64,000 bases of DNA from Streptomyces uncialis (GTDB lineage Bacteria > Actinomycetota > Actinomycetes > Streptomycetales > Streptomycetaceae), in NCBI RefSeq assembly GCF_036250755.1, contig NZ_CP109583.1, positions 2,480,001 through 2,544,000 on the forward strand. Reading direction: 5' to 3'. Within the stretch, counting starts at the first letter, position 1, and each line of letters starts with the position of its first letter. The notes under the pieces were generated by a model that saw nothing but the letters and a program-made list of their open reading frames with translations, had not been told where the DNA came from and did no database searches. This document shows, in pieces, positions 1-64,000 of the stretch. The translations under genes were made by a program, and so were the position numbers.

Positions 1-173
1 ACCAGGTCCGAAGCGAGGCTCACCAGGCTCTCCGCCCACGCCGCGCGCTCGGTCTCCGAGGCATCCGCGCCTCTGAAGTGCCGCCATCTGGCGGCGAGAT
101 GCGGCACCATACGATGCCTCGAGTTCAGGGTGAGCAGATCCTGCGCCGCCAATTTCAGCAGGAGCATGGACAC
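1..173 (-). CDS. Unidentified protein, N-terminal part only
   Basis: An open frame reads leftward off the window edge and shows 57 residues beginning (V/M)SMLLLKLAAQDLL and ending ..ESLVSLASDLV. It is not in any family I recognise. Codon third positions are strongly G/C in this frame, which supports real coding. The GTG at 173 is preferred because a GGGGGGA ribosome-binding site lies about 8 bases upstream; the ATG at 167 is the alternative. The visible part looks helical and rich in Leu, Ala and Arg. The frame stays open upstream of the GTG, so the true start could be further out. Its job cannot be judged from this fragment. Confidence 0.5.
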   Translation of the reverse strand, partial: MSMLLLKLAAQDLLTLNSRHRMVPHLAARWRHFRGADASETERAAWAESLVSLASDL

Positions 174-562
174 GAGGTGGTTCCCCCCAGGGCACGAGTG
201 ATTCGTGCGGGTGGGGGCGTGTCCGTGTGAGGAAGCCCGTCGGGCCGCGACCGGTACCGATGATCTTAGGCAAACCGTCGCGGAAGCCGACAACGCCGTC
301 CCGTCGCGGACCGGATCGGTGTGGTGGGTGGCTGGATCACGGGGTCGCGGATGGATGACCCCGCAGGGGCACCGGCCCGCGAGCGATGTGCCCCCTCGCG
401 GCGTTGCGCCGGAGCCGCCGCTCCCGTCCTGTCCCGAGGCCGCCAGCACGGCATGGCACAGGACGGGAGCCGTCCTGGCAGGTCCGGACCGGATCCGACC
501 GGGCCCGCCACCGCCCGGCCACCGCCCGGGCGGGGTCCGATCACCGCCCGGGCGGAGGCCGG
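174..562. other. Non-coding stretch between partial gene and reductase
   Basis: I see no convincing gene here: the open frames on both strands have poor codon bias and Pro/Arg/Gly-rich translations typical of shadow frames. It holds a perfect 12-bp inverted repeat (421-432 with 458-469, 25-base loop) and two copies of the palindrome CCGCCCGGGCGG just beyond the reductase stop codon. These look like transcription-ending structures rather than a gene. Confidence 0.5.
522..555 (-). terminator. Pair of GC palindromes, probable terminator of fdx-reductase operon
   Basis: CCGCCCGGGCGG occurs twice (522-533 and 544-555), starting 8 bases after the reductase stop on the minus strand. The copies can form two small hairpins, or one larger hairpin with each other. 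Streptomyces terminators often lack a T tract, so this is a reasonable but unproven call. Confidence 0.45.
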
Positions 563-1837
563 TCAGCCGACGGAGCCCGCGTAGCCTCCGCTGCGGTTCG
601 CCACGTGGTCCTGGAGCGAGAAGCCCTCCCCCCTCGCCTCGTCGAGGGTCAGCCCGGCCCCCGGTTGCATGAGTCGGCGGGCCGCCAGATGGTCCACGGG
701 GCGGTTGACGGATTCGACCGCCAGCAGGGTTCCGCCTCTGAACAGGAGGACGGAGAACGCCCTGGGGCCGTCGCCGAGCAACACCTCCTCGTCGTGGCCG
801 TCGGCATGTCCCGCGATCTGGAGCGTCGTCGAGAACTGGTCGCTCCAGAACCAGGGCGCTTCCTCGTAGGAGCCCGGTGCGCCGGTCAGCCGGGCCGCGA
901 CCAGCCGGGCGTGACCGACGGCGTTCTGGACCGATTCGAGCCGCCGCAGGTCTCCGGAGCGGACCTGCGGGAACGCCGCGCAGTCGCCGATGGCCGAGAT
1001 GTGGGAGTCGCCGGTCAGCAACCGGGAATCGACGGTGATGCCGTCGCCCACGGCGAGACCGGCCGCGGCGGCCAGTTCCGTGCGCGGGGTGACTCCGACA
1101 CCGATCAGGACGAGGTCGGCGGGGAGCCTTCGGCCGTCGGCCAGTTCCACCGCCGTCACCGCCCCGCGACGGTCCCCGTGCAGGGCCGCGACCCCCTGAC
1201 CGCACAGCAACCGGGTGCCCTTGCTCCGGTGCAACCGTGCGAAGTGCCCGGCGGTTCGCGCCGAGACGGTCCGGGCGAGCGGGCGGTCCAGCGCCTCGAC
1301 GACCGTCACCTCACAGCCCGACTCCCGCGCCGCCGCAGCGAATTCCAGCCCGATGAACCCGGCCCCCACCACGACCGCGTGCCGGGCGGAGGCGAGTGAC
1401 GCCCGCAGTGCGACGGCGTCTTCCGCGGTACGCAGGACATGCACTCCGCGCAGTCCGGCCCCCGGCACACCGAGTGTGCGCGGCCGGGCTCCGGTGGCGA
1501 GGACGAGATGGCCGTACCCGTACCCGGAGCCGTCGGCGAGACGGACCGTGCGGGCGACCGGGTCGATTCCCGTCACCGTGCCCCTGACCAGGTCGATCGA
1601 CCGGCGTACGTAGTACGTGGCGGGCCGCAGCCACAGCTGCGACTCGTCCGCCTCGCCCATGAGATACGTCTTGGAGAGCGGCGGGCGTTCGTAAGGAAGC
1701 GCGTCCTCGGCGCTGATGAGCGTGATGGGTCCCGGGTATCCGTGCTCGCGCAGGGACGCCGCTGTCTGGAACCCGCCCTGCCCCGCTCCCACCACGACGA
1801 CGGATTCCGGCCGCGTGGGCCGTGCGGCGGCCGTCAT
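563..1837 (-). CDS. FAD-dependent ferredoxin reductase
   Basis: A 424-aa pyridine nucleotide-disulfide oxidoreductase of the putidaredoxin-reductase / rhodocoxin-reductase type, which passes electrons from NAD(P)H to a small ferredoxin. The N-terminal dinucleotide motif VVVVGAGQGGFQTA binds FAD. A second Rossmann motif, HAVVVGAGFIGLEFA, near residue 150 binds NAD(P)H, and SAIGDCAAF near 290 contacts the FAD. There is no redox CxxxxC pair, as expected for this subfamily. The ATG at 1837 overlaps the ferredoxin stop codon (TGATG), so the two are translationally coupled. The usual end acceptor is a cytochrome P450 or ring hydroxylase; none is visible nearby, so the acceptor is unknown. Confidence 0.9.
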   Translation of the reverse strand: MTAAARPTRPESVVVVGAGQGGFQTAASLREHGYPGPITLISAEDALPYERPPLSKTYLMGEADESQLWLRPATYYVRRSIDLVRGTVTGIDPVARTVRLADGSGYGYGHLVLATGARPRTLGVPGAGLRGVHVLRTAEDAVALRASLASARHAVVVGAGFIGLEFAAAARESGCEVTVVEALDRPLARTVSARTAGHFARLHRSKGTRLLCGQGVAALHGDRRGAVTAVELADGRRLPADLVLIGVGVTPRTELAAAAGLAVGDGITVDSRLLTGDSHISAIGDCAAFPQVRSGDLRRLESVQNAVGHARLVAARLTGAPGSYEEAPWFWSDQFSTTLQIAGHADGHDEEVLLGDGPRAFSVLLFRGGTLLAVESVNRPVDHLAARRLMQPGAGLTLDEARGEGFSLQDHVANRSGGYAGSVG

Positions 1838-2160
1838 CAGTACTGCCGTTCGGGCAGGTGGACGATCAGGCCGTCCAGGGCGCCGGTCACCTTGAGCTGG
1901 CAGCTCAGCCGGCTGTTGGGCAGCCGGTCGGCGGCGGTGAAGCCGAGCATGTGCTCCTCCTCCGGCTGCGCCTGCTCCAGCGCGTCCAGGGAGGTCTCGT
2001 CCACGTAGACATGGCAGGTGGCGCACTGCGCGTTGCCGCCGCACTGGGCCACGATGCCGTCGATGTCGTTGAAGACGGCGCCGCGCATGACGCTGGTCCC
2101 GAGGGGGACTTCGACCGAACACGCGGTCCCGTCGACGGCTACATAGGTGATTTCGGGCAT
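1837..2160 (-). CDS. [2Fe-2S] ferredoxin, adrenodoxin/putidaredoxin type
   Basis: A 107-aa plant/vertebrate-fold ferredoxin. The cluster ligands are visible as Cys40, Cys46, Cys49 and Cys87 (CGGNAQCATC, then LSCQL), the spacing of the adrenodoxin group. It is the electron carrier for the overlapping downstream reductase gene. The ATG at 2160 is chosen because GAGGAG lies 6-8 bases upstream; an in-frame upstream extension to 2211 has no such site and reads as Arg-rich shadow sequence. About 230 bases separate it from the LysR gene upstream, so the pair probably has its own promoter. Confidence 0.93.
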   Translation of the reverse strand: MPEITYVAVDGTACSVEVPLGTSVMRGAVFNDIDGIVAQCGGNAQCATCHVYVDETSLDALEQAQPEEEHMLGFTAADRLPNSRLSCQLKVTGALDGLIVHLPERQY

Positions 2161-2388
2161 GGCGAAGCTCCTCGATGGCGTCCGGCGGCGCACGAGGGTG
2201 CGCGGGGGCACGGATGCCGGTCAGGGGAATCGGAAGGTACGCGGAAAGTCGCTGATGGCCGGTGGGGGACGCGACACCCCTGCCGACCCGTATCGGACAC
2301 CGGACCGTTCGGACACGCGACGTCCTCGGCCAGGGATACGGCAGCGCGATGGAAGTTAGCAGAGGAGTGCTGGGCGCGCCAGGGGTCG

Positions 2389-3321
2389 TCAGGAGGGGCG
2401 GCGGGGGGCGCGGCCGCGCCGCGGGTCCGGGAGGCGGTGCGTCATGAAGGGCCTGCTGGTGGTGAACTCACGGAACTTGAGGGCCGCGTCGGAGAGGTAG
2501 GTGTCGCGGTTCCACACCAGGGTGAGCACCCGGTGGCAGTCCGGCGCGACCATGTGGACCCAGGCGACCGGGACATGCGACTCCGTGCCGACCCGGCGGG
2601 AGATGGCCGGGATCAGACCGATGCCGAGGCCGGCGCTGATCATGTCCTGGCTGGCACCCGGCTCGTCGCCCTCGCAGGACAGCAGCGGGGTCAGCCCCTC
2701 GGACGCGAACATCCGGTCGAGGAGCGCGCGCTGCCAGTGGCCCGGACGGGTGGTGACGAAGGGCTCGTGGGCGATCTCGGGGATCGTCACGCTCTCCCGC
2801 CCGTCGAGCCAGTGCCCGCGCGGCACCGCGAGCAGCACCTCCTCACGGGCGAGCTCCACCGAATCGAGGTTCGCGCCGGTCAGCGGCTGTGAGGCGACAC
2901 AGAAGTCGACTTCTCCGGCGCGCAGTTGGCGGTCCATCTCCTCCGCCGTCGACTGGTGGAGACGTACATCGGCCCGGGGGTACGCGGCCCGGAAACTGCC
3001 GAGGAGATGGGTGATCGTCAGCAGGGTCTCCGAGGCCACGCCGACCCGGCCGAGCCCCGTGTCGCGGGCGTCGAGCAGGGCCCTGCGGCCGTCGTCGAGC
3101 TCGCTCAGGGCGCGGTCGACATGGCGCAGGAACATCGCGCCGTACTCGTTCAGCCGGATACGGCGGCCCCGCCGGTCGAAGAGCGTAGTGCCGAGGTCGG
3201 CCTCCAGCCGGGCGATCGTGCGGCTGAGCGAGGGCTGGGCGACGCGCAGTTCCTCCGCGGCACGGCTCATGTGCTCGTAACGCGCGACGGCCTGGAAGTA
3301 GCGCAACTGCAACAGATCCAC
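2389..3321 (-). CDS. LysR-family transcriptional regulator
   Basis: A 310-aa LysR-type regulator. Residues 1-60 form the winged helix-turn-helix (MDLLQLRYFQAVARYEHMS, then AQPSLSRTIARLEADLG). The rest is the periplasmic-binding-protein-like effector domain from about residue 90. The GTG at 3321 has a strong GGAGG site 6 bases upstream. It is divergent from cydA, with 242 bases between, and lies upstream of the ferredoxin pair in the same orientation. LysR proteins usually regulate a divergent neighbour, so cydABDC is the first candidate target. In other streptomycetes the Rex repressor controls cyd, and I could not find a clear Rex site here. Confidence 0.93.
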   Translation of the reverse strand: MDLLQLRYFQAVARYEHMSRAAEELRVAQPSLSRTIARLEADLGTTLFDRRGRRIRLNEYGAMFLRHVDRALSELDDGRRALLDARDTGLGRVGVASETLLTITHLLGSFRAAYPRADVRLHQSTAEEMDRQLRAGEVDFCVASQPLTGANLDSVELAREEVLLAVPRGHWLDGRESVTIPEIAHEPFVTTRPGHWQRALLDRMFASEGLTPLLSCEGDEPGASQDMISAGLGIGLIPAISRRVGTESHVPVAWVHMVAPDCHRVLTLVWNRDTYLSDAALKFREFTTSRPFMTHRLPDPRRGRAPRRPS

Positions 3322-3413
3322 GGTCCACCTCCACTGATGCCTCTGGAGTCATCCTCACATGGCGAAACCGGTCTTGGAACGCATAAGCGATTCTCCCTAC
3401 GGTCTCCAGTGGG

Positions 3414-3430
3414 GTCACCGCACAGGTGAC
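3414..3430. promoter_or_regulatory. Inverted repeat upstream of cydA, possible operator
   Basis: GTCACC-N5-GGTGAC lies in the divergent LysR/cydA region, about 135 bases before the cydA start. A 17-base dyad in this position is a plausible operator. It matches neither the Rex consensus nor a strict LysR T-N11-A box, so the binding protein is unknown. Confidence 0.3.
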
Positions 3431-3501
3431 GGGCAACGGCGCCCGGCATCTGCCCACGCGAAGCGGGGACCCCGCCCGCACCAATCCTCCTCCCCCGCCC
3501 C

Positions 3502-3541
3502 TTCCACCACTTTCACCACTTCCACCACTTCCACCACTTCC
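3502..3541 (+). repeat. 9-base tandem repeat (TTCCACCAC) before cydA
   Basis: About 4.4 copies of TTCCACCAC, one with a single change, end 22 bases before the cydA ATG. The repeat lies in the probable 5' untranslated region, immediately before the ribosome-binding site. Slippage here would alter leader length without affecting the protein. Confidence 0.85.
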
Positions 3542-3563
3542 GACACTCCCGAAAGGTCGCATC

Positions 3564-4916
3564 ATGAGCGCTGCGGAGCTGGCCCGGCTCCAGTTCGCGG
3601 CCACGACCGGCATCCACTGGCTGTTCGTGATCCTCACCATGGGGCTCGTCCCTCTCGTGGCGGTCATGCACACCCGGGCCGTCTTCACCCGGGACCCCGC
3701 CAGAAGAGCCGTCCGGGAGCGCATGACGCGCTTCTGGGGCCAGCTCTACGTCATCAACTACGCGGTCGGCATCGTCACCGGCCTGGTCATGGAGTTCCAG
3801 TTCGGGCTCAGCTGGAGCGGACTGAGCAAGTACGCGGGCAATGTCTTCGGCGCCCCGCTGGCACTCGAAACCCTCATCGCCTTCTTCGCCGAGTCCACGT
3901 TCCTCGGGATGTGGATCTTCGGCTGGGGCCGGTTGGGGCGCGGTACGCACATCACGCTGATCTGGCTGGTCACCCTGACCGCGTACGCGTCGGGGTACTG
4001 GATCATGGTCGCCAACGGCTTCATGCAGAACCCCGTGGGCCACGAGGTCCGCGGCGGCGTCGCCTATCTGACCGACTTCTGGGCGCTGCTCACCAACCCC
4101 AACGCGCTGATCGCCCTCGCCCACATCACCCTCGCCGCGCTGACGACGGGCACCGTCCTGGTCATGGGGATCAGCGCCTTCCATCTGCGCCGTGGCACCA
4201 AGGACACCGAACTGTTCCGGGGCTCCATGCGGCTGGGGCTCCTGGTGGGCACGCCCGCCGCCTGGTTCGTCGCCACGGTCGGCGAGATGCAGGTCCCGCT
4301 GATCCGCCGGAACCAGCCGATGAAGATGGCCGCCCTGGAGAACGGCGATGTCGCCCGGGTGGAAGCCGCGCTCGTCAAGGAGCACGGTCCCGGCGACTAC
4401 GTGTTCGCGCACGACTGGCTGCGGTTCTCGATGGAGAGCATGACACTCATCGGCTACAGCATCTCCACGGTCACCCTCGTCGCCGTCGGCCTGCTGTGGA
4501 AGGGCCGCCTGTGGCGCGGGCGCCGCTTCGCCCTGCTGATGATCGCGATGATCCCGTTCCCGTTCCTCGCCTCGCTGGGCGGCTGGGCCCTGCGGGAGAT
4601 GGGCCGCCAGCCCTGGATCATCTACGGCGAACTGACCGTCGAGGACGCGCTCTCCCCCGTGAGCAGGGCTTCCCTGATCGCGTCCTGCGTCCTGTTCATC
4701 GCCGTCTTCGTCGCACTGGCGGTGACGAACTGGACCCTGATCACCCGCTACGCCCGCCGCGGACCGGACGCCACCCAGCTGGGCACCACCGAGCCGCTCC
4801 CCGACGACGTACCCGGGGGACGCGCGGGACCCGGGACCGGGGGACGTGGTGGAGGCGCGGGTCCCGGAGGACCCGCGGACGGCGCGGGTCATGAACAGCC
4901 GGTCCCGGCCTTCTGA
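3564..4916 (+). CDS. cydA: Cytochrome bd ubiquinol/menaquinol oxidase subunit I
   Basis: A 450-aa membrane protein, the quinol-oxidising, heme-bearing subunit of the high-affinity terminal oxidase cytochrome bd. It shows about nine hydrophobic segments. The N-terminal LQFAATTGIHWLFV carries His18, the probable high-spin heme ligand, and GRQPW in the later half is the family signature. Its length fits the short Q-loop type of actinobacteria. The ATG at 3564 follows GAAAGG. An in-frame extension to 3426 encodes a Pro-rich run translated from the tandem repeat and is rejected. It is first in cydA-cydB-cydD-cydC, an operon usually induced at low oxygen. The C-terminus is an unusual Gly/Pro/Arg-rich tail of about 45 residues. 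Confidence 0.96.
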   Translation: MSAAELARLQFAATTGIHWLFVILTMGLVPLVAVMHTRAVFTRDPARRAVRERMTRFWGQLYVINYAVGIVTGLVMEFQFGLSWSGLSKYAGNVFGAPLALETLIAFFAESTFLGMWIFGWGRLGRGTHITLIWLVTLTAYASGYWIMVANGFMQNPVGHEVRGGVAYLTDFWALLTNPNALIALAHITLAALTTGTVLVMGISAFHLRRGTKDTELFRGSMRLGLLVGTPAAWFVATVGEMQVPLIRRNQPMKMAALENGDVARVEAALVKEHGPGDYVFAHDWLRFSMESMTLIGYSISTVTLVAVGLLWKGRLWRGRRFALLMIAMIPFPFLASLGGWALREMGRQPWIIYGELTVEDALSPVSRASLIASCVLFIAVFVALAVTNWTLITRYARRGPDATQLGTTEPLPDDVPGGRAGPGTGGRGGGAGPGGPADGAGHEQPVPAF

Positions 4917-5038
4917 GCCACCCGTCCGGCACGCCCGCGCCCACCCCGGCCCGAATCCGGCCCGAACCGGGTCGACCACCTGACTGCCCTCCACCCACCT
5001 GCCGGGACGATCCCCCCTCTCATGGAAAGTTGAGCGAG

Positions 5039-6091
5039 ATGAGCTTGGAGACCCTCTGGCTGCTCCTCCTCGGGCTGCTGCTCGCCGGGTACTTCGTGCT
5101 CGGCGGCTACGACCAGGGCGTGCAGATGCTGCACCCCTTCCTCGGCTCCCGGGACACACGGGACGGCCAGGACGCCGGAGCCCAAGGGAGGAACGGCCTC
5201 GGTGACCGGAACGCCGCCCTCGACGCAATCGCACCGTTCTTCCTGGGCAACGAGGTCTGGCTGGTCGCCTTCACCGGTGTCCTGTTCGGCGCCTTCCCGT
5301 ACCTGGAGGGCACCCTGCTGTCCGGGCTGTACCCGCTGATCGTGGCGATCCTCGTCGGTCTGGTCCTGGGCAACGCCGCCGTCCAACTGCGTGGTCGTGC
5401 CCGTACCGCCCGGGGCCGCCGCCGCTGGGACGCGCTGATCGTGTTCGGCGGCGCGCTGCCCGCCCTGTGCTGGGGACTCGTCCTCGGTCTGCTGCTCCAT
5501 GGCGTGCCACGGCGGGCGGACGGATACGTCCGGATCGGAACCGACGACGTGCTCACGCCGTTCGTGCTGGCCTGCGGGGTGACCACCGCGCTGCTGTTCG
5601 CGGCACACGGGGCGGCCTTCGTCGCGTTGCGCTCGGAACCGGAACTCGCTGCCAGGGCACGGAAGATGGGAACCGCCTTGCTGCGTGCGGTGGGCGCCGC
5701 AGGTTCCCTCGCGTTGCTGCTGACCCTCTTCGGCGCGGGCGCGTCGATGACGAACCGGGCGGCTTCGGCGGTCCTCGCCGCCCTGTTCGCGACGGCCCTC
5801 GTCGTCGCCTGGTGGTGCCTCGTTCGCGGACACCGGATCCGGGCGTTCGCGGCCACGTGCTCCGCGACCCTGCTGCCCGTACCGCTCCTGGGGGCCGGTC
5901 AGTACCCGTACGTCCTGGTCGACACGGCCGGCGGCGGACTGACGGTCCAGCAGGCCGCTTCGGACGGCGCCACGCTGACGATCCTGACCGCGTTCGGGGT
6001 CGTGGTGATCCCGGTGATCCTCGCGTACCAGCTGTGGAGCTGGTGGCTCTTCCGGGGCCGGACGGGCCGCCGTCACCCCCGCTACTTCTGA
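5039..6091 (+). CDS. cydB: Cytochrome bd oxidase subunit II
   Basis: A 350-aa partner of CydA with about eight to nine membrane segments. The family motif LGGYDQGVQMLHPF lies near residue 20 and FFLGNEVWLVAFTG near 70. The ATG at 5039 is preferred over the TTG at 5030, because GGAAAG at 5024-5029 gives a 9-base spacing to the ATG but abuts the TTG. It starts 122 bases after cydA. Together the two subunits reduce oxygen to water using menaquinol without pumping protons. It is followed by a short CCACCG-type repeat and then the CydD/CydC assembly exporter, as expected for an assembly-linked operon. Confidence 0.95.
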   Translation: MSLETLWLLLLGLLLAGYFVLGGYDQGVQMLHPFLGSRDTRDGQDAGAQGRNGLGDRNAALDAIAPFFLGNEVWLVAFTGVLFGAFPYLEGTLLSGLYPLIVAILVGLVLGNAAVQLRGRARTARGRRRWDALIVFGGALPALCWGLVLGLLLHGVPRRADGYVRIGTDDVLTPFVLACGVTTALLFAAHGAAFVALRSEPELAARARKMGTALLRAVGAAGSLALLLTLFGAGASMTNRAASAVLAALFATALVVAWWCLVRGHRIRAFAATCSATLLPVPLLGAGQYPYVLVDTAGGGLTVQQAASDGATLTILTAFGVVVIPVILAYQLWSWWLFRGRTGRRHPRYF

Positions 6092-6092
6092 A

Positions 6093-6119
6093 CCACCACC
6101 GCCACCGCCACCGCCACCG
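6093..6119 (+). repeat. CCACCG hexamer/triplet repeat between cydB and cydD
   Basis: Four to five near-perfect copies of CCGCCA fill the first part of the 81-base cydB-cydD gap, followed by CTTTCACCACCACT, which resembles the repeat before cydA. It overlaps no gene. Confidence 0.75.
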
Positions 6120-6172
6120 GCCACTTTCACCACCACTGCCCCCGATCCGCGGATGTCACGAGAGGTCCCAGG

Positions 6173-8314
6173 ATGAAGCCGGTCGAACGCCGCATGCTGC
6201 GGGAACTGCCTGCGCTGCGCCGCCATATGACGTGTTCGGCGGTGCTGGCGCTGCTGGGCGCGGGGCTCGTCGTCGTCCAGGTGAGCCTGCTGGCGACGGT
6301 CCTCGCGGACGGCTTCGCGGGGCACGGGTTCCGGACGGCGACCCTGGCCGCGCTGGGTGCCGTCATGACGTCGCGCGCCCTGCTGAGCTGGACCCGTGGG
6401 GTGCTCGCGGAGCGCGCGGCGGCCGATCTCAAGCACGGCCTGCGCGACCGGATCACCGCCCGGCTGCGGCAGACCGGCCCCGTACACATGGCGGCCCGCC
6501 GCCACGGCGAGACCGCGACCCTGCTCACCCGCGGTCTCGACGCCCTGGACCCGTACGTCGTGGGGTACCTGCCGACCATGGCGGCCACCGCGGTCGTGCC
6601 CCTCACGGTCGTCGGCTGGCTGTGGTGGACCGACTGGACCTCGGCGCTGATCGTCGTCGTGACGCTGCCGCTGATCCCCGTGTTCGGTGCGCTGGTCGGC
6701 ATGCACACGGCTCGCCGCACCGCGCATCAATGGCGCCTGCTGGCACGGCTGGGCGGCCATTTCCTGGACGTGGTGGCCGGACTGCCCACGCTGCGCGCGT
6801 TCGGCCGTGAGCGGCACCAGACCCGGGTGGTGGGCGAGATGGCCGACGCCCACCGGCGGGCCACCATGCGGACACTGCGGGTGGCGTTCCTGTCCTCATT
6901 CGTCCTGGAGACGGTCGCCACCTTCTCCGTGGCGCTGGTGGCCGTCCCGGTCGGACTGCGGCTGCTCGGCGGCGGGACCGACCTGCGTACGGCACTGGTC
7001 GTGCTGTTCCTCGCCCCCGAGGCGTATCTTCCGCTGCGCGCGATGGGCGCGGCCTTCCACAACAGCGCGGAGGGCATCGCGGTGGCCGAACGGGTCTTCG
7101 CGATCCTCGACGACGAGGCCCCGAAGCCGGGACGTGGCACCGGCGGTGTCCGGGCAGACGGCGCCCGTCGTGGCCAGGCAAGCGGCACCCGTCGCAGTCC
7201 GGTACGCGACACCACCCGCCGTGGCCCGGTCGGCAGCGTCCGCCGGGACCTGGTCAGCGGTGCCCGCCATGGCTCGGTCAACGGTGCCCGCCAAGACCGG
7301 GTCGCCAGCACCCGCCATGGTCCGGTCAGCGACACCCGCCGTGACCCGGTCAGCGGTATGCCCGACGCCCGGACGGCGCCTCTGTGCCTGGACGGAGTCA
7401 CGGTCCGCTACCCGGACCGGGCCGCGCCCGCCCTGCGGAACGTCTCCCTCTCCGTGCGCCCCGGCGAACACATCGCCCTGGTGGGACCGAGCGGCGCGGG
7501 CAAGTCCACGCTCCTGGCGCTGCTGCTCGGCTTCGTGGCACCCGCGTCGGGCCGGGTCACGCTCGGCGGCACGGACCTGGTCACGCCCGACGCCGTCCCG
7601 CCCGACCCCTGCCCGTCCGACCACTGCTCGCCCGGCGCCTGCCAGCCCGACCCCTGCCCGCCCGACCTCGCCAGGCCCGACGCCTGCCCGCCCCACCGCT
7701 GCCCGCCCAACCGTTGCCCGCGCGACCAGGTCAGGCCCGACCTCGACGCGTGGCCCGACCTCGACGCGTGGCGCGCCCAAGTGGCGTGGGTGCCCCAGCG
7801 CCCGCACCTGTTCGCGGCGTCCGTCGCGGACAACATCCGGCTGGGCCGACCCGACGCGAGCGACGCCGAGGTGCGGCGGGCGGCCCGTGCCGCGTCGGCG
7901 GACCTCTTCGTCGAGGCCCTGCCGCAGGCGTACGACACCCCGCTCGGCGAACACGGCACCGGGCTCTCGGCGGGTCAGCGTCAACGGATCGCGCTGGCAC
8001 GCGCGTTCCTCATGGACGCCCCCGTACTGCTCCTCGACGAACCGACCGCCCATCTCGACCCGGAGAGCGAGGCCGCCGTCACCCGCGCCACGGTCGACCT
8101 GATGCGCGGCCGGACCTCGATCGTGGTCGCCCACCGCACGAGCCTGCTGCCCCACGCCGACCGGATCATCACGGTACGGGCAGGCGGCCTCGTCCTCCCC
8201 CGACCTGAACCGGAACTCGTACCCGCGCTCGTACCCGAACCCGTACCCGAACTCGGACTCGCACCCGCACCCGCACCCGCACCCGCACCCGGGAAGGGAA
8301 AGGTGGCCTCATGA
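6173..8314 (+). CDS. cydD: Thiol reductant ABC exporter, CydD subunit, with repeat insertions
   Basis: A 713-aa fused membrane and ATP-binding half-transporter. CydDC exports cysteine and glutathione-type thiols and is needed to assemble cytochrome bd. Six membrane helices lie within about residues 25-300. The ATPase has Walker A GPSGAGKST (about 440), Q-loop VAWVPQRPHLF (about 538), signature LSAGQRQR (about 600) and Walker B VLLLDEPTAHLD. Three repetitive tracts are unusual: eight octapeptides in the linker (about 332-396), a pentapeptide repeat with seven Cys inserted between Walker A and the Q-loop (about 476-533), and a Pro-rich AP/VP tail. The normal length is about 550-590 aa, so the insertions explain the excess. 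The frame stays open throughout. The stop codon overlaps cydC by four bases. Confidence 0.93.
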   Translation: MKPVERRMLRELPALRRHMTCSAVLALLGAGLVVVQVSLLATVLADGFAGHGFRTATLAALGAVMTSRALLSWTRGVLAERAAADLKHGLRDRITARLRQTGPVHMAARRHGETATLLTRGLDALDPYVVGYLPTMAATAVVPLTVVGWLWWTDWTSALIVVVTLPLIPVFGALVGMHTARRTAHQWRLLARLGGHFLDVVAGLPTLRAFGRERHQTRVVGEMADAHRRATMRTLRVAFLSSFVLETVATFSVALVAVPVGLRLLGGGTDLRTALVVLFLAPEAYLPLRAMGAAFHNSAEGIAVAERVFAILDDEAPKPGRGTGGVRADGARRGQASGTRRSPVRDTTRRGPVGSVRRDLVSGARHGSVNGARQDRVASTRHGPVSDTRRDPVSGMPDARTAPLCLDGVTVRYPDRAAPALRNVSLSVRPGEHIALVGPSGAGKSTLLALLLGFVAPASGRVTLGGTDLVTPDAVPPDPCPSDHCSPGACQPDPCPPDLARPDACPPHRCPPNRCPRDQVRPDLDAWPDLDAWRAQVAWVPQRPHLFAASVADNIRLGRPDASDAEVRRAARAASADLFVEALPQAYDTPLGEHGTGLSAGQRQRIALARAFLMDAPVLLLDEPTAHLDPESEAAVTRATVDLMRGRTSIVVAHRTSLLPHADRIITVRAGGLVLPRPEPELVPALVPEPVPELGLAPAPAPAPAPGKGKVAS
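7166..7360 (+). repeat. 24-base tandem repeat coding octapeptides in CydD linker
   Basis: Eight degenerate units encode peptides such as RRGQASGT, RRDLVSGA, RHGSVNGA, RHGPVSDT and RRDPVSGM (one unit is nine residues). All 195 bases are in frame. The tract is basic and rich in Gly/Ser/Val and joins the membrane domain to the ATPase. Confidence 0.9.
7598..7771 (+). repeat. 15-base tandem repeat coding a Cys pentapeptide array in CydD
   Basis: Consecutive 15-base units encode PPDPC, PSDHC, SPGAC, QPDPC, PPDLA, RPDAC, PPHRC, PPNRC and PRDQV, followed by a duplicated PDLDAW. Seven of the nine pentapeptides end in Cys. The array lies inside the nucleotide-binding domain, where related proteins have only a short loop. 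Confidence 0.92.
8261..8290 (+). repeat. GCACCC hexamer repeat at the end of cydD
   Basis: Five perfect GCACCC units encode an Ala-Pro run. They are preceded by degenerate GTACCC units encoding Val-Pro. The tract forms the last 30 or so residues of CydD, just before the overlap with cydC. Confidence 0.9.
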
Positions 8315-10116
8315 CCCGAAAGGGTGCCCTCGTGGCCCGTAGGGATGATGCCCTCAGGACCCGGAAGAGCGACCGCATGACCCCCCACCCCAGGATCGCG
8401 GACCCCGTCCGTACGCGCGGACCCCGCCCCACCTCCCGGCTGCTGCGCCACCTGCTCCCGTACTGGCGCAGACTGCTGCCCGCCGCGCTCGCCTCGGCGG
8501 GCAGCGAACTCGCCGGTGCCGCGCTGATGGCGACCGCGGCCTGGCTGATCACCCGCGCCGCCGAACAGCCGCCGCTGGCCTCGGTAAGTGTCGCGATCGT
8601 CGCGGTACGGGCCCTGGCCCTGGGGCGCGGAGCGCTGCGCTACACCGACCGGCTGCTGGGCCACGACGCCGCGCTGCGGGCCGTGGCGGGATTCCGTACG
8701 CGGGTGTACGAGTCGCTGGTGCCGCTGGCCCCGGCGGGCACCCCGGCCTTTCGCAGCGGCGATCTGCTGACCCGGCTCGTGGACGACGTCGACGCCGCGC
8801 AGGATCTGCTGTTGCGGGTGCTGATCCCGGCGTCGGCCGCCGTCACGGTCGCGGTCACCGCCACCGCGACGGCCGCGGTGCTGCTGCCGCAGGCGGGTGT
8901 CCTGCTCGGCCTCTCCCTGGCCGTGGCGGGACTCGTCGTGCCCGCGCTGGTGCTCGCCCTGTCCCGTCGCACGGGCCGGACGGAGAAGGCGGCCCGCGCC
9001 GAACTCGCCTCGCTCACCCTCGACCTGACCCGGGGGGCGGCCGATCTCGCCGCGTACGGGGCGGGGGGCCGGGCCGAGGAGCGGGCCCGTCGGGCCTCGG
9101 CCCGGATCGCCGCGCTGGAACGCCAGGGAGCGCTGACCGCTTCGCTCGCCTCGGCCGTGGTCCTGCTGTTCCAGGGCGCCGCGACGGTCGGCGTCACCTG
9201 GCTCGCGCTGCGCGCCCACGCGGCAGGCGCGGTGCCCGCGCCGCATCTCACCGTGCTCGCGGTCCTCGCGCTGCTCTCCTTCGACGCGCTCGCGCCACTG
9301 CCGGCCGCCGCCCGCCGTCTCGCCGAGGTACGCGCGTCGGCGCACCGGCTGGCCGGCCTGCTCCACACCCCGCCCCCGGTCACCGAGCCCGCCGACCCGG
9401 TCCCGCTCCCCACCGACGGGCCGCTCGGCGTGGAGATCACCGGCCTGCGGGTGCGCCACCACCCGGGCGGTCCCCCGGTACTGGACGGGCTGGACCTGCG
9501 GCTGCCGCCCGGCCGCCGGGTGGTGCTGCGCGGCGCGAGCGGCTCCGGGAAGTCGACGCTGATCGCGGCGCTCATGCGGTTCGTCCCGTACGAGTCGGGG
9601 AGCATCCGCGTCGGCGGACGCGAACTGCGCGACTGCGCGAGCACCGATGTCCGCCGCGCGATCACCGGCGTGACCCAGGACGCACATGTCTTCCACACCA
9701 CGATCCGCGCCAACCTGCTCCTGGCCCGACCCGACGCCACGGACAGCGATCTGCGCGCGGCGGCGGACCGGGCCCGGCTCCTGGACTGGATCGAGTCGCT
9801 GCCCGACCGCTGGGACACGGTCCTCGGCGAGAACGGCGCGGCGATGTCGGGCGGCCAGCGCCAACGCCTCCTGCTGGCCCGGGCCCTGCTGGCCGACCCA
9901 CCCGTCCTCGTCCTCGACGAACCCACGGAGGGCCTGGACCCGGCCACGGCCACCGCGGTCCTCACCGACATCCTCACCGCCACCCACGGCCGCACCACCC
10001 TCCTGATCACCCACGCCCGCGCGGGCCTCACGGGGGCGGACCGGGTCGTGACACTGGAGGGGGGTGCGGTGGTCACGGCCGGGGGACGGCAGACGGTCCG
10101 AACGGGCGGACCGTAG
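8311..10116 (+). CDS. cydC: Thiol reductant ABC exporter, CydC subunit
   Basis: A 601-aa second half-transporter of CydDC. Six membrane helices lie in about residues 45-320, starting after LLRHLLPYWRRLLPAALAS. The ATPase has Walker A GASGSGKST (about 410), signature MSGGQRQR (about 510) and Walker B VLVLDEPTEGLD. The ATG at 8311 overlaps the cydD stop as ATGA. A second ATG at 8377 (MTPHPR) is possible and would remove a charged leader. In several streptomycetes cydD and cydC are one fused gene; here they are separate. The gene ends the operon, and no strong hairpin was seen directly after it. Confidence 0.93.
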   Translation: MTRKGALVARRDDALRTRKSDRMTPHPRIADPVRTRGPRPTSRLLRHLLPYWRRLLPAALASAGSELAGAALMATAAWLITRAAEQPPLASVSVAIVAVRALALGRGALRYTDRLLGHDAALRAVAGFRTRVYESLVPLAPAGTPAFRSGDLLTRLVDDVDAAQDLLLRVLIPASAAVTVAVTATATAAVLLPQAGVLLGLSLAVAGLVVPALVLALSRRTGRTEKAARAELASLTLDLTRGAADLAAYGAGGRAEERARRASARIAALERQGALTASLASAVVLLFQGAATVGVTWLALRAHAAGAVPAPHLTVLAVLALLSFDALAPLPAAARRLAEVRASAHRLAGLLHTPPPVTEPADPVPLPTDGPLGVEITGLRVRHHPGGPPVLDGLDLRLPPGRRVVLRGASGSGKSTLIAALMRFVPYESGSIRVGGRELRDCASTDVRRAITGVTQDAHVFHTTIRANLLLARPDATDSDLRAAADRARLLDWIESLPDRWDTVLGENGAAMSGGQRQRLLLARALLADPPVLVLDEPTEGLDPATATAVLTDILTATHGRTTLLITHARAGLTGADRVVTLEGGAVVTAGGRQTVRTGGP

Positions 10117-10446
10117 TCCGCGGTGGAGACGTGCGGCAGGAGCGGCATGGTCAGGGCGGGAGGACGACGGCTTCGCACACCTCGCCCGCCACGGACAAGC
10201 CCACCCGTACACGTTCTGCGCCGCCGACCGGAACCGCGGGTGGCCACCACCGCTGACGACCTCGGCCCCGTGCGCAAGGGCATTCCGGGGCTGCTGGACG
10301 CCCTGCTCGGCGACGGTGGAGAACGCGTTCACCACTTGCACGGCCACCTTGCGAACGGATTCAGAGACGCCGACCAAGGCTGATGGCGATGTTCGACCAA
10401 CACGGCCTGTGGGACCCCACCACCAGCTCATGCCGTACATCGACTG
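10117..10446. other. Stretch without a clear gene, possible gene remnant
   Basis: No complete gene fits. The part from about 10200 to 10385 keeps good G/C third-position bias on the minus strand, in a frame reading VAVQVVNAFSTVAEQGVQQP, without a convincing start or family. A plus-strand reading ending GFRDADQG is an alternative. It could be the decayed end of a gene lost when the neighbouring McrBC island was inserted. Confidence 0.3.
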
Positions 10447-11667
10447 TCACAAGCCGCCTTCACCGGCACCCGTGACCATACGCCGGGTCAGTGCCCGGAC
10501 TTCCGCCAACAGAAGTGCCGGCTGTTGGTCCAGGTCGAGGGCGTGCTGGTGCAGGACCGTCCTGGCACGGCGTACCCGGTGACTGGCGTGCGGCGCATTG
10601 CCCTTCGCATAGACCAGGTGGCCCTCGGTCAGCCCCAACGCGGTGCAGTAGGCCAGCATCTGATAGAGATCCTCGTTCGGATAGCTCCGCCGCTTGTCGA
10701 CCTTGTACTTGGCGTCAGCGACTATGCCTGGCACCCCTGCGCCCGTGTACCAGAGGAAATCCGGCTTCAGGCGCACGGAATCGCTTTCGTCCAGGTGCGT
10801 GCCCCTGGCCTGAAGGACACTCCGTCCGCCGTAGGGCCGCATCGCCTCCCGCAGCGCCACGCACACGAAGTCCTCGTACACGCGGTTCATATCGAAGACG
10901 AAGCTGTCGATGCGCAGCCCGCCGGGCCGATGTTCGGCGGATGATCCGGCCAGAACAGCCTCGGCGAGGTGGAGGGCCTGGTGGTAGCGGGTGTTGAGAC
11001 GGGTCGGTCGCCAGAGCGGGAGCGCCTGTCCCCGTACGACCGGTGTGATGTCCGCCAGCCGTGCCCTCTGGTGCACCAGGCGCGTCCGTACGGCCTTGGG
11101 CACACCTGGAAGGAGCAGCAGACGATCGACGGCGGTACGCAGAATCCGGTTCTCGGCGATATCGGTGGTGAACTCGTCGTATGTCACCTCCACCGGCAGA
11201 GACATGCCGAACCGGCGCCGGATCTGCTCGGTCTCCCGAATGCGGCCCCGTACGACGAAGGACGACTCCTCGACGCTCCGGTAGCCCTGCAGCAGGCCCC
11301 GTCCCAGAGCCCGGTCCGTCTGCCGTTCGACGGCATGGGCAAGAGCGGGGAGCAGTTCGGTGTGCTCGGCAGCATCGACCGTGCCGTCCCGCCAGCCGTG
11401 TGGGTCCTTGCTGTAGCCGAGCAGGAAGAAGAGGCGTGGGACGGGCACCTTGGGGGTGATCCGCACGGTGACCGTCTCCACACCGGGAACCGCGACGGCC
11501 ATCGCCCCGACACGGCTCCCCGCACGCAGACGCCACACTCCCGGCTCATGGGCGTCGGGCGCGGCCTCTCCGAGGATCTTCAGGCCGGCCAGCGCGCGGC
11601 CGACCGCGTCCGGCAGTGGGAACCCCCTGGCAGGCGCGTGCTCGACGAGGGAGACGACGACTGTCAC
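10447..11667 (-). CDS. mcrC: McrC, nuclease subunit of McrBC-type restriction system
   Basis: A 406-aa McrC-family protein. McrBC-type systems cut DNA carrying modified cytosines and so restrict methylated phage or foreign DNA. The N-terminal half is the McrB-binding region, and the C-terminal half holds the PD-(D/E)xK nuclease: RLKPDFLW (Asp303), then IVADAKYK (Asp318 and Lys320). The start overlaps the mcrB stop as ATGA, so the two are co-translated. The length is slightly above E. coli McrC (about 348 aa) and typical for actinobacterial members. All nuclease residues are present, so the protein should be active. Confidence 0.93.
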   Translation of the reverse strand: MTVVVSLVEHAPARGFPLPDAVGRALAGLKILGEAAPDAHEPGVWRLRAGSRVGAMAVAVPGVETVTVRITPKVPVPRLFFLLGYSKDPHGWRDGTVDAAEHTELLPALAHAVERQTDRALGRGLLQGYRSVEESSFVVRGRIRETEQIRRRFGMSLPVEVTYDEFTTDIAENRILRTAVDRLLLLPGVPKAVRTRLVHQRARLADITPVVRGQALPLWRPTRLNTRYHQALHLAEAVLAGSSAEHRPGGLRIDSFVFDMNRVYEDFVCVALREAMRPYGGRSVLQARGTHLDESDSVRLKPDFLWYTGAGVPGIVADAKYKVDKRRSYPNEDLYQMLAYCTALGLTEGHLVYAKGNAPHASHRVRRARTVLHQHALDLDQQPALLLAEVRALTRRMVTGAGEGGL

Positions 11668-13511
11668 TCCGGGTCGAACCCCTCACTCGTCTTCTCTTGG
11701 CCCATGGCCACCGCACGGCGCAGCGCCGGCAGCCCGTAGCGGCCTTCGATGTCCACGTCGTCGCCGTAGTGGTGCTCCTCCAGCAGCGGAAGGATCTTGG
11801 TCCGCCACGTCCGATCCAGCCCGCCGTCCCGGAAGACTCCCGGCTTCATCAGGTAGGAGGGTCCGATCCGGAAGTCGGCGTCATCGATCCGGGCGTTGAG
11901 CGCGTCGAGCAGTTCGGCCGGTTCGGGACCCCTGCCCTCGGCCGCCAGCCAGCGGCGCAGCAGCCCGGCGGTCGGCTCGATACGCGGAGACAGCTCGACG
12001 AAGGCGAAGCGCCGTCGCATCGCCGCGTCCACGAGGGCGATCGAGCGGTCGGCCGTGTTCATGGTGCCGATGATGAACAGGTTCCGGGGGAGGAAGAAGT
12101 CCTCCCCCGAATAGGTCAGCCGAACCGAGCGGTCGCGGTACTCCAGGAGGAAGTACAGCTCACCGAAGACCTTGGCGAGGTTGGCCCGGTTGATCTCGTC
12201 GATGATCAGGAAGTGCGGGACGTGCCGGTTTCCCTCACGGCCGGCCACCTTGGCGAACTCACGCAGCGGGCCGGCGGTGAGGCGGAAGGCGACCTCGTGT
12301 GTCTGGGGGTCCTCGATGGGACGGAATCCCTCGAAGAAGTCCTCGTACGCGTAGGAGGGGTGGAACTGGACCAGCTTCACCTGCTCGCGCCCGGCACCGA
12401 GGTACTCGGCGATCTCCTGCGCGAGGAAGGTCTTGCCCGTCCCGGGCGGGCCGTAGAAGATCAGCTGCTTCTCGTCCTCCACGAGATCCCTGATCTCCTG
12501 CAACCAGTCCACGTGATGGACGTTGAGCCTCTCCCGCAGCTCTTCCGTGGGCCGGGGCAGCTCCACCTCGCGACGAGCGGTGAGGGCCGCGGGCTCGGCT
12601 CCGGACTCGGCTGTGGTGTCCCGGGCCTCCTCCACGAGCTCTTCATCACTGACGCCCAGACCATCGATGATGGCCTTGGACGTCGTCAGGTCGACCACTT
12701 CGTGCTTCAGCAACAGCCGCAGGCGGAGTTCCTCGGGCAGGGTCTCCAGCGCGAAGCCCTCCCTGCCCCATTCCACGGGCCGCCGCAGATTACTGCCGCC
12801 GTCCTCGGCGACGCGCTGCTCGACGCTTCCGGTGACCTCTCCGATGTAGAGGCGGCCCTCGGAGACCGCGCACACCGTGTCCCCCGGCCGCATCCGGGAG
12901 AAGAAGGCATGCAGTTCGTCGACGAGCTGCACCTTCTCGTTGTAGGCAGCGGTCGACTCGTAGTCCTCGTCGACGAAGGTGCGCAGTTGCTCCTTGCTGA
13001 CGCCCTGGACGACCTCCGGCCGAAGCCAGGGCGCGGCGAGCGTCACCCTGCCCTCAGGGAGCCACACCCGCTGCACGAGGTCCGGGCCCGCGGGGTGGAC
13101 GCCCCTCACGAGCCACGCGCGACTGGGACCCGACCAGACCTGCTCAAGAAAATCGGCGAGCGGCCGGCCGTCAGCGGTCTTCCACTCGAGCCATCCGTTG
13201 CTGCTGCGCCCCATCAGGATGTCGCCCGCGGCGGACGGTGAATTGCACTCGACGTCCCGGACGACCTCCAGCCATCCTGGAAAAGTGGTGGTCTCGCGTA
13301 TCGCGCCTTCTGCGATCAGCTTCTCCCGCAGCCTGTGTGAGGAAGGCGTCCGCAGGAGGAAGGAGGGCACGACATCCGGGCGGGCCGGGGACCCGGCGAG
13401 CACGACCATCTTCTGGCTGCCGTTGGTCCCCATCTCGGAGAGCAGCCGCCCGTGTGCCGTCGGCCCGCCGTGCGGCAGGCGCAACTGGAACTCCGGGTAT
13501 TCCTCGCCCAT
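11664..13511 (-). CDS. mcrB: McrB-type AAA+ GTPase of restriction system
   Basis: A 615-aa motor subunit of McrBC. The AAA+ domain shows Walker A GPPGTGKT (354-361), Walker B and adjacent residues IIDEINRAN (436-444), and the McrB GTP-specificity signature MNTADRS (484-490) with the arginines of AAMRRRF. The N-terminal 330 residues recognise DNA or effectors. Residues about 60-130 (GWLEWKTADGRPL) resemble a DUF4357-like fold, and about 190-260 resemble an EVE/PUA-type region (GDTVCAVSEGRLYIGEV). Both assignments are tentative. Related systems use such domains to read modified bases. No methyltransferase accompanies the pair, as expected for type IV restriction. Confidence 0.92.
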   Translation of the reverse strand: MGEEYPEFQLRLPHGGPTAHGRLLSEMGTNGSQKMVVLAGSPARPDVVPSFLLRTPSSHRLREKLIAEGAIRETTTFPGWLEVVRDVECNSPSAAGDILMGRSSNGWLEWKTADGRPLADFLEQVWSGPSRAWLVRGVHPAGPDLVQRVWLPEGRVTLAAPWLRPEVVQGVSKEQLRTFVDEDYESTAAYNEKVQLVDELHAFFSRMRPGDTVCAVSEGRLYIGEVTGSVEQRVAEDGGSNLRRPVEWGREGFALETLPEELRLRLLLKHEVVDLTTSKAIIDGLGVSDEELVEEARDTTAESGAEPAALTARREVELPRPTEELRERLNVHHVDWLQEIRDLVEDEKQLIFYGPPGTGKTFLAQEIAEYLGAGREQVKLVQFHPSYAYEDFFEGFRPIEDPQTHEVAFRLTAGPLREFAKVAGREGNRHVPHFLIIDEINRANLAKVFGELYFLLEYRDRSVRLTYSGEDFFLPRNLFIIGTMNTADRSIALVDAAMRRRFAFVELSPRIEPTAGLLRRWLAAEGRGPEPAELLDALNARIDDADFRIGPSYLMKPGVFRDGGLDRTWRTKILPLLEEHHYGDDVDIEGRYGLPALRRAVAMGQEKTSEGFDPE

Positions 13512-13949
13512 CGGGCTCCTCGTCCGTGTTGATGCGGTGACTCGTTCGGTCGATCTTGCGAAGGGTACGGTGGCGTGGCGTGGCGGTCAGGCGGCCGAGC
13601 GCCCGCGACCTGCACGGTCGGCGCGCAACCGGGGTAGCCGGTGACCGGGGGTCGGCTGGGAACACGTGTCTGCCCGATCGGGCGTGGACCGACCAGGGTG
13701 CCCGGGTCCGGGCAAGGCCCGGGACAGGATCGTCCTCGCCCCCGCGACCTCCGTCGCTGAAGCCGACCGCCTCGGTTCATGGATGGGCATGGAGGCATTG
13801 TGGCCCGGATGATCGACTGTGACGGGATGTAACCCATTTCCGGCCAACGACGGCACCGGGTAGCCACGGGTTCCGGCCATGGATTGCCTCAGGCGGCAAC
13901 CGCTGCCCATGATCTACAGCGAGGACACCGTCACAGCAAGGGGGAAACG
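13512..13949. other. Divergent intergenic region, mcrB / unknown gene
   Basis: It separates mcrB (minus) from the 229-aa gene (plus) and should hold both promoters. GC content drops slightly towards 13790-13930. I could not pick a convincing -35/-10 pair. Open frames crossing it have poor codon bias. Confidence 0.45.
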
Positions 13950-14639
13950 GTGGGAATCAGAACACCTGAGGGCACGGCCAGGCATCCGCACACCGACGAG
14001 TTGGCCGCCGCTGTCTCCATGACGGGCTCTCAGCTGGCCCAGGCGGTGGGCCGCTTCGACGGCGACAAGGCTGCCATGGTGCTCGCGGCCGTGCGCACGG
14101 CCGAGCGGGCTTTCACTGAACTCGACGACTGCGACAAAGTCATCGACGAGGCATCGGAGACAGGCCGTGCCATCGCCGACCGATTGGGCGAACTGCTCGC
14201 GGCCGAGGCGGCAGACGAGATCCCTCCCCAGCTCGACGCGTTGGCAGCCACGTCCGCACGCGTACGCGACACGGACGGCCCACGCACCCTGTTGAACCGC
14301 CTCCTCGGACGCGAGGAGGAAGCCGGACAGACACCGTCCACGGTCCGGCCCCTCACGTCCGTCGACCTTCCCGGCCTCCCCTCTGCTTACCAGGACGAGG
14401 AGAGGTTCACGGACTTGATAGCCATGGCCGCACGGGGAGCGGAGCTGGCACCACGGCTGCGGCACGCCCACGCCGAGCGGCTCGGCGATGTGGCTGCCCA
14501 TCTGGTGCGCGTGGTGCGACAGGCGGCCGACGTCGGCTTCGCCGAGCCAGTGTTCGCCGACGAGTCGGTTCATGAGGCCCGCCGCGCGTACGCACTCTGG
14601 CTCCGATGTCTCGCGGAGCGCAAACGGGACCTCGACTAG
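13950..14639 (+). CDS. Unknown protein between McrBC and Wadjet
   Basis: A 229-aa soluble protein that I do not recognise. GTG at 13950 is chosen because AAGGGGGAAAC lies just upstream and the reading VGIRTPEGTARHP follows; the open frame reaches back to 13884 but without a ribosome-binding site. The sequence is Ala/Glu/Arg-rich and probably mostly helical (AAMVLAAVRTAERAFTELDD), with two helical halves joined by a Pro/Thr-rich linker near residues 120-140. There are no membrane segments, no nucleotide-binding loop and no obvious catalytic motif. It is alone on the plus strand between two defence operons, so a defence-related role is possible by position only. Confidence 0.75.
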   Translation: MGIRTPEGTARHPHTDELAAAVSMTGSQLAQAVGRFDGDKAAMVLAAVRTAERAFTELDDCDKVIDEASETGRAIADRLGELLAAEAADEIPPQLDALAATSARVRDTDGPRTLLNRLLGREEEAGQTPSTVRPLTSVDLPGLPSAYQDEERFTDLIAMAARGAELAPRLRHAHAERLGDVAAHLVRVVRQAADVGFAEPVFADESVHEARRAYALWLRCLAERKRDLD

Positions 14640-15011
14640 CCCGGTCACATCGACGAGCGGTTCTTCCCTCCTGCGGGTACGGACCCACCATCCGATGGAT
14701 ACCGCGTCCCGAATCGCCCGAGAAAGGAGATCTCTCCTGATGGCACCTGGCTGAGCCCCGGGCGGCAAACCCGTCCCAGTCACGTGCCCCGTCGGCCGCG
14801 TAGCCGATTGTCCAGCCACGACTTCCGCCGTATGCAGGTTCGGGTGCCCGCCTGACCTCCACCAGGGTCGGCAGCCGTCCGCGTCCATGAACAAGTGCTC
14901 CAGCCAGCACGTGGAGCCGTTCTCGTGCCTGGTGGGCGCCTTCCCTCCCTCTTCCCGTACACCCCGATCGCAACTGCCGACAGGCATGTCCGACGACACT
15001 CACCACCGACT
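14640..15011. other. Convergent gap between unknown gene and jetD
   Basis: No gene seen. A perfect 6-bp-stem palindrome, AGGAGATCTCTCCT, lies at 14725-14738. The two neighbouring genes converge here, so terminators are expected, but no long GC hairpin is evident. Confidence 0.45.
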
Positions 15012-16253
15012 TCACGCAAGGTCGGACAGCAGCACGTCGAGGACCGTCTCCTCCTCGACTCGTACAGCGAGTTGCAAGAGGGCCTGCCGCAGATCCGGGT
15101 CCCAGGGAGCTTCAGCCGGCGGCCCCGCGAGTGGCAGGCCATCGGGCCTTGCGAGCGCTGCGGCACGGTAGTCGGCAGCCGTATAGCGCCAGGGCCGCCA
15201 GGGCACGCGACGCAGCAGTGCGGAAGCGATACGGAGCCCGCCCCAGTCGAAGTCCCCGTGGTATCGCAGTGCTGCCCCGCCCTCGTTCAGCCGGCTCAAG
15301 AGGGTGAGCGCCGCGGCGGACGGCTATCCCTGGACGCACACCAGCGGAGCGGAATCCGGCCCGTGGACGTCGGCTGCCGCTGCGAGGACCGCCGGGTTCT
15401 CGCAGATCCACACCGACGGGACGGAAAGGGCGACGGGGCAGCGGATGAGCTGACGGAGAGTGAGGACGGACGGCTCGCCCGCGTCGGCCATCCAGTCCAT
15501 GGCGGGCGTGCCCCGCAGGTTCAGTGTCAGGACCGTCGAGGACAGCTCGTCGCGGAGCAGACCCGCTGATGCCCACGCCTCCCGGCGCCATGCGGCGCCC
15601 GTCCCGTCGGGAAAGCCTGTCAGCGCTCGGATGCCCGAGAGGGTGAGGGTGGCCAAAGGGGTGCCGTCGTCCAGGGCGTGGGCGCCACCGAGCAGCCGTG
15701 CCGCGAAGGCGGGAAGCGAGACGGGCGGGTCTACCGGCAGAGCACTCAGAACAGTGGCGACCTGATCCAGGAGGTCTTGAGCTGCGGCCGACGTGCCGGC
15801 GAGGCGGCGTACCAGGCCGTCGCCCCGGAGCCGGCCCGCCCATCCGGCAAGGCCCGGGGTCCGGTCCGCGAGAGCGTCGGTCACGGCGAACGCCTCTTGC
15901 CAGGCCCGTTCCTCGGCCTGGCGGGACGGGCCGAGCAGGACGGTCGGCCCGGTGAGCGCGACGACCGCTGCGGCCAGGCCCCCGGGACTGATCCCGGAGC
16001 GGCGCAGGACGGCGTCCACCTCGTCGAGCCGGATGGTCAGGGAGCGCCCCCTTCCGGGGGAGCGGCCCAACAGCAGCTCGGCCGCGGCCCGCTGGTCCGG
16101 CATGGGCGCCCTGAGGGAGACGGGTCCGGTGAGAGGCTGCTCACGCTCCAAGCGCCGACGCACCCGGTCGACCAGCCAGTCGAGGGCGGGATCTCCCAGC
16201 AGACGGCGCAGCCGGGCACCGTCGACCGGGCCGGTGGCGGACGTCAGGTCCAC
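15012..16253 (-). pseudogene. jetD: JetD, Toprim subunit of type II Wadjet, interrupted by amber codon
   Basis: TIGR02679/DUF2399-type protein, the Toprim nuclease subunit of type II Wadjet. Wadjet systems bind and cut circular plasmid DNA. The reading frame would encode 413 aa, but codon 310 is TAG (15324-15326), and both sides match the family in the same frame (..PLVCVQG-stop-PSAAALTLLSRL..). The Toprim Glu (ICENPAVL, Glu285) lies before the stop, while the DxD motif (YHGDFDWGG, Asp334/336) lies after it, so a truncated product would lack nuclease function. The family often has Gln here, which fits one C-to-T change. The GTG at 16253 overlaps the jetC end by 10 bases. Read-through or a sequencing error cannot be excluded. 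Confidence 0.88.
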
Positions 16254-19200
16254 AGGGGCTCCGGCCCGGCTGTCGCCTCCGCGAGCGGGCCCGCTTTCGG
16301 AGTCTGCGACCGCACCGGGTCCTCTCGGCGGATCCTTCGGTTGCCGTCCCATTCCCAGCGGGTGACGAGTACCGCCGCCACCTCGTCGATCCGCGAGAGT
16401 TGGGCGATGGCGACGCCGGGCACCTGCGGGTAGCATGCCCACTCGCGCTCACTCGTCATCACCACGTCCAGGTCGAACGCGTGCAGCAGGCCGAGGCACT
16501 TGGCGCGCGAGTCGTCGTCCACTCCCGCGAAAGCCTCGTCGAGGGTGACCAGGCGTGGCGCGTACGGACTGCCGGCGCTCGCATAGTGCGAGGAAGCCGC
16601 GGCGAACAACGGTACGGACACGGCAAGGACGCGCTCGCCACCCGAGGCCGGGCCGGTGGCCGGGACCCAGCGGCCGTGCTGGTGCCGCTCGACCCCGAAT
16701 TCGTGCCAGGCCCGGTAGTCGAGCGCGGCGGTGAGGTGTTCGAGCCAGCTGCCGGAGGTGTCGTCCGACTGCTGCCGGGCGATCTGTGTCTGGAGGAACT
16801 CACCCACCGCCGCCCGGTCCTCCGGGGTCCAGGCGTCAGCGGACTGGCGCAGCCGCTCACGGGCGGTGGCGAGACCGGAGGGGGCTTTGCGGGAGGCCCG
16901 CCAGACCAGCCGCAGCTTCATCCCTGTGGAGGTGGGGCGGTTATCCAGCTCGGCGTTCATGTCCCGCACCTGGCGTTCGGCGGCCCCGATGAGCTCCTGG
17001 AGGGTACCCGCGACCTCGGTGATCAGATGGGTTTCGAGGATCTCCCGTTCATGGGCGGAGAGGATACGGGTGAGTTCGCCGACTTCGGCGGTGAGTGCCG
17101 CCGCGAGCTCCGGTACGGCGCGTCCACGGCCCTGGTAGACGATGTCGACGACCATGCCGTCCTCCACCATCCGGGCGGAGGCGGTGTGCCCGTGCCGGGA
17201 CAGGGTGTCCTGAAGGGTCTTGAGTTCCTCACTCAGTCGACGCTGTACGCGTTCCCAGGCGCTGTCCGAGTCGTCGGTCGACGCCAGCCCGGACTCGACG
17301 GCTCGGGCGAGCGCGATCGCCGGGGTGGCCGCCCAGGGTGCGTCCCCCGCCGTCGGCACCGTCAGATCGGGCAGGGCGACCTTGATCAAGCCGGTGGCGG
17401 TGAACCGCTGGAGTCCCGCGATGGCTTCCGCCCGTGTCCCGGCGGCTTCCGCGAGGTTCTTCTCCAGACGCTCGATATGGCCTTCGGCCTTGCTCGCTTC
17501 CCGGTCGGCGTCGCCATGGCGCTGCCGGGTGGTCCTCTGATCCGCCTCGCAGGCCCGCAGGGCTTCGGCGGTCTCGGTGAGGCGGCGTTCGAGTTCGACG
17601 ACGGCGGCGCCGATGGTGGAGCGCAGGGTGGCGTGCCGCTCGTCGGCCGCCACCGCCTCGCGCCCGGCCTCGTCGGCGCGCCAGGTGAGTTCGGCGGTCC
17701 GCTCCCCGGCCTGCGCGACCTCGGTGCGTTCCTCCTCGGCCTGGAGGGCCGCCTCATCGCGTTCACGCAGGGTCGGCCACAAGGCGGCCAGGGACAAGGC
17801 GAGGGACCCAAGGGCCCGGCGCACCTCGGCAAGGCCCGCGCGGTCGGCCGGCAGACCGAGTTCGGCCGTGGTTCCCGCGAGTTCGGTGGTGGCCGCTTCG
17901 GCCCGCCCGGCCGCTTCCAGGAGGTCGGCGGCTCGCTCCTCGCGCCGTGAGCGAGTGCGACGCACCGCCTCGACGGCAGCGGTCACCTGGGCGTGCGCCC
18001 GGGTGAGCGGGCTCTCCTCGGGTACGCCGGCCAGCTCGGCATCGAGGGTGCGGCGGCGTGCGGCGACCCCTTCGGACCGCGCCACGAGGGTGTCCGACTC
18101 AAGTCTGAGAGCGCCGAGTTCTGCACGCAAGGTGGCGATGCGGGCCCGCCGCGCCGCCTCCCGCGCCCCCTCCCCGACGTACTCGGCGGCCGGTTTGGCC
18201 CAGCGGCCGGTCAGCGGGCCGACCCGGAAGCGCCCGTCCGGCCCCGCCCATGTGTCCGTTCCGCCGTCGCCTCCCGCGCCGATGGCGGCGAGCAGTCGTG
18301 CGACTGTGTCCTCGCCCACCGCCGCGGCCTGCGCGTCGCCGCTGTCCACGGCTGGGCGCAACAGCCCGCCGAGCGAGGGCCCGGCCACCGGCCCGGTCAG
18401 CGGAGCGAGGAGTACGTCGTACCCGTCCGCGGCGAGGGCGGTGCCGTCGGGGAGCACCCAGGCGTCAAGCAGTCCAGAGGCTTCCAACGCCGCCTCCAGT
18501 CCGGCGCGTTGCGCTTCCGGGAGGTGGTCGTGGAAGTCCACCAGTCGCCACAGGGGTGCGCCTGAGAGCCGCTCGCGCAGGCCGGGTGTGCGGCTGAGCG
18601 GCGGTCGGGGACCTCGTCGGCCGCCGGCCTCCAGCATGGTGAGTTCCTCGCGGAACCGGCCGAAACGTACCTCCAGCTCCGCCGTCCGGCGCGCCGCGTC
18701 GGCCGCCTCGTCCGCCAGTCGCGCCGAGGCCGTGCTGTGCGCTCGTGCCGCGTGCACGCGGGCCGGGTAGGGCCCGTCGAGGTGTCGCGTCCAGTCCTGG
18801 AGTTCGTCGAGCAGGCCGACCGGGTCGGGGCAGACCAGCTCGGTCCAGGCGCGCGCGTTCTCTCGTACGTCGTCCAGCAGTGCCCGCGCTGCCCGTGCGG
18901 CTGCTTCCTCCGCCTGGCCTTGCGCCGCGACGGTCTGGTCGAGGTCGGTATCCGCCTCGTCGAGGCGGACGGAAGCCTGCCGCTGCCCCTGGGCCGCCCG
19001 CTCAGCCGTCTCCGCGAGGTCCTCCGCATGGGCGAGCGCACGATGCCCGCGATCCATCGACTGGTCGGCCGCGAGCCGCAGTTCAGGCCACCGCTGCCCG
19101 TCGTCCCCCGGTAGGTCGATACGTGCGGCGGCGGCCGCCTCCCGTGCGGTGCGGAAGGTGTCCTCGGCAAGCCGTTCGGCCGCCCCCAGCCGGTTCTCGG

Positions 19201-20371
19201 CCGTGGTGAGCCGCCCGAGCGCCCGGGAGTGCAGGCCCGCGGCCTGGTGCCGGTCGTCCCGGGCCTGGATGCGGGCGCGATCGGTCCGCTCCGCCTCCTT
19301 GGCCGCTTGCTCCAGCTCCCGGGCACTGCGCATCTCGGGGCCCTCGCGCAGGGCCGCGTCCTGGGCCCGCAAGCGTGCCCGGGTCTCTTCCAGGGCGGTG
19401 ATCCGTTCTTCCGCCGCCGCCCGTGCCTCCTGGGCACGGGTCTGCTGGGCCTGTGCTTCGACGAGGTCCCGCTGGATGTGTTCGTAGCGGGAGTGTTCCC
19501 CGCGTGGGGTGCGGGCGCGTCGGCGGGTGGCGATCCGGGCATAGCGCCGGTAGTGGTCCAGGAAGGCTGTGGCGGCCCGCTCCGCGGCGGTGGCGGCCGC
19601 CAGTTCCTCCTTCTCCTCGTCCAGGGAGCGGAAGGCTTCGGCCACGTCGGCGATGACCGCCTGGTCCATGGGCGGCAGGGCCTCGGTGAGGGCTCGGGAC
19701 AGGGCTGCCTCGTTCGGGCGCTTGGACAGCTGGGGCTGGCGCAGCTGGATGAGCAGGTCGACCAGAGCGCCGTACCGCTGCTCGCCGAGTCCGAAGAGGG
19801 CCTCGTCAACGGCCCTGCGGTAGGTCCTGGCCTGGTCGTACACCATGCCGTGCCCGGTGAGGGCCTCAGCGAGACGGTCCCTGGACAGGGCCGTGCCGGT
19901 GGCGTCGAGCAGGCTGAGAGACGCCTCGGCGGCGGGTGCCGGACCGTGGTCGACGCGCTGACTGGTGAGTGCGTACCAATGGCGTGCGATACCCCGCCCG
20001 CTGACTGCCTTCAGTCCGCAGAGCAGCGTACGGAAGTGCCGCTCGCCGGTGGATTCGTCCACCCTGCCGAACTCGATCCAGGTGTAGCCGAGCCGCTCGG
20101 AGTGCGGGTGCTCGCCGCCGAGCAGCAGATTCCACTCCATCCGCTTGCCCGGGTCGCCGTCGGGTTCGACACGGCGTGAGGTGAGGTCGCCGTCGAGCAG
20201 GAAGGGCAGTGTCAGGGCAAGCACCTTGGACTTGCCGGTGCCGTTGTTCCCCCGGAGGAGCAGGCGACCATCCTTGAAGTGGAACTCCTCCACGTCGTAG
20301 TGGAAGAGGTCGACGAGTCCGATGCGCAAGGGTTGCCAACGGGAGCGCAGGGGATCAGGGAGGCGGGTCAC
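16244..20371 (-). CDS. jetC: JetC, SMC-like ATPase of type II Wadjet (TIGR02680)
   Basis: A 1375-aa condensin-like ATPase, the DNA-loop-extruding motor of Wadjet. Walker A is GNNGTGKSK (41-49). The C-terminal head carries the ABC signature PASGGERVLAVSVPLF and Walker B RLVTLDEAFAGVDDD, with TSEREWACYP following. Between them are long Ala/Glu/Arg-rich coiled coils (about 260-560 and 740-1010), split by a hinge-like middle part. The length agrees with the family (about 1,350-1,400 aa). It overlaps jetB by four bases (ATGA), and jetD starts inside its end. All ATPase motifs are intact, in contrast to jetD. Confidence 0.95.
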   Translation of the reverse strand: MTRLPDPLRSRWQPLRIGLVDLFHYDVEEFHFKDGRLLLRGNNGTGKSKVLALTLPFLLDGDLTSRRVEPDGDPGKRMEWNLLLGGEHPHSERLGYTWIEFGRVDESTGERHFRTLLCGLKAVSGRGIARHWYALTSQRVDHGPAPAAEASLSLLDATGTALSRDRLAEALTGHGMVYDQARTYRRAVDEALFGLGEQRYGALVDLLIQLRQPQLSKRPNEAALSRALTEALPPMDQAVIADVAEAFRSLDEEKEELAAATAAERAATAFLDHYRRYARIATRRRARTPRGEHSRYEHIQRDLVEAQAQQTRAQEARAAAEERITALEETRARLRAQDAALREGPEMRSARELEQAAKEAERTDRARIQARDDRHQAAGLHSRALGRLTTAENRLGAAERLAEDTFRTAREAAAAARIDLPGDDGQRWPELRLAADQSMDRGHRALAHAEDLAETAERAAQGQRQASVRLDEADTDLDQTVAAQGQAEEAAARAARALLDDVRENARAWTELVCPDPVGLLDELQDWTRHLDGPYPARVHAARAHSTASARLADEAADAARRTAELEVRFGRFREELTMLEAGGRRGPRPPLSRTPGLRERLSGAPLWRLVDFHDHLPEAQRAGLEAALEASGLLDAWVLPDGTALAADGYDVLLAPLTGPVAGPSLGGLLRPAVDSGDAQAAAVGEDTVARLLAAIGAGGDGGTDTWAGPDGRFRVGPLTGRWAKPAAEYVGEGAREAARRARIATLRAELGALRLESDTLVARSEGVAARRRTLDAELAGVPEESPLTRAHAQVTAAVEAVRRTRSRREERAADLLEAAGRAEAATTELAGTTAELGLPADRAGLAEVRRALGSLALSLAALWPTLRERDEAALQAEEERTEVAQAGERTAELTWRADEAGREAVAADERHATLRSTIGAAVVELERRLTETAEALRACEADQRTTRQRHGDADREASKAEGHIERLEKNLAEAAGTRAEAIAGLQRFTATGLIKVALPDLTVPTAGDAPWAATPAIALARAVESGLASTDDSDSAWERVQRRLSEELKTLQDTLSRHGHTASARMVEDGMVVDIVYQGRGRAVPELAAALTAEVGELTRILSAHEREILETHLITEVAGTLQELIGAAERQVRDMNAELDNRPTSTGMKLRLVWRASRKAPSGLATARERLRQSADAWTPEDRAAVGEFLQTQIARQQSDDTSGSWLEHLTAALDYRAWHEFGVERHQHGRWVPATGPASGGERVLAVSVPLFAAASSHYASAGSPYAPRLVTLDEAFAGVDDDSRAKCLGLLHAFDLDVVMTSEREWACYPQVPGVAIAQLSRIDEVAAVLVTRWEWDGNRRIRREDPVRSQTPKAGPLAEATAGPEPLWT

Positions 20372-21606
20372 GGCTTGCTGGCCTTTCGCTGCGCGGGCAT
20401 ACGTGAGGTGCCGGGTTCGAGTACGACGGCCTCGCCGACCGCGTACCGGGCGAGGGCTGGGCGCGGTGCCACGCCGTGGGCGGTACGGGAGACCAGCCCG
20501 AGGGCGGCGAGCCGGGCGACGGCCTGCTCCACGAGTTCGGCTTCCATGCCGGGTTCCCGCGCGGACTTGGCCCAGAATCCGCCGTGCTCGGCGGCGAGGT
20601 CCCGGACCCGGAGCCCCAGTTGATGGGTGGTGAGGGGAGCGTCCGAGGCTGCCAGGTACTCGGCGAGCAGCAGCGTGACGTGACCGTGGGTTCCCTGCTC
20701 GGGCATCCGGACGTCGGTGAGGTCGTCGTCCGGGTCGACCATCGCGATGCCCTCCGCGCGCACCTCCGGAACCAGACCGGTCAGCTCGGTGATCCGGGCG
20801 GTGAGGAACCCGCGCTGCCGGGTGAGGTAGCCGAGCTCCGCGTCGGTCAGCTCGTCGTAGTAAAGGACCGGATCGTCCAGGAGCCTGCGGGTCAGCGAGC
20901 GCCGCATCGCGCGGAAGCGCAGTTCGTCGCTGTCCAGAGCGGTCTCGGCGACGAGTTCGGCGAGGCGGTCCGCGAAAGCCTCGGCGTGCACGGTGGAGGG
21001 GCCGCGCCGCGCGGCGAGCAGCCCGGCCAGCACGCGCCGTTCCACGTCGTACAGCGCGTCGCCCGCTCCGCTGACGTACGCTTCCTCGTCGCCGGCCACC
21101 CTCCGCAGCACACCCAGGCTGAGCAGGAGCCTCACCACAGCGGCGAGGTCGAGGCGCTCGTCGCGGCGGTCCAAGGTGAACTGGATGCCCGCGCGGGCGA
21201 GGTGAGGGTCCGCAGCGTCGAGGACTACCTGGTCGGCGAGGCGGCCGAGGGCGATCTGGGCCTCACCTCGTTCGAGGGCGGCGAGGGCGAGGCAGAGCAG
21301 GACGTATCGGCGGCGTGTGAAGGGGGCCGCCGCACGGGTCGCATCACGCGCGGGGTGTGTGGGGTCGCTGAGGACGCCGGGTATCTTGCGCAGCCGAGCC
21401 GCCTCGGCATCCGTCTGGAGGGACCAACCGGTGTTGCGGTCGAACCATTCGCGCAATTCCGAGGCGTGCCGACGGACGAGACGGAACTCGTCGGCGTATC
21501 GGCCGCGGGCGAGCAGGAGTGGCTGCTTCAGCAGGGCACGAGCCGCCTTGCGAAGGTCAGCCGCGTGCTGGCCGTCGAGCACCTCGGCGAGCGGGTTGCT
21601 GTTCAT
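20368..21606 (-). CDS. jetB: JetB, kleisin-partner subunit of type II Wadjet (TIGR02678/DUF2398)
   Basis: A 412-aa DUF2398 family protein. The N-terminal part (LRKAARALLKQPLLLARGRY, WFDRNTGW, RKIPG) is the family hallmark, and the C-terminal half has winged-helix character (ARLAALGLVSRTAHGV). By analogy with MukE-like subunits it should link the JetC heads and the JetA kleisin; that role is inferred from structural work on Wadjet in general. It overlaps jetA and jetC by four bases on either side, which is typical of subunits made in fixed ratio. Confidence 0.93.
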   Translation of the reverse strand: MNSNPLAEVLDGQHAADLRKAARALLKQPLLLARGRYADEFRLVRRHASELREWFDRNTGWSLQTDAEAARLRKIPGVLSDPTHPARDATRAAAPFTRRRYVLLCLALAALERGEAQIALGRLADQVVLDAADPHLARAGIQFTLDRRDERLDLAAVVRLLLSLGVLRRVAGDEEAYVSGAGDALYDVERRVLAGLLAARRGPSTVHAEAFADRLAELVAETALDSDELRFRAMRRSLTRRLLDDPVLYYDELTDAELGYLTRQRGFLTARITELTGLVPEVRAEGIAMVDPDDDLTDVRMPEQGTHGHVTLLLAEYLAASDAPLTTHQLGLRVRDLAAEHGGFWAKSAREPGMEAELVEQAVARLAALGLVSRTAHGVAPRPALARYAVGEAVVLEPGTSRMPAQRKASKP

Positions 21607-23165
21607 CGGTCCTCGCCTCCGTCCGTGAGGTCGATGATCTCGATGAGGTGGTCGGGACCGCGGAAAGCGCCCCCAGCCGTCCGGATCTCTGCCGTACCGC
21701 CGTCGGCGAGCGCGCTGAGCCGGATCCCCATGGAGCCGTCGTTGCTGGTGGCCACGGTGTGGCGCATACCGGGCCGCCAGGTGGCCAGCGCGTCGCCGAG
21801 CAACTGGAGGAAGAGCCCGAAGGAAGCCGGGTCCAGTTCACCGAGTCCGGACAGCCGGGTGATTCCGTCGGTGACGAGCCGGGCGCGTGCCGCCGCGGTC
21901 TCGGCGGCCTGCTTGGCGGCCACCTCGGCGAGTCTGCGGCGCGACTCCTCCCGGCTCTCGACCCTGCGTGGCCTGCCGCGGCGCTCATAGCTGCCCGTAC
22001 GGCGCAGCTGCGGGCTGATCCGCAAGGGCTCGGCGTCGGCCCAGGGAGTGGCCGTGGGGACCGGCAGGGCTGCGCGGGCGGCGAGGGTCCCGGCATCGAC
22101 GGTGAGATGCCGTGCGGGGTACAGCCCGAAGGCGGTGCGCCACAGCCGGTGCCGGGCGTCGTCATCCGGGGCCTCGGCGAACCACCGGGCAAGGGTTCGG
22201 AAGTCGGCGGACCGGTCCGAGCGCCCGGCCCTGCGCTCGTTCAGCGACCGTACGACCGCGAGGAGCTGGGGAATCGCGCCGAGGGCCCGACCGCGCAGCA
22301 GCCTGGCCTGCGATTCACGCCCCTCCCTGCTGATGAACCACGCTGCGAGCCCGGTCCAGCGCCCGTACCAGCGCTGGTACGCCTCCCCCTCGGCGTGGTC
22401 CGCCTCCTCCGGTGAGGCGTCGGCAGCCTCACGGGCAGCGGCTGCCCGAAGCAGCGGTTCGATACGTCCGGCGTCTTCCAGTTCCAGGATCAGGCGGGCG
22501 ATGCGCCCGCCGAGGGTGATCAGATCCTGGATGAACCGCTCCAGGTACTGGATCAGCCGGTCCTTGTAGGCGAGGAACACTTCCTCGCCGACGTCATGAA
22601 GGTCGATGGTCTGCTGCAAGGACCCCATGAAGGCGCGGGCGTTGTCGGCCAGGGCTGCGAACCGGCTGGCCAGTACGTCAAGAGCCAGGTGGATCTTGGC
22701 CCGATCCGGCTGTTCCTCGGCTGCCAGCACGAGGAGGGCCCGCAACTGGGTGATGATGTCGTGCAGGGCGACGGCCTGCAGCGCGCCACGCCGCCCGAGC
22801 GCGTCGTCGTATACGCCCAGGGCTTCCTCGGCCGCTTCCCCGGCCCGGGTGAGCTGGTAGATGAACCGCTTCCGGTAGAAGTCCTCCACGGCGGTGACAC
22901 GCGCGGTGTCGGGATCGGCGCGGAGATTGCCCCAGCCCACGAGGCTCTCCAGCGCCTTCACCAAGGCGTCCAGGTCGGGGGGACGCACCTCGGCCGGCAG
23001 GGCCGTGTACACATCCTCGGGGCGCAGGTGTACGGCGAAGCGCTCCTTGGCGACGACGAAGGCCCCCATCACCTGACGGTAGAGGTCTGTGTTCTGCACG
23101 GTGAGGTGGGCAAAGGGGCTGAACCCGTACGGCAGCGGTTCCCGGGAGATGGTGGTGGCGGTCAT
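21603..23165 (-). CDS. jetA: JetA, kleisin-like subunit of type II Wadjet (TIGR02677/DUF2397)
   Basis: A 520-aa DUF2397 family protein, first gene of the operon. It starts at the ATG at 23165 (MTATTISREPLPYGFSPFAH). The N-terminal region with LTVQNTDLYRQVMGAF and a winged-helix-like stretch resembles MukF-type kleisins, and a helical middle (about 130-260) is followed by the Arg-rich segment RRGRPRRVESREESRRRL. It should bridge the two JetC ATPase heads. About 620 bases of non-coding DNA lie upstream and must contain the operon promoter. Confidence 0.93.
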   Translation of the reverse strand: MTATTISREPLPYGFSPFAHLTVQNTDLYRQVMGAFVVAKERFAVHLRPEDVYTALPAEVRPPDLDALVKALESLVGWGNLRADPDTARVTAVEDFYRKRFIYQLTRAGEAAEEALGVYDDALGRRGALQAVALHDIITQLRALLVLAAEEQPDRAKIHLALDVLASRFAALADNARAFMGSLQQTIDLHDVGEEVFLAYKDRLIQYLERFIQDLITLGGRIARLILELEDAGRIEPLLRAAAAREAADASPEEADHAEGEAYQRWYGRWTGLAAWFISREGRESQARLLRGRALGAIPQLLAVVRSLNERRAGRSDRSADFRTLARWFAEAPDDDARHRLWRTAFGLYPARHLTVDAGTLAARAALPVPTATPWADAEPLRISPQLRRTGSYERRGRPRRVESREESRRRLAEVAAKQAAETAAARARLVTDGITRLSGLGELDPASFGLFLQLLGDALATWRPGMRHTVATSNDGSMGIRLSALADGGTAEIRTAGGAFRGPDHLIEIIDLTDGGEDR

Positions 23166-23785
23166 TGCCGGCCATTGTCCCGCAGCGAACAGGATCGCAG
23201 ACAGGGTCGGAAACAGTTGGCCGATTCACACCGGTATGTCATCTTGCGGACCTCTGTCCCACCGGGCTCCGGAGGATGCCAGGCCGTGGAAGGCAGCATG
23301 CGGATCTCCCGATCGACCGAGGCGGAGACCATGTGAAGCAGCAGCTCGACGAAGGTCGGCCAGCGGTGTTGCGGTCGATCGGGCAGGGGTGCCCGAATCG
23401 TCTCCGGGAAAACAGCCCTACAGGACCAGCTGTCGGGCTCCGCAGGGGCGCGGGCTGCTGGGGCCGGGCGACGGGGACAGTGGAGCGCCGGACGCACCGA
23501 CGCGGGCCAGCACTACCGGAAGCAGTCGTCCACGCCCGTCCCCGGGGTATCCAGGGGCGCTCGCGGACGGTTTCCGCTGCCATGGGCGTTGGCAAACCAT
23601 GGCAGCGAACAGTCAGGACTTCACGATGCCACGTCTCGGGACGCGGGCCCGGCGCCTATGTGACCTGCTCGAACACGGTGCTGGCGATCCGTCAGAACAC
23701 GCGCCGGGACGAGGGCCGAACGCGCGTCAGGACACCGCCCGTAACGCCCCCCCACCGCACCTCACGCACACCGGCAAACCCCAGC
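23166..23785. other. Long intergenic region upstream of the Wadjet operon
   Basis: No gene, tRNA or attachment site could be recognised in 620 bases. Open frames are Pro/Arg-rich and lack ribosome-binding sites; the best small frame (ATG at 23599, plus strand, 72 codons) has no family and poor codon bias. The region holds the jet promoter on its left and the end of the RNA methyltransferase on its right. It marks the change from accessory to core genes. Confidence 0.5.
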
Positions 23786-25114
23786 TCACGCGTCCTTCTT
23801 CACCGGCTCCAAAATAGCCACGCACTCCACATGGTGCGTCATCGGAAACAGGTCGAACGCCCGCAGCGTCCGCACCTTGTACCCGCCCTCGGCGAAGTAC
23901 GCGATGTCCCGGGCCAGGGCGGCCGGGTCGCAGGCCACGTAGGCGATCTTGCGGGCGCCGAGGCCCGCCAGGTGCTGGACCGTGCGGCGGCCCGCGCCCG
24001 CCCTCGGGGGGTCGAGGACGACCAGGTCGGCCTCGGTGATGCCGGTGCGGGGCAGCACCTGCTCGACCTTGCCCTGCTCCACCCGTACCCGGGGGAAGTC
24101 CCGCAGATTGTGCCGGGCGTCCTCCACCGACCGCTTGCCCGACTCGATGCCCAGCACCGCGCCCTGCTCGCCGACCCGGTCGGCCAACGCTCCGGCGAAG
24201 AGGCCGACACCGCAGTAGAGGTCCAGCGCGGTGTCGCCCTTGCGGGGCAGCAGGCCCTGCATGACCGCCTTCACCAGGGTGTCCGCCGCCTTGGGGTGGA
24301 CCTGCCAGAAGCCGCCGTTGCCCACCCGGTACGTACGGTCGTCGGCCCGCTCGCGGACGAAGGGGCGGCCGTGCACCCGGTGCACCCCGCCGTCGTGCTC
24401 GTCGACCCGCAGCACCGACACCGGACGGTCCAGCTCCACCAGCGGCAGCCGCGCCCCGGGGCGCGGGGTGAGGATCACCTGACGGTCCTGGGACCCCGTC
24501 GCGGCGATCGCCTCGACCGACGCCATGCCCAGCCACTGCCGCGCCTCGACGCCCAGCTCCGTCACGCCCTGTGCGGCGATCATGCAGTGGTCGACGGGCT
24601 CCACCTCGTGCGAGCGGTGGCGACGCAGCCCGGCACGGCCCTCCGTGTCGACCGCGTACTGCACCCGGGTGCGCCACGCGGGCACCTGGCCGACGGGCAG
24701 CTTGTCGCCCTCGACGGGCATCACCGTGCCGTCCCAGCCCACCTGCTCGGGGGTGAGCCCCGCGAGCCGCTGGAGCTGCTCGGTGACGACCTCGCCCTTG
24801 AGCCTGCGCTGCGCGCCCGGCTTGGCGTGCTGCCAGTCGCAGCCTCCGCAGCGGCCCGGCCCGGCGTACGGGCAGGGGGCCATCACGCGGTCCTTGGACG
24901 GGTCGTGCACCTTCACGGCGTCCGCGCGCAGGAATCGGGAGTCCTCGTCACCCTCGGTGACCCTGGCGAGCACGCGCTCCCCGGGCAGCGCGTGCCGGAC
25001 GAACAGCACCTGACCGTCGTCGGTACGGGCGACACAGTGCCCGCCGTGGGCGACGGGCCCGACCTCGACCTCGTACTCCTGACCCACCAGCGTTTTCTTC
25101 GGTTCTTCCTGCAT
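23786..25114 (-). CDS. TRAM-domain, RumA/TrmA-type RNA uridine methyltransferase
   Basis: A 442-aa class I SAM-dependent RNA methyltransferase. An N-terminal TRAM RNA-binding domain (about 8-65, GPVAHGGHCVARTDDGQVLF) is followed by an iron-sulfur cluster motif, CPYAGPGRCGGCDWQH, where the [4Fe-4S] ligands sit. The SAM motif is ALDLYCGVGLFAGALADR, and LVVLDPPRAGAG and VACDPAALARD complete the catalytic region. The usual nucleophile Cys is in VACDP. It makes 5-methyluridine in rRNA or tRNA; which site cannot be read from sequence. From memory, a homologue sits next to the same permease gene in mycobacteria. Confidence 0.93.
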   Translation of the reverse strand: MQEEPKKTLVGQEYEVEVGPVAHGGHCVARTDDGQVLFVRHALPGERVLARVTEGDEDSRFLRADAVKVHDPSKDRVMAPCPYAGPGRCGGCDWQHAKPGAQRRLKGEVVTEQLQRLAGLTPEQVGWDGTVMPVEGDKLPVGQVPAWRTRVQYAVDTEGRAGLRRHRSHEVEPVDHCMIAAQGVTELGVEARQWLGMASVEAIAATGSQDRQVILTPRPGARLPLVELDRPVSVLRVDEHDGGVHRVHGRPFVRERADDRTYRVGNGGFWQVHPKAADTLVKAVMQGLLPRKGDTALDLYCGVGLFAGALADRVGEQGAVLGIESGKRSVEDARHNLRDFPRVRVEQGKVEQVLPRTGITEADLVVLDPPRAGAGRRTVQHLAGLGARKIAYVACDPAALARDIAYFAEGGYKVRTLRAFDLFPMTHHVECVAILEPVKKDA

Positions 25115-25235
25115 GGCGGGGTGACTCCACTACTGGGTGAGGAAATGCGGCCGGACAACAGCCCACCAGTCTACGTGGGCGCCGTCCGACCGCTCACCAC
25201 CTCGGACCCGGGGCGGGCCGCGGCGGCGGGGAACC

Positions 25236-27287
25236 TCACTTCTTCGCCGTGGGCTCCTTCGGTGACCGCTTCTCCACCGGGCCCCGGCGCACCGCTCCCG
25301 GCGCGCTCCACTCCTGGCGGCGGCGGGCCCGCTTCTTGGCCGCCTCGGAGGACTCCAGCTGGTACGGCACCGAGGTCACCATCACCCCGGGGGTGAACAG
25401 CAGCCGGCCCTTGAGCCGCAGCGCGCTCTGGTTGTGCAGCAGGTGCTCGTACCAGTGGCCCACCACGTACTCGGGGATGATCACGCTGACGGCCTCGCGC
25501 GGGGACTCGTGGCGCAGGTTCTTCACGTACTCGATGATCGGGCGGGTGATCTCGCGGTACGGCGAGTCGAGGACCTTGAGCGGGACGTCTATGGCGCGCC
25601 GGTCCCACTCCTCCTTGAGGGCGCGGGTCTCCTCCGGGTCGACGTTGACGCTCAGTGCCTCCAGGGTGTCGGAGCGCATGAGCTTGGCGTAGGAGAGGGC
25701 CCGCAGGGTGGGGCGGTGGAGCTTGGAGACCAGGACGATGGAGTGCACCCGGGACGGGCGGACCACGTCGTCGGTCGGTTCCTCGGGGGCGCTGATCTCC
25801 TCCGCGACCCGGTCATAGTGGCGGCGGATCGCGGTCATCGTCGCGTAGAAGATGACCATGCCGAGCAGCGCGACCCACGCGCCGTGCGTGAACTTGGTGA
25901 CCAGGACGACCACGAGCACCAGGCCGGTGAAGAACGCGCCGAAGGCGTTGATCGCCCGGGAGCGCTTCATATGGCGGCGCTTGGCCAGGTCGTTCTCGGT
26001 GCGCAGATGGCGGTTCCAGTGCCGGACCATGCCGGTCTGGCTCAGGGTGAAGGAGACGAAGACCCCGACGATGTAGAGCTGGATCAGCCGGGTCGAGTCG
26101 GCTCCGTAGATCACCACGAGCAGGGTCGCGGCGCCCGCGAGGACGACGATGCCGTTGGAGAAGGCGAGCCGGTCGCCGCGGGTGTGGAGCTGGCGCGGCA
26201 GATAGCGGTCCTGGGCGAGGATCGAGCCGAGCAGCGGGAAGCCGTTGTACGCCGTGTTGGCCGCGAGGAACAGCACCAGCGCGGTGGCCGCGGCGAGGAC
26301 CACGAACAGGAAGGTGCCGTCCCCGAAGACCGCCGCCGCCACCTGGGAGATCACCGGGTCCTGGACATAGCCGTCCCCGACCGGGGCGCCGTCGTGGACG
26401 AGGTCCTTGGCCGGGTTCTCGGCCATCCGGACGTCGGAGGCCATGGCGAGGCCGATGATCCCGCAGAACATGGTGACGGCGAGCAGTCCCATCAGCGCCA
26501 GGGTGTTCGCGGCGTTGCGGGACTTCGGCTTGCGGAAGGCGGGGACGCCGTTGCTGATGGCCTCGACACCGGTGAGCGCCGCACAACCCGAGGAGAAGGC
26601 CCGCAGCAGCAGGAAGACCAGGGCGAATCCCGCGAGCCCCTGGTGCTCGGCCTGGATCTCGAAGTCGGCGGTGGGCGCCTTCAGCGTGTCGTCGAGGACC
26701 AGCCCGCGGAACGCGCCCCAGGCGATCATCAGGAAGACCCCGGTGACGAAGACATAGGTGGGGATCGCGAAGAGCTTCCCGGACTCCCGCACCCCGCGCA
26801 GGTTCATCACGGTGAGCAGCACGATGATGGTGACCGCGACGAGGACCTTGTTCTCGACCACGAACGGGATCGCGGAGCCGAGGTTCTCGACCCCCGAGGA
26901 GATGGACACGGCGACGGTGAGCACGTAGTCGACCAGCAGGGCGCTGGCGACGGTGAGGCCCGCCTTGGGACCGAGGTTGGTGGTCGCCACCTCGTAGTCG
27001 CCGCCGCCGCTGGGGTAGGCGTGCACGTTCTGACGGTACGAGGCCACCACCGTGAACATCAGGACGACGACGGCGAGGGCGATCCAGGGGCTGAAGTGGT
27101 AGGCCGACACGCCCGCGATGGAGAGCACCAGCAGCACCTCACCGGGCGCGTACGCCACCGAGGAGAGCGGGTCGGACGCGAAGACAGGGAGAGCGATGCG
27201 CTTCGGCAGGAGCGTCTCACCGAGCCGGTCACTGCGCAGGGCGCGCCCGATGAGGATCCGTTTGGGCACGTCGGTCAGTTTGGACAC
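25236..27287 (-). CDS. APC-superfamily permease, KimA-like potassium importer
   Basis: A 683-aa membrane protein with about 12 helices (residues 25-490) and a cytosolic C-terminal domain. Motifs shared with Bacillus KimA (from memory) are SDPLSSVAYAP, YRQNVHAYPSGGGDYEV, AFSSGCAALTGVEAISN, GDRLAFSNGI and LSQTGM. KimA is a high-affinity K+ uptake protein inhibited by c-di-AMP. The GTG at 27287 (VSKLTDVPKR) is chosen because related proteins start here. No Shine-Dalgarno sequence is visible, so it may be leaderless, and an extension to 27344 is unlikely. It is divergent from two TrkA-type RCK genes, which supports K+ rather than amino acid transport. Confidence 0.85.
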   Translation of the reverse strand: MSKLTDVPKRILIGRALRSDRLGETLLPKRIALPVFASDPLSSVAYAPGEVLLVLSIAGVSAYHFSPWIALAVVVLMFTVVASYRQNVHAYPSGGGDYEVATTNLGPKAGLTVASALLVDYVLTVAVSISSGVENLGSAIPFVVENKVLVAVTIIVLLTVMNLRGVRESGKLFAIPTYVFVTGVFLMIAWGAFRGLVLDDTLKAPTADFEIQAEHQGLAGFALVFLLLRAFSSGCAALTGVEAISNGVPAFRKPKSRNAANTLALMGLLAVTMFCGIIGLAMASDVRMAENPAKDLVHDGAPVGDGYVQDPVISQVAAAVFGDGTFLFVVLAAATALVLFLAANTAYNGFPLLGSILAQDRYLPRQLHTRGDRLAFSNGIVVLAGAATLLVVIYGADSTRLIQLYIVGVFVSFTLSQTGMVRHWNRHLRTENDLAKRRHMKRSRAINAFGAFFTGLVLVVVLVTKFTHGAWVALLGMVIFYATMTAIRRHYDRVAEEISAPEEPTDDVVRPSRVHSIVLVSKLHRPTLRALSYAKLMRSDTLEALSVNVDPEETRALKEEWDRRAIDVPLKVLDSPYREITRPIIEYVKNLRHESPREAVSVIIPEYVVGHWYEHLLHNQSALRLKGRLLFTPGVMVTSVPYQLESSEAAKKRARRRQEWSAPGAVRRGPVEKRSPKEPTAKK

Positions 27288-27698
27288 GCAAGGGATCGTA
27301 AGCGTTCGAACGGGGGGCCGCCCACCCACCACCCCAGAAGTCATGGTGACGATCGGATGCCGTTCCCGGCGGTGCGGGCGGGTGCCGTCCCCCGACCGCG
27401 CGTGTGTAGCTTGGGCCCCGGTCTGAGACCCTGTTAAGCCTGAGTCGTCACGATCAGGGGGGACTTGGTAAAGCCCGGGTCAAGTCCGCAGGCCCGGCCC
27501 TCTCCTGACCCCGACCGACCCCGACGGCATCGCGGTCCGCCGCGACACCGTGTCCGCCACCGACGCCGGACAACGCCGGCGTCCACCACGACGTCAACCA
27601 AACCAACGACACCGAACGGTTCCTCCACGGCGGAGCGGCCGGGCGGTGGCGCCGACGAGATCCACGTCAACGACATATCGACAGCCGGAAGGACGGTC
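27288..27698. other. Divergent promoter region, K+ permease / TrkA genes
   Basis: 411 bases without a gene. A hairpin with stem GACGCCGG/CCGGCGTC lies at 27562-27583 in the leader of the first TrkA gene. I looked for a ydaO-type c-di-AMP riboswitch, since both flanking genes concern K+, and did not find its conserved core. Confidence 0.5.
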
Positions 27699-28367
27699 GT
27701 GCACATCGTCATCATGGGCTGCGGCAGAGTGGGCTCCGCTCTCGCCCAGACCCTGGAGCAGCAGGGCCACACGGTCGCCGTGATCGACCAGGACCCCACC
27801 GCCTTCCGGCGTCTGGGCTCCGGGTTCGGCGGCCGGCGCGTCACGGGTATCGGCTTCGACCAGGACACCCTGCGGGAGGCCGGGATCGAGGAGGCGGGCG
27901 CGTTCGCCGCCGTCTCCAGCGGCGACAACTCCAACATCATCGCGGCCCGGGTGGCCCGCGAGATGTTCGGGATCGAGCATGTGGCGGCCCGTATCTACGA
28001 CCCCCGGCGCGCCGAGGTCTACCAGCGGCTGGGCATCCCGACGGTCGCCACCGTCCGCTGGACCGCCGACCAGATGCTGCGCCGGCTGCTGCCGTCCGGC
28101 TCCGAGCCGCTGTGGCGGGACCCGACGGGCGGTGTCCAGCTCGCCGAGGTGCACACCACCACCGCGTGGGTGGGCCACAAGATCAGCCGCCTCCAGGACG
28201 AGACAGGGGTACGGGTCGCGTTCCTCACCCGTTTGGGCGAGGCGATCCTGCCGACCTCGCAGACCGTGCTCCAGGAAGGCGATCTGGTGCACGTGATGAT
28301 GCGTTCGGACGATGTCGAGAAGGTCGAGGCCGCGTTCGCGGAGGGCCCCGAGGAAGGCGGTCAGTGA
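27699..28367 (+). CDS. TrkA/RCK-family potassium regulatory protein (first of pair)
   Basis: A 222-aa RCK protein. The RCK_N Rossmann domain begins HIVIMGCGRVGSALAQTLE and binds NAD(H) or nucleotides; Asp in VAVIDQDP ends the second strand. The RCK_C domain lies at about 140-220. Such proteins gate K+ channels or transporters from the cytosol. The GTG at 27699 has GGAAGGA 6-8 bases upstream; the longer in-frame opening to 27465 is Pro/Arg-rich shadow sequence. It overlaps the next gene by one base (TGATG). It corresponds to CeoB of mycobacteria, where a pair of half-length TrkA proteins also occurs (from memory). Confidence 0.92.
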   Translation: MHIVIMGCGRVGSALAQTLEQQGHTVAVIDQDPTAFRRLGSGFGGRRVTGIGFDQDTLREAGIEEAGAFAAVSSGDNSNIIAARVAREMFGIEHVAARIYDPRRAEVYQRLGIPTVATVRWTADQMLRRLLPSGSEPLWRDPTGGVQLAEVHTTTAWVGHKISRLQDETGVRVAFLTRLGEAILPTSQTVLQEGDLVHVMMRSDDVEKVEAAFAEGPEEGGQ

Positions 28368-29044
28368 TGAGGGTCGCCATTGCGGGAGCCGGCGCGGTGG
28401 GCCGTTCCATCGCCGGTGAGCTGCTGGAGAACGGTCACGAGATCCTGCTGATCGACAAGGCGCCCACGGCGATCTCCGTCGAGCGCGTCCCGCAGGCCGA
28501 GTGGCTGCTCGCCGACGCCTGCGAGATCACCTCGCTGGACGAGGCGGCGCTCCAGCGCTGCAACGTGGTCATCGCGGCGACCGGTGACGACAAGGTCAAC
28601 CTGGTCGTCTCGCTGCTCGCGAAGACGGAGTACGGCGTTCCCCGGGTGGTCGCCCGGGTGAACAACCCCAAGAACGAGTGGCTGTTCAACGAGTCCTGGG
28701 GTGTCGATGTCGCCGTGTCGACACCGCGGCTGATGTCGGCCCTGGTCGAGGAGGCGGTGAGCGTCGGTGATCTGGTCAGGCTGCTGCGCTTCAGCCATGG
28801 CGACGCCAACCTCGTCGAGCTGACGCTGCCGCCGGAGTCCGCGCTCGCGGGCACCCGGGTCGGTGACGTGGCGTGGCCGCAGGACACCTCCCTCGTCACG
28901 ATCATCCGGGGCACCCGGGTACTGGCTCCGACCCGGGAGGACTCGCTGGAGGCGGGCGACGAGCTGCTGTTCGTCGCGGCGCAGGCCCGCGAGGAGCAGT
29001 TGGAGGACCTGTTGTCGGTCCGCCGCGGACCCGAGGACGACTGA
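28367..29044 (+). CDS. TrkA/RCK-family potassium regulatory protein (second of pair)
   Basis: A 225-aa paralogue of the preceding gene, with RCK_N motif RVAIAGAGAVGRSIAGELLE and LLIDKAP. The C-terminal RCK_C domain (about 140-215) contains PPESALAGTRVGDVAWPQD. It overlaps the first gene by one base and is certainly co-translated. The two probably form a mixed octameric gating ring, equivalent to one full-length TrkA of enterobacteria. It ends before a perfect 17-bp hairpin terminator. Confidence 0.92.
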   Translation: MRVAIAGAGAVGRSIAGELLENGHEILLIDKAPTAISVERVPQAEWLLADACEITSLDEAALQRCNVVIAATGDDKVNLVVSLLAKTEYGVPRVVARVNNPKNEWLFNESWGVDVAVSTPRLMSALVEEAVSVGDLVRLLRFSHGDANLVELTLPPESALAGTRVGDVAWPQDTSLVTIIRGTRVLAPTREDSLEAGDELLFVAAQAREEQLEDLLSVRRGPEDD

Positions 29045-29068
29045 GGTACCGCGCCCCGGAGGAACGAC

Positions 29069-29106
29069 GAGAGGGGGCGCCCGGATCACTCCGGGCGCCC
29101 CCTCTC
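29069..29106. terminator. Strong bidirectional terminator, perfect 17-bp stem
   Basis: Left arm 29069-29085 and right arm 29090-29106 are perfectly complementary, with a TCAC loop. It lies between the TrkA pair (plus) and DUF3159 (minus), which converge, so it can serve both. Confidence 0.9.
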
Positions 29107-29181
29107 TCACGCTCTCAGGCACCTACGTCACGCGCGGACTGTCGCGCTTACGTCACGCACGGGCCGTGCGCACCACCGGGG

Positions 29182-29994
29182 TCACGTCCGGTGGCCGGGG
29201 TCGTCCCCGGCCGGGGCGGCGGCACGCGCCGCCTTCTCGGCCTTTTCGGCCTTCTCGGCCTTCTCGCGCTCCTCCTGCGCCTCCAGCTCCGCGAAGACGT
29301 CGATGGGCGGCGGGGCCTTGGCCAGGAACACCCAGGTGAGCCAGACCGCGAGCAGGAACGGCGGGATCTTCAGCGCGACGAGGACCCAGCCGAGCTGGGT
29401 GGTGTCGGCCCACAGGTACAGCGGGAAGAGGATCGCGCACTTGGCGAGCAGGATCGCGCCCCACGCGTAGCTGGCCTTGGCGTACGCCTTCTTGCGGCCG
29501 GGGTTGCGGGTGCGCCAGGAGAGGTTCTCCTTGAAGACCGGGCCGAGGACCAGTCCGATCAGGGGGACGCCCGCGAGCGTGGTGATGATGTAGGCGAGGC
29601 CGAGGCCCAGCGTGTAGAGCATGCCCGGGAGGTAGAAGTCCTTGGCGTTGCCGGTCATCATCGCGAAGACCACACCGAAGGCGACCCCGAAGACACCGCT
29701 GAAGGCGTGCTTGACGGTGTCCTTCATGGCGATGCGCACCACGACCAGCAGCAGCGACACGGCGAGCGCCGCGATCGCGGAGATGTGCAGATCCTTGTTG
29801 ATCGTGTAGATGGTGACGAAGAGCAGTCCGGGGAGGACCGTCTCGACCATCCCGCGCACCCCGCCGAACGCTTCGAAGAGCGCCGCCTCGGTCACGGCTC
29901 TGGAGTCACCGCCCGTGGCGCCGTCCCCGGCCGTGGGACCGGTGCCGTCCGGGTCTGCGTTCCGGTGGTCGGTCGGCTTGTCGAGGGACGTCAC
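29182..29994 (-). CDS. DUF3159 family membrane protein
   Basis: A 270-aa protein with about six membrane helices between residues 50 and 225 (ETVLPGLLFVTIYTINKDLHI, and later VLGPVFKENLSWRTRNPGRK). The N-terminus is acidic and polar. The cytosolic C-terminus is a coiled Lys/Glu/Ala run (EREKAEKAEKAEKAARAA). Its function is unknown; the family is confined to actinobacteria. The GTG at 29994 lies three bases after the OB-fold gene stop, with GGGAGT ahead of it, so they form an operon. It neighbours K+ genes in many actinobacteria, so a link to ion homeostasis is possible but unproven. Confidence 0.88.
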   Translation of the reverse strand: MTSLDKPTDHRNADPDGTGPTAGDGATGGDSRAVTEAALFEAFGGVRGMVETVLPGLLFVTIYTINKDLHISAIAALAVSLLLVVVRIAMKDTVKHAFSGVFGVAFGVVFAMMTGNAKDFYLPGMLYTLGLGLAYIITTLAGVPLIGLVLGPVFKENLSWRTRNPGRKKAYAKASYAWGAILLAKCAILFPLYLWADTTQLGWVLVALKIPPFLLAVWLTWVFLAKAPPPIDVFAELEAQEEREKAEKAEKAEKAARAAAPAGDDPGHRT

Positions 29995-29997
29995 CGG

Positions 29998-30405
29998 CTA
30001 CTCCCGTCCAAGGGGTCGGAGTTCGTACTTGGGGTTGAACAGCACCCGGCGGCCGTGGCTCATCGCGATCCGGCCGGACGCGATCAGTTTGCGGCCCGGT
30101 TCGATCCCGACGATGGAGCGCCGGCCGAGCCACACCACGTCGAGCGCGGCCGAACCGTCGAACAGCTCGGCCTCCAGGGCGGGTACTCCCGCCCGGGGGC
30201 GCAGAGTGACCGTGCGCAAGGTACCAGTAACGGTGACGACCTCGCGGTCGCGGCAGTCGCCGATCCGGACGCACCCGGCCGTCTCGGTGTCCTCGCGCAG
30301 CTCCTCCGACTCGATGTCCTCCTGGGACGCCGATATGTCGGCCAGCCGGTCGAGCATGCGCCGGAACCGGCCCGTCGGCTTCTCGGAACGTGGGACAGCG
30401 CTCAT
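29998..30405 (-). CDS. OB-fold nucleic-acid-binding domain protein
   Basis: A 135-aa protein with a single OB-fold in residues about 55-130 (VVTVTGTLRTVTLRP, ALDVVWLGRRSIVGIEPG, IAMSHGRRVLFNPKYEL), as in RecG-like or tRNA anticodon-binding domains. The N-terminal 50 residues are charged and probably helical. The gene precedes DUF3159 with a three-base gap. Its role is unknown; the fold suggests binding to single-stranded nucleic acid. Confidence 0.85.
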   Translation of the reverse strand: MSAVPRSEKPTGRFRRMLDRLADISASQEDIESEELREDTETAGCVRIGDCRDREVVTVTGTLRTVTLRPRAGVPALEAELFDGSAALDVVWLGRRSIVGIEPGRKLIASGRIAMSHGRRVLFNPKYELRPLGRE

Positions 30406-30581
30406 ACCCGAAGGGTACCGGGGCGCGCCGGTACCCGGCCCGGCCAGGGACCGCCGTGCTCGCGGACGGCCACGGCGCCCGTCCCGCCCGCCACCAGCGC
30501 ACCGCGCACGCGGATATTCCTAGGTCACCGTGACACGCGCCGTCACCGCGGGGTCACCTCGGCGGGGTCACCGGGGCGGCG

Positions 30582-31265
30582 TCACCGTTCGAAGCGGTAC
30601 CCCATGCCCGGCTCGGTGATGAAGTGCCGGGGGTGCGAGGGGTCGGACTCCAGCTTCCGCCGCAGCTGGGCCATGTAGACCCGCAGATAGTTGGTCTCGG
30701 TGCCGTAGGACGGCCCCCACACCTCCTGGAGCAGCTGCTTCTGGCTGACGAGCCGCCCCGTGTTGCGGACCAGCACCTCCAGCAGATGCCATTCGGTGGG
30801 CGTGAGCCGTACGTCACGGCCGCCGCGGTTGACCTTCTTGGCGGCGAGGTCGACGGTGAAGTCGGCGGTGTCGACGATCACGTCGTCCTCACCGCCGCCC
30901 GTCGGCTCGGCCCGTCGCACGGCGGCCCGCAGCCGTGCCAGCAGCTCGTCCATGCCGAACGGTTTGGTGACGTAGTCGTCGGCGCCCGCGTCGAGCGCCT
31001 CGACCTTCTCGTCGGAGCTGTGGCGCGCGGACAGCACCAGGATGGGGACGCGGGTCCAGCCCCGCAGGCCCTTGATCACCTCGACGCCGTCCATGTCCGG
31101 CAGCCCGAGATCGAGCACCACGACATCGGGATGGCGGGCGGCGGCGAGCTGGAGCGCGGTGGCCCCGTCGGGGGCGGCGTCCACCTCGTACTTCCGTGCC
31201 TTGAGGTTGATCACGAGCGCGCGGACGATCTGGGGTTCGTCGTCGACCACGAGCACCCGGGTCAT
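30582..31265 (-). CDS. kdpE: Response regulator KdpE
   Basis: A 227-aa OmpR-type response regulator. The receiver has acidic residues DDE (8-10), the phosphorylated Asp52 in VVLDLGLPDMDG, and Lys in YVTKPFG. The C-terminal winged helix (about 130-227) includes LTPTEWHLLEVLVRNTGRLVSQ and the final GMGYRFER. The ATG at 31265 (MTRVLVVDDE) is taken; the 22-codon extension upstream has no family support. It lies 62 bases after kdpD. KdpDE normally switches on the kdpFABC K+ pump under K+ limitation or salt stress; that operon is not in the window. Confidence 0.93.
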   Translation of the reverse strand: MTRVLVVDDEPQIVRALVINLKARKYEVDAAPDGATALQLAAARHPDVVVLDLGLPDMDGVEVIKGLRGWTRVPILVLSARHSSDEKVEALDAGADDYVTKPFGMDELLARLRAAVRRAEPTGGGEDDVIVDTADFTVDLAAKKVNRGGRDVRLTPTEWHLLEVLVRNTGRLVSQKQLLQEVWGPSYGTETNYLRVYMAQLRRKLESDPSHPRHFITEPGMGYRFER

Positions 31266-31327
31266 GGGCGCCTGCCTTTCTGGTTGTCCGGGGCCCGGGA
31301 CGTCCCCGGTCCGGCAGGAGTACGCGG

Positions 31328-33871
31328 TCATGAGGTGACCTGGGCGGACAGTTCGGCGCGCGGGCGGGCGCGGCCGGCGGCCGCGGTGAGCGTGAGGACC
31401 ATGGTGAGGCCGCCGCCGGGGGTGTCCTCGGCGGCGAGGGTGCCGCTCATGGCCTCGGCGAAGCCACGGGCGACGGCGAGCCCGAGTCCGACGCCGGCAC
31501 CGCGCGGGGCGTCACCATAGCGCTGGAAGGGCTCGAAGATACGGTCCTTGGCGTCGTCGGGGACGCCGGGGCCCCGGTCGACCACGCGCAGTTCGACCCG
31601 GTCGCCGAGCGTGCTCGCGGCCACGAGGACCCGCTGGCCCTCGGGGCTGTACTTGACGGCATTCTCGACGATGTTGGCGACGGCGCGTTCCAGCAGCCCC
31701 GGATCGACGCGGACCATCGGCAGACTCTCGGGGATGTCCAGGCCGACGCTGTCCTCGGGGACTCCGCCGAGGGCCATCGGCACCACTTCGTCCAGGTCGA
31801 TCTCGCGGATCAGCGGCTGGACGGTGCCGGTCTGGAGGCGGGACATGTCGAGGAGGTTGCCGACAAGGTTGTCGAGCCGGTCGGCGCCCTCCTCGATCGC
31901 GGCCAGCAGCTCGGCCTCGTCGTCGTCGGACCAGGCCACGTCGTCGGACCGGAGGGAGGACACGGCGGCCTTGATCGCGGCGAGCGGGGTGCGCAGATCG
32001 TGGCTGACGGCGGCGAGCAGCGCGGTGCGGATGCGGTTGCCCTCCGCGAGGGTGCGGGCGCGTTCGGCCTCCTGCTGGAGGCGCTGGCGGTCGAGGACCA
32101 CGGCCGCCTGGGCGGCGAACGCGGCGAGGACCCGGCGGTCCTCGGCGGGCAGCACCCGTCCGGAGAGCGCGAGCGCCATATGGTCGCCGACCGGCATGTC
32201 GACGTCGGCGTCCTCGGGCCGTTCCACCGGCGCCGGGCCGACGCTGCCCGCGCAGGTCCACGGCTCGCCGTCCCCGGCGCGTTCCAGCAGGGCCACCGAC
32301 TCCATCGCGAACGTCTCCCGCACCCGCTCCAGCAGTGCGTCGAGGGTGGTCTCGCCGCGCAGCACACTGCCCGCGAGGAAGGACAGGATCTCCGACTCGG
32401 CGCGCAGCCGCGCCGCCTGATGGGTGCGCCGCGCCGCGAGATCCACCACCGACGCCACCGCCACCGCGACCCCGACGAAGATCACGATGGCGACGATGTT
32501 CTTGGGGTCCGCGATGGTGACGCGGTGCAGCGGCGGGGTGAAGAACCAGTTGAGCAGGAAGGACCCGAAGGCGGCGGACGCCAGTGCCGGGAGGAGTCCG
32601 CCGAGCAGGGCAGCGGCGACCGTCAGCGACAGGAACAGCAGCATGTCGTTGGCGAGACCGAGGTCGGCGTCGACATTGGACAGCGTCAGCGCGAGGACGA
32701 CCGGCCCGGCGACCCCGACGAGCCAGCCCCAGATGATCCGCGGGCGGCCGAGCCGGGCGCCCCGGGCGACGGGCAGTCCGCGGCCCTTCGCGGCTTCCTC
32801 GTGGGTGACGATGTGCACGTCGAGGTCGGGTCCGGACTCCCGGGCGACGGTCGCCCCGACCCCGGGGCCGAACACGTACTGCCATGCCTTGCGGCGGGAG
32901 GACCCGAGCACGATCTGGGTGGCGTTGACCCCGCGCGCGAACTCCAGCAGCGCGGAGGGGATGTCGTCCCCTATGACGTGGTGGAAGGTGCCGCCCATGT
33001 CCTCCACGAGGGTGCGCTGGACGGCGAGTTCCTTCGGGGAGGCGGCGGTGAGGCCGTCGCTGCGGGAGATGTAGACGGCGAGCACCTCTCCGCCCGCGCC
33101 CTTCTCGGCGAGCCGCGCGGCACGCCGTATCAACGTCCGGCCCTCCGGACCGCCCGTGATACCGACCACGATCCGCTCGCGCGCCTGCCAGGTGGTGCGG
33201 ATGTTGTGCTCGCCCCGGTATGCCTGGAGGTATTCGTCGACCCGGTCCGCGACCCACAGCAGCGCCAGCTCACGCAACGCCGTCAGGTTCCCCGGCCGGA
33301 AGTAGTTCGACAACGCCGCGTCGACCTTGTCCGACTTGTAGATGTTCCCGTGCGCCATCCGACGCCGCAACGCCTGCGGCGACATGTCCACCAACTCGAT
33401 CTGATCCGCCCGCCGCACCACCTCATCAGGCACCGTCTCCCGCTGCCGCACCCCCGTGATCGACTCCACCACATCACCCAACGACTCCAGATGCTGGATG
33501 TTCACCGTCGACACCACATCAATACCCGCGGCCAGCAACTCCGCCACGTCCTGCCACCGCTTGCCGTTCCGCGAACCCGGCACATTCGAATGCGCCAACT
33601 CGTCCACCAGCACCACCGCAGGACCCCGCGCCAGCACCGCGTCCACATCCATCTCCGTGAACACCGCACCCCGGTACACCAGCTCCCGACGCCCCACCTC
33701 CTCCAGGCCGTGCAGCATCACCTCCGTACGCGGGCGGCCGTGATGCTCCACAAAACCCACCACACAGTCCGTACCCCGCTCCACCCGACGATGCGCCTCC
33801 GACAACATCGCGTACGTCTTGCCCACACCCGGCGCCGCACCGAGATAGATCCGAAGCTTGCCGCGTCCCAT
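31328..33871 (-). CDS. kdpD: Osmosensitive K+ channel sensor histidine kinase KdpD
   Basis: An 847-aa sensor kinase. The N-terminal KdpD domain (1-210) contains the Walker A-like GAAPGVGKTYAML and VDELAHSNVPGSR. A UspA-like domain (about 230-360), which binds c-di-AMP in some species, follows. Four membrane helices lie at about 390-490, then a GAF-like region, and then the kinase, with phospho-acceptor His near 627 (AAVSHDLRTPL) and the N and G boxes (NIVENAVKYSPEG, GVGLGLAVARG). The ATG at 33871 matches homologues; a GTG six codons upstream has no better site. The first 210 or so codons use mostly G- or T-ending codons, unlike the rest of the gene. Confidence 0.94.
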   Translation of the reverse strand: MGRGKLRIYLGAAPGVGKTYAMLSEAHRRVERGTDCVVGFVEHHGRPRTEVMLHGLEEVGRRELVYRGAVFTEMDVDAVLARGPAVVLVDELAHSNVPGSRNGKRWQDVAELLAAGIDVVSTVNIQHLESLGDVVESITGVRQRETVPDEVVRRADQIELVDMSPQALRRRMAHGNIYKSDKVDAALSNYFRPGNLTALRELALLWVADRVDEYLQAYRGEHNIRTTWQARERIVVGITGGPEGRTLIRRAARLAEKGAGGEVLAVYISRSDGLTAASPKELAVQRTLVEDMGGTFHHVIGDDIPSALLEFARGVNATQIVLGSSRRKAWQYVFGPGVGATVARESGPDLDVHIVTHEEAAKGRGLPVARGARLGRPRIIWGWLVGVAGPVVLALTLSNVDADLGLANDMLLFLSLTVAAALLGGLLPALASAAFGSFLLNWFFTPPLHRVTIADPKNIVAIVIFVGVAVAVASVVDLAARRTHQAARLRAESEILSFLAGSVLRGETTLDALLERVRETFAMESVALLERAGDGEPWTCAGSVGPAPVERPEDADVDMPVGDHMALALSGRVLPAEDRRVLAAFAAQAAVVLDRQRLQQEAERARTLAEGNRIRTALLAAVSHDLRTPLAAIKAAVSSLRSDDVAWSDDDEAELLAAIEEGADRLDNLVGNLLDMSRLQTGTVQPLIREIDLDEVVPMALGGVPEDSVGLDIPESLPMVRVDPGLLERAVANIVENAVKYSPEGQRVLVAASTLGDRVELRVVDRGPGVPDDAKDRIFEPFQRYGDAPRGAGVGLGLAVARGFAEAMSGTLAAEDTPGGGLTMVLTLTAAAGRARPRAELSAQVTS

Positions 33872-34054
33872 GGCCCCATTGTCTTCCACTCATGACCGCA
33901 CACGGCGTCGGCCGCGCTCCGACGGTACAGCCATGAAGTCCGACAAATCGGACGTGTGATCGATCGGGTGGGGTCCTTGACGCAACCCTGATACGGGTGT
34001 GCACGGAGAGAGGAGGTGCTGGTCACGCAGGGGCAGGGGGACGTACCGGGCCGG

Positions 34055-34795
34055 TCAGACGGCCTCGGTGATCTCCCCGTCGCTGAGCTCCAGGACCCGG
34101 TCCGCGAGGTCGAGGAGGGCCGTGTCATGGGTGGCCACCAGGGCGGTGACGCCCTCGCTGCGGACGACCGCGCGCAGCAGTTCCATGACGGCGTGCCCGG
34201 TCTCGGCGTCGAGCTGGCCGGTGGGCTCGTCCGCGATGATCAGGGACGGCTGGTTGGCGAGCGCGCGGGCGATGGCGACGCGCTGGCGCTGTCCGCCGGA
34301 GAGCTCCCCGGGCCGCTGGAGAGCGTGGTCCGCGAGCCCGACGAGCGAGAGCAGCAGGGAGACGCGTTCGTCGCGCTCCTTGGGGTCGGCCTTGCGCAAC
34401 CGCAGCGGTACCCCGACGTTCTCGGCGGCGCTGAGGATCGGGATCAGCCCGAAGGACTGGAAGATGAATCCGACCCGGTCGCGGCGCAGCTCCAGGAGCT
34501 CGTTCTCACCGAGCTCCGCGAGGTCGTGGCCGTCGACCCGGACGGAGCCCTGGTCGGGGGTGTCGAGACCGCCGACCAGGTTGAGCAGGGTGGTCTTCCC
34601 CGATCCGGAACGGCCCTTGAGCGCGACCAGCTCACCGCGCGGCACGCTGAAGGACACCCCGCGCAGCGCGTGGACGGCGGCCGCTCCGGTGCCGTACGAA
34701 CGGTGCAGGTTGTCCACCCGCAGCATGGGGCCGCCGGTGTCCGGCCCGCCCGGGGCCACCGCCGTACCGCTGAGCCCACCGACTCCCTGCACCAC
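34055..34795 (-). CDS. ABC transporter ATP-binding protein (LolD/MacB type)
   Basis: A 246-aa ATPase with Walker A GRSGSGKTT, Q-loop FIFQSFGLIP, signature LSGGQRQRVAIARAL, Walker B SLIIADEPTGQLD and switch His in ATHD. The sequence type is that of FtsX-like permease partners (LolD/MacB), which move lipids, peptides or toxins. The GTG at 34795 is preferred because GGGGAGG lies 4-5 bases ahead; the ATG at 34726 (MLRVDNLHRSYG) would give a shorter protein. No permease gene is adjacent, so the membrane partner must be encoded elsewhere. Confidence 0.9.
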   Translation of the reverse strand: MVQGVGGLSGTAVAPGGPDTGGPMLRVDNLHRSYGTGAAAVHALRGVSFSVPRGELVALKGRSGSGKTTLLNLVGGLDTPDQGSVRVDGHDLAELGENELLELRRDRVGFIFQSFGLIPILSAAENVGVPLRLRKADPKERDERVSLLLSLVGLADHALQRPGELSGGQRQRVAIARALANQPSLIIADEPTGQLDAETGHAVMELLRAVVRSEGVTALVATHDTALLDLADRVLELSDGEITEAV

Positions 34796-34994
34796 AGCCC
34801 CTCCCCGGACCCCGCGTTCGATCAGCCGACAGTATCCCCCGCCCACCCCGTGACGCGAGCCCCGGCGGTCGGCGGACCGGCGGTCGCACCGTCGTGCGGC
34901 GCCCACGGAACCCGTGCGGGAACGTGCACGGCCGGGCCCGCGGACCAGGCGCACGAGCGGGGGCGCCCCGCACCGGGCCCGCCCCCGGACAGAG

Positions 34995-35038
34995 CTGTGC
35001 CCCGCCAAAGGAGCGCAGCGGCTTCCGGCGGGGCACAG
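34995..35038 (-). terminator. 12-bp-stem hairpin after the dut-DUF3710 operon
   Basis: CTGTGCCCCGCC (34995-35006) pairs perfectly with GGCGGGGCACAG (35027-35038). It lies 17 bases beyond the DUF3710 stop on the minus strand, the expected place for a terminator. Confidence 0.8.
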
Positions 35039-35054
35039 GCCCGATGTCAGGGGT

Positions 35055-35822
35055 CTAGCGGATCTCGGTGATCTCCGGGCCCCGGGCCAGCTGTCCCATT
35101 CCGCCGGAGAACCGGCTGTTGGCCTGGTCCTCCTGCTGCACCCCTTCGGGCACCATCTGCGCGTTGTTGGGCAGCTGGAGGACGATCGGGTCACGGGGCG
35201 CCATCGGGCCGTCACCGCGCACCACCACGGTGTCCCGGAAGATCTGCTCCAGCAGTCCCGCGGCCTGCGGCTGCACGGCGCCCTGACCGGAGATGACTCC
35301 CCGCAGGAACCAGCGCGGCCCGTCGATACCGACGAAGCGGACGACCTGGAAGCCGCCGGTGCCGTCGGGCAGCTGTACGGGCACCTGGGCCCGCAGCTCC
35401 CAGCCGAGCGGCCCCTCGACCTCGTCGATCACGCCACCCTGCTGGGTGATCCCGGAGGCGATCTCCTCGCGTACCTCGCCCCAGATGCCCTCACGCTTGG
35501 GGGCGGCGAAGCCCTGGAGCTGGATGGCGCTGTCCTTGAGCACGACGGTGGCGGCGACGATCGCGTCACCGGCGACCTCGACCCGCAGCTCCATGCCCTC
35601 GACCCCGGGCACGAAGAGCCCGCCCAGGTCGACCCGGCCCTCGCCGGGCTCGCCGACCTCGGTGCTGTCCCAAGGTCCGTCGGGGCGCGGCTCCGGCTCC
35701 AGCCGTACGCGCTCCGCCTCGTCCGCCGCGTCGGCGTCGACGACCTGCTCGGCCTCGCCCGCCGCGTCCGCCGCGTCCGCCGCGTCCTCGGCGGAGCTCA
35801 TCTTCTTGCGACGTCCGAACAC
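35055..35822 (-). CDS. DUF3710 domain protein
   Basis: A 255-aa actinobacterial protein of unknown function. The N-terminus is basic and then very acidic (GRRKKMSSAEDAADAADAAG). The conserved DUF3710 region spans about 55-225 (GRVDLGGLFVPGVEGMELRV, then RWFLRGVISGQGA and LLEQIFRDTVVVRG). The GTG at 35822 follows the dut stop by one base and has GGAAGG 8 bases ahead, so it is coupled to dut. This dut-DUF3710 order is found across actinobacteria including mycobacteria (from memory). It has no membrane segment or catalytic motif. Confidence 0.88.
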   Translation of the reverse strand: MFGRRKKMSSAEDAADAADAAGEAEQVVDADAADEAERVRLEPEPRPDGPWDSTEVGEPGEGRVDLGGLFVPGVEGMELRVEVAGDAIVAATVVLKDSAIQLQGFAAPKREGIWGEVREEIASGITQQGGVIDEVEGPLGWELRAQVPVQLPDGTGGFQVVRFVGIDGPRWFLRGVISGQGAVQPQAAGLLEQIFRDTVVVRGDGPMAPRDPIVLQLPNNAQMVPEGVQQEDQANSRFSGGMGQLARGPEITEIR

Positions 35823-35823
35823 G

Positions 35824-36366
35824 TCAATGTCCTTCCCGGTCGGTTCCGACCGATGCGTATTGATTCCCACCCACGGGCCCGCCTGCGCCGCCCACCGAGG
35901 CGTGGCCCCCGGTGGAGCCGAAGCCCCCCTCGGCCCGTGCCGAAGCGGGAAGCTCCGCGACCTCTTGGAAGCGGACCCTCTCGATCTGCTGGACAACCAG
36001 TTGAGCGATCCGGTCGAATCGTTCGAACCGCACATTCTCGCGCGGGTCGAGATTCACCACGATCACCTTGATCTCCCCACGGTACCCGGCATCAACCGTC
36101 CCTGGGGCATTCACCAGGGCGACACCGCAGCGGGCGGCCAGTCCGGAGCGCGGGTGCACGAAGGCGGCGTACCCCTCGGGCAGGGCGATGGCCACCCCGG
36201 TCGGCAGCACGGCCCGTTCACCGGGGGCGAGTTCGCATGCCTCGGTGGTCCGCAGATCGGCCCCGGCGTCACCGGGCCGCGCGTACGACGGGAGGGGTAC
36301 GTCGGGGTCGATGCGCCGCAGCATCACAGGGAGTTCGGGGCGCGTCACACCCTCGGTGCCGATCAT
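35824..36366 (-). CDS. dut: dUTP diphosphatase (dUTPase)
   Basis: A 180-aa trimeric dUTPase that hydrolyses dUTP to dUMP and pyrophosphate, keeping uracil out of DNA and feeding dTMP synthesis. All five motifs are visible: GDAGADLRT (I), HPRSGLA (III part), NAPGTVDAGYRGEI with the catalytic Asp, FDRIAQLVVQ, and the P-loop-like C-terminal GGFGSTG. About 30 extra residues follow the last motif (GGHASVGGAGGPVGGNQY..), more than usual. The start overlaps the PaaI gene stop by four bases. The operon order is PaaI-dut-DUF3710. Confidence 0.95.
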   Translation of the reverse strand: MIGTEGVTRPELPVMLRRIDPDVPLPSYARPGDAGADLRTTEACELAPGERAVLPTGVAIALPEGYAAFVHPRSGLAARCGVALVNAPGTVDAGYRGEIKVIVVNLDPRENVRFERFDRIAQLVVQQIERVRFQEVAELPASARAEGGFGSTGGHASVGGAGGPVGGNQYASVGTDREGH

Positions 36367-36947
36367 GGGTTCACCTCGAAGGCGCGCACGCGCCGGACGC
36401 TGTCGGGATCGTTCATGGCGGCCCGGATCTCCTCCGGGCGGCCGTTGTCGATGAAGTGGTCGACCTTGACCTCGATGAAGAGGGCCTCGGCGCGTACGGC
36501 GACGGGGCCGTCGGGACCGCCGATCCGGCCGGTGGCGCGGCAGTAGATCTTCCGGCCGGCCACGGCGGTGGCCTCGGCGTCGAGGTGCAGGACGGTGTCG
36601 ACCGGCACGGGCAGGACGTAGTCGGTCTCCAGCCGGCCGGTGACGGCGATGACCCGCAGCAGCCAGCTCAGCGAGCCGAGGGTCTCGTCGAGCGCGGTGG
36701 CGAGGACCCCGCCGTGCGCGAGCCCGGGGGCGCCCTGGTGGGCGGGCCGTACGGTGAACTCGGCCGTGACCCGGACACCGTCGCGGGCACGGGTCGCGAG
36801 GTGCAGTCCGTGGGGTTGCTCCCCGCCGCAGCCGAAGCACTGGTCGTAGTGGGAGCCGAGGAGTTCGCCGGGCGCGGGGGCGTCGGGATGCCGCACCGGC
36901 GCCGTGGCGTCCGCCGGGGGCGTCAGGACCGTAGAAGTACCACTCAC
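36363..36947 (-). CDS. PaaI-family hotdog thioesterase
   Basis: A 194-aa hotdog-fold protein. The conserved helix segment GLAHGGVLATALDETLGSL contains the HGG motif and acidic residue used by PaaI-type acyl-CoA thioesterases. FGCGGEQPHGLHL near residue 38 is a Cys-containing start typical of this subgroup. The GTG at 36947 (VSGTSTVLTPP) is taken; an upstream extension to 37358 overlaps the DUF3093 gene antisense and is rejected. The substrate is unknown. It overlaps dut by four bases. Confidence 0.88.
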   Translation of the reverse strand: MSGTSTVLTPPADATAPVRHPDAPAPGELLGSHYDQCFGCGGEQPHGLHLATRARDGVRVTAEFTVRPAHQGAPGLAHGGVLATALDETLGSLSWLLRVIAVTGRLETDYVLPVPVDTVLHLDAEATAVAGRKIYCRATGRIGGPDGPVAVRAEALFIEVKVDHFIDNGRPEEIRAAMNDPDSVRRVRAFEVNP

Positions 36948-37037
36948 AGGCGCAGACCTTACCCGTCCGCGCGGCCGTCCCCGGACGGGCGGGCCCCGCT
37001 CCTGGCGGGCCCCGCGCAGCGTGCCAAGCTTGCGTGC

Positions 37038-37496
37038 ATGGAGCTTTCCGCACCCCCTTACGAAGAACGTCTCACCACGCCCCGTTCGTGGTGGGTGGTC
37101 GCGGTGCTGGCGGGGGTCTCGATGGCGCTGATCCTGCTGCCGCTCGGCACCCTGCCGATGCTGGGCGGTCTGGTCGGCGGTACGGCGGCCGTGGGGCTGC
37201 TGGCCGGTTCGTACGGCTCGGTCCGGATCAGGGTCGTGGCGGGGTCGCTGGTGATCGGTGACGCGCGTATCCCGCTGTCGGCGCTCGGGGAACCGCAGCC
37301 GCTGGACGCGGAGGAGGCCCGCGCCTGGCGTTCCCATCGGGCGGACCCGCGCGCGCACATGCTGCTGCGGAGCTACATCCCGACGGCGCTGCGGGTGCCG
37401 GTCACGGACCCGGAGGACCCGACACCGTACGTGTATGTCTCCACACGTGATCCGGAGGCTCTGGCGAAGGCGCTGACGGCCGCCCGTACGGTCTGA
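37038..37496 (+). CDS. DUF3093 family membrane protein
   Basis: A 152-aa protein with two membrane helices (about 18-35 and 38-58) followed by a soluble domain (VRIRVVAGSLVIGDARIPL and RSYIPTALRVPVTDP..YVYVSTRDP). The family is conserved next to dut in actinobacteria, function unknown. It is divergent from the PaaI-dut operon, with 90 bases between starts, so the two share a promoter region. Its start has no strong ribosome-binding site, and it may be translated from a short leader. Confidence 0.9.
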   Translation: MELSAPPYEERLTTPRSWWVVAVLAGVSMALILLPLGTLPMLGGLVGGTAAVGLLAGSYGSVRIRVVAGSLVIGDARIPLSALGEPQPLDAEEARAWRSHRADPRAHMLLRSYIPTALRVPVTDPEDPTPYVYVSTRDPEALAKALTAARTV

Positions 37497-37517
37497 TCCC
37501 GTACCCCGTCAGCCGGT

Positions 37518-37540
37518 CCGGGGTCCTGTCCGGACCCCGG
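37518..37540. terminator. Hairpin between convergent DUF3093 and hypothetical gene
   Basis: CCGGGGTCC (37518-37526) pairs with GGACCCCGG (37532-37540) across a five-base loop, in the 63-base gap between two convergent genes. Confidence 0.7.
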
Positions 37541-37559
37541 GCGCCCGCTCCCGCGGGGC

Positions 37560-38552
37560 TCAGCCCTCGATCTCGCGGCGGCCCGGGTCGTCCTCCAGCT
37601 CGCCCCGCCGCCCGCGCGCGGGCAGCCGCGGCAGGTCGGTCAGCTCTCTCCACGGGATCTGCTGTTTGCGCAGATCGGCCCGGATACGGGTGGCGAGCTT
37701 CCTGGTGTCCCGCCGGTTCATCACGGCACCGACGGCCGCGCCGACCATGAACGGCATCAGGTTCGGCAGATTGCGCACCATCCGCTTCATGATCTGCTGA
37801 CGCAGCTCGCGTTTCATGTGCACGCCGAGAGCGGCGTTGACCGTCGACGGCTTGGTCACGTCGATGCCCCGCTCCTGCGACCAGGTGGCGAGGTACACGG
37901 TGGTGCGTTCCTTGACGCCACCGGGCGGGCGCCGGCCGTACACCTCGTACAGCTCGGCGATGAGTTTCAGTTCGATCGCGGCGACGCCGGTGATCTCGGC
38001 GGCCATCTCCGCGGGCATGGCGGGCGGGACGGGCATCATCGCGGCGGCGCCGACCCCGGCACCGACCGTCGAGGTGGCGTTCGCCGCGCCGGAGACGAGC
38101 TTGTCGGCCAGCTGCTCCGGCGTGAGGCCGGGGAACTGGGCGCGCAAGGTCTCAAGATCGCGGACGGGTACCCGTGGCGCGTTCTCGATGATCCGGTCGG
38201 CGAGGAACGCCAGGCCCGCCTTGGCCCGGCTGCCGCTCTTGCGGACGCCGTCGCGTACGCCGTCCCGGACGGCCGCCACGCGGCCTTTGGCGGGCCCTGG
38301 CGGCCCGCTGTGCGGGTCGGACGGCACAACCGCCCCGGCGGCCAGCAGGGCGTCCGCCCATGCCGCCGTTCCGGACTGTTCTGCGTCCGCCCCTCGTATG
38401 ACCCCTGCCTGCCCCGGGGAACCGTCCCGATCGTCGCGCGCTTCGAGCGAGGCCGGGTGGCCCCGCTCGTGGTCACGCGCGCCGTCGGACGGTCCTGTGT
38501 CCGCTCCCCGCTTCAGGAAGCGGCGCTTCCGGGGTGGGGTCGAGCCAGTCAC
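37560..38552 (-). CDS. Conserved hypothetical protein, possibly EcsC-like
   Basis: A 330-aa protein. The first 100 residues are polar, charged and probably disordered. The conserved part (about 110-290) contains the hydrophobic stretches STVGAGVGAAAMMPVPPAM and NLMPFMVGAAVGAVMNRR, and resembles EcsC-type proteins in layout, although I am not sure of the family. It ends with a charged tail. It starts 14 bases after the DUF4193 stop, so the two are likely co-transcribed. The location is probably membrane-associated. Function unknown. Confidence 0.75.
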   Translation of the reverse strand: MTGSTPPRKRRFLKRGADTGPSDGARDHERGHPASLEARDDRDGSPGQAGVIRGADAEQSGTAAWADALLAAGAVVPSDPHSGPPGPAKGRVAAVRDGVRDGVRKSGSRAKAGLAFLADRIIENAPRVPVRDLETLRAQFPGLTPEQLADKLVSGAANATSTVGAGVGAAAMMPVPPAMPAEMAAEITGVAAIELKLIAELYEVYGRRPPGGVKERTTVYLATWSQERGIDVTKPSTVNAALGVHMKRELRQQIMKRMVRNLPNLMPFMVGAAVGAVMNRRDTRKLATRIRADLRKQQIPWRELTDLPRLPARGRRGELEDDPGRREIEG

Positions 38553-38565
38553 GGCCGACCCCTCC

Positions 38566-38862
38566 TCAGTCGCAGTCGCGGCAGATGGGCTGGCCGTTCT
38601 TCTCCCTGGCCAGCTGACTGCGGTGGTGGACCAGGAAGCAGCTCATGCAGGTGAACTCGTCCGCCTGCTTGGGCATGACCCTGACGGCCAGCTCCTCGTT
38701 CGAGAGGTCTGCTCCCGGGAGCTCCAATCCTTCCGCGGCCTCGAACTCGTCGACATCGACGGTCGACGCCGACTTGTCGTTGCGCCGGGACTTCAGCTCT
38801 TCGAGGCTGTCCTCGTTGAGATCGTCATCGGTCTTGCGTGGGGTGTCGTAATCCGTTGCCAT
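38566..38862 (-). CDS. DUF4193 zinc-ribbon protein
   Basis: A 98-aa small acidic protein typical of actinobacteria. A C-terminal zinc ribbon is visible: CMSCFLVHHRSQL, then CRDC, giving two Cys pairs. The middle holds ELKSRRNDKSAS and an acidic stretch. The function is unknown. It is close to constitutively conserved next to dut in mycobacteria and streptomycetes (from memory), which suggests a housekeeping role. The ATG at 38862 follows an AG-rich region (GGGGGAGAGCGAT). Confidence 0.92.
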   Translation of the reverse strand: MATDYDTPRKTDDDLNEDSLEELKSRRNDKSASTVDVDEFEAAEGLELPGADLSNEELAVRVMPKQADEFTCMSCFLVHHRSQLAREKNGQPICRDCD

Positions 38863-39257
38863 ATCGCTCTCCCCCTCTGGGTGTCTGCGGGTGTCTCAGC
38901 GCACGTAACGCGTGAGAGGCCGGACTTGTGCCCGACCTGAGGCGGAGATTTTGCCTCACATCAAGGTCTGTTACTCAATCGACACCCGAACGGACCCCCC
39001 TGGGGTGATCCGCGTGGATGGCGATCGGGACCCTATCCGGTCCTGATGGCGCACCTCACGGGCGCCACCCCGTGTACTTCCCGTGATCAGGACCCCTGAA
39101 AACCCGGACTTTCCAGGCCCGTCAGCGGCTTCACCGATCACAGAGAGTAGAAAACGGGATTCTCGCTCTTGTGATCGATCACACACGGATTTCCCGGGAA
39201 CAGGTCCCGAAAATTCCGCGTAAAGCGAACATCCCCTGCGTGTCGGAGGGCAGTGTG
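38863..39257. other. Non-coding region upstream of DUF4193
   Basis: 395 bases, noticeably richer in A/T than the surroundings (especially 39130-39240), between the cutS stop and the DUF4193 start, both on the minus strand. It should hold the DUF4193 promoter. The only distinct element is the palindrome at 39170-39183. Confidence 0.5.
39170..39183. promoter_or_regulatory. TGTGATCGATCACA palindrome, Crp-like site
   Basis: A perfect 14-base palindrome containing GTG-N6-CAC, the pattern bound by actinobacterial Crp proteins. It lies about 310 bases upstream of DUF4193 and about 75 bases downstream of cutS. Distance makes classical activation uncertain; a longer leader or a second promoter would be needed. 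Confidence 0.4.
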
Positions 39258-40502
39258 TCAGATCGGGAGCGTGACACGCATCACGAGCCCTCCCCCTTCC
39301 CGCGGCTCCGCGATGATACGGCCGCGATGCGCCCGGGCCACCGACCTGGCGATGGAAAGACCGAGACCCACACCCTTGTCGCTGTTGGTCCGCTCGGTAC
39401 GCAGTCTGCGGAATGGCTCGAAAAGGTTGTCGATCTCGTACGCGGGGACCACCGGGCCGGTGTTCGACACCACGAGGACCGCCTGTCCGTGCTGGACCTC
39501 CGTGGTCACCTCGACCCAGCCGTCCTCGGGGACGTTGTAGCGGACGGCGTTCTGCACGAGGTTCAGCGCGATGCGCTCCAGCAGCACGCCGTTGCCCTGG
39601 ACCACCGCGGGCGCGCGCTCCCCGCGGATCTCCACGCCCTTCTGCTGGGCCTCGCCGTGCGCCTGGTCGATGGCGCGGGAGGCGACCTCGGCGAGGTCCA
39701 CCGGCTTGCGCTCCACGATCTGGTTGTCACTGCGGGCGAGCAGCAGCAACCCCTCCACCAGCTGCTCACTGCGCTCATTGGTGGCCAGCAGCGTCTTGCC
39801 GAGCTGGTGCAGCTCGGGCGGCGCCTCGGGGTCGGAGAGATGGACCTCCAGCAGGGTGCGGTTGATCGCGAGGGGCGTGCGCAGTTCGTGCGAGGCATTG
39901 CCGACGAAGCGCTGCTGGGCCGTGAAGGCCCGCTGAAGGCGCTCCAGCATGTCGTCGAAGGTGTCCGCGAGCTCCTTGAGCTCGTCGTCCGGGCCGTCGA
40001 GCTCGATCCGCCGGGTCAGATCGGAACCGGCCACCTGGCGCGCGGTGCGCGTGATGCGGCCGAGCGGCGACAGGACCCGGCCGGCCATCGCGTACCCGAA
40101 GGCGAAGGCGATGACGCTGAGGCCGAGAAGTGCCATCAGGGAACGGCTGAGGAGTTCGTCCAGGGCCTGCTGACGGCGGTGGTTCAGGCACTGCGCCAGG
40201 GCGTCGTTGATCGCGTCCTGGGTGCGCGGGGTGTCGGCGAGGTCGGGACAGCTCTGGCTGGAGACCTGGAGCTCGCCGGAGACGATCGTGAACGGCATCT
40301 TGTTGCCGACCCCGATGGCCTGGGCCGCCAGCAGGTAGATGATCGACAGCAGCAGGATGCCCGCGATCAGGAACATGCCGCCGTACAGCAGCGTGAGCCG
40401 TATCCGGATGGTCGGGCGCAGCCAGGGGAAGGGCGGCTCGGGACGTGCCGGGTCCCAGGTGGGTTTCGGGGGCGCCGTGGGCGGCGGCGGTGTAGCGGCC
40501 AT
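39258..40502 (-). CDS. cutS: Sensor histidine kinase CutS
   Basis: A 414-aa membrane sensor kinase. A Pro-rich N-terminus ends in PFPWLRPTIRIRLTLLYGG. Membrane helices lie at about 38-60 and 120-140. Between them a short outer domain carries Cys85 and Cys105, suited to a redox-sensitive disulfide. HAMP follows, then the phospho-acceptor His205 (GNASHELRTPL), N box NLVQNAVRYN and G box GVGLGLSIARS. It matches the S. lividans CutS type. CutRS controls secreted-protein quality and antibiotic output in streptomycetes (from literature as remembered). The start lies 4 bases after the cutR stop. Confidence 0.92.
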   Translation of the reverse strand: MAATPPPPTAPPKPTWDPARPEPPFPWLRPTIRIRLTLLYGGMFLIAGILLLSIIYLLAAQAIGVGNKMPFTIVSGELQVSSQSCPDLADTPRTQDAINDALAQCLNHRRQQALDELLSRSLMALLGLSVIAFAFGYAMAGRVLSPLGRITRTARQVAGSDLTRRIELDGPDDELKELADTFDDMLERLQRAFTAQQRFVGNASHELRTPLAINRTLLEVHLSDPEAPPELHQLGKTLLATNERSEQLVEGLLLLARSDNQIVERKPVDLAEVASRAIDQAHGEAQQKGVEIRGERAPAVVQGNGVLLERIALNLVQNAVRYNVPEDGWVEVTTEVQHGQAVLVVSNTGPVVPAYEIDNLFEPFRRLRTERTNSDKGVGLGLSIARSVARAHRGRIIAEPREGGGLVMRVTLPI

Positions 40503-40506
40503 GTGC

Positions 40507-41160
40507 TCAGATCCGGTAGCCGGAGCCGGGGACGGTGATGATCACGGCGGGCTCACCGAGCTTGCGGCGCAGCGTCATCACGGTGACCCGGACGACATTG
40601 GTGAACGGGTCGGTGTTCTCGTCCCACGCCTTCTCCAGCAGTTGCTCCGCCGAGACGACCGCGCCCTCGCTGCGCAGCAGGACCTCCAGGACGGCGAACT
40701 CCTTGGGGGCGAGCTGCACCTCCTTGCCGTCGCGGAAGACCTCGCGGCGGTTGGGGTCCAGCTTGATGCCCGCGCGCTCCAGGACGGGCGGCAGCGGCAC
40801 ACTGGTGCGCCGTCCGAGCGCGCGTACCCGCGCGATCAGCTCGCTGAAGGCGAACGGCTTGGGCAGATAGTCGTCGGCGCCGATCTCCAGCCCCTCGACC
40901 CGGTCGCTCACATCGCCGGAGGCGGTGAGCATCAGGACCCGGGTCGGCATGCCGAGCTCGACGATCCTGCGGCAGACGTCGTCACCGTGGACGAGCGGGA
41001 GGTCGCGGTCGAGGACGACGACGTCGTAGTCGTTCACACCGATCCGCTCCAGGGCCGCGGCGCCGTCGTAGACGACGTCGACGGCCATGGCCTCCCGGCG
41101 CAGCCCGGTGGCCACCGCATCGGCGAGAAGCTGCTCGTCCTCGACGACGAGTACGCGCAC
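40507..41160 (-). CDS. cutR: Response regulator CutR
   Basis: A 217-aa OmpR-type response regulator, the length reported for S. lividans CutR. The receiver contains VVEDEQ (acidic pair), phospho-acceptor Asp51 (VVVLDRDLPLVHGDD) and Lys in YLPKPF. The winged helix is at about 125-217 (LAPKEFAVLEVLLRSEGAVVSAEQ, ending PGSGYRI). The GTG at 41160 has AAGGAAGG 7-8 bases ahead; the very long upstream extension is shadow sequence. It is the first gene of cutRS, transcribed away from the 59-aa gene. Confidence 0.93.
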   Translation of the reverse strand: MRVLVVEDEQLLADAVATGLRREAMAVDVVYDGAAALERIGVNDYDVVVLDRDLPLVHGDDVCRRIVELGMPTRVLMLTASGDVSDRVEGLEIGADDYLPKPFAFSELIARVRALGRRTSVPLPPVLERAGIKLDPNRREVFRDGKEVQLAPKEFAVLEVLLRSEGAVVSAEQLLEKAWDENTDPFTNVVRVTVMTLRRKLGEPAVIITVPGSGYRI

Positions 41161-41491
41161 GTCGTAGTCCTTCCTTAGGCGCCCGCGCGCTCGCGGGCGC
41201 GGACGGGCGACATGAAAATCGTGGGGTGGGGCTCCATCCTGCCTCTTTCGGTCATAAACCGGCTGTAAGGCGGGAACGGCCTGTGGAAGGGCCCGGGAAT
41301 GGGGGATTTTCTCGCGGGGTTCAGGTTTCCGTGGAAGAGCGTGGGGGGAGGACGACCACACACCCGCGATCACACTGTGCATATGGCACGCCATGAACAG
41401 CTTTCCGCAGAGCTGCGACAGTCGTGATCGCCCCTTCCCAGGGCACACCCCCGTGCCATCGACCCACGACCCAGGACGAGGGGGCGCAACC
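41161..41491. other. Divergent region between cutR and the 59-aa gene
   Basis: 331 bases without a gene; it should hold the cutRS promoter and that of the small gene. The part at 41200-41400 is less GC-rich. No convincing promoter boxes or operator could be assigned. Confidence 0.45.
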
Positions 41492-41671
41492 ATGGACGCA
41501 TTCACCGCAGGACTCGTGCAGCGCATAAGGGCGACCGAGTCCGACCTGACCCGGGCCCGCGAGACCGGCGACGAATTCCTTGTCGAGGTGGAGCAGTCCG
41601 AGCTGGACGATCTCCGCCGTCTGGCCGCCGAGCACGGCGTCCAGGTCGAACTCGGCGGCGCGCGAGTCTGA
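41492..41671 (+). CDS. Small helical protein, 59 aa
   Basis: A 59-aa acidic protein (MDAFTAGLVQRIRATESDL...). It is predicted to be two helices, with LTRARETGDEFLVEVEQSEL as the second and a short strand-like end VQVELGG. The codon bias is typical of real genes, and GACGAGGGGGC lies before the ATG at 41492. An extension to 41393 lacks support. I believe homologues accompany cutRS in other streptomycetes, but the function is unknown. It is followed by a good terminator. Confidence 0.82.
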   Translation: MDAFTAGLVQRIRATESDLTRARETGDEFLVEVEQSELDDLRRLAAEHGVQVELGGARV

Positions 41672-41804
41672 GCCACCACCGTGGGAGCCGTCCGCGCGGC
41701 GGTGCCCATGGGAGCAGGCACACGGCCGGCGGCCGTACCCGCGTCCGCGCCACGGGAGAACCCTGGACGGTCTCCGGGGACGGCGGACACAGCACACGTG
41801 AGGC

Positions 41805-41834
41805 GCAGGGCCCGGCGGCTTCGCCGGGCCCTGC
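41805..41834 (+). terminator. Perfect 13-bp hairpin terminator
   Basis: GCAGGGCCCGGCG (41805-41817) pairs with CGCCGGGCCCTGC (41822-41834) around a GCTT loop, about 135 bases after the 59-aa gene and before the convergent monophosphatase gene. A weaker GTAC-rich dyad (41888-41906) follows and may serve the opposite strand. Confidence 0.82.
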
Positions 41835-41935
41835 TCCGTTCGTGCGGCCCTGCCGGGGCCATGCGGGTGCCCTTCGGGCCCGTACAGCCTGTACGCGCCG
41901 TACAGGCCCATGGGGGGTCCGGGAGGGGGTCCCGG

Positions 41936-42754
41936 TCAGTCGTGCCAGGCGCCCAGCTCGTCCAGTCGGGTCTGGAGGAGTGCGAAGAGACCGGCCGGGG
42001 CCGCGACCACCAGGTCACCGGACGGAGGCTCACCGGGACGGCCGCCGGTCAGGGCGCCCGCCTCCCGTGCGATCAGATCGCCCGCCGCCAGGTCCCACGG
42101 GTTCAGGCCGCGCTCGTAGTAGGCGTCGAGTCGTCCCGTCGCCACGTCGCAGAGGTCGATCGCGGCCGATCCGCCGCGGCGGATGTCCCGCACCTTCGGA
42201 ATGAGCCGGCGCACCACCTCGGCCTGCTGTTCGCGCCGCTCGGCGAGATAGCCGAAACCCGTGCCCACCAGGGCCCTCTCGAACGGGGGTGCGGGGCGGG
42301 TACGCGCGGGCTCGTCGTTGACGAAGGCCCCGCCGCCGAGGACCGCCCGGCAGGTCTCGCCGCGCATCGGGGCCCGGACCACCCCCACCAGGGTCTCGCC
42401 GTCCTTGCGGGCGGCGATGGACACCGACCAGCTGGGCAGCCCGTACAGATAGTTCACGGTGCCGTCGAGCGGGTCGATCACCCACTGCACGCCGGAGGTG
42501 CCCGTACGGTCGGCGCCCTCCTCCCCGAGCACGCCGTCGTCCGGCCTGCGCTCGGCCAGCAGCCCGGTGATCAGCTTCTCGGAGGCGAGATCCATCTCGG
42601 TGACGACGTCGACGGCGCTGGTCTTGGTCGCGGCCACCCCCAGATCGGCGGGCCGGGTGTCCCGCAGCAGGTCACCCGCGAGGCGGGCGGCCTCCAGGGC
42701 CACGTCCAGCAGCTCGGCCGTCAGCTCGTCGGTGGCTCGTACGCGCTCGTTCAC
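41936..42754 (-). CDS. Inositol monophosphatase family protein
   Basis: A 272-aa Mg2+-dependent phosphatase of the IMPase/SuhB family. Metal-binding motifs are complete: GEEG, the hallmark [17 protein letters not shown], and the C-terminal [17 protein letters not shown]. The substrate is probably inositol-1-phosphate or a related sugar phosphate. The GTG at 42754 overlaps the ferrochelatase stop (GTGA), so it is coupled to heme synthesis only by position. In mycobacteria the SuhB homologue also follows this dut region (from memory). It ends before a GTAC-rich dyad. Confidence 0.92.
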
Positions 42755-43923
42755 GGTGTCGTCTCCTTCTCGCGGCCCCGGCCCTCGCCCCGCCGCTGGT
42801 CGTAGGGGCTGTCGGCGCCGGCCGCCGCCGCCTTGGGGGCCCGCGCCGGACAGCAGCCGACGGGGCACAGGTCGTGGCTGGGTCCCAGGGCGCCGAGGGC
42901 GCAGCGCTCCACCGGCCGGCCGCGCTCCGTCGCGGCCCGCTCCAGCACCAGCTCCCGGACCCCGGCGACGAACCGGGGGTCGGCGCCGACGGTGGCCGAG
43001 CGGCGGACCGGCAGGCCCAGTTCGGCGGCCTTGGCGGTGGCCTCGGTGTCGAGGTCGTAGAGGACCTCCATATGGTCCGAGACGAACCCGATGGGGACCA
43101 TCACCGCCGCGGGCGCCCCGGCGGCGTGCAGCTCCTCCAGGTGGTCGCAGATGTCCGGTTCCAGCCAGGGGATGTGCGGGGCGCCGGAGCGTGACTGGTA
43201 CACGAGGCTCCAGGGGTGGTCCACCCCGGTGCGCTCGCGCACGGCGTCGGCGATCAGCCGGGCCACGTCGAGGTGCTGGGCCACATAGGCCCCGCCGTCG
43301 CCGTGCTCCCCCACCGGCCCCGAGGTGTCGGCCGAGGCGTCCGGGATGGAGTGGGTGGTGAAGGCGAGCCGGGCGCCCGCGCGCACGTCCGCGGGCAGGT
43401 CGTCGAGGGCCGCGAGGACTCCGTCGATCATGGGCTGTACGAAGCCGGGGTGGTTGAAGTAGTGCCGCAGCTTGTCGACGCCCGGCAGCGGAAGGCCCTC
43501 GTCGGCCAGGGTCGCCAGGGCGCCCGCCAGGTCCTCGCGGTACTGGCGGCAGCCGGAGTACGAGGCGTAGGCGCTGGTCGCCAGGACCAGCACGCGCCGG
43601 CGGCCGTCCTGGACCAGCTCGCGGAGGGTGTCCGTCAGATACGGCGCCCAGTTGCGGTTGCCCCAGTACACGGGGAGGTCCAGGCCGTGGTCGGCGAAGT
43701 CCTCTCGGAGGGCGCCGAGCAGTTCGCGGTTCTGGTCGTTGATCGGGCTGACGCCGCCGAACAGGAAGTAGTGCTGCCCCACCTCCTTCAGCCGCTCCTT
43801 AGGGATACCGCGGCCCCGGGTCACGTTCTCCAGGAACGGGAGCACGTCGTCGGGGCCCTCGGGACCGCCGAAGGACAGCAGCAGCAGGGCGTCGTACGGT
43901 GTGGGATCGAGCGCGTCGGGCAT
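42751..43923 (-). CDS. hemH: Ferrochelatase (coproporphyrin III type)
   Basis: A 390-aa ferrochelatase that inserts Fe2+ into the porphyrin. In actinobacteria the substrate is coproporphyrin III (CpfC). Motifs: [18 protein letters not shown] at the start, [20 protein letters not shown], the catalytic His in FTTHSIP, and [17 protein letters not shown] with the proton-path residues. The C-terminal part shows four Cys ([13 protein letters not shown]), the probable [2Fe-2S] ligands known from actinobacterial enzymes. The ATG at 43923 has CAGGA upstream. It overlaps the monophosphatase gene by four bases. A large antisense open frame continues upstream and is not real. Confidence 0.94.
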
Positions 43924-44133
43924 GTCTTCGATCCTGCCACTCCGTACCGGGAGCACCGAAACGGCCATACGCGTGAGGTGTCCGTCCCCGGGGTGCGGCC
44001 GGTTCGCGGCCGCCCGTCCACCCTGTGGTGCGCCCGTCCACGCGGTGCCGTGGGCGGTCGGGCCGCCACGTAAGCTGTATATGCCATCCATATGCCTGAC
44101 CGGCTCCGTCGCGGGCCCGCAACGGAGCGTGCC

Positions 44134-45369
44134 GTGCCCAGCCCGTATCGCGTGATCTTCGCCAGCCCCGGCACCAAGGCCTTCTCGGCCGCGGGCTTCA
44201 TCGGGCGGCTGCCGCTGTCGATGATGGGCATCGGCGTGGTGACGATGGTCTCCCAGCTCACCGGCCGCTACGGTCTCGCGGGCGCCCTGTCGGCCACCAT
44301 CGCGCTGTCGGCGGCCGTGATCGGTCCGCAGGTCTCCCGGCTCGTCGACCGGCACGGTCAGCGGCGGGTGCTGCGTCCGGCGACGCTGGTGACCCTGGTG
44401 GCCGCCACGGGGCTGCTGCTGTCGGCGTCGATGTCGCTGCCGGACTGGACGCTCTTCGCGTTCTCGGCACTGATCGGCTTCACCCCGAGCATCGGCTCGA
44501 TGACCCGCGCGCGGTGGGCGGTGCTGTACCGCGACACCCCGCAGCTGCACACCGCGTACTCCCTGGAGTCGGTGATCGACGAGGCGTGCTTCATCTTCGG
44601 CCCGATCATCTCCATCGGGCTCTCCACGGTGTGGTTCCCGGAGGCGGGCCCGCTGCTCGCGGCCGTGTTCCTCGCGGTGGGCGTCTTCTGGCTGACCTCG
44701 CTGCGGGCCACCGAGCCGGTCCCCCAGTCCCGCGAGCACCACACCAAGGGCTCCGCGATGCGCTCCCCCGGGCTCCAGGTACTGGTGGCGACGTTCGTGG
44801 GCACCGGGGCCATCTTCGGGGCCGTGGACGTGGTGACCGTGGCCTACGCGGACGAGGAGGGCCACAAGGCGCTGGCGAGTGTCGTGCTCGCGCTGTACGC
44901 CGCCGGTTCCTGTCTCGCCGGGGTCCTGTTCGGTCTGGTGCGCTTCACCGGCGACCCTTCGCGCAGATGGCTGCTGGGTGTGTGTGCCATGGGCGTGAGT
45001 ATGATCCCGCTTCAACTGGTAGGGAACCTGCCGGTCCTGGCCGTGGCGCTGTTCGTCGCGGGGCTGGCGATAGCTCCGACGATGATCACGACGATGGCCC
45101 TGGTCGAACAGCACGTGCCGCGCGCCAAGCTGACCGAGGGCATGACCTGGGTCAGCACGGGGCTCGCGGTCGGTATCGCGCTCGGCTCGTCGGCGTCGGG
45201 CTGGGTGATCGACGCGCGGGGCGCCGAGGCCGGGTACGTGGTGCCGGGGATCTCCGGTGCCGTCGTGGTGATCGTCGGGTTCCTGGGATACCGCCGGCTG
45301 AAGCAGCCGGCTCCACAGCGGGGAGGGGCCCTCGGAGATGGCGAACGGGAAGAGCGGCGCGTGGCGTAA
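44134..45369 (+). CDS. MFS transporter
   Basis: A 411-aa major facilitator with about 12 helices. The motif [16 protein letters not shown] between helices 2 and 3 is the MFS loop signature. The GTG at 44134 ([17 protein letters not shown]) is chosen because ACGGAG lies 7 bases ahead; the ATG at 44092 adds 14 polar residues without a ribosome-binding site. It is divergent from hemH, with about 210 bases between. The substrate is unknown. It overlaps the following oxidase gene by 32 bases, so the two form an operon, perhaps exporting or importing the oxidase substrate or product (inference). Confidence 0.9.
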
Positions 45370-46648
45370 CTGGGCCGGGAACGTCACGGCCCGGCCGGCG
45401 CGGGAGGTCACTCCCGCCTCGGTGGACGAACTCGCCGACGCCGTACGCGAGGCCGCCGAGGACGGTCTGCGGATCAAGGCCGTCGGTACGGGGCACTCGT
45501 TCACGGCGGCCGCCGTCACGGACGGACTGCTGATCCGTCCCCGTCTGCTCACGGGGATCCGCCGGATCGACCGCGCCGCCATGACGGTCACCGTGGAGGC
45601 GGGCACCCCACTGGCGCGCCTGAACCTCGCCCTCGCGCGCGAGGGGCTCTCGCTCACGAACATGGGCGACATCATGGTGCAGACCGTCGCGGGCGCCACC
45701 AGCACCGGCACCCACGGCACCGGCCGGGACTCCGCGTCGACGTCCGCCCTGATCCGCGGCATCGAACTGGTCACCGCCGACGGGTCGGTGCTCACCTGTT
45801 CCGAGCAGGAGAACCCGGAGGTCTTCGCCGCCGCCCGCATCGGACTGGGCGCGCTCGGGGTGATCACGGCGATCACGTTCGCGGTGGAGCCGGTCTTCCT
45901 GCTCACCGCGCGGGAGGAGCCGATGTCCTTCGACCGGGTCACCTCCGACTTCGACGCGCTGGTCGCGGAGAACGAGCACTTCGAGTTCTACTGGTTCCCG
46001 CACACCGCGAATTGCAGCACCAAGCGCAACAACCGCAGCGCGGGTCCCGCCCGGCCGGTCCCGCCGGTGAGCGGCTGGATCGAGGACGAGCTGCTCTCCA
46101 ACGGCCTCTTCCAGGCCGTCAACAGCGTGGGACGCGTGATACCCGCCGCGATACCGGCCATCGCGAAGGTCTCCAGCCGCGCCCTGTCGGCCCGCACCTA
46201 CACGGACATCCCGTACAAGGTCTTCACCAGCCCGCGCCGGGTGCGCTTCATGGAGATGGAGTACGCCGTCCCCCGCGAGGCGCTGGTGAGCGCGCTGCTC
46301 GAACTGCGGACCATGGTCGAGCGGTCCGGGCTGCGGGTGAGCTTCCCGGTGGAGGTGCGTACCGCGCCCGCCGACGACATCCCGCTGTCCACGGCGTCCG
46401 CGCGGGACACCGCGTACATCGCCGTCCATATGTACCGGGGCACCCCCTACCAGGCGTACTTCACCGCCGCGGAACGTGTCTTCACGGCCCATGGGGGCCG
46501 CCCCCACTGGGGCAAGATCCACACCCAGGGCGCGGAGTACCTCTCCGAGGTCTACCCGCGCTTCGGTGAGTTCACCGCGGTACGCGACCGGCTCGACCCC
46601 GAGCGGCGGTTCGGCAACGACTATCTGCGGCGGGTCCTGGGCGACTGA
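45338..46648 (+). CDS. FAD-linked sugar-lactone/alditol oxidase
   Basis: A 436-aa VAO-family flavoprotein of the D-arabinono-1,4-lactone/gulonolactone/alditol oxidase group. The FAD-binding segment has [10 protein letters not shown], where the His usually forms a covalent bond to FAD, and [11 protein letters not shown]. The C-terminal ALO domain ends with the HWxK signature (RPHWGKIH) and [12 protein letters not shown]. It oxidises a sugar lactone or polyol with oxygen, forming hydrogen peroxide; the exact substrate cannot be told. The ATG at 45338 lies inside the end of the MFS gene. A 24-base palindromic terminator follows. Confidence 0.92.
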
Positions 46649-46675
46649 GCACCCGGCGCGACCGGAGCGGCGAAC

Positions 46676-46699
46676 GCCCTCCCCGCGCGCGGGGAGGGC
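46676..46699. terminator. 24-base perfect palindrome, terminator
   Basis: GCCCTCCCCGCG followed directly by its complement CGCGGGGAGGGC. It starts 27 bases after the oxidase stop codon, and the next gene converges. Confidence 0.8.
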
Positions 46700-46707
46700 G
46701 TCGTCGT

Positions 46708-46853
46708 TCCCGGGTCCGCCGGTTCCCGGGTCCGCCGACCTCCTGGGTCCATCGGCTCCCGTGGCCGCCGACCTCCTGGGTACGCCGACCTCCCGGATCC
46801 GTCGGCTTCTTGGGTCCTTGGGTTCCAGGGTCCGTCGGTTCCCGGTCCGTCAG
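46708..46853. repeat. Degenerate 16-17-base tandem repeat, about nine copies
   Basis: Units follow the pattern TTCC(C/T)GGGTCCGCCGG(Y), for example TTCCCGGGTCCGCCGG, TCCTGGGTCCATCGGC and TTCCAGGGTCCGTCGG. The array fills the gap between two convergent genes and reaches the stop codon of the hypothetical membrane protein. Confidence 0.8.
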
Positions 46854-48079
46854 GGCGAAGGTGTGGTGCCCTGGCGCTGCTCGGGGACGGACTGTGTGGG
46901 GCCGCCCGTCGAGGGCGACGGGGTCGGCGCGGGGGGCGGGGTGCTCCCGGTGCCGGTGCCGGGCGGGGTCGCGGTGCCCGGGCCGCCGTCCTGGCCGGTG
47001 CTGGGCTCCGGTTCGGTGCTGGGCTCGTCCGACGGCCGCTCGCTCTGCTGCCCGCCGGTCCCCGGGTCGTCCTCGGGTGTCGGTGCGGTCGGGTCGGTAC
47101 CGCCGTCGCCGTCCCGGTCGGTGTCCTCCCCGCCGTCCGTGCTGTCCTGGCCGGGGCTGCCTGACGGCTCCTCGGCGGGCGCCTCGGGCGCGGGCGCCGG
47201 GTCGTCGGGGCGTGCGCCGCGACCGCTGTCGCCTGTGACCGCCTCTCCGATGGTGGTGCCCTTGCCCCCGCCGCTGAAGGTCTCCCCCGAGACGAGTTCA
47301 TAGGTGGTGATACCGCCCATGGTCACGCCGAAGACCACCGCGGCGGCGATCAGGGGCCGCTTCCAGCGGCGGGTACGCGCGCGGTGCACCGTGCTTTCGC
47401 CGTACTCCTCGTACTCGTCACCGCCGACACCGTCCCCGTCGTGCGGGCCATACGGACCGCCACCGCGGTCCGCCCGGTCGCCGTGCGGGTGGGACGGGCG
47501 CACCGTGCCGAGCAGACGCGTGGGTGTGTCCCCCGCGGGTGGGTGACCGGGGCCGGCCGTGCCGAACCGTGCGGTGGCCTCCGGGTCCACGGCGGCGAGC
47601 AGTTGGGTGCGGGCCGGATCGGGGACCTGGGCACGCGCCGGGTCGCGGGTGTCGATGACACGGGTCGGTTCGGGATCGCCGGGCACACCCTCCGGACCGC
47701 CGGGGAACGGGACCTGACGTGCCCTCGGCATCGACTGGACGGCCGCGCCACGCACCCGTTCACCGGTGCGCGCGAAGAAGTGCTGGAAGACCGAACCTCC
47801 GCAGGTGGCGACGATGCTCACCAGTCCCGCGCCGATGATCGTGCCGTAGACACCGACGTTGGAGGCGAGTTTGGCGGCCACCACCGCGGCGACCGCGCTG
47901 CCCGCGACCTGAGGAACACTCAGGTCCAGCCGCTTCCTGCCGTCACTCTCCGCGTTCGCGGCTTCCGTCACCCCGGAGCCTGTCGGCACCGGGTGATCTT
48001 CCGCTGTGCGCGTCGGCCGGCGCGCTCGGCTCCCTTCGTCTCCCTGTGACCGCCTGCCGGTATCCGGCTTCTCACGCAT
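46850..48079 (-). CDS. Low-complexity membrane protein
   Basis: A 409-aa protein of unknown function. A hydrophobic region near 55-95 (SAVAAVVAAKLASNVGVYG, IIGAGLVSIVATC) may form two helices, and a second membrane helix lies near 245-265 (RPLIAAAVVFGVTMGGITTYELVSG). Between and after them it is disordered and rich in Pro, Gly, Asp and Thr. The long outer tail (about 270-409) is a Pro/Thr/Ser/Asp-rich spacer like those of cell-wall proteins, but no sorting signal is visible. The ATG at 48079 (MREKPD) is taken; a GTG at 48115 is the alternative. It is divergent from sepH. Confidence 0.75.
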   Translation of the reverse strand: MREKPDTGRRSQGDEGSRARRPTRTAEDHPVPTGSGVTEAANAESDGRKRLDLSVPQVAGSAVAAVVAAKLASNVGVYGTIIGAGLVSIVATCGGSVFQHFFARTGERVRGAAVQSMPRARQVPFPGGPEGVPGDPEPTRVIDTRDPARAQVPDPARTQLLAAVDPEATARFGTAGPGHPPAGDTPTRLLGTVRPSHPHGDRADRGGGPYGPHDGDGVGGDEYEEYGESTVHRARTRRWKRPLIAAAVVFGVTMGGITTYELVSGETFSGGGKGTTIGEAVTGDSGRGARPDDPAPAPEAPAEEPSGSPGQDSTDGGEDTDRDGDGGTDPTAPTPEDDPGTGGQQSERPSDEPSTEPEPSTGQDGGPGTATPPGTGTGSTPPPAPTPSPSTGGPTQSVPEQRQGTTPSP

Positions 48080-48567
48080 CTCCGTACCCAGCCTGCCTTT
48101 CTCGACGTCTTGCACGAGAAAGGGACGTACACACGAAGTGATTAGTTCCGTTTAGGGGGATTACGTGAAGCTTGCCACGTCGATCCGTCGAGCTCAGCGG
48201 CGTGTTCCGGCCCGGGAAGGCGGCTCGCGCGCGCATCAACTCCCGCCCTCCACGAGAACTTCGGCGGCGTGCCGGTCTCCCCGGGTGGCCCGAATGGAGT
48301 ACTGTTGCGAGCCCTGGGTCCGGTCCCCCACAGGGGTGCCCGGAGCCTTCCAGACCCACCCGGGAGGGGACTCGTTGCACAGGGCGACCATCACGGTCAC
48401 TTAGCGTTGCGATCAGGTCACCGTGTCATAACGGCGGCCCCGGGCCCTCGCCCGACACGCCGAATCATCTCGGCAAGGTTGTGGCAGGCCGCACCCGGGC
48501 AGGCCACACTCGACTAGCGGAAGCAGCGACGCACGTGACGTCGGCAGGCACCACCCGGGAGGTCCCC
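48080..48567. other. Divergent region upstream of sepH
   Basis: 488 bases without a gene. It contains the dyad ACGTG-N8-CACGT (48163-48180) in a locally A/T-richer segment, suitable for an operator. An open frame runs from 48172 into sepH but lacks a ribosome-binding site and family match before 48568. Confidence 0.45.
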
Positions 48568-49623
48568 ATGCCCGAACTGCGTGTCGTGGCCGTCTCCAAT
48601 GACGGCACACGGCTGGTGCTGAAGGCTGCGGACAGCACGGAGTACACGCTTCCGATCGACGAACGTCTCCGTGCCGCCGTACGTGGCGACCGACCCCGCC
48701 TCGGCCAGATCGAGATCGAGGTGGAGAGCCACCTCAGGCCCCGTGACATCCAGGCCCGTATACGCGCTGGCGCCAGCGCCGAAGAGGTCGCCTCGCTCGC
48801 CGGTATCCCCGTCGACCGGGTCCGCCGCTTCGAAGGCCCCGTCCTGGCCGAGCGTGCCTTCATGGCCGAGCGGGCGCGCAAGACACCGGTACGCCGCCCC
48901 GGGGAGAACGCCGGACCCCAGCTCGGTGAGGCCGTCCAGGAGCGCCTGGTGCTGCGCGGTGCCGAGAAGGACACCGTCCAGTGGGACTCCTGGCGCCGCG
49001 ACGACGGCACCTGGGAGGTGCTGCTCGTCTACCGCGTGGCCGGTGAACCGCACGCCGCGAGCTGGACGTACGACCCGCCGCGCCGTCTGGTGCAGGCCGT
49101 CGACGAAGAGGCGCGCTCGCTGATCGGCGAGACCGACGACATGGCGGCGCCCGAGCCGAGCTTCCCGTTCGTCCCCCGCATCGCCCGGCTGCCCCGCGAC
49201 CGGTCGATGGACCGCGCCCTGGACCGGCAGACGGACCGCGCGGGACTGCCGCCCGGGGAGTCCGACGAGATCACCGCCGAGCAGAACCGTGACTCGCTCA
49301 CCAGCCTGCTGGAGGCCGTCCCGAGCTTCCGCGGCGACATGGTCGTACCGGAACGCCCCCCGGCGGCCACCGCCGAGCACCAGGCCGACGAGCCCGAGGC
49401 CGACCCCGAGGCCGAGGAGCCGCCCGCCCCGGCGGCCTCCGCCGGGGCCGGGTCCGCCTACGCCGATGTCCTGATGCCGCGTGCCGTCACGAGCCACCGG
49501 GACCGGCTGGTCGGGGCCACCGACCGGCAGGCGGAGGCGGACGGCGTCCGGCCGGGCCGCCGCGCGGCGGTGCCCAGCTGGGACGAGATCGTCTTCGGCA
49601 CCCGCCGTAAGAAGCCCGACTGA
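48568..49623 (+). CDS. sepH: Septation protein SepH (DUF3071)
   Basis: A 351-aa cell division protein that binds FtsZ and promotes ring assembly in Streptomyces. The N-terminal DUF3071 domain (1-170) starts MPELRVVAVSNDGTRLVLK and includes a helix-turn-helix-like stretch (ARIRAGASAEEVASLAGIP) needed for FtsZ contact. The C-terminal half is disordered, Pro/Glu/Ala-rich, with a conserved end PSWDEIVFGTRRKKPD. The ATG at 48568 has GGGAGG 5 bases upstream. It is monocistronic, ending at a hairpin. Confidence 0.95.
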   Translation: MPELRVVAVSNDGTRLVLKAADSTEYTLPIDERLRAAVRGDRPRLGQIEIEVESHLRPRDIQARIRAGASAEEVASLAGIPVDRVRRFEGPVLAERAFMAERARKTPVRRPGENAGPQLGEAVQERLVLRGAEKDTVQWDSWRRDDGTWEVLLVYRVAGEPHAASWTYDPPRRLVQAVDEEARSLIGETDDMAAPEPSFPFVPRIARLPRDRSMDRALDRQTDRAGLPPGESDEITAEQNRDSLTSLLEAVPSFRGDMVVPERPPAATAEHQADEPEADPEAEEPPAPAASAGAGSAYADVLMPRAVTSHRDRLVGATDRQAEADGVRPGRRAAVPSWDEIVFGTRRKKPD

Positions 49624-49650
49624 CCCCGCGTCCCGACCTGCACGATCCGT

Positions 49651-49686
49651 GTCCGCCGCGCCGCCCGGCCGGGTGGCGCGGCGGAC
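49651..49686 (+). terminator. Hairpin terminator after sepH
   Basis: Left arm 49651-49668 and right arm 49669-49686 pair over 18 bases with one G-U pair and almost no loop at full pairing; in practice a GGCC-type loop forms. It lies 27 bases after sepH and serves the convergent gene as well. Confidence 0.8.
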
Positions 49687-49743
49687 ACGCTCCACGCGCG
49701 CGGGGCGGCCACCCCCGGTGACCGCCCCTCATCCCGCCATCGG

Positions 49744-50571
49744 CTACTGGGGTTCCGGACCCGTCGCCACCGGACGGGAACCGTCCGACGACCACTCCGA
49801 CCAGGAGCCCACGTACAGGGCCGCCGGGACACCCGCGACCGCGAGGGCCAGCACCTGGTGCGCCCCGGAGACCCCCGACCCGCAGTACACCCCGACCCGG
49901 CGTCCCTCCGACACGCCCAGCGACCCGAACCGCCCGGTCAGTTCACCGGCGGAGCGGAAGCGGCCGTCCGCGGTGACGTTGTCGCTCGTGGGGGCGGACA
50001 CCGCGCCCGGGATATGACCGCCGACGCGGTCGATCGGTTCGACCTCGCCCCGGTAGCGCTCCCCCGCCCGCGCGTCGAGCAGCAGCCCGGTGCGGGCCAG
50101 CGCCGCGGCGCCGTCGGCGTCAAGCAGCGGGAGGGCGCCCGGCGCGGGCCGGAAGCTCCCCGGCTCCGGTTCCGGCTCTCCTGCCTCCAGCGGGCCCTCC
50201 CAGGCCGCCAGACCACCGTCCAGGACCCGGACCGAGGGGTGTCCGGTCCAGCGCAGCAGCCACCAGGCGCGCGCCGCGGCCCAGCCCTGACCGCCGTCGT
50301 ACGTGACCACGTCCCGGTCGGCGTCGACCCCCGCCGCGCGCATCGCCGCGCCGAACTCCGCCACGTCCGGCAGCGGATGGCGGCCGCCCGCGCCGGCGGG
50401 ACCCGCCAGATCGGCGTCCAGGTCGACGAACACGGCACCCGGTACATGCGCCTGCTCGTAGGCGGACCGCAGCGAGGGGCCGCCGAGCTGCCAGCGGACG
50501 TCGAGCACCACCGGCGGACGCGGGCCCGTCAGGTCGCTCGCGAGTTCGGATGCGGAGATGATGGCATTCAT
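49744..50571 (-). CDS. Rhodanese-type sulfurtransferase
   Basis: A 275-aa two-domain sulfurtransferase of the thiosulfate/3-mercaptopyruvate type. The N-terminal rhodanese domain is catalytically silent (VTYDGGQGWAAAR, Asp in place of the Cys). The C-terminal domain has the active Cys230 in VYCGSGVSG. The loop CGSGV(S/T)A is typical of the 3-mercaptopyruvate group. It moves sulfane sulfur to thiols or cyanide. The ATG at 50571 is preceded by a CAGGATGGGG region. It stands alone, convergent with sepH. Confidence 0.92.
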   Translation of the reverse strand: MNAIISASELASDLTGPRPPVVLDVRWQLGGPSLRSAYEQAHVPGAVFVDLDADLAGPAGAGGRHPLPDVAEFGAAMRAAGVDADRDVVTYDGGQGWAAARAWWLLRWTGHPSVRVLDGGLAAWEGPLEAGEPEPEPGSFRPAPGALPLLDADGAAALARTGLLLDARAGERYRGEVEPIDRVGGHIPGAVSAPTSDNVTADGRFRSAGELTGRFGSLGVSEGRRVGVYCGSGVSGAHQVLALAVAGVPAALYVGSWSEWSSDGSRPVATGPEPQ

Positions 50572-50779
50572 GGCCCCATCCTGGCGCACGGGCGGCCGAC
50601 GCGGCCGTCCGCGGCTGGCATAGTGGGCCGGGCGTGGCTGAGCACTCGCTGTACGGGGCTGCGTACCCGGTGTACAAATGATCGGCATTGACTGCCCCAC
50701 GGCGCAGAAATGACCGAGTGAGGTCGCTCGACGACCACTCCATGGCGACGGCGACCGGCAGACCAAGGAGAGACCGACG

Positions 50780-51583
50780 ATGACCGAGGCACGGCAGGAA
50801 GCCGGCCGACGGGACGGCGCGGAACAGGTCCGGCGCGCTCCCGGCACACCCTGCTGGGTGAGTCTGATGGCGCACGGCATGACCGCGACCCAGGAGTTCT
50901 ACCAAGCGTTGTTCGGCTGGGAGTTCCGTCCCGGCCCAGAGCAGCTGGGCCCCTATGTGAGGGCCCTGCTGGACGGACAGGAGGTCGCCGGAATAGGGCA
51001 ACTGCCGGGCGGTGCCCGTCTTCAGGTGGCGTGGACACCGTATCTGGCGTCGGACCGGGTGGACCGGACCGCCGACACCGTGCGGGTGTGCGGCGGCACG
51101 GTGGCCGTCGGACCGCTGGACGCGGCGGACGCGGGACGGCTGGCCATCGCGTCGGACCCGGCGGGCGCGGTGTTCGGGATCTGGCAGGGAGCGGCCCATC
51201 TGGGCGCGGCCGTGTCAGGAGTGCCCGGGGCACCCGTCTGGAACGAGCTGATCACCCGCGACACCAGGAGTGTCGCGACGTTCTACCGGTATGTGTTCGG
51301 CTACGCGGAGGAACGCGCGCCGACCGCGGGCGGGGTCGACCGGCTGGACCTGCTGCTGGGCGGGAAGCCCGTGGCCACGGTCACCGGTGTCGGCACCCTG
51401 CCGCGGGACCGGGGCGCCCACTGGCTGACCTCGTTCGGGGTCACCGACATCGACGCGTCCGTGGGGCTGGTCACCCGGCTCGGCGGCCGGGTCGTGCACC
51501 CTCCCGCGGCGTCCGACCAGGGACGGGCGGCGACCGTCGCCGACCCCGAGGGGGCGGTGTTCGCCCTCGTCGAGCTGGGCTGA
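50780..51583 (+). CDS. VOC-family protein (two glyoxalase-like domains)
   Basis: A 267-aa protein with two vicinal-oxygen-chelate domains (about 22-140 and 148-267). Each begins with the typical pattern (FYQALFGWEF; FYRYVFGYAEE) and ends with DPAGAVFGIWQ or DPEGAVFALVE. Members are glyoxalase-like enzymes, dioxygenases or resistance proteins; the reaction here is unknown. The ATG at 50780 follows AAGGAGAG at about 8 bases. It is divergent from the sulfurtransferase and is followed by an unusually long hairpin. Confidence 0.9.
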   Translation: MTEARQEAGRRDGAEQVRRAPGTPCWVSLMAHGMTATQEFYQALFGWEFRPGPEQLGPYVRALLDGQEVAGIGQLPGGARLQVAWTPYLASDRVDRTADTVRVCGGTVAVGPLDAADAGRLAIASDPAGAVFGIWQGAAHLGAAVSGVPGAPVWNELITRDTRSVATFYRYVFGYAEERAPTAGGVDRLDLLLGGKPVATVTGVGTLPRDRGAHWLTSFGVTDIDASVGLVTRLGGRVVHPPAASDQGRAATVADPEGAVFALVELG

Positions 51584-51587
51584 GGTG

Positions 51588-51659
51588 GTCAGTCCGTGAA
51601 ACGACCGAACCCCGGGACGCTCATGGGCGTTCCGGGGTTCGGTCGTTTCACGGACTGAC
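51588..51659. terminator. Very long bidirectional hairpin (28-bp perfect stem plus inner stem)
   Basis: Arms 51588-51615 and 51632-51659 are perfectly complementary over 28 bases. The 16-base interior can add ACGC/GCGT and a G-U pair, giving about 33 pairs with a six-base loop. It begins five bases after the VOC stop codon and ends 66 bases before the convergent tdk stop. Confidence 0.85.
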
Positions 51660-51725
51660 GGTCGAAGGCCTTGCGGTTCCCGGCCGGACGGTCGCCAGCC
51701 GGGGGGCCGGTTCAACGGCCGGGGG

Positions 51726-52385
51726 TCAGTTCACGGCTGGGCTGTCCACCGGCAGTACGTCCGGGGAGAGGGCGCCCGCGCGCGCGGTGGCCGCTGTCGC
51801 CCGGCGCCGGTGATGGCGGCGGCACAGCACCTCGTACCCGACCTCGTCCGCCGCCTGGTTGACGTCCCCGACGACGACCTGGGCGCCCTCGACGACCATG
51901 CGTCCGCCTATGGTGCGCGCGTTGTGCGTGGCCCGTGCCCCGCACCAGCACAGCGCCTCGACCTGGAGGACCTCGACCCGGTCGGCCAGTTCGACCAGAC
52001 GCTGCGAACCGGGGAACAGCTTGGAGCGGAAGTCGGTGGTGATGCCGAAGGCGTAGACGTCGATCCGCAGATCGTCGACCACGCGCGCGAGCTGGTCGAT
52101 CTGCTCCGGGGACAGGAACTGCGCCTCGTCGGCGATGACGTAGTCGGCGCGGCTGCCCTGGGACAGCACGCTGATCAGATGCGCGTAGACATCGAAGTCC
52201 GCGGCGACCTCCACCGCGTCGGTGACCAGACCCAGGCGTGAGGAGAGCTTGCCCTCCCCCGCGCGGTCGTTGCGGGTGAAGATCATTCCCTGGAGGCCGC
52301 GCGCCGACCGGTTGTGCTCGATCTGGAGCGCGAGCGTGCTCTTCCCGCAGTCCATGGTTCCGCAGAAGAAGACCAGCTCGGACAT
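51726..52385 (-). CDS. tdk: Thymidine kinase (type II)
   Basis: A 219-aa enzyme that phosphorylates thymidine for dTMP salvage. Walker A is FFCGTMDCGKST (7-18). The Walker B-like region is YVIADEAQFLS, and the lasso-domain zinc site is CWCGARATHNART with a later CRRHH. The feedback-binding residues of the type II family lie around FGITTDFRSKLFPGS. The ATG at 52385 is preceded by GGGGAGGTG. Together with dut elsewhere in the window it contributes to thymidylate metabolism, but it is not in the same operon. Confidence 0.94.
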   Translation of the reverse strand: MSELVFFCGTMDCGKSTLALQIEHNRSARGLQGMIFTRNDRAGEGKLSSRLGLVTDAVEVAADFDVYAHLISVLSQGSRADYVIADEAQFLSPEQIDQLARVVDDLRIDVYAFGITTDFRSKLFPGSQRLVELADRVEVLQVEALCWCGARATHNARTIGGRMVVEGAQVVVGDVNQAADEVGYEVLCRRHHRRRATAATARAGALSPDVLPVDSPAVN

Positions 52386-52480
52386 GGGGAGGTGAGCACC
52401 TTTCGGGGGCGGGGGCGTGGGAACCCGCCGCGGGTCGCGGTCGTTCCCAGGGGGACGGGCGGCGCGCGGAGCGCGGGCCC

Positions 52481-53668
52481 TCAGGAGCGTACTTGCAGCA
52501 GGGGGACGAGTTGTTCGACGGGGGTCATGGAGCCGTGGTTGCCCACCAGGACGGATTCCTTGGGCTCGCGTTCGCTCGCGATGATCAGCATGTCGTCGCG
52601 GGCGGCGGCCACCACGTCACCGACCCGTCCCAGCACCCGCTCGTCGACCTTCGGGCCGAACCACCCGGCGGCGACCGCCTCGTCCCGGCCGGCCACCCAG
52701 AACTGCTCCCCCAGCACCTCGCGCCATACGGCGAGGACATCGGAGGCGGCACCGGGGACGGCGTACACATGGCGGGCGCGGCCCTCGCCGCCCAGCAGGG
52801 CGACGCCCGCGCGCAGTTCCCAGTCCTCGTCGAAGTCGATGCGGTGCTCGGGGCCGAAGGGGATGTCGAGCATCCCGTGGTCGGCGGTCACATAGAGCGC
52901 GGTGCGCGGCGGCAGTTGCTCGGCCAGCCGCTGCACCAGCCGGTCGACGTACATCAGCTGGCCGCGCCAGGCGTCGGAGTCCACGCCGTAGCGGTGTCCG
53001 TTGCCGTCGACCTCGGAGTAGTACGTATAGACGAGCGAGCGGTCCCCCGCGGCGAGCTGCTCGGCCGCCAGATCCATCCGGCCCTCGCCGGTCAGCCGTC
53101 CGTGGAAGGTGCCGCCGCTGAGGGCGATCTTGGTGAGCGGGGTGTTCTGGAAGTGCGGTGCGGAGACCTGCGCGGTGTGGACGCCCGCCCGGTCGGCGAG
53201 CTGGAAGACCGTCGGATAGGGCTGCCAGACCTCCGGCGGGGTCCAGGGATACCAGCGGAGCTGGTTCATCAGTTGGCCGGTCTCGGGGTTGCGCGCGGTG
53301 TAGCCGGGCAGTCCGTGGGCCCCGGGCGGCAGTCCGGTGCCCACCGAGGCCAGCGAGGTCGCGGTGGTGGCCGGGAAGCCGGTGGTGAGGGGGCGGCCGG
53401 TGCCACCGAAGGAGCTGCCGAGGAGGGCACTCATGAAGGGTGCTTCCTCGGGATGGGCCTTGAGCTGTTCCCAGCCGAGCCCGTCGATCAAAAAGACGCA
53501 GTTCCGGTCGGCTGGGGTCAGCTCCGGTATCGCGGCGGTCGTCCCGGGGACGCCCATTCCCGCGGCGAGGGTGGGCAGCAGATCGGCCAGCGAGCCCGAG
53601 CCGTAGGCGGGCACGGGCGCGGAGCCGATGGGCAGCGGCTCCACCGGGTCCCAGTCGGGCTGGGCCAT
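52481..53668 (-). CDS. Alkaline phosphatase superfamily / nucleotide pyrophosphatase-like protein
   Basis: A 395-aa metal-dependent hydrolase of the phosphodiesterase/nucleotide pyrophosphatase group. Metal- and nucleophile-bearing motifs: NCVFLIDGLGWEQL near 55, TGFPATTATSLASVGTG with the probable Thr nucleophile near 95, and YVTADHGMLDIP near 265 with metal-binding Asp/His. There is no signal peptide, so it acts in the cytosol. The substrate is unknown. The ATG at 53668 overlaps the DUF5998 stop by one base (TGATG). These two genes occur together in streptomycetes. Confidence 0.88.
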   Translation of the reverse strand: MAQPDWDPVEPLPIGSAPVPAYGSGSLADLLPTLAAGMGVPGTTAAIPELTPADRNCVFLIDGLGWEQLKAHPEEAPFMSALLGSSFGGTGRPLTTGFPATTATSLASVGTGLPPGAHGLPGYTARNPETGQLMNQLRWYPWTPPEVWQPYPTVFQLADRAGVHTAQVSAPHFQNTPLTKIALSGGTFHGRLTGEGRMDLAAEQLAAGDRSLVYTYYSEVDGNGHRYGVDSDAWRGQLMYVDRLVQRLAEQLPPRTALYVTADHGMLDIPFGPEHRIDFDEDWELRAGVALLGGEGRARHVYAVPGAASDVLAVWREVLGEQFWVAGRDEAVAAGWFGPKVDERVLGRVGDVVAAARDDMLIIASEREPKESVLVGNHGSMTPVEQLVPLLQVRS

Positions 53669-54255
53669 CAGCGGCTGGTCTCCACGGTCGCCTCGGACAG
53701 GGCCTGGGCGAAGGCCAGCGTATGGCGGACGGCGTCCAGACCGTCACCGGCCTCGCTGACCCGCAGGCTGAGGTCGTCGGCGGTGGAGTTCCCGGTGTAG
53801 CCGTGGTCCGCCTCGCAGTTGGGGTCACCGCACGCGGCGGGCTCCAGCTCGATCCGGGAGACGGCGCCCCATCCGATGGTCAGCACGACCTCGCGCGGCA
53901 GGGTGCCGGGGCTGTACGCCTCGGGGTTGGCGACCACCCGGCTGACCACGACGGAGGAGATGCGCTCGACCTTCACGGACTCCGTGGAGGTGGTGGCGTA
54001 CGGCGTCGGGGAAGTGCCGTCGGCGGCCTGCTCGTCGGTGTGGCTGACGATGAAGCGGGTACCGGTGAGGACGAGCACGGTGACGTGCCTGCGGACCTCG
54101 TTGGCGTCGAAGGTGGTCTCCTGGTGGACCAGGTACGAGCCGATCGGCTCGCTGCCGACCGCGGCCTCCACCGCCTCGGCCACAAGAGCCGGGTAGTAGC
54201 CGCTGCGCTCGATCGCCGTGCGCAGCCCCTGGGTCGTCGTACTGGTCTTGGCCAT
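53668..54255 (-). CDS. DUF5998 family protein
   Basis: A 195-aa actinobacterial protein of unknown function. Conserved parts include GLRTAIERSGYYPALVAEAVE, VHQETTFDANEVRRHVTVLVL and the Cys-containing ACGDPNCEADHGYTG, a possible metal-binding loop. The ATG at 54255 (MAKTSTTT) has AGGA 8 bases ahead; the ATG at 54264 is a close alternative, and the longer form to 54333 has no support. It is co-translated with the phosphatase gene. No membrane segments. Confidence 0.85.
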   Translation of the reverse strand: MAKTSTTTQGLRTAIERSGYYPALVAEAVEAAVGSEPIGSYLVHQETTFDANEVRRHVTVLVLTGTRFIVSHTDEQAADGTSPTPYATTSTESVKVERISSVVVSRVVANPEAYSPGTLPREVVLTIGWGAVSRIELEPAACGDPNCEADHGYTGNSTADDLSLRVSEAGDGLDAVRHTLAFAQALSEATVETSR

Positions 54256-54430
54256 GACGCCCATCCTACGGCCCCCGCACGTGCCTGAGGTGACCGAAGA
54301 GGTGACCTGGTGGGCGGGAGTGGGCGGCGCCACACAGGGAAAGGTTCACGCCACTCGCCGCGAGGCGGTCCGCCGGCGCCCGGGTGGGGACGGCCGGACC
54401 CGGATCAGGCCCGGCGGGAGGCGTGCGCGG

Positions 54431-57318
54431 TCAGTACGCGGGGAGCGTGCGCGGTCCCAGGTCGTCACGGGCGGGCGGATGCGCGAGCCGGACGGAGGCG
54501 CTGAGGACGGAGAGCCCGTGCTGGGCGACGACGACGGGTTCCAGGGTGATGCCGACCACCTCCGGGTGCTCGTCGACCAGCAGGGACACCCGTAGGAGGA
54601 GTTCCTCCAGGGCGTCCGTGTCGGCGGGCGCCGAACCGCGCCAGCCGAAGAGGACGGGCGCGGTACGGATGGCGCGCACCACCGACCGGGCGTCGCGGTC
54701 GGTGACCGGTATCAGCCGGTGCGCGGTGTCCCCGAGCAGTTCCGAGGCGGCCCCGGCGAGACCGAAGGAGAGCACCGCGCCGGCGACCGGGTCGATCACC
54801 GCCCGGACGACGGTGTCGACGCCGCGCGGCGCCATGGCCTGGACGACGGGCCGCAGCTCCGTCGGCCTGCCGAAGCTGTCGGAGAGTTCGGTGTAGGAGC
54901 GGCGCAGCTGGTCCTCGTCGGCGAGGTCGAGCCGGACCCCGCCGAGGTCGGCCCGGTGGCGCAGATGCGGGGCGGTGGCCTTGAGCGCGACGGGGTAGCC
55001 GAGGAGCTGGGCCGCCGCCACGGCCTCGTCCGGGGTGGGCGCGGGGAGCGTGGTGTGGACGCCGATGCCGTAGCGGGCGAGCAGTTCCCGGGCGGCTTCG
55101 TCGGGGAGGGTGAACCCGCTCGGGTCGTCGTCCGCGGCACCGAGCAGTGTCCCGATCAGTTCGGCCGCCCCGCCGCTGTCGACACCGTCGAACTCGGGCA
55201 CCCGGCCGGGATCGGCGGCCTCCCGGCGCCACTGGGCGTACTTCACGGCTTCCCCGAGCGCGCGGACGGCCCGCTCGGTGGCCGGGTAGGCGGGGATACG
55301 GACCGCCGCGGCGAGGGTTTCGGCGGGGGCGGGTGCTGCGGCCGGTGTGGGGGCGTCGGCGGAGGCGGGGCGGGGCGCGGATGCCGCGGGTGCCGCGTGC
55401 GGGGCGGGGGTGCGGGGCCGGGCCTGGGCGTTGTCGGCACGCGGCCCCGTCCCGACGGCCTCCGAGAGGGCTTCCGCGAGTCCGCCGAGTTCCACATGGG
55501 CCACGGCGACCGGCTTCGCCGGATGGGCCGAGGCGGCGGCGCGCAGGGCGTCGGCGAGGTCCTCGTCGGTGCCCTGACCCTCACCGACCCGGGGGATCGC
55601 CGTGACGATCACGGCGTCGCAGGTGCGGTCGGCGAGGGCCCGGCCCAGCGCGTCCCGGAAGTCGTCGGGGGTGGCGGCGCGGTGCCGAGGTCCAGCGGCC
55701 CGAGCGGGCGCAGGCCCTCGGACAGGCAGGCGTCGTACGTGAGCAGGCCCAGCGACTCGGAGTTCCCGAGGATGGCGACCCGTGGCCCTTCGGGCAGCGG
55801 CTGACCGGCGAGCATGAGGCCCACGTCGACGAGTTCGGTGATGGTGTCGACCCGGATGACACCGGCCTGCCGCAGCAGGTCCGACACCGTGGCGTGCGGC
55901 AGCCGGGTCACGGGCACCGCGTGCCCGAGGGGTGCCACCCCGCTATGGCGGGCGCCCTGGACGACGACCAGGGGCTTGGTGGCGGCGGTGCGCCGGGCGA
56001 GCCGGGTGAACTTGCGCGGGTTGCCGATGGATTCGAGGTACATCAGGGCGACGTCGGTGTCGGGGTCGTCGTACCAGTACTGGAGCACGTCGTTGCCGGA
56101 CACGTCCGCGCGGTTGCCCGCCGAGACGAACGTGGACACGCCGTGCGCGCCGGTCACGGCGCCGCCCCGGCGGTGCAGCCGGGACAGCAGGGCGATACCG
56201 ATCGCGCCGGACTGGGCGAACATACCGATCCGGCCGGGCCTCGGCAGCTCCGGCGCGAGGGAGGCGTTGAGGCTGGTGGCCGGGGAGGTGTTGATGACGC
56301 CGAAGGCGTTGGGGCCGATGATCCGCATGCCGTACGAGCGTGCCTGGCGCACCAGGGCGCGCTGCCGCGCCCTGCCTTCCTCGCCCTGGTCGGCGTAACC
56401 GGCGGAGACCACGACGAGTCCTCGCACGCCGTGCGCCCCGCACTCGTCGACCACGGCGGGGACGTGTTCGGCGGGCACGGCCACGACGGCCAGGTCGACT
56501 CCGCCCGGGATGTCCGCGACGGACCGGTGGGCGGGTACGCCGTCGAGTTCCGCGAGGTCCTCGGGGAAGGCCCGGTTGACCGCGTGCAGGGGGCCGGTGA
56601 ATCCGGCGGCGACCAGATTGCCGAGGAGGGTGCGGCCGACGCCTCCGGGAGCCCGTCCGGCGCCCACGACGGCGACGGAACCGGGGCGCAGCAGCCGCTG
56701 CACGGAGTGGGCCTCGGCGCGCTGTTCCCGGGCCCGCTGCACGGCGACGGACGCCTCCGTCGGCTCCAGGTCGAACTCCAGCCGGACCACGCCGTCCTCG
56801 AAGCTGCGCTTCTGCTGGTAGCCCGCGTCCGTGAAGACCTTGATCATCTTGGTGTTGGCGGGGAGCACCTCGGCGGCGAAGCGCCTGATGTCGCGTTCCC
56901 GTGCGACGGCGGCGATGTGTTCGAGCAGCGCGGAGGCCACCCCGCGCCCCTGGTGGGCGTCCTGCACCAGGAACGCGACCTCGGCCTCGTCGGCGGGGGC
57001 GGTCGCGGGCCGTCCGACGGCGTCGATGCGGTCGTAGCGCACGGTGGCGATGAACTCGCCGCCGATGGTCGCGGCGAGGCCCACCCGGTCCACGAAGTCG
57101 TGGTGGGTGAAGCGGTGCACGTCCTTGTCGGACAGCCTCGGGTAGGGCGCGAAGAAGCGGTAGTACTTCGATTCGTCGGAGACATGTTCGTAGAAGCTGA
57201 CCAGCCGGTCGGCGTCATCCACGGTGATCGGTCTGATCCGGGCGGTGCCGCCGTCGCGCAGCACCACGTCGGCCTCCCAGTGCGCGGGGTACTCATGCCG
57301 GTCCGACGGGGTCTGCAT
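54431..57318 (-). pseudogene. GNAT acetyltransferase / ADP-forming acyl-CoA synthetase fusion, frameshifted
   Basis: Normally one polypeptide of about 950 aa. The 5' part (55609-57318) encodes the GNAT domain (about 20-170, VQDAHQGRGVASALLEH), the CoA-binding domain (SVAVVGAGRAPGGVGRTLLGN) and ligase domains (MFAQSGAIGIALLSRL). The 3' part (54431-55612) encodes the rest of the ligase and the ATP-grasp domain (PDEAARELLARYGIG, YPVALKATAPHLRHR). The frames join at about 55679: after PLDLGTA, a missing base in GCGCC, restored to GCGGCC, continues as AATPDDFRDALGRAL. Such proteins (Pat-type) acetylate lysines under cAMP or nutrient control or act as acyl-CoA synthetases. It may be a true frameshift mutation or a sequencing error. 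Confidence 0.85.
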
Positions 57319-57608
57319 GGGGCCAGCGTACGGGTCGCGCCCCGGTCGGGCGCGGGGCGGAGGCCGAGGGTTTCCGGCGGTCGGCGGAGCGGGCCGGGCG
57401 GGCCTCAGCGCGGGGCGCGAGGGGGTGCGGGGAAGGCTTGGGGGGCGGAGCGGAGGGGGTCCGGCGTGGATCTCCCGGCCGGGGGGCGACGCGGCCCGGG
57501 AGGGGCCCCGCAGGTGAGGCGGGCGCGGCCCGGGGGTGGCCCCTCAGGTGAAGCGGACACGGACACGCGGCCCGGTCGGCCCGGGGTCGGCGTACCCCGC
57601 TGTGGGAC
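57319..57608. other. G-rich non-coding region upstream of the ptsH operator
   Basis: The divergent region between the acyl-CoA synthetase and ptsH. The plus strand is strikingly G-rich, with four runs of 4-6 G between 57421 and 57458 that could form a G-quadruplex. A 32-base duplication follows. The ptsH promoter and DasR site lie at its right end. Confidence 0.6.
57491..57556 (+). repeat. Two tandem copies of a 32-base element
   Basis: 57491-57522 and 57525-57556 share about 28 of 32 bases, both running from GCGGCCCGGG to GGTGA(G/A)GCGG, at a period of 34. They lie 50-120 bases before the DasR site. Confidence 0.75.
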
Positions 57609-57624
57609 ACTGGTCTAGACAACC
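57609..57624. promoter_or_regulatory. DasR operator (dre site) before ptsH
   Basis: ACTGGTCTAGACAACC matches the dre consensus ACTGGTCTAGACCACT at 14 of 16 positions. It is centred about 50 bases before the ptsH start. DasR is a GntR-family repressor released by glucosamine-6-phosphate and controls PTS and chitin genes in Streptomyces, ptsH included (established knowledge). Confidence 0.88.
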
Positions 57625-57666
57625 ATGCACAGCGAATCGCAACCTTGAGCACCCGAAGGGCATCAC

Positions 57667-57948
57667 ATGGCTGAGCGCCGCGTCAACGTCGGCTGGGCCG
57701 AGGGTCTCCACGCCCGTCCCGCCTCCATCTTCGTCCGTGCGGCCTCCGCTGCCGGCGTCCCGGTGACGATCGCCAAGGGCGACGGCGACCCGGTGAACGC
57801 CGCCTCCATGCTCGCGGTGCTCGGCCTCGGCGCCCAGGGCGGCGAGGAGGTCGTCCTGACATCCGGCGCGGACGGCGCGGACGCGGCGCTGGACCGGCTC
57901 GCGAAGCTGGTCGCCGAGGGTCTGGACGAGCTCCCCGAGACCGTCTGA
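57667..57948 (+). CDS. ptsH: Phosphocarrier protein HPr
   Basis: A 93-aa PTS phosphocarrier, which takes phosphate from enzyme I and gives it to sugar-specific EIIA proteins. The phosphorylated His15 is in EGLHARPAS. The region corresponding to the regulatory Ser loop is NAASMLAVLGLGAQGG, with Ser at the usual position. The ATG at 57667 follows CACCCGAAGGGCATC. It is monocistronic with a DasR site upstream, so it is expected to be induced by N-acetylglucosamine. The length is slightly longer than enterobacterial HPr (85 aa), as usual for streptomycetes. Confidence 0.97.
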   Translation: MAERRVNVGWAEGLHARPASIFVRAASAAGVPVTIAKGDGDPVNAASMLAVLGLGAQGGEEVVLTSGADGADAALDRLAKLVAEGLDELPETV

Positions 57949-58213
57949 ACCGGGAGCGTGCGACCCCGGTCACGGTGAGCACAGGGCGATGTCCGCGACA
58001 GCGGGCATCGCCCTTTTCGTCGCCCTGCTGCCGCCCCAGCCCCGCCGGCACGCGTCCATAACCGCGCCACAAAAAATACCGACACCGATCGCACCATCAG
58101 GAATTCACCGGAAATGGGCACGGCGATTCCGCACCGTCGGACCGGATTCGCATTCTCACGGTCCATGTGAATACCGCTTCCGGAATTGCGCTTCCCTGTA
58201 TAAGGCCGCTTTG

Positions 58214-58918
58214 TTACCGAAGGCCGCCTGTTGTGTGTACGGGATGTTGCGGATGCGGCGACAGCCGGGAGCGGTTGCGGGGCTCCGGGCGGCCCGGGAC
58301 CCGCCGGTGGTACGCGGAGGCGGCGCGTTCGGTGTGCGCGGCCATCAGCGCGCGGGCCCGCTCGGCGTCACCACGGGCCACCGCGTCGACGATCGCGCCG
58401 TGCTCCGTCCAGGTCTCGGCGGGGTACGCGGCGGGCTCGACCACGTACATCCAGGCGATCTTGTGCCGCAGCTGGGTGAGCAGCGAGGTCAGGGGATGGC
58501 TGGCGGAGGCCTGGGCGAGGGTCTCGTGGAACCAGCCGTCCAGGGCCCGCAGATCGTCGCTGGTCCCGCTTCTGGCCCGGTCCTGGCCGAGCTTCACGAG
58601 TCCGCGCAGCACCTTCAGATGCGCGTCGGTCCGGCGCTGGGCCGCGCGGGCGGCCCCCAGCGGCTCCAGGAGCGCGCGGGCGTCCAGCAGGTCCGCGGCC
58701 TCCTGGACGGTCGGTTCGGCGACGCAGGCACCCGCGTGGCGCCGCGCCACCACGAACCCCTCCGCCTCCAGGGTGCGCAGCGCCTCGCGCACCGGGACGC
58801 GGGAGACACCGTAGCGGCGGGCGAGGACCTCCTCGGTGAGTCTGCTGCCGCGTTCCAGCGCGCCGCTGATGATGTCGTCCCGGATGGCCGTGCATACCGA
58901 GTGCGCGGGAATACGCAT
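58214..58918 (-). CDS. GntR-family regulator with FCD domain
   Basis: A 234-aa FadR-type regulator. The N-terminal winged helix (1-70) reads SVCTAIRDDIISGALERGSRL, RRYGVSRVPVREALRTLEAEG. The FCD ligand domain (about 80-215) shows the metal-binding residues of the family in DLRALDGWFHETLAQAS and TEHGAIVDAVARGD. The ATG at 58918 has GGAGG 7 bases ahead; a longer form to 59011 lacks one. The ligand is unknown. It converges on ptsH but is not DasR, which has a UTRA domain instead. Confidence 0.92.
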   Translation of the reverse strand: MRIPAHSVCTAIRDDIISGALERGSRLTEEVLARRYGVSRVPVREALRTLEAEGFVVARRHAGACVAEPTVQEAADLLDARALLEPLGAARAAQRRTDAHLKVLRGLVKLGQDRARSGTSDDLRALDGWFHETLAQASASHPLTSLLTQLRHKIAWMYVVEPAAYPAETWTEHGAIVDAVARGDAERARALMAAHTERAASAYHRRVPGRPEPRNRSRLSPHPQHPVHTTGGLR

Positions 58919-59059
58919 GACCGGACCTCCGCCTGAATCACCGCGAGTCGCGGTCGATCGCCGCTGATCCGGAGACTCTATTGCAGCGCGCGGCGATTTC
59001 CGACGGCGCACGGTATTCCGATGATGTTTTTGGACAACCGAAGCGGTACGGGACAGCGA

Positions 59060-59086
59060 AAAGCCCCGGCGTGGAGCCGGGGCTTT
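59060..59086 (-). terminator. Hairpin terminator after the M23 peptidase gene
   Basis: AAAGCCCCGGC (59060-59070) pairs with GCCGGGGCTTT (59076-59086) around GTGGA. On the minus strand it is about 120 bases beyond the peptidase stop and carries a terminal run of T residues, a classical intrinsic terminator. Confidence 0.85.
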
Positions 59087-59208
59087 CGGGGGGTGCGCGA
59101 CGGGAGGTCGTCCCTGTGCCCTCGTCCGTCACGTGCGCGCGCGTGGGGGGTGTGCGCCGGTCCTCGGGGCGGGTCCGCCGGACGCGCCCCGGGGGCCGGG
59201 CGGCGCGC

Positions 59209-59997
59209 TCAGAGGTTGACGCCGTGTCCGCGCAGATAGGCGAGCGGGTCGAGGTCGGAGCCGTAGTCGGCGGTGGCGCGGGCCTCGAAGTGGAGGTGCG
59301 ACCCGGTGACGTTGCCGGTGGCGCCGGAGATGCCTATCTGCTGACCCGTGGTGACGGCCTGGCCGGCCTGTACGGCGACGGAGAGCAGATGCGCGTACTG
59401 GGTGTACGTGCCGTCGTGCATCTTGATGACGACGTTGTTGCCGTACGCGCCACCCCAGCCCGCCTCCACGACGGTGCCGTAGCCGACGGACTGCACGACG
59501 GTGCCGGTCTCGGCGTGGAAGTCGATACCGGTGTGGGTGCCCGAGGACCAGACGGCGCCGCCCGCGCCGTAGGACGTGGACACATGGCTGCCGGCGATCG
59601 GACTGACGAAGGTGTTCAGTCGCTTGCGCTCGGCCTCGCGCGCGGCGCGCTCCCGTGCCTCGCGCTCCTTCTTGGCGTCGGCCTCCGCCTGGCGCTTCTG
59701 CTCGGCGGCGCGCTGCTTGGCCTCCGCCTCGGCGTGCTCCTTGGCGGCGCTCTCCTGGGCCGCGATCTGCTGGGCGGTGGCCTGGGCGTCGATCTCGCCC
59801 GCGACCGCGTCGCCGATGGAGATGGTCTTGGTGAGGCCCGTGTCCTCAAGCGAGGTGTCCTCCGCGGCGAGCGCGGGGGAGGCGAGGGTACCGATGACAC
59901 CGGTGGTGGTGAGGGTGGCGACGCCGGCGACGTTCGCGGTGGTCCGCGACATTCTGCTCGGACGGCGGTGCTTCCCGGTGGCGCGGGTGAACGCCAT
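59209..59997 (-). CDS. Secreted M23-family peptidoglycan endopeptidase
   Basis: A 262-aa cell-wall hydrolase. A Sec-type signal peptide (about 1-44, ending SPALAAE) is followed by a coiled-coil Ala/Glu/Lys/Arg stretch (about 70-125). The M23 LytM domain (130-262) has the zinc motifs HTGIDF (HxxxD) and HLHFE (HxH), all catalytic residues present. It cleaves peptide cross-links in peptidoglycan during growth or sporulation. It lies behind a ydaO c-di-AMP riboswitch, as other Streptomyces wall hydrolases do. The ATG at 59997 follows AAGGAAAGGA at some distance. Confidence 0.95.
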   Translation of the reverse strand: MAFTRATGKHRRPSRMSRTTANVAGVATLTTTGVIGTLASPALAAEDTSLEDTGLTKTISIGDAVAGEIDAQATAQQIAAQESAAKEHAEAEAKQRAAEQKRQAEADAKKEREARERAAREAERKRLNTFVSPIAGSHVSTSYGAGGAVWSSGTHTGIDFHAETGTVVQSVGYGTVVEAGWGGAYGNNVVIKMHDGTYTQYAHLLSVAVQAGQAVTTGQQIGISGATGNVTGSHLHFEARATADYGSDLDPLAYLRGHGVNL

Positions 59998-60023
59998 GGA
60001 GTGGGTGGTCCTTTCCTTCCTTC

Positions 60024-60166
60024 TCGCCTACCGGGTTAGCTGACGGGTTCGGAGCAGGAAGGTCTCCTACGGGCCCCCTCCGCGCGAGGCGACGGGCGTC
60101 CGATTCACCCCAGGGACGGTTGGGTCCCCGGCTCCCCTGGCTCGCGCCGTACGGGGACTCGGCGAT
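60024..60166 (-). promoter_or_regulatory. ydaO-yuaA c-di-AMP riboswitch
   Basis: On the minus strand the leader contains the conserved core GGGAGCCGGGG, then GGGTGAATCGGACG, and the 3' element CCGAACCCGTCAGCTAACC followed by CGGTAGGCGAG. The closing helix pairs TCGCC (60166-60162 region) with GGCGA (60028-60024). The 3' end is about 27 bases before the peptidase start. Riboswitches of this class bind c-di-AMP and usually turn expression off. Use upstream of wall hydrolase genes is established for Streptomyces. Confidence 0.93.
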
Positions 60167-60217
60167 GACTGCCCGCTGCCGCGGGTGCGGCGTACTGCAC
60201 GACGAACAGCCGGACCG

Positions 60218-60247
60218 ACGCTAAGGGGAGGATCTTTCGATCGACAA
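60218..60247 (-). promoter_or_regulatory. Possible promoter for the riboswitch transcript
   Basis: TTGTCG (60247-60242) and TAGCGT (60223-60218) on the minus strand are separated by 18 bases, close to the vegetative consensus TTGACN/TANNNT. Transcription would start near 60211, about 45 bases before the riboswitch core. Confidence 0.45.
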
Positions 60248-60507
60248 ACGAATCATCGATTTTGTAGCGCACGCCACACCCGGGACGGGGCAGCGCACCG
60301 GTTTCAGGACAAAGGAGTCGTTGCCGGACGCGCCGGACCGGGGCGCGGTGGCCGGTTCCTGACGGCGGATGAGGCGGCGCCAGGGCGCGCGGGAACGCGG
60401 CACCGCCCCCACACACGCCCGTGGGGGCGGCGGTCGGAGGTGGCGGACCTGGATCCCGGCGACGGCCCCCACGCGTGTCCGTGGGGCGGCTCACGGCGGG
60501 GTACGAC
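60248..60507. other. Non-coding region with two similar hairpins
   Basis: No gene. CCGCCCCCAC/GTGGGGGCGG (60403-60412 with 60421-60430) and CCCCACG/CGTGGGG (60467-60473 with 60480-60486) form two related hairpins, both of the type CCCCAC-loop-GTGGGG. They lie between the M16 terminator and the M23 promoter, and may be insulating terminators. Confidence 0.5.
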
Positions 60508-60546
60508 GGCCCCCGGCCGGTCGGACGGTCCGACCGGCCGGGGGCC
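60508..60546 (-). terminator. Perfect 18-bp hairpin, terminator of the M16 operon
   Basis: 60508-60525 pairs with 60529-60546 around a CGG loop. It lies 25 bases beyond the stop of the second M16 gene on the minus strand. Confidence 0.88.
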
Positions 60547-60570
60547 GGGGTGACACGGAAAGCGGGCGGA

Positions 60571-61965
60571 CTACTGGCCGCCGACCACGGTCACTTCACC
60601 GAGGCCGAGGGCCTTCACGGGCTCCTCGATCTGCGCCGCGTCCCCGACGAGGACGGTCACCAGACGGTCCACCGGGAAGGCGTTCACGACGGCCGCGGTG
60701 GCCTCCACGGTGCCGGTCGCGGCGAGCCGCTGGTAGAGCTGCGCCTGGAAGTCGTCCGGGAGCTCCTGCTCGACCTGGTCGGCGAGGGTGGCCGCGACGG
60801 CCGCGGCCGTCTCGTACTTGAGCGGGGCGACCCCGACGAGGTTCTGCACGGCGACATCCCGCTCGGGGTCCGTCAGGCCCTCCCGCGCGAGGGTGCGCAG
60901 GACCTTCCAGAGGTCGTCGAGCGCCGGGCCGGTGGAGCCCGTGTCGACGGAACCGGAGATGCCGAGCATCGCCGCGCCCGATCCGTCCGCCGTCGACCGC
61001 AGCACCTGCGCGAAGGCCCGCACCCCGTAGGTGTAGCCCTTCTCCTCACGCAGGACCCGGTCCAGCCGCGAGGTGAGGGTGCCGCCCAGGCAGTACGTGC
61101 CGAGGACCTGCGCGGGCCACACACGGTCGTGCCGGTCGGCGCCGACCCGGCCGATGAGGACCTGGGTCTGGACCGCTCCGGGACGGTCCACGATGAAGAC
61201 CCGCCCGGTGTCGTCGGCGGACACCGGGGGCACGGGCCGGGGCTCGGCCTGACCGCCCGTCCAGGCGCCGAGGGTGTCCGTGAGGACCTCGTCCACGTCG
61301 ACACCGGTGAAGTCCCCGACGATGACGGCCGTCGCGGTGGCGGGCCGCACATGCCGCTCGTAGAACGCGCGGACGGCCGCCGAGTCGATCGCCGAGACGG
61401 TCTCCTCGGTGCCCTGCCGCGGCCGGGACATCCGTACCTCGGCCGGGAAGAGCCGCTTGTACAGCTCCTTCGCCGCGCGGCGGGCCGGGTTGGCCGACTC
61501 GTGCGGGATCTCGTCCAGGCGGTTGCGGACCAGGCGCTCGACCTCGCTGTCCGCGAAGGCGGGCGCGCGCAGGGCGTCCGCGAGCAGCCCGAGGGCCTTC
61601 GGCAGCCGGGAGACGGGCACTTCGAGGGAGACCCGCACACAGGGATGGTCGGCGTGGGCGTCGAGGGTGGCGCCGCAGCGCTCCAGCTCCGCGGCGAACT
61701 CCTCCGCCGAGTGCTTGTCGGTGCCCTCGGAGAAGGCACGCGCCATGATGGTGGCGACACCGTCGAGTCCGGCCGGTTCGGCGTCCAGCGGGCTGTCGAG
61801 CAGGATCTCCACCGCGACGACCTGCTGACCGGGACGGTCGCAGCGCAGCACGGTCAGGCCGTTGCCGAGGGTCGCGCGGGTGGGCGCCGGGAAGGCCCAC
61901 GGCTTGGCCTCGCCGGCCTGCGGCTGAGGATGGAAGTCCATGGTCACGGTGGGCTGGGTGGTCAC
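60571..61965 (-). CDS. M16-family peptidase-like subunit, non-catalytic
   Basis: A 464-aa M16 (pitrilysin/MPP) family protein without the zinc motif. Where HxxEH should be, the sequence reads IMARAFSEGTDKHSAEEF, so it cannot bind zinc. The domains are otherwise normal, including RPGAVQTQVLIGRVG and YGVRAFAQV in the C-terminal half. This fits the non-catalytic partner of a heterodimer, like MPP-alpha. The GTG at 61965 overlaps the catalytic gene stop (GTGA), so they are made together. The substrate is unknown. There is no signal peptide, so it acts in the cytosol. Confidence 0.93.
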   Translation of the reverse strand: MTTQPTVTMDFHPQPQAGEAKPWAFPAPTRATLGNGLTVLRCDRPGQQVVAVEILLDSPLDAEPAGLDGVATIMARAFSEGTDKHSAEEFAAELERCGATLDAHADHPCVRVSLEVPVSRLPKALGLLADALRAPAFADSEVERLVRNRLDEIPHESANPARRAAKELYKRLFPAEVRMSRPRQGTEETVSAIDSAAVRAFYERHVRPATATAVIVGDFTGVDVDEVLTDTLGAWTGGQAEPRPVPPVSADDTGRVFIVDRPGAVQTQVLIGRVGADRHDRVWPAQVLGTYCLGGTLTSRLDRVLREEKGYTYGVRAFAQVLRSTADGSGAAMLGISGSVDTGSTGPALDDLWKVLRTLAREGLTDPERDVAVQNLVGVAPLKYETAAAVAATLADQVEQELPDDFQAQLYQRLAATGTVEATAAVVNAFPVDRLVTVLVGDAAQIEEPVKALGLGEVTVVGGQ

Positions 61966-63344
61966 TTGGCGGCCTCCTCGTCTGCGTGTCCGCCGGCCGC
62001 GGCGGCGGGTTCGGGGGTGTCGGCGGCCTCGTCCTGGTCGCCCTGGTCGGTGGGTTCGTACACGAGCACCGCGCGGTTGTCGGGGCGCAGCCGTGCCCCG
62101 GCGATCTCGCGGACCTCCTCGGCGGTGACGTCCAGCACGCGCTGGACGGCCGTCAGGGCGAGCTGCGGGTCGCCGAACAGCACCGCGTACCGGCACAGTT
62201 CGTCGGCGCGTCCCGCGACCGTCCCGAGCCGGTCCAGCCACTCGCGCTCCAGCTGTGCCTGGGCGCGCTCCATCTCCTCCGGGGTGGGCCCGTCCTGTGC
62301 GAAGCGGGCCAGCTCCTCGTCGACGGCGGACTCGATGTCCGGGACCTCGACACCCGCGGACGTCTTGACGTCCAGCCAGCCGAGCGAGGGGGCACCCGCG
62401 AGACGCAGCAGCCCGAATCCGGCGGCCACCGCGCTGCGGTCGCGGCGCACGAGGCGGTTGTACAGGCGTGAGGACTCGCCGCCGCCGAGGACGGTGAGCG
62501 CCAGGTCGGCGGCGTCGCACGCGCGCGTGCCGTCCTCCGGGAGCCGGTAGGCGGCCATCAGCGCGCGTGAGGGCACCTCCTCCTCGACGACCTCGCGCAG
62601 CTGCTCACCGATGGTGTCGGGCAGCGCGCCGTCCCGGGGGGCGGGCTTGCCGTCGTGACCCGGGATGGAGCCGAAGTACTTCTCGACCCAGGCCAGGGTC
62701 TCCTCCGGATTGATGTCCCCGACGACCGACAGCACCGCGTTGTTCGGCGCGTAGTAGGTGCGGAAGAAGGCGCGGGCGTCCTCCAGGGTCGCCGCGTCCA
62801 GGTCGGCCATCGAGCCGATGGGCGTGTGGTGGTACGGGTGGCCCTCCGGGTAGGAGAGGGCGGTGAGCTTCTCGAACGCGGTGCCGTAGGGCACGTTGTC
62901 GTAGCGCTGACGCCGTTCGTTCTTGACGACGTCACGCTGGTTGTCGAGGGACTCCAGGTCGAGCGCGGCGAGCAGTGAGCCCATCCGGTCGGCCTCCAGC
63001 CACAGCGCCAGCTCCAGCTGGTGCGCGGGCATGGTCTCGAAGTAGTTGGTCCGCTCGAAGCTGGTGGTGCCGTTGAGGGAGCCGCCGGCGCCCTGGACCA
63101 GTTCGAAGTGGCCGTTGCCGCCCACCTGCTTCGACCCCTGGAACATGAGGTGCTCGAAAAGGTGAGCCAGGCCGGTACGGCCCTTGACCTCGTGGCGTGA
63201 GCCGACGTCGTACCAGAGGCAGACAGCGGCGACCGGGGTCAGGTGGTCCTCGGAGAGCACCACCCGCAAGCCGTTGTCCAGGCGGTGCTCGGTCGCTGTC
63301 AGGCCGCCGGAGCCGGCCTGCGTGGCCGTGTGACCCATGGGCAT
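61962..63344 (-). CDS. M16-family zinc metallopeptidase, catalytic subunit
   Basis: A 460-aa insulinase-like peptidase. The inverted zinc motif HLFEHLMFQGS has His61, the catalytic Glu64 and His65, and the distal Glu lies in LDNQRDVVKNERRQ. The C-terminal domain has RALMAAYRLP. The tail is an Asp/Glu/Ala-rich stretch. The ATG at 63344 (MPMGHTATQ) has GAAGGGA five bases ahead; 63338 is an alternative. It pairs with the overlapping non-catalytic partner. It is divergent from the topoisomerase gene. Confidence 0.94.
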   Translation of the reverse strand: MPMGHTATQAGSGGLTATEHRLDNGLRVVLSEDHLTPVAAVCLWYDVGSRHEVKGRTGLAHLFEHLMFQGSKQVGGNGHFELVQGAGGSLNGTTSFERTNYFETMPAHQLELALWLEADRMGSLLAALDLESLDNQRDVVKNERRQRYDNVPYGTAFEKLTALSYPEGHPYHHTPIGSMADLDAATLEDARAFFRTYYAPNNAVLSVVGDINPEETLAWVEKYFGSIPGHDGKPAPRDGALPDTIGEQLREVVEEEVPSRALMAAYRLPEDGTRACDAADLALTVLGGGESSRLYNRLVRRDRSAVAAGFGLLRLAGAPSLGWLDVKTSAGVEVPDIESAVDEELARFAQDGPTPEEMERAQAQLEREWLDRLGTVAGRADELCRYAVLFGDPQLALTAVQRVLDVTAEEVREIAGARLRPDNRAVLVYEPTDQGDQDEAADTPEPAAAAGGHADEEAAK

Positions 63345-63661
63345 GTACGTCCCTTCGATCGCGGAAACAGAAGAAGTTCCTGCCGGTTCTGCCACTGTAT
63401 GCAAGCGTGCTGACACCTGGCGAAGTTCCCGGCCCGGCTACGCCGTGAGCGAGCGGCGCGGATCGTGCCGTCCCCGCCGCGCGCCGGCCGCGCGAGGCGG
63501 CGGAACACGTCGCCGGGGCCCGTCCGCGGGTCCGTCCGACGGCCGTCGCACACACCGTACGGACGGGTCGCGGTCCGCGTTGTCGGTGCGTCGGGCCACA
63601 ATGGTCCGCGTCCGTTCCCGTTCGATGCCCTGGCACACACTGTGAAGGAGCCGCAGCAGCG
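63345..63661. other. Divergent region between M16 operon and topoisomerase gene
   Basis: 317 bases, no gene. It must carry both promoters. No clear operator or promoter box stands out; the right end contains the AAGGAG ribosome-binding site for the topoisomerase gene. Confidence 0.45.
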
Positions 63662-64000
63662 ATGGCCCGCCGCAGCACGAAAACCCCGCCGCCCGACGAT
63701 TTCGAGGAGAAGATCCTCGACATCGACGTCGTCGACGAGATGCAGGGCTCCTTCCTTGAGTACGCGTACTCCGTGATCTACTCACGTGCCCTGCCGGACG
63801 CACGTGACGGTATGAAGCCGGTACAGCGCCGGATCGTCTATCAGATGAACGAGATGGGCCTGCGCCCCGACCGCGGCTATGTGAAGTGCGCCCGGGTCGT
63901 CGGCGAGGTCATGGGCAAGCTGCACCCGCACGGTGACGCGTCGATCTACGACGCGCTGGTGAGGATGGCGCAGCCGTTCTCGATGCGGGTGCCCCTGATC
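63662..64000 (+). CDS. parC: DNA topoisomerase IV / gyrase-like subunit A, N-terminal part
   Basis: The first 113 residues of a type IIA topoisomerase A subunit ([20 protein letters not shown]), cut by the window end. Recognisable motifs are [34 protein letters not shown] and the [20 protein letters not shown] segment of the quinolone-pocket region. The catalytic Tyr lies outside the window. The N-terminus fits the second (ParC-like) subunit of Streptomyces rather than GyrA, but with one end only this is tentative. AAGGAG lies 8 bases before the ATG. Confidence 0.9.

Follow-up and report, generated by a model that had tools for sequence, protein, structure and literature searches.

What becomes of a Wadjet system when the gene for its nuclease acquires a stop codon and the genes for its motor stay open? 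Wadjet couples a loop extruder to a nuclease, and condensins of the MksBEF type are thought to have been derived by losing that nuclease. In the systems studied, mostly type I, JetABC is described as sensing small circles of DNA, probably through loop extrusion that runs to completion, after which JetD, dimerized via its Toprim domain, cuts the DNA; molecules longer than about 100 kb or linear ones escape (PMC10586767). The operon considered here lies in a 64,000-nucleotide stretch of the genome of a soil Streptomyces (the window, meaning the whole stretch analysed; the genome assembly is 9.26 Mb in three contigs) and comprises the following features, in window coordinates:

21603..23165, minus strand: jetA, 520 aa, open; matches TIGR02677/DUF2397 and PADLOC JetA2 (kleisin role from the literature)
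20368..21606, minus strand: jetB, 412 aa, open; matches TIGR02678/DUF2398 and PADLOC JetB2 (KITE role from the literature)
16244..20371, minus strand: jetC, 1375 aa, open; SMC-like ATPase, matches TIGR02680 and PADLOC JetC2
15012..16253, minus strand: whole jetD, TIGR02679; frame broken by TAG
16077..16079, minus strand: jetD codon 59, GAG; aligns with a TAG of S. uncialis DCA2648
15327..16253, minus strand: 5' part of jetD, codons 1-309; DUF3323 and the first portion of Toprim/DUF2399, with Glu285
15324..15326, minus strand: in-frame amber TAG, jetD codon 310; falls between TIGR02679 positions 278 and 280
15012..15323, minus strand: 3' part of jetD, 103 codons plus TGA; the remaining Toprim/DUF2399, with D334-F-D336

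The four products match TIGR02677, TIGR02678, TIGR02680 and TIGR02679, the PADLOC models JetA2 to JetD2 and the corresponding Pfam domains (NCBIfam E values of 2.1e-163 for JetA, 3.3e-110 for JetB and 0 for JetC), and their genes follow one another on one strand (minus) in the order A-B-C-D with overlapping ends. JetC carries a Walker-A-like GNNGTGKS near its N terminus (read by eye) and a Walker B region matched at residues 1216-1297. The two JetD parts cover TIGR02679 positions 3-278 and 280-382, with DUF3323 and DUF2399 in place, such that the amber interrupts, at a single column, a family match that is continuous everywhere else. The locus thus shares with type II Wadjet all of the families, the gene order and the overlaps, and differs in that the one uninterrupted Toprim JetD of such systems is here split by the TAG; judged by these matches, it is a broken member of type II Wadjet. 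No second JetD was detected in the genome by searches for another TIGR02679 match or for PF09983 (type I JetD_C).

Codon 310 lies in the Toprim domain, after Glu285 and before Asp334 and Asp336, which we take to be the Toprim metal-binding residues. The review on JetD, in the part consulted, names only "conserved acidic residues" (PMC10586767). At this position, 119 of the 120 relatives listed (of 1921 found) have Gln and one has a gap; at the nucleotide level, 110 other loci have CAG (73), CAA (12), TGG (24) or CGG (1), the TGG loci being relatives at less than 43% identity. A JetD protein named S. uncialis (P0001) is full length at 417 aa. P0001 also has four additional C-terminal residues, the window and DCA2648 genes ending earlier at a TGA (15012-15014 in the window), as do those of several other species. 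These results bear out most of what a sequence-only reading of the DNA had described: all four Wadjet genes in overlapping order (with which family and PADLOC matches agree), an in-frame TAG at codon 310 with family-like sequence on both sides, the Toprim Glu before the stop and the DxD motif after it, and a single-base change from a Gln codon (the window is one base off its nearest relative, and close relatives have Gln). The comparison with jetD of related strains that it had suggested returned a sense codon at 310 and, in one strain, an amber elsewhere in the gene.

That strain, Streptomyces uncialis DCA2648 (L032, G392), is 99.06% identical to the window over 63.5 kb, and the window strain is therefore most likely also an S. 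uncialis strain; around the operon, identity is 98.8% over 21 kb. The DCA2648 operon lies in the same neighbourhood and, like that of the window, has open jetA, jetB and jetC and an amber-interrupted jetD. The two jetD genes differ by four bases (three besides the window's amber). In DCA2648 (L032 10001-11242), codon 310 is a sense codon and the in-frame TAG stands at codon 59, where 120 of 120 relatives encode Glu; one TAG in jetD was likewise reported when the whole DCA2648 genome was searched separately. The frame stays open to the natural end of the gene after each amber. Since neither strain shares the stop of the other and a sense codon stands there instead, the ambers arose independently and, on the evidence of the alignments, are two nonsense alleles of independent origin in what is most likely one species. 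Once the DCA2648 amber is counted, what looked like a single pseudogene appears as repeated loss among close relatives. The DCA2648 allele may not be null, because a restart at a TTG downstream of its stop might give a 352-aa protein with the complete Toprim domain.

Such interruptions of jetD were rare in the loci and genomes surveyed. Among 80 jetD loci (DCA2648 and 79 others from named genomes, read with up to 10 kb of flank), internal nonsense occurred in DCA2648 only; none was found in the 79 loci of other species, where in-frame stops fell at the natural C terminus. In a sample of 392 Streptomyces genomes, jetD exceeded the cut-off in 133, and two of the matches listed contained internal stops: that of the window's own genome and that of G390. 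In G390, what matched is a remnant of jetD, and the 10 kb read there contained no match to jetABC. Contrary to a pattern confined to jetD, the jetC match of G233 has an internal TAG (G233:C2:152267-155689), its listed jetD having no internal stop, and in two other species (L068 and L095) jetB is split by a frameshift. At a further locus (L079), jetA, jetB and jetC all have frameshift splits, which likely reflect assembly quality because they are so many. Read by eye, one 341-aa relative (P0112, Streptomyces sp. NPDC059556) appears to go out of frame around residue 300, shortly ahead of the Toprim DxD motif, which may be a sequencing error. Among the papers listed by searches of the available literature, no title or abstract opening concerned nonsense alleles of jetD that occur naturally in Streptomyces.

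Between the two S. uncialis strains, nonsense differences in called genes (46 in the window, 50 in the matching DCA2648 stretch) were confined to jetD, one in each direction. Over the 264 kb common to both (170 and 167 genes aligned), there were four nonsense differences, two of them in jetD and the other two TGA codons in DCA2648 (in genes near 2437765 and 2577115 of contig C1 of the window genome), and net indels with a length not divisible by three affected 8 of the 170 and 10 of the 167 genes. The two nonsense differences outside jetD and the indel counts come from a crude gene caller, and some of them could be due to a wrong start. Outside jetD, small indels are thus commoner than nonsense differences, and a broken gene is no unusual difference between the two assemblies. 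With nonsense events distributed over the four jet genes by opportunity, both would land in jetD with a probability of 0.016-0.023; this is only suggestive, because n = 2 and jetD was picked owing to the first event.

Weighing these observations, we consider it likely that the locus is an ordinary type II Wadjet that recently lost its nuclease, JetD, by nonsense at codon 310, its JetABC genes remaining open. The nonsense codon would end translation within the Toprim domain, past the Glu and short of the DxD pair, and because of that position a JetD ending at residue 309 would be expected neither to dimerize nor to cut. JetABC could still load on DNA and extrude loops, but a small circular DNA, once fully extruded, would no longer receive its usual cut; by analogy with the systems studied, plasmid restriction via this Wadjet would be gone in the strain. 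Of the sequence-only reading's view that the nuclease is lost and the motor intact, the open jetABC and the broken jetD are seen directly in the DNA, and the loss of JetD activity is what we infer from them. If so, loss of JetD would appear to be tolerated or favoured in S. uncialis. Nuclease loss that leaves the motor has a proposed precedent, since MksBEF of Pseudomonas aeruginosa is described as having likely arisen by loss of JetD (PMC10586767). At the strain level, a null mutation of EptABCD in laboratory Mycobacterium smegmatis was found via better plasmid uptake (PMC10586767), and a spontaneous deletion including jetABCD is another known case of Wadjet loss in a strain with better plasmid uptake.

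The sequence-only reading had left open whether the system was switched off, the codon read through or the base wrong; recent loss is favoured here, and the other two explanations fare less well. A sequencing or assembly error that leaves jetD actually intact is unlikely. One base separates codon 310 from the sense codon of the nearest relative, single-base gaps distinguish the two assemblies elsewhere in the compared 21 kb (for example, at 10193, 10361, 14710 and 23283), and some of the indels in called genes could be errors, but the difference at codon 310 is a substitution, in an assembly of three contigs that is rated 100% complete with 0.99% contamination. Moreover, of the genes called in the window, jetD alone is separated from DCA2648 by nonsense differences, whichever strain holds the stop, and the independent draft assembly of DCA2648 carries its own, different amber in jetD, a coincidence not expected of errors falling at random. 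That the amber is read through or suppressed, yielding some full-length JetD and perhaps keeping the nuclease low, seems very improbable, even though both interruptions are TAG, rather than TGA, with open frames beyond. The window genome has 65 tRNA matches with 43 anticodons, all re-found by ARAGORN, and no CTA anticodon among them; in DCA2648, where ARAGORN was applied to the two extra matches (the other 65 have the bit scores of the window strain and were taken as the same genes), these were Leu-TAG and Glu-TTC. TAG terminates 8 of the 46 genes called in the window, or 7 of 45 without jetD's amber (by a crude caller), and the two ambers stand at unrelated codons, neither of which recurs as TAG in the other loci examined. 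Stop reassignment, genome-wide suppression or a conserved recoding site are thus unlikely, given that no CTA tRNA was found and that TAG ends other called genes; low-level natural readthrough may occur. Hardly credible, finally, is a JetD that works in two pieces, the 309-aa N-terminal part and a 95-aa part made by restart at TTG 15299: the frame for the latter does begin 24 nt past the stop, but no Shine-Dalgarno-like sequence was seen by eye before that TTG, the break falls inside the Toprim fold, and jetD occupies a single frame in each of the 80 loci surveyed.

More closely related to recent loss of JetD are readings in which the remaining motor has a use of its own. It is improbable, in our judgement, that jetABC is being kept without the nuclease as an MksBEF-like condensin. 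The open jetABC in both jetD-broken strains and the likely origin of P. aeruginosa MksBEF speak for it, but the lesions appear so recent that retention says little, only three bases besides the window's amber separating the two jetD genes, and constraint on jetC looks weak. Nonsynonymous and synonymous differences from DCA2648 number 3 and 13 in jetA (pN/pS 0.08), 4 and 8 in jetB (0.19), and 10 and 8 in jetC (0.46). Called genes in the window range from 0 to 0.75 and jetC falls within that range, so that it gives no sign of strong constraint since the split and no strong sign of decay, with lesions as young as these; because its pN/pS exceeds those of jetA and jetB, the motor may be decaying too. 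The 3' fragment of jetD was considered as a possible target of selection and set aside, its identity to that of DCA2648 in all 103 codons being uninformative at this divergence. Nor did a clean JetD-less operon emerge from the 392-genome sample. In a comparison by eye of the listed jetC matches over the cut-off with the jetD matches (about ten genomes with weak jetC matches only and no jetD fell outside it), three genomes had no strong TIGR02679 match. In two of these (G163 and G028) a divergent JetD lies next to jetC; in the third (G082) jetC is fragmented and no JetD was recognised within the 10 kb examined. The further proposal that S. uncialis is under selection to lose JetD yet keep JetABC, a snapshot of a Wadjet turning into a nuclease-free condensin, draws on two strains having broken jetD independently and neither having broken jetABC, and we regard it as doubtful.

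Recent loss of JetD might be expected to leave traces in the plasmids that the strain carries, and in Bacillota jetABCD and small plasmids are reported almost never to co-occur (PMC12287153). The 50.6-kb contig C3 of the window's assembly (G000; L143, L182, L183) has several long stretches that are 98-99.6% identical to plasmid unnamed2 of S. uncialis NBC_01624, and its two ends lie side by side on that circular plasmid; by this alignment, C3 is probably a circular plasmid. Against a 3,964-base piece of C3, DCA2648 gave five short matches of 109 bases or less. The 90-kb contig has imperfect terminal inverted repeats and finds its matches in linear plasmids from other strains of S. uncialis. 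Plasmid carriage was rejected as proof of Wadjet loss: a genome with uninterrupted jetC and jetD (G376, classed on those two genes) also has a match to a 42.8-kb plasmid record, given as circular, and plasmid presence is for that reason not diagnostic. Of 16 genomes of two or three contigs in which the jetD match listed is free of internal stops, 7 have contigs under 100 kb, among them G376 and G166, the latter with a 15-kb contig given as linear. The plasmid complement of the window strain thus fits a Wadjet-free strain and is not diagnostic of one.

The added interest of the locus is the independent second break in jetD of a very close strain, which makes the idea of a motor kept and a cutter lost testable with natural strains. 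An intact JetD (P0001) and two differently broken jetD alleles with open jetABC offer natural material to test a lone motor, and such strains could show whether loss of the cutter answers resident plasmids or self-damage; Streptomyces with a broken Wadjet might also be easier to transform. Should further strains share the pattern, it would represent parallel loss of one subunit within a species. If the amber is null, the window would resemble P. aeruginosa MksBEF in having motor subunits without a working nuclease partner; unlike MksBEF, which is described as contributing to chromosome organisation (PMC10586767), the loss in the window is recent, and such a role for its motor would be conjecture. 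The EptABCD null is likewise a strain-level loss of a JetABCD system, in a laboratory setting and another genus, and the passages of the source that describe it do not mention a repeated hit on one subunit.

Two further comparisons concern the JetD fold and the surroundings of the operon. Searched by sequence against solved structures, P0001 had two matches, neither of them to a JetD; JetD was found by fold comparison, in which the type I JetD/MksG structures (PDB 7til and 8b7f) and the topoisomerase VI A subunit (1d3y) showed 14-17% identity and a high rmsd over the whole length, the comparison with JetD/MksG being one of type I with type II and the window copy being truncated. Adjoining the Wadjet operon, at 10447-13511, are an McrC-like gene (PF10117) and an AAA-ATPase gene that looks McrB-like. 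Such an McrC/McrB-like pair lies near the jet operon in 1 of the 79 other loci (L104), and 1 further locus (L103) has the RNA-methyltransferase-like and permease-like genes that flank the operon, each within up to 10 kb of flank; because each of these gene sets recurs in a single locus of the 79, the Wadjet neighbourhood may be an accessory defence island.
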